This document shows positions 1 through 29,710 of a DNA stretch of 29,710 nt, piece after piece. Source of the DNA: a virus. Location: positions 1-29,710 of IMG/VR virus record IMGVR_UViG_3300025626_000090. One strand, written 5' to 3'. A program made the translations under genes and the position numbers. The notes under the pieces are model-generated. The model made no database searches. It was given only the letters and a program-made list of their open reading frames with translations, and was not told the DNA's origin. Numbering within the stretch: the first letter of the stretch is position 1; every line of letters begins with the position of its first letter.

Positions 1-1
1 A

Positions 2-232
2 AAACGTACTCCAGGCCACGCTAAGAAGTCTCACATCGTTGTAGCTAAGTCTGGTGGTAAGGTTAAAACAATTCGTTTCGGCCAGCAAGGAGCTAAAACG
101 GCAGGGAAGCCGAAGGCTGGAGAATCAACAGCAATGAAAAAGAAGAGGGCGTCTTTCAAAGCACGACACGCCAAGAATATAGCTAAAGGCAAAATGTCGG
201 CAGCATATTGGGCGGATAAAGTAAAATGGTAG
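2..232 (+). CDS. Lys-rich small protein, DUF6321-like, 5'-partial
   Basis: This frame is open from the window edge to a TAG at 230-232, giving 76 visible residues; the start lies outside the window. The C-terminal part is very basic and reads ESTAMKKKRASFKARHAKN followed by IAKGKMSAAYWADKVKW. I recognise this ending (RASFKARHAKNIAKGKMSAAYWA-KVKW) from a small protein family, DUF6321-like, that is common in marine phages. Its function is not established to my knowledge; the charge would suit nucleic-acid or virion association, but that is inference. The stop overlaps the start of the next gene in the string ATGGTAG, which suggests translational coupling. An opposite-strand ORF over the same bases is a shadow. 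Confidence 0.8.
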   Translation, partial: KRTPGHAKKSHIVVAKSGGKVKTIRFGQQGAKTAGKPKAGESTAMKKKRASFKARHAKNIAKGKMSAAYWADKVKW

Positions 233-543
233 AAGACACTAATTATCATCCAGCGGATACAAATGGCGATGGTAGCGTATCAAAAGAAGAAGAGGCGTTA
301 TACCTAGAGTTTAAACGTAAAGAACTAGAAGATGCTGATGCTATGCGTGATGCTCAACGTAACATGACATGGTTTGCACTTGGAGGTTTATTACTTTATC
401 CTTTTGCAGTTGTTCTTGCATCACTAGCTGGCTTAGATCAAGCACAGGATACTTTAGGAGATATGGCACCTACATACTTTGTAGCTGTTGCCGGCATAGT
501 TGCAGCCTTCTTTGGTACTCAGGCAATGAAAGGTAAAAAATAA
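226..543 (+). CDS. Two-helix membrane protein with N-terminal EF-hand loop
   Basis: The protein has 105 aa. Residues 11-22 (DTNGDGSVSKEE) fit the canonical EF-hand calcium loop, with D11, N13, D15, S17, S19 and E22 at ligand positions 1, 3, 5, 7, 9 and 12. A charged helical stretch follows (about 23-45), then two hydrophobic segments at about 47-67 and 82-98, and a basic tail (KGKK). The start overlaps the preceding stop and the TAA overlaps the next ATG (TAATG). Two membrane helices in a small phage protein next to a DUF1353 gene would suit a holin-like or other envelope role, but no lysin is visible nearby, so that stays a hypothesis. Only one EF-hand is present, whereas functional EF-hands usually work in pairs. 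Confidence 0.8.
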   Translation: MVEDTNYHPADTNGDGSVSKEEEALYLEFKRKELEDADAMRDAQRNMTWFALGGLLLYPFAVVLASLAGLDQAQDTLGDMAPTYFVAVAGIVAAFFGTQAMKGKK

Positions 544-1130
544 TGGAAACAATACTAGATTTAGCAGTAACATTTTGGCAGTGGACAATAGTAATTGCAG
601 TAATTGCAGTCAGCTACATCATTAATAAACTAGATAAACCAGATCTAAAGCGTATTAATTTTGAATACACTACAATGCCTAAAATGCAACCGCTACCTAT
701 TAAGACAGCAAGTAAAGGTTTTTGGGGCGCAATATTAATGTGGCTTACTGGCACACGTCAGTGGGTGATTACAGAAGATTTCCACTACTGGATTGACAAT
801 CAAGCGTATAAAATCCCTGCGGGTTTTCAATTTGATGGAGCTTCGGTTCCTAAGTTCTTAGCAACTTTCCTGTCTCCAGTAGGGGTTTTATTAATGGGTG
901 GCTTAGTTCATGACTATGGCTATAAGTATGCTACTCTTATGAAGAAGGACGGCAGTAACATTGGTTATCGTGACCAAAAACATATGGATGGTCTTTTTCG
1001 AGACATCTGTATCGAAGTGAATGGCTTTTATGCTCTTAACTACTTAGCATATTGGGCTCTCCGTTTAGCAGGTTTTGTAGCATGGAACGGACATAAAAAA
1101 CGAGGTACACAACTTGAAGTATCTAAGTAA
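543..1130 (+). CDS. DUF1353 family protein with N-terminal membrane anchor
   Basis: The protein has 195 aa. Residues 8-28 form one transmembrane segment. The region after about residue 75 matches the DUF1353 pattern as I know it: a tryptophan-containing strand, IPAGFQFDGASVPK at 91-104, and GLVHDYGY at 120-127, followed by a helical region with DQKHMDGLFRD (144-154). DUF1353 is frequent in phages; its biochemical role is not settled, although conserved Asp/His residues such as H123 and D124 make a metal-dependent or hydrolytic role conceivable. The gene starts at a TAATG junction with the EF-hand gene and its 3' end overlaps a small TTG-started frame. The context suggests a membrane or lysis-related cassette upstream of packaging genes; this is inference. 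Confidence 0.8.
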   Translation: METILDLAVTFWQWTIVIAVIAVSYIINKLDKPDLKRINFEYTTMPKMQPLPIKTASKGFWGAILMWLTGTRQWVITEDFHYWIDNQAYKIPAGFQFDGASVPKFLATFLSPVGVLLMGGLVHDYGYKYATLMKKDGSNIGYRDQKHMDGLFRDICIEVNGFYALNYLAYWALRLAGFVAWNGHKKRGTQLEVSK

Positions 1131-1275
1131 ACTACTAAAACAACGTACGTCCTGGGATGGGATCGTACTTATTGGAATCTGCGGTTCAGTAATTCTACTC
1201 GGAGGTTTGGCAAAACTTCTAGCATGGGTAGGTTTAGGCTACGGCATTTGGACACTAATAAAAGAAGAAGATTAA
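1114..1275 (+). CDS. Small membrane protein, TTG start
   Basis: This frame encodes 53 aa and has no ATG, so ORF callers that require ATG or GTG miss it. A TTG at 1114 is preceded by GAGG at 1102-1105 at 8 nt spacing, which supports it as the start. The product begins with a basic amphipathic stretch (KYLSKLLKQRTSWDG), has a hydrophobic segment at about 16-33 and another at about 35-49, and ends KEED. I recall near-identical short proteins with a KLLKQRTSWDGI motif in other marine phages, with no known function. It overlaps the 3' end of the DUF1353 gene by 17 nt and stops 1 nt before the terminase ATG, so it sits in a coupled gene string. Confidence 0.75.
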   Translation: MKYLSKLLKQRTSWDGIVLIGICGSVILLGGLAKLLAWVGLGYGIWTLIKEED

Positions 1276-1276
1276 T

Positions 1277-2581
1277 ATGGCAGTTGAAGTAAGCCGAAAA
1301 GATGTACTTTCGGAAGAGTTAGTTGATTATAGATCTGAGACAAGGTTTCTAAAACTTCCAGTTGATCCTTATTTGGATTTGCTGAACATCACACCGTTGC
1401 CTTCGCAAATAGCAATTATTAATGCGATTAACAACCCTAAATATCGTTTTGTCTCTGCCGCCGTCTCCCGTCGGCAAGGTAAAACGTACATAGCCAACAT
1501 TATAGGACAGCTCGTGTCTTTAGTGCCCGGCTCCAATATTTTAATCATGTCTCCCAACTATTCCTTGTCTCAGATCTCTTTTGATCTGCAAAGAAACTTG
1601 ATTAAACACTTTGATCTTGAGGTTACAAAAGATAACGCAAAAGACAAAGTGATTGAAATTTCAAACGGGTCTGCTGTAAGAATGGGTTCTGTAAATCAGG
1701 TAGATTCTTGCGTAGGCCGTTCTTATGATTTAATTATATTTGATGAAGCGGCACTAGCCGATGGAAAGGATGCTTTTAATGTTGCACTACGACCAACACT
1801 CGATAAAGACAACTCTAAAGCTATATTCATTTCCACTCCTCGTGGCAGGAATAATTGGTTTTCAGAGTTCTTCTACAGAGGATTCTCGGACGATTTTCCA
1901 GAGTGGTGTAGTATACGAGCTACTTATAAAGATAACCCAAGAATGAGCCAAAGCGATATTGACGAAGCACGAAAGTCAATGTCAGAAGCAGAATTTAGAC
2001 AAGAGTACGAGGCTGACTTTAATACTTATGAAGGACAAATCTGGAGATTCAACTTTGAAACCCAAGTTAAAGACTTATCTCAGCTCGATACTAGTAAAAT
2101 GGATGTCTTTGCGGGGTTGGATGTCGGCTACAAAGACCCGACAGCAATGTGCGTTATTGCGTATGATTGGGATTCAGAACAATACTATTTGGTGGACGAA
2201 TACTTCGATGCTGAAAGAACTACTGAACAGCACGCTGCCGAAATCCAGAAGCTCATTGACCGCTGGGATATTGATTTCATTTATATTGATTCAGCCGCTC
2301 AACAAACACGCTTTGATTTCGCGCAGAACTACGATATTTCCACCATCAACGCTAAGAAGTCCGTACTTGACGGAATTGGACATGTATCAGGAATTATTGA
2401 GAACGACATACTCTTTGTTGATCAAGAAGCAAAACAATCTTTAGCATGCCTTGATGCGTATCAGTGGGACCCGAATCCTAATCTAATGAAGGAAAAACCG
2501 AAACACAACATGGCATCCCACATGGCAGATGCGTTGCGCTACGGATTATACTCATTTCAAATCTCAAATGTATCCTTCTAA
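1277..2581 (+). CDS. terL: Terminase large subunit
   Basis: The protein has 434 aa and is the ATP-driven DNA packaging motor, which docks on the portal and also cuts the genome. The N-terminal ATPase shows a Walker A-type SRRQGKT at 64-70, a Walker B LIIFDEAAL at 152-160 with D156 and E157, and a coupling motif STPRGRNN at 186-193. The C-terminal RNase H-like nuclease has acidic residues D282 in GLDVGYKDP, D338 in IYIDSAA and D418 in HMADALRYG, the expected spacing for the metal site. Length is normal for a phage TerL. No small terminase subunit is visible; it may lie upstream of the window or be unrecognisable. The long + frame at 1959-2444 inside it is a shadow. Confidence 0.96.
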   Translation: MAVEVSRKDVLSEELVDYRSETRFLKLPVDPYLDLLNITPLPSQIAIINAINNPKYRFVSAAVSRRQGKTYIANIIGQLVSLVPGSNILIMSPNYSLSQISFDLQRNLIKHFDLEVTKDNAKDKVIEISNGSAVRMGSVNQVDSCVGRSYDLIIFDEAALADGKDAFNVALRPTLDKDNSKAIFISTPRGRNNWFSEFFYRGFSDDFPEWCSIRATYKDNPRMSQSDIDEARKSMSEAEFRQEYEADFNTYEGQIWRFNFETQVKDLSQLDTSKMDVFAGLDVGYKDPTAMCVIAYDWDSEQYYLVDEYFDAERTTEQHAAEIQKLIDRWDIDFIYIDSAAQQTRFDFAQNYDISTINAKKSVLDGIGHVSGIIENDILFVDQEAKQSLACLDAYQWDPNPNLMKEKPKHNMASHMADALRYGLYSFQISNVSF

Positions 2582-2604
2582 TGATACCAGCTCAAAAATA
2601 GTTA

Positions 2605-2633
2605 TTGACAAGTTAGCTTAAACTAGATATAAT
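2605..2633 (+). promoter_or_regulatory. Perfect consensus sigma70-type promoter
   Basis: The 85-nt gap after terL holds TTGACA at 2605-2610 and TATAAT at 2628-2633, separated by exactly 17 nt. Both hexamers match the bacterial housekeeping consensus without mismatch. Transcription would start near 2640, about 27 nt before the HNH gene, and would drive the HNH, portal and capsid genes independently of terL. Confidence 0.85.
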
Positions 2634-2666
2634 TCTTTAAATGAAAAATAAAGGAACCAGAGGAAA

Positions 2667-3032
2667 ATGCCTAAGTTAAAACGTGACATTGTAAAGTATG
2701 TACGAGATAAGGCAAAGTCCAAGTATGAGAAGGGTTCCTCTTGCGAGATTTGTGGTGCAACAGAGCAGTTAGACTTTCACCACTTTTACAGTCTCACACC
2801 ATTGTTAAACAAATGGATAAAAGATAACAATCATAATCCCGAGTACATTCAAGCACTTCGGGATGATTTTATAGAAGAGCATCATGTTGAGCTCTATGAT
2901 CACACAGCTACTTTGTGTCATACTCATCATTTGAAACTTCATTCAATTTACGGTAAAGATCCAGCACTGACTACAGCTACAAAGCAGATGCGTTGGGTAA
3001 AGATTCAAAGAGAAAAACATGGCTTGGTATAA
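2667..3032 (+). CDS. HNH endonuclease, likely packaging-associated
   Basis: The protein has 121 aa. Two zinc-ligand pairs are visible, C26-x2-C29 (CEIC) and C84-x3-H88 (CHTHH). The HNH core runs from the His pair H38-H39 (DFHHF) to the region around H87-H92. Phage HNH proteins encoded next to terminase and portal are known partners of TerL in genome cutting for several phages, and the position here between terL and portal fits that. An AGAGGA lies only 2 nt before the ATG; AAGGAA at 2651-2656 (10 nt spacing) is another possible ribosome site. The 3' end overlaps the portal start by 14 nt. A free-standing homing endonuclease is the alternative, but placement and coupling favour a packaging role. 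Confidence 0.88.
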   Translation: MPKLKRDIVKYVRDKAKSKYEKGSSCEICGATEQLDFHHFYSLTPLLNKWIKDNNHNPEYIQALRDDFIEEHHVELYDHTATLCHTHHLKLHSIYGKDPALTTATKQMRWVKIQREKHGLV

Positions 3033-4209
3033 TCCTTTTACTAAAAAACCTGTCGATACGGAAGAGAAATTAAATCCGGGACAGCAGTATGTAGGTAATA
3101 ATATAGAATCTTCACGTGAATACACTACTAACTACGAACACTATTATGAAAATTTAGAAATTGTAAACAGAGCTGTAAACATAGTTGTAGATGATACAGC
3201 AGGTGTAGCCACTACTGTTAAGCCTATCTCCCACAGAGGGATAGTACAAGGTGTTAAAAGAGCAAAAGTTGAAAATTTGCTAACTACAGAGCCTAACCCT
3301 TTTCAAGATATTAATACTTTTAGACGTAATTTGATTACTGATTTTTTATTAGACGGCAATATTTTCATATACTTTGATGGAGCTCACTTATATCATTTAC
3401 CGGCAGATAAGGTAACTATACATGGAGACCCAAAAACTTACATTGAAAAGTTTACTTATAATGATATAATATACAATCCCTCTGAGGTTATTCATATAAA
3501 AGATAATTCTTTTTATGACGTCTACAGAGGTGTATCTAGACTTAAGCCTGCAGTAAGAACTATGCAGTTAATTACTAGAATGAGAGATTTTCAAGATAAC
3601 TTTTTTAGAAATGGCGCAGTTCCTGGTTTAGTACTAAAGTCACCAAATACTTTATCCGATAAAATTAAAGAACGTATGATGGTATCTTGGCAAAATCGCT
3701 ACAGACCAGATACCGGAGGTAGAAGACCTCTTATACTAGATGGTGGTATTGAGTTAGACAAAATCTCAAATGTAAGTTTTAAAGATTTAGACTTTCAAGC
3801 ATCTATATCTGAAAATGAAAAAATTATATTAAAAGCAATTGGAGTACCTCCTATTCTTTTAGACTCAGGTAACAATGCAAATATTCGTCCGAATATGAGA
3901 TTGTATTATCTTGAAACAGTACTACCTATAATTACGAAACTAAACTCAGGATTTTCTCGTTTCTTTGGTTTTGAAGTTGTAGAAGACGTAACAAACGTAC
4001 CTGCCTTACAGCCTGAACTCAGAGATAGTGCAGCATACTATACGTCTCTAGTTAATGGAGGAATTATTAGCCCTAATGAAGCTCGAGAAGCTTTAGGTTA
4101 TGATACTCGGGAAGAGGCAGAAGACATACGAGTACCTGCAAATATTGCAGGCTCCGCAGTAAATCCAGACGAAGGCGGAAGACCGCCACAGGAAGAGGAA
4201 GATGTATAA
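3019..4209 (+). CDS. Portal protein, HK97 family
   Basis: The protein has 396 aa. It forms the dodecameric ring at one capsid vertex through which DNA passes and onto which terminase and the neck proteins dock. Typical portal features are visible: the GVSRLKPAVRTMQ stretch (171-183), the FFRNGAVPGLVL segment (195-206), the LDGGIELDKIS strand (240-250), and the C-terminal-third motif LKAIGVPPILLDSG (271-284) followed by a helix with NIRPNMRLYYLETVLPI. Length matches HK97-type portals. Its start lies inside the end of the HNH gene and its stop overlaps the next ATG by 8 nt. The hydrophilic, Pro/Glu-rich tail (after about 380) is normal for the family. Confidence 0.95.
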   Translation: MAWYNPFTKKPVDTEEKLNPGQQYVGNNIESSREYTTNYEHYYENLEIVNRAVNIVVDDTAGVATTVKPISHRGIVQGVKRAKVENLLTTEPNPFQDINTFRRNLITDFLLDGNIFIYFDGAHLYHLPADKVTIHGDPKTYIEKFTYNDIIYNPSEVIHIKDNSFYDVYRGVSRLKPAVRTMQLITRMRDFQDNFFRNGAVPGLVLKSPNTLSDKIKERMMVSWQNRYRPDTGGRRPLILDGGIELDKISNVSFKDLDFQASISENEKIILKAIGVPPILLDSGNNANIRPNMRLYYLETVLPIITKLNSGFSRFFGFEVVEDVTNVPALQPELRDSAAYYTSLVNGGIISPNEAREALGYDTREEAEDIRVPANIAGSAVNPDEGGRPPQEEEDV

Positions 4210-4468
4210 TAAAATTAATTTAGAGAAACTAGCTAAATATTTTGCAGAACACGGGCTACCAAAGTCCTATGCACGTTTTAAGAGAGATGGTAAAAAGCCT
4301 GTAAACGATAAATATATGGTACTTACAATAGGTAGCTATCAAAAAATGTTAGATCTTTTCAAAGAGAAGCACCCAGAATACTGGGACTTAGCACAACCAC
4401 AAGTTGAGTCTGAGCCCGTAAAACAAGACCCTTTAGAATCACTCAGGGCAAGTACTACAGAGAAATAA
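4202..4468 (+). CDS. Unknown 88-aa protein between portal and protease
   Basis: I do not recognise this protein. It is 88 aa, basic in the first two thirds (KSYARFKRDGKKP) and acidic in the tail (ESEPVKQDP), with no membrane segment or signal peptide. It starts inside the last codons of the portal gene and stops 1 nt before the ATG of the protease-capsid fusion, so it is almost certainly co-translated with head genes. A head-assembly accessory role is plausible from position only. Confidence 0.7.
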   Translation: MYNKINLEKLAKYFAEHGLPKSYARFKRDGKKPVNDKYMVLTIGSYQKMLDLFKEKHPEYWDLAQPQVESEPVKQDPLESLRASTTEK

Positions 4469-4469
4469 T

Positions 4470-6518
4470 ATGGAAAAAATACTACATATGGCCTCTACGT
4501 TTAAGTCTCATGAAAATGATGATGGCAGCGTTATGATTCGAGGTATGGCGAGTACTAATCACTCTGACCGAGCAGGAGATGTAATTGCAGCTGAAGCTTG
4601 GGGCAAAGGTGGTTTAGAAAATTTCAAAAATAATCCTGTAATTTTATTTAACCACGACTATGATAAACCTATTGGTCGTGCTACAGGAGTTAAAGTAACT
4701 GACAGCGGACTAGAGCTTGAAGCAAAGATTAGTAAATCTGCGCCAGCAGCAGTCTGCGAACTAGTTAAAGACGGTGTCCTTGGAGCCTTTTCCGTCGGTT
4801 TCAAAGTCAAGGATGCTGATTACATCAAGGAAACTGACGGATTAATGATTAAGGATGCTGAGTTGTTTGAAGTATCGGTTGTTTCGGTACCATGCAATCA
4901 AGCAGCTACTTTTTCGCTCGCGAAATCATTTGACTCAGAAGATGAGTACAATGAATTTAAGAAAACTTTCACCAATCGTGTAGATCTAGCCGGTCAGTCT
5001 CTGGCTAAGGACGAAGATACTTCTTCAAATATAGCTAGTGACACACCGCAAAGCGTGGAGAAATCCACAGATCAGGAGATCAAAATGGAAAATAATACTT
5101 CCTCAATCGACTTGGAAGCATTCGCTAAGCAAGTAGCTGATGAAACTGCTGCTAAAATTGCAATGAAACAAGCCGAAACAAAAGCCGCTGAACAAGCGGA
5201 AGCTAAAGCTGCTCAAGAAGCCGCTGACGCACAAGCTCTAGAAGCTAATAGCATCAAGAGCTCAATCCAAACTGGCATCGAAACTGGCGTTGAAAAACTT
5301 CAGTCAGACCTTGAAAAAGAGTTTGAAGCTAAAAATGCTGACCATGCTGCAATCGTAGCTAAATATCAAGCCGACCTTGAAGAGAAAGGTGCTGAACTAG
5401 AAGCTATGCGTAACAGCAAGCGTGACTTCTCAGGCCGTAAAGGTGCTGAAGTATCAGATTTTGCCAAAGAGTTCTTAGGCGCTCATATTCTTGGTAAAGT
5501 TACTGGTAAAGGTATGGACACTGACTACGGTCGTGAACTTATGGAAAAAGCCGGCGCAGCTGTAACTGCTACTGGTAACGTAACTATCTCTCTAGATACT
5601 ACTGTTGCTACTCAGTTCGAAGAAGAAGTTAAGCTAGAGCAAAAAGTAGCTGGTCTTTTCCGTGAAATCGCTGTAAATGGTGGTGCTACTGTTCTTCCTA
5701 TTAATCCAGATGCTGAAGCAGCTACATTTGCCGCTTCTGCTCCTGCAGGTAACTTAGAAGACAATACTAATGGTACTGCTGCTACTGGTAATGCCTATAA
5801 TGTAGGTCAAGTAATCTTGAAGCCACATCGTTTAATCTCAAGCACAAACTTGAGCAACGATACTGATGAAAAGACTCTTGTGTCTCTTCTTCCAATGCTT
5901 CAAAATGCTATGGCTCGCGCTCACGCACGTGCTAAAGACAAAATGTGCCTATTCGGTAACTCATCTCCTGCTATTAGTGGTTTAGTTGGTGTTAACGGTA
6001 CTGACCAAGGTGTTGGTCTATCTACTGATGCTTCTGCACTTGGCGGACTTGCTGTAACTGACTTCTCTCACGATACTGCTGGTGAGATTCTCACTTCTTT
6101 GGAAGTTGTAAAAGCTCGTTCAGTAATGGGTAAATACGGTCTTAACTCTGACGATCTAGCATTGATTGTTAGCCCGGCAGGTTATATGGAATTAATGCAA
6201 GACTCTGCTTTTGCTGATATTTCTCAGGTAGGTAGCCTATCTACTAAAACATCTGGTTTAGTAGGTTCAATCTATGGTATTCAAGTTATTGTTTCTGACC
6301 TCATTACTCGAGGAAATAACACAACTGTATTCCAGTTAGTTAATACTGCCAACTATGTTATCCCACGTCTACGTGGTGTTAGTATTGAATCTGATTACTC
6401 AGTTACTAACCAACGCACTGATCTTGTTGCAAGTCAGTCAATTGGTTTTGCTGAGCTAGTTGCAGGTTACTCTAACAACAACCCTGCGGTACACGTAATT
6501 TACGACGCGGCAGGCTAA
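4470..6518 (+). CDS. Fused prohead protease - scaffold - major capsid protein
   Basis: The protein has 682 aa and joins three functions that are often separate genes. Residues 1 to about 165 are an HK97-family prohead protease: NHDYDKPIGR with H62, GAFSVGF with S108 and ELFEVSVVSVP with E134 fit the His, Ser and acidic residues of that fold. Residues of about 206-318 are Ala/Glu/Lys-rich and coiled-coil-like, the place of the scaffolding delta domain. A basic stretch (RNSKRDFSGRKG, 314-325) precedes the capsid and is a plausible cleavage region. The HK97-fold capsid core covers about 326-682. An internal start with a strong ribosome site at residue 206 would also make the scaffold-capsid part alone. 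Translation ends at TAA-TAG and a terminator follows. Confidence 0.92.
   Translation: MEKILHMASTFKSHENDDGSVMIRGMASTNHSDRAGDVIAAEAWGKGGLENFKNNPVILFNHDYDKPIGRATGVKVTDSGLELEAKISKSAPAAVCELVKDGVLGAFSVGFKVKDADYIKETDGLMIKDAELFEVSVVSVPCNQAATFSLAKSFDSEDEYNEFKKTFTNRVDLAGQSLAKDEDTSSNIASDTPQSVEKSTDQEIKMENNTSSIDLEAFAKQVADETAAKIAMKQAETKAAEQAEAKAAQEAADAQALEANSIKSSIQTGIETGVEKLQSDLEKEFEAKNADHAAIVAKYQADLEEKGAELEAMRNSKRDFSGRKGAEVSDFAKEFLGAHILGKVTGKGMDTDYGRELMEKAGAAVTATGNVTISLDTTVATQFEEEVKLEQKVAGLFREIAVNGGATVLPINPDAEAATFAASAPAGNLEDNTNGTAATGNAYNVGQVILKPHRLISSTNLSNDTDEKTLVSLLPMLQNAMARAHARAKDKMCLFGNSSPAISGLVGVNGTDQGVGLSTDASALGGLAVTDFSHDTAGEILTSLEVVKARSVMGKYGLNSDDLALIVSPAGYMELMQDSAFADISQVGSLSTKTSGLVGSIYGIQVIVSDLITRGNNTTVFQLVNTANYVIPRLRGVSIESDYSVTNQRTDLVASQSIGFAELVAGYSNNNPAVHVIYDAAG
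5074..5087 (+). promoter_or_regulatory. Internal ribosome-binding site and start codon
   Basis: AGGAG at 5074-5078 sits 6 nt before an in-frame ATG at 5085-5087, inside the protease-capsid fusion. It is a better Shine-Dalgarno signal than the one in front of the full-length ATG at 4470 (AGAGA-like). This placement at the boundary between protease linker and coiled coil argues for a real second start. Confidence 0.7.
5085..6518 (+). CDS. Nested scaffold-major capsid protein (internal start)
   Basis: Initiation at 5085 (M206 of the fusion) gives a 477-aa product with about 110 residues of Ala/Glu/Lys-rich coiled coil and then the HK97-type capsid core. This is the size and layout of a normal HK97 major capsid precursor with its delta domain. 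It would let the phage make hundreds of capsid subunits with few protease copies, as needed for a prohead. The parallel is known: other phages nest scaffold starts inside protease genes (for example lambda C/Nu3). Codons from here on look more GC-rich and uniform (many GCT, GGT, ACT), as expected for a highly expressed protein. That both forms are made is inference. Confidence 0.65.
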   Translation: MENNTSSIDLEAFAKQVADETAAKIAMKQAETKAAEQAEAKAAQEAADAQALEANSIKSSIQTGIETGVEKLQSDLEKEFEAKNADHAAIVAKYQADLEEKGAELEAMRNSKRDFSGRKGAEVSDFAKEFLGAHILGKVTGKGMDTDYGRELMEKAGAAVTATGNVTISLDTTVATQFEEEVKLEQKVAGLFREIAVNGGATVLPINPDAEAATFAASAPAGNLEDNTNGTAATGNAYNVGQVILKPHRLISSTNLSNDTDEKTLVSLLPMLQNAMARAHARAKDKMCLFGNSSPAISGLVGVNGTDQGVGLSTDASALGGLAVTDFSHDTAGEILTSLEVVKARSVMGKYGLNSDDLALIVSPAGYMELMQDSAFADISQVGSLSTKTSGLVGSIYGIQVIVSDLITRGNNTTVFQLVNTANYVIPRLRGVSIESDYSVTNQRTDLVASQSIGFAELVAGYSNNNPAVHVIYDAAG

Positions 6519-6537
6519 TAGTAATACTTTTACTTTT

Positions 6538-6571
6538 AAACTTCGGGGAGGTTCGCCTCCCCCAAGTTTTT
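6538..6571 (+). terminator. Rho-independent terminator after the capsid gene
   Basis: GGGGAGG (6545-6551) and CCTCCCC (6556-6562) form a stem closed by a TTCG loop. It is extended across a C-C mismatch by AAACTT/AAGTTT and followed by a short T run. It lies 20 nt after the capsid stop and probably limits read-through so that capsid transcript exceeds that of the neck genes. Confidence 0.85.
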
Positions 6572-6590
6572 ACTAATGGACTTATAGAAT

Positions 6591-7175
6591 ATGACAGATT
6601 TAATAGCACTTTCAACCTATAAAACAGCAGAAGGCATTCAGGCTACTAAAGATGATGCTAAACTCGAGCTGTTAATTACTTCTGTAAGTCAATTAGTAAA
6701 AACTTATTGTAACGCTACTTTTGTAGACTACTATACAAGTGCAAAAACAGAAATGTTTAATATTAATTATAATGAATCATTTGTACAACTTGCAGAAGGC
6801 CCTGTAGTTATGTCAGAAGGGAATAAGCCAGTAGTGTCAGAAAGAGATAACATTACTAGTTCTTATACTACTCTTACTCAGGATGTAGACTACTATGTTG
6901 ATACAGAGTTAGATTGTATTTATAGAATGAATAAAGCCTGGCCAAAAGGTCCTGGTGCAGTAAAAGTTGTTTATAAAGCAGGCTATGCAACAATACCTGC
7001 AGATTTAAAACTAGCAGTTATTGATTTAATTACATACTATCATAAAGACGAGCACAAAGCACGTCAAACCATTGCGGGTGCGAGCATACAGAATCAAAGC
7101 TCTTCAAGTCAGAGAAACAACGTTGCGTTCCCTGACCATATAAAAAGGGTATTAGATCTTTATAAGAACTTCTAA
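6591..7175 (+). CDS. Head-tail connector (gp6-like adaptor)
   Basis: The protein has 194 aa. The N-terminal half is helical (STYKTAEGIQATKDDAKLELLITSVSQ in pieces), with the pattern in which a small helical bundle starts after TDLIALSTYK. A beta region with FVQLAEGPVV and DYYVDTELDCIYRMNKAWP follows, then VVYKAGYATIPADLKLAVIDLI and a final basic helix. The YKAGYATIPADLKLAV type motif is characteristic of gp6/gp15-like head-tail adaptors, which form the ring beneath the portal. Position just after the capsid gene agrees. It ends at a TAATG junction with the next gene. No strong Shine-Dalgarno is seen at the start, so expression may be modest. Confidence 0.85.
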   Translation: MTDLIALSTYKTAEGIQATKDDAKLELLITSVSQLVKTYCNATFVDYYTSAKTEMFNINYNESFVQLAEGPVVMSEGNKPVVSERDNITSSYTTLTQDVDYYVDTELDCIYRMNKAWPKGPGAVKVVYKAGYATIPADLKLAVIDLITYYHKDEHKARQTIAGASIQNQSSSSQRNNVAFPDHIKRVLDLYKNF

Positions 7176-8512
7176 TGAGTAGACAAGGCCAGCAGAAGTT
7201 TCTAACAACTCTACAAAAGAAACTTTTGAGGGAGTCTAAACATTACAGACAAAAAACAGCAGATAAGCAAACCCACCATTTTAGTGTGCAAAAACATAAA
7301 CTAAAACAGGGAATAGAACAAACTGTAAGTAGTAAGTTTAAAACAAACTCAGATACTCGTATTAGAGAAATTTTAAATATTGTAGACCCAGATATTAATG
7401 CTGCTATAGAGGCTATAAAGAAGGAGCTTCATACCTTAGCAAGAGGTGCTACAGTAGCAAAAGTATATATTACATTCGAAAGACCAGATGGTATAGGAGC
7501 AGTGTTTTACGCTACAAAAACAAACAGTGGCAGGCTAAGAAATGTATATAGACAAGCTGCAATTGCTTCACGAAAACACTTAAATGTTTTAGCAGAAAAA
7601 GTAAATAAGGCTTCTATTAAAGTAACTGGCCGAGGTACGGGATCTAAATCAGCAGATTATTTTCATGTGGAACATGGTCAGAATGAAGGTGTGGCTGAGT
7701 CTCTAGTAAGAGACGCTATATCAGAGTCTATACTAGATATTCCTGATATTAGCTTTCAAGAAGCAAGAGATTGGTTAGAGGCTATGATGCCCGAAATCAC
7801 TATAATAAGAAATACTAAAACTAGTCAGATGAATATTCACATCGGACCAAAATTAGGGAATCTTGCAGAAGGTCGTATATCTAAACAAGAAAAGAAAGAG
7901 TTTACTAATATGGTAGACGACTTAGTAAAAATAGTAAATTCAGATGCTAACTTTCTTCTTGATGCTCCAGGCTCAGATAGTTTTACTGATATACAGAAAA
8001 AGAAAATATTAAAAGCAGCAACTGATCCTTTTAAAAAGGTAAAAAATACTAGAGTTAAAGTAAAAACTAAAGTTAAACATGGTTCTAAAACACCAGTTAA
8101 AAGTAAGGCAAAAAAGTTAAAAATAACTAATCTTACTGCAAAGCCAAAGAAGAAAAAACCTCGTAGAAGAGTAAAAGCAAGTTCCATGGATTTTAATCCT
8201 TTACAAATGATTGGGATGTTGAATAAACAACTTCCCGATACTATAAGAAAAAACATGGTAGCACCAGGATTAGTAAATAGAACAGGTAGATTTTCGGAGA
8301 GTGTAAGAGTAACAGATATTGTACAAACTCCTAAAGGCTTCCCAAGCGTAGGGTACACTTACCAAAAGAATCCTTACGAAGTATTTGAAATGGGTGCAGG
8401 AGATGCAAGATGGGCAACTCCTGAAAGAGACCCAAGAACATTAATTGATAGATCTATTCGAGAATTAGCAACACAGTTTGCAATAGGTAGATTCTACACT
8501 AGGAGAACTTAA
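7175..8512 (+). CDS. Neck-like protein with large N-terminal extension
   Basis: The protein has 445 aa. The C-terminal 105 residues (about 340-445) look like a neck/tail-completion protein of the HK97 gp10 type: a short helix with QLPDTIRKNMVAPGLVNRTG, a SESVRV strand, a GYTYQKNPYEVFEMG strand and a final helix after ERDPRTLIDRSI. Such proteins are usually only about 110-150 aa. Here about 285 residues of unrecognised sequence precede it, joined by a very Lys/Arg-rich linker (about 286-333, containing KPKKKKPRRR). The extension has a helical start, a strand region near 93-113 and SADYFHVEHGQNEG at 159-172. Both ends use TAATG junctions. The neck call rests on the C-terminus and position; the extension has no assigned function. 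Confidence 0.7.
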   Translation: MSRQGQQKFLTTLQKKLLRESKHYRQKTADKQTHHFSVQKHKLKQGIEQTVSSKFKTNSDTRIREILNIVDPDINAAIEAIKKELHTLARGATVAKVYITFERPDGIGAVFYATKTNSGRLRNVYRQAAIASRKHLNVLAEKVNKASIKVTGRGTGSKSADYFHVEHGQNEGVAESLVRDAISESILDIPDISFQEARDWLEAMMPEITIIRNTKTSQMNIHIGPKLGNLAEGRISKQEKKEFTNMVDDLVKIVNSDANFLLDAPGSDSFTDIQKKKILKAATDPFKKVKNTRVKVKTKVKHGSKTPVKSKAKKLKITNLTAKPKKKKPRRRVKASSMDFNPLQMIGMLNKQLPDTIRKNMVAPGLVNRTGRFSESVRVTDIVQTPKGFPSVGYTYQKNPYEVFEMGAGDARWATPERDPRTLIDRSIRELATQFAIGRFYTRRT

Positions 8513-8964
8513 TGGCAGCAAGAGATTATACAACTAGACGCTTGGGTATTGTAAATGCTCTTGCTGAAAAGTTAAAGGATATAAACGGCACAGGAACTTA
8601 TCTTACAGATCTTGCGCAAAATGTATCTCCTAGACTTAAATTTTGGGATGAGGTGGAGGAATTTCCTGCAGTTCACCTAAATGCCGGATCTGAAACCCGC
8701 GAATATCAGGGTGGAGGGTATAAAGATAGATTTCTTTCAGTAACTCTTCGTTGCTATGTGCAAGATGAAGATTCTGTACTCGCTTTAGACGAGTTATTAG
8801 AAGATGTAGAGACTGTACTGGAAGAGAACTCAAAACTAGAGTACAAGGATCGTAATAATGCGACTCAGTACACTCAACAAATCACAATCATTAGTGTAGA
8901 TACTGATGAAGGTGTACTTGAACCTTTAGGTGTTGGTGAAATATCTATAGAGGTTCGATACTAG
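8512..8964 (+). CDS. Tail terminator / tail completion protein
   Basis: The protein has 150 aa. It begins with a helix (RRLGIVNALAEKLKDI), followed by a strand with RLKFWDEVEEFPAVHLNAG, a Gly-rich loop, a long strand FLSVTLRCYVQDED, a helix ALDELLEDVETVLEEN and a last strand ending GVGEISIEVRY. This order and the ending are typical of gpU/gp17-like tail terminators that cap the tube at the head side. Position between neck and tube genes agrees. AGGAG lies 9 nt before the ATG at the TAATG junction. Confidence 0.85.
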   Translation: MAARDYTTRRLGIVNALAEKLKDINGTGTYLTDLAQNVSPRLKFWDEVEEFPAVHLNAGSETREYQGGGYKDRFLSVTLRCYVQDEDSVLALDELLEDVETVLEENSKLEYKDRNNATQYTQQITIISVDTDEGVLEPLGVGEISIEVRY

Positions 8965-9027
8965 AAAATACAGGCACGAACAAAAGTTCACGTCCTTGTC
9001 TTTTCAAGATAACATAGGAGAAATACT

Positions 9028-10161
9028 ATGGCAGATACAATGTTTTTTAGTAGAGATACGAAAGTCTATGTAGCCCCTTTGGCGGCTGACGGGACAACAG
9101 AACAAGCTCTTTTTGAGATTCCTGTTCTTGATGGGTTTTCGTTTTCTCAAGCAACAAATAGTTCAGAAATAACTTTGAACGAAATGTCCGCAGGCTCAAA
9201 TGTAAGCCGACGCGGTCGCAAGATGTTTAACGACTCTCTTGCTCCAGCAGAGTGGAGTTTCTCTACTTATGCACGTCCTTTCGTATCCGGAGGCGGCGGA
9301 GGTACAGGCGACGCAGATGATGCAGCAAACACTCACGCAGTAGAAGAAGTATTGTGGGCAATGATGGTAGGAGATGCATCATACGCCTCTCACACATTTA
9401 ATAATATTACTAATGGTAATGCAGGAGCAGGTACTTCAATTAGTTTTGCTAATTCAAATGTAACTACTCTTGGTATTGCAAACATTTATTTTGTACTTGG
9501 TAAAACTGCTGGAAACAACGGCGGCGAAGTAACGTACAAAATTTCTAACTGCTGTGTAAATGAAGTAGGTGTAGATTTTGATATTGATGGAATTACTACT
9601 CTTAACTGGTCAGGTCAAGGTGCTGAGCTTATCGAAGCAACGGATCTTACAACTACAGCTGCTGTAGTTGAAGGTACTCTAGCTACACAAACCAATAACT
9701 TTATTCGTAATCGTTTAACTGAGCTTGTAGCTTCAAATGCGGCGGGTCAAGCACAAACGTTAACTCTTACAGGTGGTAATATTACAATCTCTAATAACAT
9801 GACATTCCTTACCCCTGAAACTCTAGGTGTTGTAAACACTCCACTATCTCATGTAACAGGCACTCGTTCAGTTTCAGGTAGTTTTACCTGCTATTTATCC
9901 AGTACTTCTAATAGTAGCATGGATTTATTTGAAGCGTTAGTGGAAGATAAGAGTACAGTTACACACGATTTTGATCTTGAGTTTAAGATTGGTGGTGCAG
10001 CTGCTCCGAATTTGATTTTTGATATGCCTTCTTGCCACTTAGAAGTTCCAAGTCATTCTATTGAAGATGTAATTTCATTAGAAGTTAATTTCCACGCACT
10101 TGGTACCGATATCGACTCTACTGACGAAGTACTTGTCAAATACTTAGGTAAGACTTTGTAA
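9028..10161 (+). CDS. Major tail tube protein, two-domain type
   Basis: The protein has 377 aa. It starts with the TKVYVAPLAADG strand and then IPVLDGFSFSQATNSSEI, as in siphophage tube proteins. It appears to contain the tube fold twice: AEWSFSTYARPF plus EEVLWAMMVG (74-115) resembles VSGSFTCYLSS plus MDLFEALVED (282-307). The strand pair YKISNCCVNEVG...LNWSGQGAEL (170-201) resembles LIFDMPSCHLEV...LEVNFHALGTD (329-361). A doubled tube fold building trimeric rings is known from T5 pb6. A Gly-rich loop lies at 87-93 (SGGGGGT). AGGAG precedes the ATG. The next gene is a paralogue. The alternative that this is another tail structural protein is less likely given size and position. Confidence 0.85.
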   Translation: MADTMFFSRDTKVYVAPLAADGTTEQALFEIPVLDGFSFSQATNSSEITLNEMSAGSNVSRRGRKMFNDSLAPAEWSFSTYARPFVSGGGGGTGDADDAANTHAVEEVLWAMMVGDASYASHTFNNITNGNAGAGTSISFANSNVTTLGIANIYFVLGKTAGNNGGEVTYKISNCCVNEVGVDFDIDGITTLNWSGQGAELIEATDLTTTAAVVEGTLATQTNNFIRNRLTELVASNAAGQAQTLTLTGGNITISNNMTFLTPETLGVVNTPLSHVTGTRSVSGSFTCYLSSTSNSSMDLFEALVEDKSTVTHDFDLEFKIGGAAAPNLIFDMPSCHLEVPSHSIEDVISLEVNFHALGTDIDSTDEVLVKYLGKTL

Positions 10162-10186
10162 TAATATAGATAGTAAAAAATATTTC

Positions 10187-10215
10187 TTGACATTTGTGGT
10201 CTCTTGGACTATAAT
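10187..10215 (+). promoter_or_regulatory. Perfect consensus promoter directly before a terminator
   Basis: TTGACA at 10187-10192 and TATAAT at 10210-10215 are spaced by exactly 17 nt, an exact consensus sigma70-type promoter with an A/T-rich stretch upstream. The start site would be near 10222. A strong terminator begins only about 12 nt later, so most transcripts would be about 40 nt unless termination is overcome. Confidence 0.85.
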
Positions 10216-10233
10216 ATGGAATAGGAAAAAGTT

Positions 10234-10262
10234 AAGAAGGGGTCTTTTTCAGACCCCTTTTT
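10234..10262 (+). terminator. Rho-independent terminator between the two tube genes
   Basis: AAGGGGTCT (10237-10245) pairs perfectly with AGACCCCTT (10251-10259) around a TTTTC loop, and TTTTT at 10258-10262 follows. The stem can extend into the A and T flanks. It would end transcripts of the major tube gene and also those from the promoter just upstream. Confidence 0.92.
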
Positions 10263-10277
10263 ATTACTCGGAGAATT

Positions 10278-12548
10278 ATGGCTAATTACAATTTTTTAAA
10301 AGAAGCAAAAGTTTGGTTTGTGCCTATCTCCGAAACAGGTGTAGAGGAAGGCTTAACGCTAACTTCAAGTCAGGCTCACCTTGCAACAATTTATACAGGA
10401 GCAGGAAGTGGCTTTCATTCTTCCCAAGCCATACTACCAACTCTAATGGCAGGAGAAGCGGTATTACCTTCTAGCTTTTCTAATACCAATGAATGTCTGT
10501 TCGAGCATGGTGGTACAGGCGCTGGGTGCTGGATAGGGGTAGTTACTGAAAATGGGCAAAAATTCTTTTATGCTAGGGCAGGAGGTGGTAACTCAAATAC
10601 CGATATTAACACAAACAGTAATTGTGTAGTTGCAAAAACTTTAATAAGTAATATACCTGAATTTGATAATCAGTCTCATACAGTTGCTTGGGAGTTTCAC
10701 CCTACAAATGGTACAGTAAAACTATGGATAGATAATAGACCTGTTTTTAATGAAGTTACTTCAGATAAAAGTGCCTTTGCTTCCAATAAATGGACTGGAG
10801 GTAATATAGGATCTTGGGGAAAAGGACTAGACTCTATAGCAGGAAGAGCTCCTGCAGTTGAAGCAGATTTTTATACCCCTTGGAGTGGAACTATAACTTC
10901 ACCTTTAAGGGTTTATAGTGATCAAGTAGTATTAGACAGGAATAACCACGGCGTACCTATATTACTAGATGTTGAGAGTAATTTACAGTTTAATCAAACT
11001 TTTACTGATAATACTTACTCTCAAAAAACGCTACATGAACCTACTAAGTTTTTTGAAGCGTCAAATATTAAGAAAGCAAATCCGGCAGACATTTCTTTTA
11101 CGCTGCCTATATATGAAGAAGATGATTTTGCACCTGTATATGAATGTTTACGAGAACTAAACTCAAATAATGATTTGAAACAGTTTGATCTATACATTCA
11201 GATGCCAAACGACCTATACTACATAAATAAGTGTGTTGTAAAAAGCGGTTCTTTTTTAATAGAAAGAGATAAGCCTTTAAGACTGCAAATACAAGCACAA
11301 GGGTCGCAGTTAAAACGATATGGCAGTATAGAGGGAGCAAAACGCACCTCCGCTTTTAATTCCTTAACTAGATCAAGCACAAAAACTCATCAAGTATTTA
11401 CAGACCATCTTGAAGCTAGTGTAGACAACACTTCTTTAGATTGTTTGTTTAGTGTGTCGGCAGAACTGCAAAATAGTGTAGAATGGATAGAGAATAAGAC
11501 CGTACAAAAATCTTTTGAAGTAGATAATAATATTCACAGTACTTGGAGATTGGTAGATAATACTTCAGGATATGCAGCTCAGACCGAGAATGATACAACA
11601 GGTCAATATACAGGATCAGCTCCTAGTAGCCCCAATTTCGATATTTATATAGGTAGCCTAACATGGGCAGCAGATAGAAGCTATGTCGATGTTGATATAG
11701 ATATTAACCCATACTCAGGATTTACGGGTACTAACAATATATTATTTGACTTATATTTTGATACGAGTAAGATAGGCTATAGTACTCTTACTACGCATTT
11801 CGATGCCGCAAATATCGCTAATACGTCTGCTATTATTAACGATACTTCTCAGTCCGGGTACAACAAGAAATTCCGAGCAGACTATCTTGAAAGTACTTCC
11901 ACTTTGCCTAAAGATAACGGGTCTACTGTAACATCTTATCCTTATAGTCTGTTTACTATTAGATTTGATATTACTAATAATGCGGTAGGCAGAACAGGTT
12001 TCTTGTGGGATGGTACAGGAGGAGATACGTACTCTTTTAACATTACGGCAGAACACCATTTAGCAATAGACTCTAGTTCGGGTGCTGTAACTTTTAACAA
12101 TAATGGTTTTACAACTAAATCTTCTTATAGTTATTCAGTACAGAGTTTAAGTGAGACAGGAAATGTTTTAAGTACTACAAACCACATAATATCAAATACT
12201 AGTGGTTTAACTAATGGAGATGTAGTTTATACAGCTACAGCTTCATCAGTAGTTAATACTATTTTTCCGCAAAAAGCTATTCTTAAAAATAGAAAGTTAG
12301 CTGGGTCTGTAGGGCAATATGTTACAGACAGTACATCCCATAAGTATGTACAAACACATAAAACTGGAGTACCTGTTGTAATTAAAACAGGAAAAGATAG
12401 TACAACCGGTTTTCAACTTAATATGGGGCAATGCACGTTCACAAACAGAAATACAGTTGCAGATGCCTTTACACAGAGCTTTGATTGGAAAATGAATACT
12501 GCAGGATCCAATACACTAAGCTCTATAATTAAAATTAATAACGCGTAG
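10278..12548 (+). CDS. Tail-tube paralogue with two inserted beta domains
   Basis: The protein has 756 aa. Its scaffold matches the preceding tube protein piece by piece: AKVWFVPISETG (10-21) with TKVYVAPLAADG, VPILLDVESNLQFNQ (226-240) with IPVLDGFSFSQ, ADISFTLPIYEE plus VYECLREL (270-294) with AEWSFSTYARPF plus EEVLWAMM. YYINKCVVKSG...QAQGSQL (314-345) and FQLNMGQCTF...DWKMNTAG (712-743) match its two Cys-containing strand regions. About residues 26-222 are an insert resembling a concanavalin A/LamG-type lectin fold (GCWIGVVTENGQKFFYAR, HTVAWEFHPTNGTVKLWIDN). About 440-650 are a second insert with cohesin- or Ig-like strand patterns (VDVDIDINPYSG, ILFDLYFDTSKIG). The product may be a minor tube or tip-proximal protein displaying binding domains. 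GGAG precedes the ATG. Confidence 0.75.
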   Translation: MANYNFLKEAKVWFVPISETGVEEGLTLTSSQAHLATIYTGAGSGFHSSQAILPTLMAGEAVLPSSFSNTNECLFEHGGTGAGCWIGVVTENGQKFFYARAGGGNSNTDINTNSNCVVAKTLISNIPEFDNQSHTVAWEFHPTNGTVKLWIDNRPVFNEVTSDKSAFASNKWTGGNIGSWGKGLDSIAGRAPAVEADFYTPWSGTITSPLRVYSDQVVLDRNNHGVPILLDVESNLQFNQTFTDNTYSQKTLHEPTKFFEASNIKKANPADISFTLPIYEEDDFAPVYECLRELNSNNDLKQFDLYIQMPNDLYYINKCVVKSGSFLIERDKPLRLQIQAQGSQLKRYGSIEGAKRTSAFNSLTRSSTKTHQVFTDHLEASVDNTSLDCLFSVSAELQNSVEWIENKTVQKSFEVDNNIHSTWRLVDNTSGYAAQTENDTTGQYTGSAPSSPNFDIYIGSLTWAADRSYVDVDIDINPYSGFTGTNNILFDLYFDTSKIGYSTLTTHFDAANIANTSAIINDTSQSGYNKKFRADYLESTSTLPKDNGSTVTSYPYSLFTIRFDITNNAVGRTGFLWDGTGGDTYSFNITAEHHLAIDSSSGAVTFNNNGFTTKSSYSYSVQSLSETGNVLSTTNHIISNTSGLTNGDVVYTATASSVVNTIFPQKAILKNRKLAGSVGQYVTDSTSHKYVQTHKTGVPVVIKTGKDSTTGFQLNMGQCTFTNRNTVADAFTQSFDWKMNTAGSNTLSSIIKINNA

Positions 12549-12556
12549 GAGTTACA

Positions 12557-13009
12557 ATGGAATTAAAAAAACTAATGATCGACACTAAAGCAGTATGGGT
12601 TGATTTTCCTGGATTACCAGGTTTTAAAATAGAAGTTGCAAATTTATCAAAAAAGGAACTAACAGGTTTAAGAAAGAAGTGTACCGGTCAAAAGTTCGAT
12701 AGAAAAACAAGACAAGCTATTGAGACATTAGACGAAGATAAGTTTATAACAGAGTTTACAAAATCTGTAGTAAAAAATTGGAAAGGTTTAACACTTGAAC
12801 ACCTTGAAACTTTACTACTTATTGATATGGAAGGTAAAGATCCCGAAGAGACCTTAGAGTATAGCGAAGAAAACGCAGAAGTATTAGTAAGCTCATCAAC
12901 TGAATTTGATACTTGGCTCAATGAGGTAGTCTTTGATTTAGACAATTTTCGTACAGAACGAAAAGCAGGAAGTACTAAACCGGCTCGAAAGGTATCTAAA
13001 GAACAGTGA
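12557..13009 (+). CDS. Tail assembly chaperone (G-like)
   Basis: The protein has 150 aa and is acidic, helical and soluble, with no membrane segment. It begins with a short strand part (WVDFPGLPGFKIEVANLS) and continues as helices (KKELTGLRKKC, DKFITEFTKSVVKNWKGL, LEHLETLLLIDM), ending in a basic low-complexity tail (RKAGSTKPARKVSKEQ). This composition and its place between tube and tape-measure genes are typical of the first tail assembly chaperone, which keeps the tape measure soluble and guides tube polymerisation. TAGGAG at 12546-12551 is a strong ribosome site. The following ORF in another frame is the usual partner. Confidence 0.8.
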   Translation: MELKKLMIDTKAVWVDFPGLPGFKIEVANLSKKELTGLRKKCTGQKFDRKTRQAIETLDEDKFITEFTKSVVKNWKGLTLEHLETLLLIDMEGKDPEETLEYSEENAEVLVSSSTEFDTWLNEVVFDLDNFRTERKAGSTKPARKVSKEQ

Positions 13010-13016
13010 TACAAAA

Positions 13017-13343
13017 ATGACGCGAGAGCGTTACCTAACAATGTGTGAGCAGTTAGGTAAAGAACCTTTAGATACAGAAATACCTCCCGACTGGGAGGAT
13101 TTTCCTGATATAGTAGTACAAGCATTAAATACCTTTAATATGATGGGCGATAGAGTAGCTGCAGATATTGGTTACTTAGGCAAAGATTATACTAACTTAC
13201 CTATTTTCATGGAAGTATGGGGAGTAGAAGATAAAGAACTGTTTTTAGATATATTACACTTTCTAGAGACAAGAGCTGTCAAACAATCTCAAGAAGTAAT
13301 GAAGAGAGAAAGAGACAAGCTAAAGAGAAAAACTAGTGGCTGA
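13017..13343 (+). CDS. Second tail assembly chaperone ORF (GT-type partner)
   Basis: The protein has 108 aa if translated from ATG 13017. It is helical with EIPPDWEDFPDIVVQALNTF, VAADIGYLGKDYTNLPIFME and a very basic tail (KRERDKLKRKTSG). In many siphophages this ORF is made as an extension of the first chaperone by programmed frameshifting. Its frame is +1 (equally -2) relative to the first ORF and is open from 12942 to the end, so a fusion is possible between 12942 and 13009. Only weak Shine-Dalgarno matches precede the ATG, which favours frameshifting or coupling over independent initiation. The stop overlaps the GTG of the tape-measure gene. Confidence 0.75.
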   Translation: MTRERYLTMCEQLGKEPLDTEIPPDWEDFPDIVVQALNTFNMMGDRVAADIGYLGKDYTNLPIFMEVWGVEDKELFLDILHFLETRAVKQSQEVMKRERDKLKRKTSG

Positions 13344-16300
13344 TAATACGGTTCAAGTAACATTTAAGGTAAACTCTGACGGCAGTCTACAGCAGGTAGC
13401 TAAAAATGCCGACAAAGCAGCAAAAGGCATGGATAAAGCTAATGCTTCTACAGTTAACTATAATAGAAGTGCTAGAGGTGTTGCTAACTTACAGGGAAAT
13501 CAAACAAAAGCATTCGCAGCAACGGCTAGGGGAACCTCTGGTCTTGTTGCCGCTTATGCAACTCTTATGGCTCACGTATTTGCCCTTACCGCCGCTTTTG
13601 GAGCATTACAACGAGCATCTGCTCTACAACAGCTAGAGAAAGGCCTAATAGCTGTAGGTAACGCTGCAGGTCAAAACCTTCCGTACGTTGCACAAGAAAT
13701 TCAAAATATTACAGGCTCTGCTGTTACCTTACAAGAAGCTATGGAAGGTACTGCTTTGGCTATGTCTGCCGGATTCGGTATCGATCAGTTAAAAGAACTA
13801 ACTAAAGTGGCTCGAGGAGCTTCTATCGCACTTGGTAGAAACATGGGTGATGCACTTACTCGTCTTGTAAAAGGTACTGCTAAACTAGAACCTGAAATTC
13901 TTGATGAATTAGGTATCATGGTTCGACTTGACAAAGCTTCTCAAGACTATGCCGCAAGTCTAGGTAAAACAGTCACTCAGCTTACTAGATTTGAGAAACA
14001 ACAAGCATTTCTAAATGCTACTATTGATCAAGGACAGAAAAAGTTTTCCGTTGTAATTGACAGTATTGATCCAGACCCTTATTCAAAGCTTAGCTCTGCT
14101 TTTCAAGATCTTGTAAAAGATATGACTACACTTATAAATGTAGGTTTAATACCTGTAATTAATTTCTTATCTAATAGTAAATTCGCCATGACAGGTGCAA
14201 TTATTCTATTTGCAAGTTCTATTACTAGAATGCTTCTGCCAGCTTTAGGAGATATGGCGGCAGCAAATGCGGCTACATCTGCTCAACAAGCCGCATCCGC
14301 AACATCGGCGGCTCGAGTAGTATCTACTCAATATCTGGGGGCTGTTAAGAAAGTAAATGCAGCATTTAAAACTGTACCTCCAAGTGTTAAAGCTGTTGAA
14401 GCTCAGTTTAGAGCAGGTACTTTAACTGTTGCTCAATATAAGTCGGCCCTAACTCAGCTAATGAAATCCGAAAAACTACGTGCAATTAGAATCAAAGCAA
14501 ATGGAGCTAATGCATCCGCTGATAAGAAGAGAGAGCTTGCAGAAATACGAACATTAATTGCAGAAACTCAAAGACTTATTGCGTTAGAAGGGCAAAGAAC
14601 AATGCTAGGAGGTAAAGGTCAACTAGCTAAAACATCTTCTAAGTTATCAAAACGTCAATCTATTTATCAAAATAAAATCGGAGAATCTTCTGTAATGGGA
14701 GGATTTGCGGTTGCAGGTAAAGGCGCTAAACAGCACTTTAAAGATGTAGGGAAGGCCTCCGGTAAGTTAAATAAATTAAAACTAGGGCTTGAAGCTACTA
14801 CAAAAAGTGCTGGGTTATTTGGATCTGCTCTTTTAAGATTTGTACCTATTATTGGTTGGGCATTTACTGCTTTCTCACTATTAAGCCCTCTACTAGGTGA
14901 TATGTTCAAAAAGGGCGCTGTAGCAAAAGCAGCAGACGAAGTTGTTGATTCGTTTGATAGTTTTGCCAGAGTAGCTAATCAGTTAAATAAAGAATTAGAA
15001 AAAACAGATAGTATGTTTGAAAGAACAAACAAAATGCTGTCTGTAAGAGTGGGTTTGTTGAACCAGGTAAGTGCCGGAGTAAATAAAGTAGTATCAGCTC
15101 AACAAGAAGAAAATGCACAAAAGGAAGAAGAAGCTTTAAAAGCCTTAGTCAAAGCGAGAAATGCAGAAGTAGGTATACTCCTTTCCGCTATTGCGAAGAA
15201 AAATAACATTACACTAGCGGAAAAAAGATATCAAGCCATCTTAAATAAGTCAAAAGGTATAAGTAAAGAAGCAGCGCAGCGAGTTCTAGAAGAAGCAAAA
15301 GCACGAATTGAAGCTACAGGGATGACGAAAGTTTTTGGTAATGAACTGATTAAATTAGAAAAGATTCAAAGTAGACTTGCAGGATTTGAAGAAGGTCAAT
15401 TGATAGATGCTGATAGTTTAGTAAAGTCGGTATCAGACATAGAAAAACCTGCAAAAGCATTAAAAGCAGCCCAAGCTGAAGCTAATGAAGCTACTATTAA
15501 GTTAGAGAATCAGCTTAAAAGCGCCTCTGAAAAATCAAAAGGTATGTTTGGTGAACTGTATACTAATGTAAGTGGTTTGGTGAACGCGTTAAATTTACTA
15601 AAAGAAAAAGCAGAAGAAACAGGAACATCAAATATAGAACTGGTCACTAAAGAGCAGAGAACAGAAGTTGAAAGACTCGCAAAAGCTCTAGACAGCGATA
15701 TGGTTCTTTCAATAGCCGCCGACGGGACTGAGACTGTAAATTACCATAAAACCCTAGAAAATATTCAAGACATAGTTGCAAAAAATAATAAGACAGCGGC
15801 ACAAGCTGTTGAAATTTCAAGAAATCATGCAAATACCGCAAAACAAATTGGTGATATTGCAAAAATGAATTCTGTCGCATACGAACTTCAACTATCCTTT
15901 GAAGTAGATTCTTTGGAAGCTGCGAAGAAAGGATTAGAGGCCAAAAGATCTAACTTACTTGCTCAGGAAGGTATAAGCTCACAGTCTGAAGAAGTATTAA
16001 AGCTAGATCAGCAAATTAATAATACTCAGCAAAAAATAAACTCTCATTCAGAAAATGGTATTAAAATATCAATGCGCCTAGAGCAAGTAAAGCAAAGAAA
16101 TCTTGGCTATGACACAAGAGCTTTAGGTATTCAAGAAAAAATCGCAAAGAATGCACAAGACCAAGTAAAGAGAGAACTAGAGCTAAAACGCAAGAAAATA
16201 GGTGCGGAAGTTACTGCAGCTGACGAAGTTTTGATACTTAAAAAAGCAGAACAAGAAAACTCAAAGAATAGAGCGGCAAGACTAGCGGCAGAGTTAACAA

Positions 16301-17745
16301 AACTTGACATAGAGTTTGATCTTATAAAACTACAGTTTGATTTAGAAAAAGCACGAATTGATAGACTTGTAAAAGAAGGAAAGATAAGTGCTGAAGATGC
16401 AAAAACTTTAAAGGCTCCGATTAATGCAGTAAATGCTAAAATCGAAGGAACAGGCGGCCTACGAGAAACAGCAAAAGCAGGTGCTACAGATGCAAGTAAA
16501 GCTGCGGGAGACAAAGCCGCACACGATATAGCCATGAAACAGGCAGAAGCGGAGCAAGAAAGATTTAATAAAAAGATATCTCGTTTTAATGATGTGGCAA
16601 AAGCAGGTATACAAGCAGAAAGAGATATTGAAAATGCAACTGCGTTAAGAGCGCAGAGAGAGGCTGAAATTGCACAGGCTGTAAAAGCTGGCACCATGAC
16701 CAAAGCAGAGGGTGATCAAGCTATTTATGATACTAAAGCTGCTGCTTTGAATTCTTATGCTTCTTCTGTAGGCAGTACTTTGTCTTCAATCGGAGATGCT
16801 ATGGCTGCTATTGGTCCTGAAGGCGAGCTAATGAGTGCCACTTTATCAGGTGTTGGTAGTATGACTGAGTCTTTTACTAACGCCTTTACCGTAATTAAAG
16901 ATGAAAGTGCTTCTATGGCTGAAAAGATGCAAGCAGGTCTTGGAGCAATAGGATCTGCTATCTCAGCAATTGGAGGCATGCAGAAAGCTTCTTCAGAAGC
17001 CCGGGTTAAAGCACTAGATAGCGAAATCGCGGCAGAGAAAAAGAGAGATGGAAGATCTGCAGGTAGTCAAGCAAAAATTTCAGCATTAGAAAAGAAAAGA
17101 GAGTTAGAAAAACGAAAAGCATTTGAGCAAGATAAAAAAATGAAAATTGCTCAAACTGTTATCTCTACCATGCAAGGTGCTATATCAGCATACACAGCTA
17201 TGGCCGTTATTCCTATTGTTGGTCCAGCTCTTGGTGCCGCAGCTGCTGGAATGGTACTACAGATGGGTAAACAACAAGTTGCAGCAATTAAAGCTACTAC
17301 TTATCAGGGAGGCAGTGTTTCAGGGGGTCCATCATCTATCAGCATGGGAGATAGATCGAACTCTGTAGACTTAGCTGCAGGAGGTAGTCAGGGTGGCGAA
17401 CTTGCTTATATGAGAGGTGGCTCTGGCACAGGAAATGCAACAAACTTTACCCCTGCTTTTTCAGGTTATAAACATAGAGCTGCAGGAGGCTCCGCAGGCT
17501 ACATAGTAGGTGAGCAAGGCCCAGAGTTATTCGTACCAGAAACTTCAGGAGAAATAATGTCTGCAGGAGATACCTCAAAAATGGCCGCTCCAACAAATAT
17601 AAACTTTACAGTAAGTGCAGTAGACGCAACAGGTGTTGAAGATCTACTAATAGCACAAAGAGGAAATATAATAAAAATGATCAGACAAGCAGCTAATCAG
17701 CAAGGAGAATACTTTTTAGAAAGAGTATCGGAGAGTGAATTATAA
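13336..17745 (+). CDS. Tape measure protein
   Basis: The protein has 1469 aa and starts at GTG 13336, inside the end of the chaperone ORF. It sets tail length and enters the cell envelope during DNA ejection. It is largely Ala/Lys/Glu-rich helix, with a glycine-free coiled-coil stretch around 540-1150. Hydrophobic segments lie near 69-95 (SGLVAAYATLMAHVFALTAA), 285-303, 500-525 (FVPIIGWAFTAFSLLSPLLG) and 1289-1310 (IPIVGPALGAAAAGMVLQM). The C-terminal region has the GYIVGEQGPELFVPETSG motif (about 1388-1406), typical of phage tape measures. No lysozyme or peptidase domain is visible. By the usual rule of roughly 0.15 nm per residue the tail would be about 220 nm long. Reverse-strand ORFs within it, for example 16131-16703, are shadows. 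Confidence 0.95.
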   Translation: MADNTVQVTFKVNSDGSLQQVAKNADKAAKGMDKANASTVNYNRSARGVANLQGNQTKAFAATARGTSGLVAAYATLMAHVFALTAAFGALQRASALQQLEKGLIAVGNAAGQNLPYVAQEIQNITGSAVTLQEAMEGTALAMSAGFGIDQLKELTKVARGASIALGRNMGDALTRLVKGTAKLEPEILDELGIMVRLDKASQDYAASLGKTVTQLTRFEKQQAFLNATIDQGQKKFSVVIDSIDPDPYSKLSSAFQDLVKDMTTLINVGLIPVINFLSNSKFAMTGAIILFASSITRMLLPALGDMAAANAATSAQQAASATSAARVVSTQYLGAVKKVNAAFKTVPPSVKAVEAQFRAGTLTVAQYKSALTQLMKSEKLRAIRIKANGANASADKKRELAEIRTLIAETQRLIALEGQRTMLGGKGQLAKTSSKLSKRQSIYQNKIGESSVMGGFAVAGKGAKQHFKDVGKASGKLNKLKLGLEATTKSAGLFGSALLRFVPIIGWAFTAFSLLSPLLGDMFKKGAVAKAADEVVDSFDSFARVANQLNKELEKTDSMFERTNKMLSVRVGLLNQVSAGVNKVVSAQQEENAQKEEEALKALVKARNAEVGILLSAIAKKNNITLAEKRYQAILNKSKGISKEAAQRVLEEAKARIEATGMTKVFGNELIKLEKIQSRLAGFEEGQLIDADSLVKSVSDIEKPAKALKAAQAEANEATIKLENQLKSASEKSKGMFGELYTNVSGLVNALNLLKEKAEETGTSNIELVTKEQRTEVERLAKALDSDMVLSIAADGTETVNYHKTLENIQDIVAKNNKTAAQAVEISRNHANTAKQIGDIAKMNSVAYELQLSFEVDSLEAAKKGLEAKRSNLLAQEGISSQSEEVLKLDQQINNTQQKINSHSENGIKISMRLEQVKQRNLGYDTRALGIQEKIAKNAQDQVKRELELKRKKIGAEVTAADEVLILKKAEQENSKNRAARLAAELTKLDIEFDLIKLQFDLEKARIDRLVKEGKISAEDAKTLKAPINAVNAKIEGTGGLRETAKAGATDASKAAGDKAAHDIAMKQAEAEQERFNKKISRFNDVAKAGIQAERDIENATALRAQREAEIAQAVKAGTMTKAEGDQAIYDTKAAALNSYASSVGSTLSSIGDAMAAIGPEGELMSATLSGVGSMTESFTNAFTVIKDESASMAEKMQAGLGAIGSAISAIGGMQKASSEARVKALDSEIAAEKKRDGRSAGSQAKISALEKKRELEKRKAFEQDKKMKIAQTVISTMQGAISAYTAMAVIPIVGPALGAAAAGMVLQMGKQQVAAIKATTYQGGSVSGGPSSISMGDRSNSVDLAAGGSQGGELAYMRGGSGTGNATNFTPAFSGYKHRAAGGSAGYIVGEQGPELFVPETSGEIMSAGDTSKMAAPTNINFTVSAVDATGVEDLLIAQRGNIIKMIRQAANQQGEYFLERVSESEL

Positions 17746-18686
17746 TGCCAGCATCAACAGCTTTTTCAAATATATTACCAGATCCAAGTAACCCAATTAA
17801 TGATGCGGGTCAGGCTTCTGCATCTGACTTTGCCCCTGGTTTTTCTACAGTTAAACTTGCGTCTGAATCAAAAACTATATTCAACTCCACTAATTCTGGT
17901 AGGTTGATTACTTCTGCGTCTGGAGGACACAAATGGAGTGTAGATGTTACCTATAATCCACTCACTAGAGATGAGTTTGAACCTGTTTTTAATTTCTTAC
18001 TACATAAGAAAGGTAGACTAACTCCTTTTTTTATGTCTCTTCCTCAAAATAAAGTACCAAGAGATAGTTTATTTGCAACCTTTGTCACAAGTAAGGATAA
18101 TTTTGTAATGTATACTAGCCCGGTTCTAATAACGAGCCTTGAAGTAAATAGAGAATACCATATTCAGTTCTCCCCTGCAGATACAAATTTTGTAACAGTT
18201 GGAGCAGCAAGCGATGTTGCTCATGTCACGTTTACAGCTACTGGTACTGGTACTGGTACAGGACTTGCTGCACCCACTTATGAGCCTGCGGGACAAGATA
18301 ATATAACTATTAGCAATGTTACCGATAGTTATACTAGAACTACACATGGAACTCCCAAACCTGGAGATATATTTACTGTGACAGACAGCAGTGATGCATT
18401 ACACACAAAATTATATAAAATTACCAGAGTAGAAACCCCAGATCATTATGAGACTGCGGTTCCTAATCAACAGGTACATTCGTTGCCTGAACAAGCTCCT
18501 AACGAAACTGATGTTACGAGAATATACTTTACACCAGCTCTGCAAAGAAATCTATACAGCGGAGCTTCTATTAAATTTTATGACCCTAAAATAAGGGTTG
18601 TTATGACCGATGACATACAGGAGTATTCCTTGAATAATGATAACTTGTACACTTTTGCTCTTAAACTTGAGGAGGCTCAAAAATAA
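17745..18686 (+). CDS. Distal-tail-like (Dit/minor tail) protein with inserted domain
   Basis: The protein has 313 aa. The core begins with SASGGHKWSVDVTYNPLTRD and DEFEPVFNFLLHKKGRLTPFFMSLP (57-100), a pattern seen in minor tail proteins that sit under the tape measure, and resumes near 260 with RIYFTPALQRN and a final strand ending YTFALKLEEAQK. About residues 125-258 are an insert. Its first part (REYHIQFSPADTNFVTVGA and FTATGTGTGTG) matches a small beta module of the form YKI...T-F-x-GA...FTATG-GTGTG found in many phage tail proteins. It starts at a TAATG junction with the tape-measure gene. Function as the tail-tip adaptor ring is inferred from order and core pattern. Confidence 0.75.
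   Translation: MPASTAFSNILPDPSNPINDAGQASASDFAPGFSTVKLASESKTIFNSTNSGRLITSASGGHKWSVDVTYNPLTRDEFEPVFNFLLHKKGRLTPFFMSLPQNKVPRDSLFATFVTSKDNFVMYTSPVLITSLEVNREYHIQFSPADTNFVTVGAASDVAHVTFTATGTGTGTGLAAPTYEPAGQDNITISNVTDSYTRTTHGTPKPGDIFTVTDSSDALHTKLYKITRVETPDHYETAVPNQQVHSLPEQAPNETDVTRIYFTPALQRNLYSGASIKFYDPKIRVVMTDDIQEYSLNNDNLYTFALKLEEAQK
18240..18257 (+). repeat. Three tandem ACTGGT hexamers
   Basis: ACTGGT is repeated three times and encodes the TGTGTG part of a Thr-Gly run in the Dit-like protein. The run is a known ending of the inserted module; the perfect DNA repeat suggests recent slippage expansion. Confidence 0.8.
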
Positions 18687-21600
18687 TGACTGTTCGTAAT
18701 ATTAATTCTACACTTAAAACTTATTTAGCAGAAAATAAACCCTATATACTTGCACACCTAGTAAAGTTTGAAAGACCTACAATAAGTGACTCATTCAGTG
18801 GTTCTATAGCAGAAAAAACTACAGACTATGTTTATCTTACAGATGCTGGTAGAGATATTCAGTTTGACGACGGCAGTTTTTCAAAGCAGCAACAATATCA
18901 AAAAGATAAAGATGATTTTCAAGGGGTTGCTGTAACCACTGCGTCTCCTAATGGCCCTCAACTTTACAGGGCTAATAAACTTACCAGTGTTGGAACTATT
19001 AACGAAGGTATCGAAGCAAAAGCATCTAATTTAAGCCTAAAAATAGATGCAGGTGCTTTAAACTTAGATACATATGTATCTGCTACATTTAGTGGCGATA
19101 ATATCTCTACAAATATTGACCTATCAGACTATGGAATAAAAGAAGGGGACAAGATCAGAGTAACAAAAAATAATATTTCTGCCGATTATATTATAAATAG
19201 ATTTACACTAAACTCTCCTGCAGGCACAACACCTTTTAAAATGAATGCTACGAGAGTTAGTGGAAGCGCACTGTCAGGCACTAACGCACACTTACGCATA
19301 CAAGTAGTATCAGAAGATATTTCTACTCTAGTACTTGGCAGCAGTAATGTATCTTATACTAATTATATAAATAGGCGTGTATTTGTATATAGAGTATACA
19401 TCGATCCAGAAACAAATACTATAGTTGGCGGAGAGCCTGCATTTTATAGTGGAACCTATGATTCAAAAGGTGCGGTTTTACTTTTTAAAGGTATAATCAG
19501 CAGTGCGAGCATGGGTGATACTCCTGGCAGTAAAAGAGAAATTAACTGGACTCTTACTAGCCATTGGGGTGATTTTATACAGGTAAAGAATAGAATTACC
19601 TCGGATGCAGAACATCGAGCACTTACTGTAGATGGCTTACCCGATAGAGATGTAATTCTTAAACAGACCTATGCCTCTGATTTGGGTTTTGAACACTCCG
19701 AAACATCTCTCAATTTGATGGCCACCTATGATCAAATGGTCACAAAACATAAACTGAAAAAGAAAAAGAAAAATCTAGGTCTGAGCACAAAATATACTCT
19801 TGAAGAGTATGAAGAGGCAGTTCCTACTGATATTGATTTAAAACTTAATCTTCACGCAAAAGCTTTACCCGTTGTATACGGTGTTCAAAAAGTAGAGAGT
19901 GTTCCTGTATTTTTTGACAATCAAAAAAGTAAAACTGATCATGTATATGCTGCTTTTGCTATATGTGAGGGTAGTATTGGAGGTATTTATGATGTTATAC
20001 TTGATAGTAAAACTACGATCTGTACCGATGCCGCTGATCAAGCATCCAGAGGTACTCAGAATGCTAACAATTCTGTCGATGTATTATGTCAAGGCAGGGC
20101 TGACTTAGGCAATGTTCTTGAAGGTATAAACAGCTCTGTAGGCACACCTAAGTTTGTCTCCAATGTATATGATTATGAAGGGTATCTTAGTAGTGAAAGA
20201 GATGGTATAGTAGCTGTTGAAAATACCCCCTATTATGAACAAAACACTCAAAATTTAAATGCAGGTTCTATAGGTGTAAAAGGGATTTTACACGAAAAAA
20301 CTTTTGCCTTTAGAGACCCTATTGATTCTACTTTTATATTTCACTCTGGATTATCGAATCAAAGAGCTAACAATCTTTTGGTTGAAAAAGCTGCTAAACA
20401 ATTGTTTAAAATTCAAAATGATTTTTACGAAGGACAACCACATAAATACTGGACTCCAAACCATAGACTACTAGATACAGCATATTGTGTAGGAGAGTTT
20501 ATTGTTGGAGACGGCGAAATTGAATTGCCAGAAATGACTTTCCTTGTAAAAGGTAGAGATGTTGAGTGTTATAACTATGATAATAGTTATATGCACAACC
20601 CTGCAAGTACATATTCTTCACAAATAGGTAATATAGGCCAATTTAACGCAGGAGACACTGTAACCATTACAGGAACAGGAATATCTAGCTATAGCACTGT
20701 AATTATTGATAAGTTTTTCTTCTACGATACTGAAGGAACTCTACAGTGGCGATTTAGATATGAAATCGAGCCTTCAAATCCTACATATGACATTATAATG
20801 ACCAAAGGCTCTTATAGTTGGAATATGCTTGTATCTGATGGATTGGTTGCTACAGGTACGGTACCACAAACATTAGCAGGGGGGATTACCGGATTTAGTG
20901 GCTCGGGAGCTGGCTTTACTATAACCTGTAATCAAACTACAGCGGCACAAGTAGCTTTTGATACTGCAATTACTCAAACCGTTGCGGTAAACGGACAATC
21001 TGAAAAACTGGCAAAAATATCTTTGGTCTATTACGGAGCCACACACACTAGTTTTGGGTACTCTGCTTTAAGCTTTGAGTCTTCTACTTCTAATACTATT
21101 TCTGGGTTAAAAGGCTTAACTTTGGACTCAAACGATATTACTACAAGCACTTACAATACAGTATGGGTGCGAAATGCTGCTATTGTCCAACTTGTAGACG
21201 CCGGCGGCAGTGTTCTTAAACCTTCTGATAATAGGCTTGAAGGGCACACCGTTATTATGACTCACTTCGATACTAATGGTAAGCCTTATGTTCAAGAGAG
21301 AGTAATTACTCGATGGGTAGATGATGGAGGAGCTACGACAAATGCTGGCATGATCTTTGTAGATGAACCTTGGGATCTAGAATACCAGCCTATAGCAGGG
21401 TCTACTTATTTATTACAGATAAGAACTCCTAAAGATAAAAGAGTTTCTTTAAATCCTGCTATGCAACTTCTAGACTACATGAAATCAGAAAGATATGGAA
21501 AAGGTCTGGCATCTAATGAAGTTGATGTAGAATCGTTCAAATCAGCTGCTAGACAGTGCGATAGTAGATCAGATGTTACAGTACTAACACCTTCCGCAGG

Positions 21601-24600
21601 CACTACTATCCCTGCGCCAGGTGCAAAATATAAGCTAGAAAATAATAGTAATTTACAGTTTAGAGGAACTGTAAAAACTGTCGTAGAAAAAACTATTTCT
21701 AGTACTGCTTATTTTGTAATAACTTTTGAAGATTGTATTGGAAAGTTACTAACTAAATTTACGGGTGCACAATATGCGGTAGCTGGGGATCTTTTCTGGA
21801 GAAATGACGGATCTGTAATTACTCTTAAAAAGGCTACAATAAACGGGGATCTACAAACAACAATACAATACAATGCACTAACTACCGCAGCTACAGCTGA
21901 TTTCACTCTTCAAAAGATTAGTGGCACTGGTGCAGGTGCTCTGGTTATGAATACAGGTACAGCAGGGTATTCCGCAGACGGAAACCCTATAATTAAAAGT
22001 ATAGATTCTGCAGGAGGTTGTACAGCTTCTGGTTATAGTCTATATGATTCGGATAATGTTAAATATTGGAAGCTGGCAGGTTGGGAAAGCCCTGCACAAA
22101 GAAATGTAACACGACACCAGTTTAATCAGGTTATTGACACTGCAAATAATGTTTTTTCAAATGTTAATAATATGCTTCGTCAGTTTAATGGAGTTCTTAG
22201 ATATAGTAATGGTAAATATCAGCTTCAGGTTAAGTCTTCGGCAGGCACTTTAGATGCTCTAGAAAAAATAAAAGAAGAAGATATTATAGGAAAAATTTCC
22301 TTATCCGATAAAGGAAGTAAAAAGACTTATAATAGTATAAGTGCAAACATTATAGATCCTTCTCAAAATTTTGAAAACAGAAGCGTTTCTTTCTTTAACT
22401 CTGACTATATTAAGGAAGATAATAATATACCTAAGAAAGGTACTTTTGATACTCCATCTATTACGAACTATTACAATGCTCGAGTTAATATTAAGCAATT
22501 CTTAGATGAGTCTAGAAACGGGCTAGAGATACAATTTAAAGTAAGGCCTTCAGGAGTGCTGTTACAGGCTGGTGAGATTATATCATTAGAGTACCCCAAT
22601 TTTAGTTGGAACTACGAAAAGTTGTGGAGAATTACAAATTTAAACTTTAATGCTGATGGAACCGTTAGTGTAACAGCAATAGAGCATGAGGATTCAGTTT
22701 ATCTAGTACAAGCAGAGGATAGAGTACCTCAATTTAAGATTGAAACTGGGTCAACAGTTGCACTACCTGGCATACCTGACGCTCCTTATGGTTTATCTGC
22801 TACTCAGAATGCATCCGGAGGTATTGAACTTAACTGGGTACATACAACAGGCTTTAATCCTTCTACCTTTGATACAGAAGTTTTCCGTAATACTATCAAC
22901 GCTAGACAAGGGACTATGACTACAAATGCAGCGGGAAATAATGCTACGAGCATGACTTTTGCAAGCGTCTCAGGTACTGATCCTGTTGCAGTGGGTATGA
23001 CTGTGGAAGGTGTAGATACAGAACTAGCAACGTCTGCAGGCAGCTTTCTTGCAGGAGAAGTATATAAAATCACCACACTAGGAAACACGCCTTGGCATAC
23101 TATTACTGGTATAGGCGTTCTTAATGATTATAGTCTTGGTGATGTTGTTATACCTGTTACTGGTCAGACTGGGGCAGGAACAACTGGTGCATTACAAAGA
23201 GTTAGTCGAGAAGTAAAAGTTACAGCAGTAGATATTGCAAACAATACTATTACTCTTAATCACCCTGCTGATTGGTCTAACGGGACTACTATTACGTTTA
23301 AGGCTCAAAAAATAGCTACAATAGACTCTGAGTCTTCGTATATTGATCCAATCATTGGAGATCAGGACGGAGACGTTACTAGGTACTACTGGATACGTTA
23401 TAGAATTAAAAAACCTGTACAAAATGTTGCCGGTGCGATAAACAAAGTAATGTTCTCAAATTTCTTTCCCACTACTATCACAGGTGGCGTGTTAGGTATA
23501 GGTAGACTTATTGATGTTGAGCAAGTTAGAGATTTTAACTTAACTTTTGGAAACGCAAAAGAATTTGTATATAATACTGGCGGAAATAACATTGAAAGTG
23601 GTTTTGCAACTAACTGTCAAATTACTGTAAGCGGTATAAATACTTCGGGAACGGTAACCTATAGATATAGAACCCTCAATAAAACAGGAACCCAGATAGC
23701 AGATAGTGGTAGTGTAGGAACTAATAGTTTTACCTATACTGCACCTACAGGAGCTAATCAGGCTGCGGGATTTGCTCTTTTGCCTCAAAGTGTAGAGATC
23801 ACTATGACTGATACTGTTGGCAGTGATGTCTTTACTAAAACAGAAACTGTCGACTTTACAGCTACTAGAATCATTTTAGACGGGAATGCAGGTCTTGATG
23901 CTATGAAGGTTGTTTTAACCAATCCCATACATCAGTTTCCTATAGCCTTAAGCGGCACTATCACAACTACAGGTAGTGGAACAAATTTTCAAGTCTTCGA
24001 GGGAGGAACCGCTTTAAAACAGAAAGTCGCAGGAAGTGTTGGAAACGGAGAATACTCTGTAACTTTAACTAGTACTGCTTGTACTCCAGGTAGCTTAAGT
24101 GGTCAAAATACAACTACTACCACTATTGCTAATCATAGTCTATTGAATAGTACAATCACAGATGGAACTGTTGTTATAACTATTTCTGGTAATAGACTGG
24201 ATGGCACTAGTTTTTCAGAAACAGCAACTCAAATATTAACTGTCAAGGATTTGGCTTCAACAGTTAATATTACAGTAGACGACCAGTCCATTGAGTATAA
24301 TAATCTTGGATTAAGTCCAAGCCCTGCTACCGTAAATATTACGGTAGATACTTTTGGTATCACTACCCCCTTTATTGATATTGTGGCAACTGACTCTGCA
24401 AGCACTCCAAATGTAACAACTATAGTAACAAATCAGGCAGTAAGTAATAGTACTTACGCAGATACTTTTACAGTACCTATTAATCTATCAGATACTCCCA
24501 TTTCTATAGAGGTTATCGCAAAAGAAGTTAGCGGTGGTACAACCGTAGCAAAAGATAAAGCTACAGTATTCGGTGTTAAAAACGGTATTACTAGTGCTAT

Positions 24601-27600
24601 TGTATATGCGTATAAGAGGGCAGCATCTGCGCCAAATGATAATCCAGGAGCTTGCACTGTTAGCCTTACTACAGGTAAAATTACAACAGGTTCTCTTGCA
24701 AATAGTTGGGAGAAAACCCCTCCAAGTGGAACTGACCCAATGTATGTTGTTACGGCAACTGCTGCCGGTGGAGGTCTCACAGATGCTGTAGCCGCTGGGG
24801 AATGGACAAGTCCTGAAAAATTTGTAGAAGATGGGGACGACGGTGCCCCCGGTCTAAATGTTGCTACTGCACTTATATATCAAAGAACAACTACAAGTAG
24901 TGCTCCAAGCACAGGTACTAATAGTGGTAAACCTTCAGGCAACAGTACATTTACTTTTTCTAGTGGATCTACATCTTTTTCTACTGCGAATGGTTGGTCA
25001 GCTACTATACCTGTCGGTACTAATGGAAGATATTTATGGATTCTACGAGCAACTGCGTCTTCTACCGCTTCTACTGATACGATTGCAGACAGTGAGTGGG
25101 GAACTATAGAGCTATTAGCTCATGATCCTGAAGATGCTATAGTAGTCTCTCTAAGTAATCCATTTGCTTTGGTCACGACTAATTCAGATAATACTTTAGA
25201 TAAGAGCGGTACTAGTAGTAGTTTATCAATTTTTGAAGGTAATACATTACTAACAGCAAAGGCTAGTAACCTTACTAATGGAACATATAGTGTAGCAGTT
25301 ACTTATTCCTCTGGGATAACTCCTGCGGGAGCGACGAGTATTTCGAATGGCGTATTTTCTGTACCTCTCATAAATACTATGACGGTGGCTGAAGGTATTC
25401 GTACTTTAGCAATAACTGGACTAAGATTAAATGGAGAAAGCTTTACTAGGAGTATTACTCAGAATATTAAGAAATCAGAAAGCTCTGAAAGTGTACGACT
25501 GTACGTTCCTGTATTAGGTACGGCTGTTGAATTTCCTACTGAAGGTAATAGACCTGTTGCGACAGGTGTTACTGTACGAGCTGAGATACATGGTCTTGAT
25601 ACTACAGACAACGCAACTTATACAGTACAATTTTTAAATGGTACTACTAATATTGTAAATGCGGCATACTCGGCTGGAGCTGCTAACGCAACTATAACGA
25701 TGCCTCAAGACTATGACGACTACCCATACCTTGTTACCGGAAGCTTACGGAGAAATGGGGTTACGATAACTACAGATACAATAGCTTTTTATGCTATTCG
25801 TAATGGTAGAATAGGAAATTCTACTACTACTGGTATATTAAGTAATGAAACTCACTCCATACGTAAAAATAAGAATCTAGTAGCAAACTTCGATAATTCC
25901 GGAACAGATATTGAGATGTTCGAAGGGGGGCTAGCACTAAATCATGTTGCTTCAAATCCTACTGCAGGTCAATTTACAGTAAGCTCTGCAGGAAGTGGGG
26001 GTATTACTCCTGGAAATATTAGTACTGCGGCAAGTTCAGGTATTTTAATTCAAAACCCTAGCCCTGTTAATAAGCTTAACGGTTCAATAGCAGAAGCTTT
26101 TGAAATTCAAGATTTAAATGATGATGGAGTTTTAGAATCCTGGAAAGATGCAGGAAGTAGTATGACTGTAACTCCAAATGCTATTGCTGCCCCTTTCAAT
26201 GTTCAAGGGGGTTCCGGAGCGGAATTACTACAAGGGCCGAACAGTTCTGGTGTACACGGACTTAGAGTAATTAACGATGCTAATACTAATTTTAGTGTTT
26301 TAAATTTATCCAATACTCAACACTGTTTTTCTTGTTATCTTAAAAAAGGTACAGGGGACTATGCCTATATTGGCGTCGGTGCCGTTTTCTTCGCTGCTTA
26401 CGCAAAAGTTAATTTGACGAATGGTGCCGTTCTTAGCAATAGTGCAGCAAGTACTGTTGTTACTAGTGTTGGAAACGGTTGGTATAGAGTTTCACTTACA
26501 TTCACATTTAGTACAAGTCAACTTGGCTATAGCGGTAATTCTGCTCCTAATTTACAGATAGGTATTAGTGACGCAGGCGGCAGTACTTACCTCTTTAATA
26601 GTAGTGCTCATAATAAAAATATCTATGTATGGGGTGCTAGATGTGAGGTAACTAGTGCTTCAACTCCTAGCGCATATGCCATAAATGCTCAGTCTATTGC
26701 TAGAGTGGCGGATCATGGAGGAACCCTAACTTCACTTACTCCTTCTATTGCTTATACACTAAACGGGGTTGGTTTTGGAGGAGGAATACTACCTTCTCTC
26801 GTTAAAACTCAAACTTTTAGTGTTGTAAATCCTGCCTCAACTGTACAAGTAAATTCTTCAGCATACTCTGTAGACTTTGATTCAGCAGGAAATAATCCTT
26901 CGCCAGCTAACTTAACCTATACTCCTACTGTATTCGGTATTGGCTCTGATAAGTACTATAAATGGACAATCAACTCAGGAGGAACGTCTGTTGTAAGCTA
27001 TACTACTCATGCTAGCCCTGCAAAAGCTGATGGCACAATGACTTTTGCAAGTTTTCCAAAAGTAGTAACTTGTGAAGTCTATAGCGGAACTACTCAAGGG
27101 TCTGGCGTTTTACTAGCTTCGGATTCGTTCTCTGTAATTGGAGTTAAGCCAGGTGCAACTGTTAATATCACGGCTTCTATGGGTAGTCATATTTTCGATG
27201 CTGATAATACAGGACTGGTTGCAATCAATGATTATAGTAATACTTTTTCTGTAGTTATTAATGATGTAACATTCAGCTACGATGGCTCTAGTCCATACTC
27301 TGCCAACAGTTATAGGTTTGGAAGTATAGCAAATACAGATGCAAATGTTTATGCTTCATTGATAAATACAAACGGAACATTAACGGTAGCCGGAAACTCT
27401 AATCTTTTTACTGCTCAGACCTCTAATACTTCTGATCAAATACAGGTTCCAATTATAAACAATGCTACTGGTATTACTATTGGCGTATATATAATTTCTT
27501 TGGTAAAACGTATCGGTAATAGAATTATAGAACCTATTAGTTCTACTCTTACAACTAGTGGTACTAATACTACATTTATGGCATCGTGGAGAGGTGAAAC

Positions 27601-28198
27601 AACACTTACAAACGCTCAAGCTGTTTCTGCAGCAGGGCTTGCAATTAGTGGCTCTACCAACTCCGAGTTACGTCCAGGAGATACTTTAATTCTAGACTAT
27701 TCGTTAGGGGGTAGCACTAGAATATACAAAGGCTCTCCGAGAACTGGGAGTGTCGGCACTTTAGCGACGGAGTGGAGTAGTCCTGTTGTTGAAACTGTGC
27801 CTGGAAGTATGGTAGTAAATGGAACATTGTCAGCAGCAGCTTTAGCTACAAACACTACTCTTACGAATACGCTAAATGTAAACAATAGAATTACTGTAGG
27901 TCAAAATTCTGGAACTAGTTCTGCTGCTGCGATCAATAGTTTTGGTAAAGCTCAGTTTAGTTCTACTGCGGGAGGTTTCTTCTTGGGCAGAGATGGAAGT
28001 GACTATTCCTTTAATGTAGGAGATGCGACTAACTTCTTAAAGTTTGATGGTCAAACTGGTGCAGTAGCTATTTCTTCTACTACAGGAGACTTTACTTTAA
28101 AATCAGGAACGTCTGGCGCAAGACTTGAAATTATTAATAATGTAATTACTATTAGAGACACTAGTGGTAATATCAGGGTTAAAATTGGAGCATTGTAA
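18686..28198 (+). CDS. Giant tail hub/fibre protein (gpJ-like, host recognition)
   Basis: The protein has 3170 aa and is probably the tail-tip hub that continues into a host-binding fibre. Residues 1 to about 360 resemble hub proteins of the DUF2163 type (YLTDAGRDIQFDDG, SHWGDFIQVKNRITSDAEHR). From about 390 a gpJ-like region follows (KALPVVYGVQKVESVPVF, CEGSIGGIYDVILDS; NPAMQLLDYMKSERYG near 925; HQFNQVIDTANNVFSN; ISLEYPNFSW), ending near 1350. Then come an interrupted fibronectin III domain (about 1358-1590), three long Ig-like repeats (from about 1737, 2149 and 2381), a pair of short EW-motif modules (about 1971-2143), a lectin-like insert (about 2464-2675), and a C-terminal module with GGFFLGRDGSDYSFNVGD near 3097. 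A strong GAGGAGG precedes the ATG at a TAATG junction. Length is far above lambda J (about 1130 aa). Confidence 0.9.
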   Translation: MTVRNINSTLKTYLAENKPYILAHLVKFERPTISDSFSGSIAEKTTDYVYLTDAGRDIQFDDGSFSKQQQYQKDKDDFQGVAVTTASPNGPQLYRANKLTSVGTINEGIEAKASNLSLKIDAGALNLDTYVSATFSGDNISTNIDLSDYGIKEGDKIRVTKNNISADYIINRFTLNSPAGTTPFKMNATRVSGSALSGTNAHLRIQVVSEDISTLVLGSSNVSYTNYINRRVFVYRVYIDPETNTIVGGEPAFYSGTYDSKGAVLLFKGIISSASMGDTPGSKREINWTLTSHWGDFIQVKNRITSDAEHRALTVDGLPDRDVILKQTYASDLGFEHSETSLNLMATYDQMVTKHKLKKKKKNLGLSTKYTLEEYEEAVPTDIDLKLNLHAKALPVVYGVQKVESVPVFFDNQKSKTDHVYAAFAICEGSIGGIYDVILDSKTTICTDAADQASRGTQNANNSVDVLCQGRADLGNVLEGINSSVGTPKFVSNVYDYEGYLSSERDGIVAVENTPYYEQNTQNLNAGSIGVKGILHEKTFAFRDPIDSTFIFHSGLSNQRANNLLVEKAAKQLFKIQNDFYEGQPHKYWTPNHRLLDTAYCVGEFIVGDGEIELPEMTFLVKGRDVECYNYDNSYMHNPASTYSSQIGNIGQFNAGDTVTITGTGISSYSTVIIDKFFFYDTEGTLQWRFRYEIEPSNPTYDIIMTKGSYSWNMLVSDGLVATGTVPQTLAGGITGFSGSGAGFTITCNQTTAAQVAFDTAITQTVAVNGQSEKLAKISLVYYGATHTSFGYSALSFESSTSNTISGLKGLTLDSNDITTSTYNTVWVRNAAIVQLVDAGGSVLKPSDNRLEGHTVIMTHFDTNGKPYVQERVITRWVDDGGATTNAGMIFVDEPWDLEYQPIAGSTYLLQIRTPKDKRVSLNPAMQLLDYMKSERYGKGLASNEVDVESFKSAARQCDSRSDVTVLTPSAGTTIPAPGAKYKLENNSNLQFRGTVKTVVEKTISSTAYFVITFEDCIGKLLTKFTGAQYAVAGDLFWRNDGSVITLKKATINGDLQTTIQYNALTTAATADFTLQKISGTGAGALVMNTGTAGYSADGNPIIKSIDSAGGCTASGYSLYDSDNVKYWKLAGWESPAQRNVTRHQFNQVIDTANNVFSNVNNMLRQFNGVLRYSNGKYQLQVKSSAGTLDALEKIKEEDIIGKISLSDKGSKKTYNSISANIIDPSQNFENRSVSFFNSDYIKEDNNIPKKGTFDTPSITNYYNARVNIKQFLDESRNGLEIQFKVRPSGVLLQAGEIISLEYPNFSWNYEKLWRITNLNFNADGTVSVTAIEHEDSVYLVQAEDRVPQFKIETGSTVALPGIPDAPYGLSATQNASGGIELNWVHTTGFNPSTFDTEVFRNTINARQGTMTTNAAGNNATSMTFASVSGTDPVAVGMTVEGVDTELATSAGSFLAGEVYKITTLGNTPWHTITGIGVLNDYSLGDVVIPVTGQTGAGTTGALQRVSREVKVTAVDIANNTITLNHPADWSNGTTITFKAQKIATIDSESSYIDPIIGDQDGDVTRYYWIRYRIKKPVQNVAGAINKVMFSNFFPTTITGGVLGIGRLIDVEQVRDFNLTFGNAKEFVYNTGGNNIESGFATNCQITVSGINTSGTVTYRYRTLNKTGTQIADSGSVGTNSFTYTAPTGANQAAGFALLPQSVEITMTDTVGSDVFTKTETVDFTATRIILDGNAGLDAMKVVLTNPIHQFPIALSGTITTTGSGTNFQVFEGGTALKQKVAGSVGNGEYSVTLTSTACTPGSLSGQNTTTTTIANHSLLNSTITDGTVVITISGNRLDGTSFSETATQILTVKDLASTVNITVDDQSIEYNNLGLSPSPATVNITVDTFGITTPFIDIVATDSASTPNVTTIVTNQAVSNSTYADTFTVPINLSDTPISIEVIAKEVSGGTTVAKDKATVFGVKNGITSAIVYAYKRAASAPNDNPGACTVSLTTGKITTGSLANSWEKTPPSGTDPMYVVTATAAGGGLTDAVAAGEWTSPEKFVEDGDDGAPGLNVATALIYQRTTTSSAPSTGTNSGKPSGNSTFTFSSGSTSFSTANGWSATIPVGTNGRYLWILRATASSTASTDTIADSEWGTIELLAHDPEDAIVVSLSNPFALVTTNSDNTLDKSGTSSSLSIFEGNTLLTAKASNLTNGTYSVAVTYSSGITPAGATSISNGVFSVPLINTMTVAEGIRTLAITGLRLNGESFTRSITQNIKKSESSESVRLYVPVLGTAVEFPTEGNRPVATGVTVRAEIHGLDTTDNATYTVQFLNGTTNIVNAAYSAGAANATITMPQDYDDYPYLVTGSLRRNGVTITTDTIAFYAIRNGRIGNSTTTGILSNETHSIRKNKNLVANFDNSGTDIEMFEGGLALNHVASNPTAGQFTVSSAGSGGITPGNISTAASSGILIQNPSPVNKLNGSIAEAFEIQDLNDDGVLESWKDAGSSMTVTPNAIAAPFNVQGGSGAELLQGPNSSGVHGLRVINDANTNFSVLNLSNTQHCFSCYLKKGTGDYAYIGVGAVFFAAYAKVNLTNGAVLSNSAASTVVTSVGNGWYRVSLTFTFSTSQLGYSGNSAPNLQIGISDAGGSTYLFNSSAHNKNIYVWGARCEVTSASTPSAYAINAQSIARVADHGGTLTSLTPSIAYTLNGVGFGGGILPSLVKTQTFSVVNPASTVQVNSSAYSVDFDSAGNNPSPANLTYTPTVFGIGSDKYYKWTINSGGTSVVSYTTHASPAKADGTMTFASFPKVVTCEVYSGTTQGSGVLLASDSFSVIGVKPGATVNITASMGSHIFDADNTGLVAINDYSNTFSVVINDVTFSYDGSSPYSANSYRFGSIANTDANVYASLINTNGTLTVAGNSNLFTAQTSNTSDQIQVPIINNATGITIGVYIISLVKRIGNRIIEPISSTLTTSGTNTTFMASWRGETTLTNAQAVSAAGLAISGSTNSELRPGDTLILDYSLGGSTRIYKGSPRTGSVGTLATEWSSPVVETVPGSMVVNGTLSAAALATNTTLTNTLNVNNRITVGQNSGTSSAAAINSFGKAQFSSTAGGFFLGRDGSDYSFNVGDATNFLKFDGQTGAVAISSTTGDFTLKSGTSGARLEIINNVITIRDTSGNIRVKIGAL
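22757..23453 (+). other. Fibronectin III domain interrupted by nested beta modules
   Basis: Within the hub gene, PDAPYGLSATQNASGGIELNW begins a fibronectin III domain and SSYIDPI...RYYWIRYRIKK ends it. Between about 22910 and 23305 an insert has a VGMTVEGVDT...VKVTAVDIANNTITLN type module, itself split by a YKITTLGNT...GTTG module (about 23051-23200). Confidence 0.65.
23896..24590 (+). repeat. Hub protein repeat 1 (Ig-like)
   Basis: Protein-level repeat with KVVLTNPIHQF, FQVFEGGTALKQKV, EYSVTLT, GNRLDGTSFSETATQ and ASTVNITVDDQSIEYNN...LSPSPATVNI in order. The same order recurs in repeats 2 and 3; the DNA has diverged, so duplication is old or maintained by recombination between phages. Confidence 0.7.
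24593..25115 (+). repeat. Two tandem short modules of the EW type
   Basis: The first copy starts IVYAYKRAASAP and ends AGEWTSPEKFVEDG; the second starts LIYQRTTTSSAP and ends DSEWGTIELLAHDPED. Each has a Ser/Thr-rich middle, a W-containing strand (NSWEKTPPSGT, NGWSATIPVGT) and an ATA-rich strand. They are joined by a GDDGAPG linker. Similar modules are frequent in phage fibre proteins. Confidence 0.7.
25130..25825 (+). repeat. Hub protein repeat 2 (Ig-like)
   Basis: Matches repeat 1 with VVSLSNPFALVT, LSIFEGNTLLTAKA, TYSVAVTYSSGITP, GLRLNGESFTRSITQ and ESVRLYVPVLGTAVEFP. The 3' half differs more, with a PTEGNRPVATGVTV segment in place of SPSPATVNI. Confidence 0.7.
25826..27160 (+). repeat. 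Hub protein repeat 3, split by a lectin-like insert
   Basis: The repeat starts SNETHSIRKNKN and IEMFEGGLALNHV...GGITPGNIST, then is interrupted after PSPVNK by about 210 residues (about 26075-26710), and resumes with HGGTLTSLTP and ASTVQVNSSAYSVDF...NNPSPANLTY. The insert has CFSCYLKKGTGDYAYIGV, VGNGWYRVSLTF, IYVWGARCEV and PSAYAIN...RVAD, the jelly-roll carbohydrate-binding-like pattern common in phage fibres and spikes. Confidence 0.7.
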
Positions 28199-28219
28199 AA
28201 AAGGGGGCTTACGCCCCCT
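28197..28219 (-). terminator. Terminator between convergent gene blocks
   Basis: AGGGGGC (28202-28208) and GCCCCCT (28213-28219) enclose a TTAC loop. On the minus strand six T residues follow the stem, so this is a good intrinsic terminator for the nrd operon. On the plus strand only a poor pyrimidine stretch follows, so stopping of the hub transcript may be weaker. The minus-strand stop codon lies in the loop. Confidence 0.85.
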
Positions 28220-28406
28220 CCTTACTTTCTAACTCATCAGCCAGTAATTGTTTAAATCCATTACTGGCTACTTCTAGCCGGTCTATTTTTGCTTTCTCTA
28301 TTGCAAGCTCATTTTGTATCTCTTCTATCTGTGCTACCATATATCTGGCCCGATCTGATAGATCTTCTACTGTATATTTTTTGTCATTAAATGTAATGTC
28401 TGTCAT
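28209..28406 (-). CDS. DUF6447-like small protein
   Basis: The protein has 65 aa. It begins MTDITFNDKKYTVEDLSD and continues as one acidic/basic helix (QIEEIQNELAIEKAKIDRLEVA) ending FKQLLADELESKEGA. The short strand-turn head with a KKYTVEDLSDRAR pattern followed by a coiled-coil-like helix is what I know as DUF6447 in marine phages; no function is established. An AGGA lies 6 nt before the ATG. It is the last gene of the minus-strand nrd block, 8 nt after nrdB, and its stop codon lies in the loop of the terminator hairpin. Confidence 0.75.
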   Translation of the reverse strand: MTDITFNDKKYTVEDLSDRARYMVAQIEEIQNELAIEKAKIDRLEVASNGFKQLLADELESKEGA

Positions 28407-28414
28407 TTTATTTC

Positions 28415-29377
28415 CTATTTAAATATATCTTGCCAATTTCCAGTTGTACTCGCTTTTGAATACTCAGTGGCTCTGTTTTCAAAAAAGTTAGCGTGTTCTA
28501 CGCCATTTAGCATATAGTCTAGCCAGTCTAAAGGATTTTTATCACTACCAAAAATCTTTTTAAGCCCTAGTCCTAATAGTCTTCGATCTGCAATATATCG
28601 AATGTATAGCTTTACATCTTCTGGAGTAAGGTCAGGTACATCAGCACCTTTAAAGCACAAGTCAATAAAGGCATCTTCTAGCTCTACAGAACGCTCTGCC
28701 GCACAATAGATTTCATACTTCAGATCATCGTTCCATAACTCTGGATTTTCTTGAATATAAGTACGGAATAATTGACTCATGCCTTCAACGTGAAGACTTT
28801 CATCTCGCACAGACCAAGTAACAATCTGACCCATACCTTTCATCAAGTTATGTCGGGGGAAGTTCAACAGAATAGCAAAACTACTAAACAACTGTACTCC
28901 TTCGGTAAAACCTGAGTAGATAGCCATAGTCTTTGCGATGTCCATTTTGGTATCCATACCAAAGTTGCTAAGATGTTCGTGCTTATCCATCATAGCTTTG
29001 TGTTCCATAAACTTCTGATACTCATCATCACCGAAACCGAGTGTTTCTAGTAGTAATGAATATGCTTCCTGATGCACTGCCTCCATTGCCGCAAATGCCG
29101 ATAGCATCATACGTACTTCAGGTTGTTTAAATGTTGGCAAATAGTGTGTAGCATAACCACAGCATACGTCAACATCTGCTTGTGTAAAGAAACGAAAGAT
29201 ATTCGCTAGTAAAGACTTGTTGCCTTCGCTAAGGTTCTCACGAAAATCCTTTAAATCATCTGCAAGGTTTACTTCATCAGGTAACCAGTGCATATGCTGT
29301 TGAGACTTATAATGCTCAAAAGCCCACGGATAGTTAAAGGGTTTATAATACTCTCTTTCTTCTAATAAATTACTCAT
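28415..29377 (-). CDS. nrdB: Class I ribonucleotide reductase beta subunit
   Basis: The protein has 320 aa from the ATG at 29377. It carries the di-iron-tyrosyl radical that starts reduction of ribonucleotides to deoxyribonucleotides in the alpha subunit, feeding phage DNA synthesis. All ligands are present: D68, E99 and H102 (EAVH), E159 (SGFTEGV), E193 and H196 (RDESLH), and the radical tyrosine Y106 lies seven residues after E99 as in E. coli. So it looks like an active class Ia-type radical protein. A longer frame begins at GTG 29386, but the ATG is preferred: it overlaps the redoxin stop as ATGA and has GGAG 8 nt upstream. The C-terminal tail (after about 305) should bind the alpha subunit. 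Confidence 0.95.
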   Translation of the reverse strand: MSNLLEEREYYKPFNYPWAFEHYKSQQHMHWLPDEVNLADDLKDFRENLSEGNKSLLANIFRFFTQADVDVCCGYATHYLPTFKQPEVRMMLSAFAAMEAVHQEAYSLLLETLGFGDDEYQKFMEHKAMMDKHEHLSNFGMDTKMDIAKTMAIYSGFTEGVQLFSSFAILLNFPRHNLMKGMGQIVTWSVRDESLHVEGMSQLFRTYIQENPELWNDDLKYEIYCAAERSVELEDAFIDLCFKGADVPDLTPEDVKLYIRYIADRRLLGLGLKKIFGSDKNPLDWLDYMLNGVEHANFFENRATEYSKASTTGNWQDIFK

Positions 29378-29616
29378 GATAACCACTCCATTATATCGGC
29401 CTTGCTTTTACCACCTACTAGACGTCCTTGCTCCGCCCCTTCGCTTGTAAGAAGTACCATAGTAGGTACTCCTCTTATACCAAACTCACCAGCTAACTCT
29501 GGTTGTTTATCTATATCTACACTTTCTACTGGATAAGGTAGAACCATTTCATTAAGAGTGTTTTCTAACATCTTACAAGGCCTACACCAATCAGCACTAA
29601 ATTTTAATATTTTCAT
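29374..29616 (-). CDS. Thioredoxin-like protein between nrdA and nrdB
   Basis: The protein has 80 aa, shorter than bacterial thioredoxins (about 105 aa). The redox centre is W10-C11-R12-P13-C14, and a GVPT motif at 49-52 provides the cis-proline P51. MKILKFSADW and a final helix (KADIMEWLS) complete a minimal thioredoxin/glutaredoxin fold. It lies between the two reductase genes, 1 nt after the nrdA stop and with a 4-nt ATGA overlap with nrdB. It therefore most likely reduces the C-terminal cysteine pair of NrdA after each turnover. WCRPC rather than WCGPC may tune potential or partner choice. Confidence 0.9.
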   Translation of the reverse strand: MKILKFSADWCRPCKMLENTLNEMVLPYPVESVDIDKQPELAGEFGIRGVPTMVLLTSEGAEQGRLVGGKSKADIMEWLS

Positions 29617-29617
29617 T

Positions 29618-29710
29618 TTAACCCTCGCACGCTAAACAAGCGCCTTCGTCGATACTATCGAACATATATTGTCTTAATGCTTCGTCTGATACAGTCTCAG
29701 CTCTTTTGAT
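29618..29710 (-). CDS. nrdA: Ribonucleotide reductase alpha subunit, C-terminal end only
   Basis: Thirty codons and a TAA are visible, reading into the window from the right edge. The end reads YMFDSIDEGACLACEG, with a C-x2-C pair five and two residues from the C-terminus. Class I reductase alpha subunits carry such a terminal cysteine pair on a flexible tail, which passes electrons from thioredoxin or glutaredoxin to the active site. The order alpha - redoxin - beta supports the call. The catalytic body lies outside the window, so subclass and activity cannot be judged. Confidence 0.8.
   Translation of the reverse strand: MKRAETVSDEALRQYMFDSIDEGACLACEG

What the first reader, a model, noticed from the sequence alone, without database searches (positions are those of the whole stretch)
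9028..12548. Tail tube gene followed by a paralogue carrying two inserted binding-type domains
The 756-aa product can be matched to the 377-aa tube protein in six separate segments, including both Cys-containing strand regions. The extra length falls in two blocks, one per half: a lectin (ConA/LamG)-like block at about 26-222 and a cohesin/Ig-like block at about 440-650. Such a protein could form special rings, or be mixed into the tube, and display glycan-binding domains along or at one end of the tail. I do not recall this exact layout being described.
Basis: partly seen in the sequence, partly recalled or inferred. Interest (0 to 1): 0.75.

Follow-up and report, generated by a model that had tools for sequence, protein, structure and literature searches.

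The report
Phage baseplate ring carrying inserted lectin
In a marine virus of bacteria, the protein that should form the last ring of the tail tube (the relative of phage T5 p140) has swallowed a lectin-like domain and a cohesin-like block, so a structural ring that is bare in T5 has probably become a sugar-gripping ring; the lectin was gained or lost several times and also sits in tail-tip proteins of unrelated phages.

Summary
The 377-aa ORF is a T5 pb6-type tube protein. The 756-aa ORF is a distant tube-fold paralogue with two inserts, within about 20 residues of the stated positions. It is not a generic tube variant: it is a homologue of T5 p140 (PF23779, E 2.7e-15), in T5 the single trimeric ring between the last tube ring and the distal tail protein. 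Insert 1 (about 19-228) folds as a ConA/LamG-type lectin (CBM40-like, Z 12-13). Insert 2 (about 423-651) is a cohesin-like domain plus a small beta domain (Z up to 9.8). Of 75 p140 cores, 56 have no insert, 15 have insert 1 only (two lectin types at one site), 4 have both. One pair, 85% identical, differs by a clean swap of 7 for 205 residues. The same lectin lies in tip or hub proteins of other phages. The two-insert clade lacks, where visible, the T5-type collar/fibre genes. Most likely the ring displays adhesins at the tail tip; ring placement is by homology and sugar binding is untested. New variant of a known kind: a lectin-decorated p140 ring is, as far as I could find, undescribed.

The parts
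9028..10161 (+). major tail tube protein, T5 pb6-type (double tube domain, 377 aa)
   Evidence: phrog_3575 E 1.2e-56; PF18906 E 3e-10; T5-like pb6 32% identity over 97%
10187..10215 (+). consensus sigma-70 promoter TTGACA-N17-TATAAT upstream of the p140-type gene
   Evidence: 12 of 12 matches; 41 of 49 non-redundant relatives have at least 11 of 12, against 0.1 in shuffles
10237..10266 (+). terminator-like hairpin AAGGGGTCTTTTTCAGACCCCTT + T tract between promoter and start codon
   Evidence: sequence; same promoter-then-hairpin order in 20 of 49 relatives, 0 in shuffles
10278..12548 (+). T5 p140-type baseplate tube ring protein with two inserts (756 aa)
   Evidence: PF23779 E 2.7e-15, phrog_3889 'base plate tail tube protein' E 3.4e-14; model Z 22-23 to T5 p140 and pb6
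10278..10331 (+). core segment 1: first strand of tube domain 1 (residues 1-18)
   Evidence: core HMM positions 1-18
10332..10961 (+). insert 1: ConA/LamG-type lectin-like domain (residues about 19-228)
   Evidence: absent from 56 of 75 relatives; fold match to CBM40 / NanB lectin domain Z 12-13.5; homologous domain in tip and hub proteins of other phages
10962..11543 (+). core segment 2: rest of tube domain 1 and start of tube domain 2 (residues 229-422)
   Evidence: core HMM positions 22-209; PF23779 best stretch 224-417
11544..12230 (+). insert 2 (residues about 423-651), in the long beta2-beta3-type loop of tube domain 2
   Evidence: present only in window, L001-L004; position from alignment and secondary structure
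11631..12053 (+). cohesin-like beta-sandwich within insert 2 (residues about 452-592)
   Evidence: separate AlphaFold model; best hits are cohesins, Z up to 9.8 over 122 residues, 3.2 A
12054..12230 (+). small second beta domain of insert 2 (residues about 593-651), cadherin-like by motif only
   Evidence: strands in the model; weak protocadherin match E 0.55
12231..12545 (+). core segment 3: rest of tube domain 2 (residues 652-756)
   Evidence: core HMM positions about 199-300
17745..18686 (+). distal tail protein (313 aa), predicted next ring below p140; about 65-75 aa longer than in one-insert relatives
   Evidence: phrog_1302 E 7e-15; alignment with L004, L012, L091
18686..28198 (+). central tip protein (3170 aa, J-like); followed directly by convergent genes, no collar/fibre module
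   Evidence: phrog_31 central tail fiber J E 6.9e-10; gene order compared

Best explanation
The 756-aa protein is the T5 p140-type baseplate ring of a marine siphophage. Three copies, each with two tube domains, form one pseudo-hexameric ring between the last tube ring and the distal tail protein (placement inferred from T5). A ConA/LamG-type lectin is grafted into the beta1-beta2 turn of tube domain 1, and a cohesin-like plus a small beta domain into the long loop of tube domain 2. The ring thus carries three lectins and three cohesin-like blocks around the tail tip. The lectins most likely bind capsule, LPS or exopolysaccharide reversibly while the central tip protein makes the committed contact; this step is inferred. 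The lectin is a mobile module exchanged among tip proteins. Insert 2 most likely gives ring-to-distal-tail support or a second adhesive surface (the weakest step).
For: p140 identity: PF23779 E 2.7e-15 and phrog_3889 E 3.4e-14; the T5-like protein of the same family (PF23779 E 1.4e-142, PDB 7qg9_I 'Baseplate tube protein p140') aligns with the marine family over 248 columns, E 4e-4; same gene order as in a T5-like phage. Linkage: loci with p140 that reach far enough have a homologue of the window's distal tail protein; loci without p140 lack it apart from two partial weak matches. Fold: Z 22-23 over the whole core. Insert 1 is a discrete module: clean swap in L049 against L053 (p140 core 85% identical); about 6 changes of insert state on the core tree, at least 5 on well-supported branches; two lectin types, one of them Laminin_G_3, at the same site. 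Adhesin role: homologous domain at 45-48% identity inside tip proteins (L173 at least 2655 aa, L175) and at about 30-35% inside hub proteins of Rhodobacter/Dinoroseobacter phages; fold nearest to sugar-binding CBM40 domains; the R4C roseophage hub carries a carbohydrate-binding domain (PMC10276861). Insert 2: cohesin fold, Z 9.8.
Against: No virion, binding or copy-number data exist. Structural identity of the core to T5 p140 is only 10-16%, and structure alone does not separate p140 from pb6 (Z 22 against 23, tied). Insert 1 of the window reaches no Pfam lectin family on its own (one homologue Laminin_G_3 at E 0.005), and no sugar site was identified; a lectin fold does not prove sugar binding. 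Insert 2 has only 4 distinct full sequences, pLDDT about 69 and moderate Z.
Confidence: 0.72

Rival explanations
1. Substitution of the collar: in the two-insert clade the decorated ring replaces the p132-type collar and side fibres of T5-like phages, the inserts (with a longer distal tail protein and a larger tip protein) taking over fibre anchoring or adhesion.
For: A p132-like collar gene (112 aa, distant LtfC relative) is found in 15 of 16 insert-less records that reach at least 16 kb downstream and in 2 of 3 one-insert ones, but not in the window or in the 57.6-kb L004 record (downstream reach worked out from the contig ranges). In L012 and L091 the tip gene is followed by the collar-like gene and fibres; in window and L004 the tip gene (3170/3547 against 2092/2116 aa) is followed at once by convergent ribonucleotide-reductase genes, and the distal tail protein is about 65-75 aa longer. 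In T5 p140 is said to be bare because p132 surrounds it (PMC10038345).
Against: Only two related records, so in effect one event; both are fragments, so the module may lie elsewhere. One-insert phages L012, L091 and L143 keep the collar gene, so a lectin insert alone is compatible with it; insert-less L147 and one-insert L161 lack it in their records.
Confidence: 0.3
2. Insert 1 is a polysaccharide-degrading enzyme (jelly-roll lyase or glucanase) that clears capsule, not a lectin.
For: Jelly-roll fold shared with lyases and glucanases; one homologue has a weak PF14099 polysaccharide-lyase match (E 0.013-0.017); residues R81, D111, H115, W119 and D133 of the aligned domain are invariant across p140, tip and hub contexts.
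Against: No match over a family cut-off; the structural list is headed by non-catalytic CBM40 and LamG-type domains; several invariant residues belong to the ordinary LamG-type 'FD..H..W ... LWID' core, so are probably structural.
Confidence: 0.12
3. The protein is a minor or alternative tube subunit mixed along the tail, displaying the inserts along its length (one of the first reader's options).
For: Tube fold and adjacency to the tube gene; in SPP1 an extended tube subunit is mixed in along the tail (PMC8718954).
Against: Family membership with p140, one ring per virion in T5 (PMC10038345); only remote similarity to the tube; separate promoter; co-occurrence with the distal tail protein; insert 2 sits in the loop that makes ring-to-ring contacts in tubes.
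Confidence: 0.06
4. The inserts mainly brace the tail tip (ring-ring, ring-tip contacts) and do not bind the host.
For: Insert 2 lies in the inter-ring loop and changes together with the distal tail and tip proteins; the inserted domain 2 of the YSD1 tube protein stabilises its ring (PMC8718954).
Against: Insert 1 was gained and lost repeatedly and swapped for another lectin type while neighbours hardly changed, which is unlike a bracing part; it recurs in unrelated tip and hub proteins.
Confidence: 0.15

Closest known systems
T5 p140 (baseplate tube protein; PF23779, phrog_3889)
   Same: Double tube-domain protein encoded between the tube protein and the tail assembly/tape measure genes; profile match well over the curated cut-off; model Z 22
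   Different: T5 p140 is 298 aa and described as lacking decoration; here it carries about 440 extra residues in two inserts, and a collar gene was not found
'Evolved' Dit and CBM-extended major tail proteins of lactococcal 936 phages (PMC6669499)
   Same: Sugar-binding module grafted onto a tube-fold structural protein of the siphophage tail, exchanged as a building brick
   Different: Host protein is Dit or the major tail protein, modules are BppA-like CBMs, hosts are Gram-positive; here the host protein is the p140 ring and the lectin is ConA/LamG-type
Roseophage R4C / RcGTA-like hub ('megatron') with carbohydrate-binding domain (PMC10276861)
   Same: A tail-tip protein of a marine phage with a carbohydrate-binding domain; related phages (R5C, RcKeef) carry the same lectin family as insert 1 in their GTA-like hub protein
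   Different: Domain sits in the hub, not in the tube-end ring; R4C's own domain is described as CBM11-like
YSD1 major tail protein with inserted domain 2 (PMC8718954)
   Same: Beta-sandwich domain inserted within a tube domain
   Different: Main tube subunit, other insertion site (between alpha1 and beta4), role in ring stability
CBM40 lectin domains of NanB/NanC sialidases; cohesins
   Same: Nearest solved folds to insert 1 (Z 12-13.5) and to the main domain of insert 2 (Z 9.8)
   Different: No significant sequence match; ligand or partner unknown here

Membership tests
T5 p140 baseplate tube protein (PF23779 / phrog_3889) | profile match over the curated cut-off | tested here: met
   56.7 bits against cut-off 27, E 2.7e-15; phrog_3889 E 3.4e-14; insert-less relatives match end to end, E 1.5e-21
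T5 p140 baseplate tube protein (PF23779 / phrog_3889) | two fused tube domains | tested here: met
   model superposes over residues 3-756 on T5 p140 and pb6, Z 22-23
T5 p140 baseplate tube protein (PF23779 / phrog_3889) | gene directly after the tube gene and before the tail chaperone/tape measure genes | tested here: met
   same order in a T5-like phage
T5 p140 baseplate tube protein (PF23779 / phrog_3889) | trimeric ring between last tube ring and distal tail protein | not testable with these tools
   needs virion structure; genetic linkage with the distal tail gene supports it
T5 p140 baseplate tube protein (PF23779 / phrog_3889) | surrounded by a p132 collar | tested here: inconclusive
   no p132-like gene in window or in 57.6-kb L004 record, both fragments
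ConA-like / LamG lectin (insert 1) | jelly-roll fold | tested here: met
   Z 12-13.5 to CBM40 and NanB lectin domains over about 165 residues, 3.2-3.5 A
ConA-like / LamG lectin (insert 1) | match to a Pfam LamG/lectin family | tested here: not met
   none for the window domain; one homologue at E 0.005. Type B inserts of L015 and L143 do match Laminin_G_3
ConA-like / LamG lectin (insert 1) | binds a carbohydrate | not testable with these tools
   needs a binding assay
Cohesin (insert 2, main domain) | cohesin beta-sandwich fold | tested here: met
   cohesins head the list, Z up to 9.8 over 122 residues; model pLDDT about 69
Cohesin (insert 2, main domain) | Pfam cohesin match | tested here: not met
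   no family at E up to 1
Cohesin (insert 2, main domain) | dockerin partner | not tested
   not searched for
Evolved Dit / CBM-extended major tail protein | host protein is Dit or the major tail protein | tested here: not met
   the window has separate genes for both; the host protein is p140-type

The most novel reading that the evidence does not exclude
In the two-insert clade the p140 ring has taken over the job of the T5 collar and side fibres: host adhesion built directly into a tube ring, with the collar/fibre cassette lost and the distal tail and tip proteins enlarged in step.
Probability: 0.3. Interest if true: 0.65.

Novelty: new variant of a known kind. Interest (0 to 1): 0.52.

Why it matters
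T5 p140 has been explained as a bare ring because the p132 collar must fit around it. Here the same ring carries domains in many marine phages, including some that still encode a collar-like protein (L012, L091, L143), so that explanation cannot be general. The natural pairs with and without the lectin (for example L049 and L053) make the role of a single adhesin graft directly testable, and the lectin links tube-end rings, hub proteins and central fibres of unrelated phages as one shared set of adhesion parts.

Tried and rejected
phmmer of the full 756-aa protein and profile searches of the family and of each insert against PDB sequences gave only chance hits (nuclear-receptor zinc fingers, LSm, protocadherin), so sequence alone does not place the inserts. 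Pfam found nothing for insert 2. A scan of viral contigs with insert 2 found only the known clade, and one with the L004 protein found no further two-insert contigs. My first idea, that any p140 insert excludes a p132 collar, came from a weak LtfC search and was refuted by a better profile: one-insert L012, L091 and L143 keep the gene. Recent in-genome duplication of the tube gene was rejected: p140 is an old paralogue spread over the whole lineage and T5-like phages. Polysaccharide lyase for insert 1 is kept only as a rival. Fold matches of insert 1 to toxin binding domains are generic jelly-roll matches and carry no meaning here. No Rfam family in the window. Two literature searches for a decorated p140 ring found nothing relevant, but only open-licence papers are held. 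No isolate phage in the collection holds lectin and p140 core together at tblastn sensitivity; an unexamined 526-aa 'putative major tail protein' of an uncultured virus tops the viral fold search and may be one.
Full report
WHAT IS THERE. The window is a complete 29,710-base IMG/VR virus record, a fragment of a phage genome. It holds a siphophage head and tail cassette on the + strand: terminase, portal, a fused protease-capsid ORF, neck, tail terminator (8512-8964), tube (9028-10161), the 756-aa ORF (10278-12548), chaperones, tape measure, distal tail protein and a 3170-aa J-like tip protein. The tube ORF is a T5 pb6-type major tail protein (phrog_3575 E 1.2e-56; 32% identity to T5-like pb6).

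THE OBSERVATION. The 756-aa protein does match the tube remotely (profile-profile E 1.9e-5, both Cys strands aligned), and its extra length lies in two blocks. A core model built from ten insert-less relatives (301 positions) places insert 1 between core positions 18 and 22 (residues about 19-228) and insert 2 near core position 205 (residues about 423-651).

WHAT THE CORE IS. The core is not simply another tube subunit. It hits PF23779 Baseplate_Tube_p140 (E 2.7e-15, twice the cut-off score) and phrog_3889 'base plate tail tube protein'. The T5-like protein of the same Pfam family is very close to PDB 7qg9_I, p140, and aligns with the marine family over 248 columns (E 4e-4). In T5, p140 is one trimeric ring between the last pb6 ring and the distal tail protein pb9, probably a pb6 duplicate, bare, and ringed by the p132 collar that anchors the side fibres (PMC10038345). 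The gene order here is the same as in a T5-like phage. Among the 80 relatives fetched by their tube gene, those with a p140 that reach far enough also have the window-type distal tail gene, while those lacking p140 have a different tip gene set (two of them with a partial, weak distal-tail match). That linkage fits a ring that joins this tube to that distal tail protein.

THE FOLDS. An AlphaFold model from 42 family members (mean pLDDT 74) superposes on T5 pb6 (Z 23.3) and T5 p140 (Z 22.2) over the whole core, and insert 1 alone (24-224) matches CBM40 and NanB lectin domains at Z 12-13.5. Insert 2 modelled alone (pLDDT 69, four sequences) matches cohesins first, Z up to 9.8 over 122 residues; a small beta domain follows. 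By alignment and predicted strands, insert 1 lies in the beta1-beta2 turn of tube domain 1 and insert 2 in the beta2-beta3 long loop of tube domain 2 (inference); in T5 pb6 the long loops make ring-to-ring contacts and their deletion stops tube formation (PMC5717097; PMC8718954).

THE INSERTS ACROSS RELATIVES. Of 75 distinct p140 cores, 56 have no insert, 10 have insert 1 of the window's kind (type A), 5 have another, Laminin_G_3-type insert at the same site (type B), and 4 (window, L002, L003, L004) have insert 1 plus insert 2; L001, identical to the window over its 619 residues, also has both. The L004 insert 1 is only about 25% identical to the window's. The core tree needs about 6 changes of insert state, at least 5 on well-supported branches. 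L049 and L053 have p140 cores 85% identical and similar flanks, but a seven-residue stretch in L053 is replaced by about 205 residues of lectin in L049. So the lectin is a module gained and lost whole.

THE LECTIN ELSEWHERE. The type A domain occurs at 45-48% identity inside tip proteins of two other marine phages (L173, at least 2655 aa, and L175), which have lambda-type tip genes upstream; at about 30-35% in hub proteins of Rhodobacter and Dinoroseobacter phages; and in an ORF of Paracoccus phage ParKuw1. Sixteen residues are invariant over 14 sequences from these contexts. Its other homes are mostly where phages touch hosts, and the solved roseophage R4C has a carbohydrate-binding domain in its hub (PMC10276861). 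This is the main support for an adhesin role; binding itself is untested.

COLLAR. With a profile of p132-like proteins (112 aa), a collar-like gene was found in 23 of 39 p140-bearing records. Counting only records that reach at least 16 kb past p140 (my arithmetic from the contig ranges), it is in 15 of 16 insert-less, 2 of 3 one-insert and 0 of 2 two-insert records. In one-insert L012 and L091 the tip gene is followed by the collar-like gene and fibres; in the window and L004 it is followed at once by convergent ribonucleotide-reductase genes, the tip protein is 1000-1400 aa longer and the distal tail protein about 65-75 aa longer. This suggests, on one lineage only, that decoration may have replaced the collar and fibres.

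EXPRESSION. p140 begins its own transcription unit: a near-consensus sigma-70 promoter lies upstream in 41 of 49 non-redundant relatives (0.1 expected), and in the window's type a terminator-like hairpin sits between promoter and start codon. In another group the hairpin precedes the promoter. This fits the low copy number expected for one ring as against a tube of many rings (40 in T5, PMC11313276).

SHOWN AND INFERRED. Shown by computation: ORFs, homology to p140, tube fold, module nature of insert 1, its recurrence in tip proteins. Inferred: ring position and trimer (from T5), exposure of inserts, sugar binding, role of insert 2, replacement of the collar.

VERDICT. A real, well-bounded feature: a new variant (decorated p140 ring) of a known kind (adhesin modules grafted onto tube-fold tail proteins).

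Noticed in passing
window 10187-10266; upstream of p140 genes in L002-L004, L012, L028, L049, L053 and others: Perfect TTGACA-N17-TATAAT promoter followed about 20 nt later by a strong terminator-like hairpin, both in front of the p140 gene; 41 of 49 relatives keep the promoter and 20 of 49 keep the promoter-then-hairpin order. Looks like an attenuated or antiterminated leader; in another group the hairpin precedes the promoter.
   Followed up: partly
L070:8824-11649: A 941-aa ORF between tube and p140 matches the tube family and carries a large repetitive middle (repeats such as SGDYMIVGIPG, propeller-like): a third tube paralogue with a big insert.
   Followed up: no
L040:4184-5422 and 5434-6597: Two consecutive full-length tube genes (412 and 387 aa), the second still E 3e-107 to the window tube.
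   Followed up: no
tube genes of L049, L053, L071, L164, L039-L043, L078: Tube proteins of 412-564 aa against 377 in the window: inserts in the major tube protein itself are common in this lineage.
   Followed up: no
L006, L017, L021, L029-L031, L045-L047 and others: Close tube relatives with no p140 gene and a different tip gene set after the tape measure; p140 presence goes with the window-type distal tail gene.
   Followed up: partly
window 4470-6518: One 682-aa ORF matches both head maturation protease and major head protein families: a fused protease-capsid gene.
   Followed up: no
window 28208-29616, minus strand; same order in L201: Convergent ribonucleotide reductase small chain and a thioredoxin/glutaredoxin-like ORF directly after the tip gene, conserved in L004, where one-insert relatives have the collar/fibre module.
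   Followed up: partly
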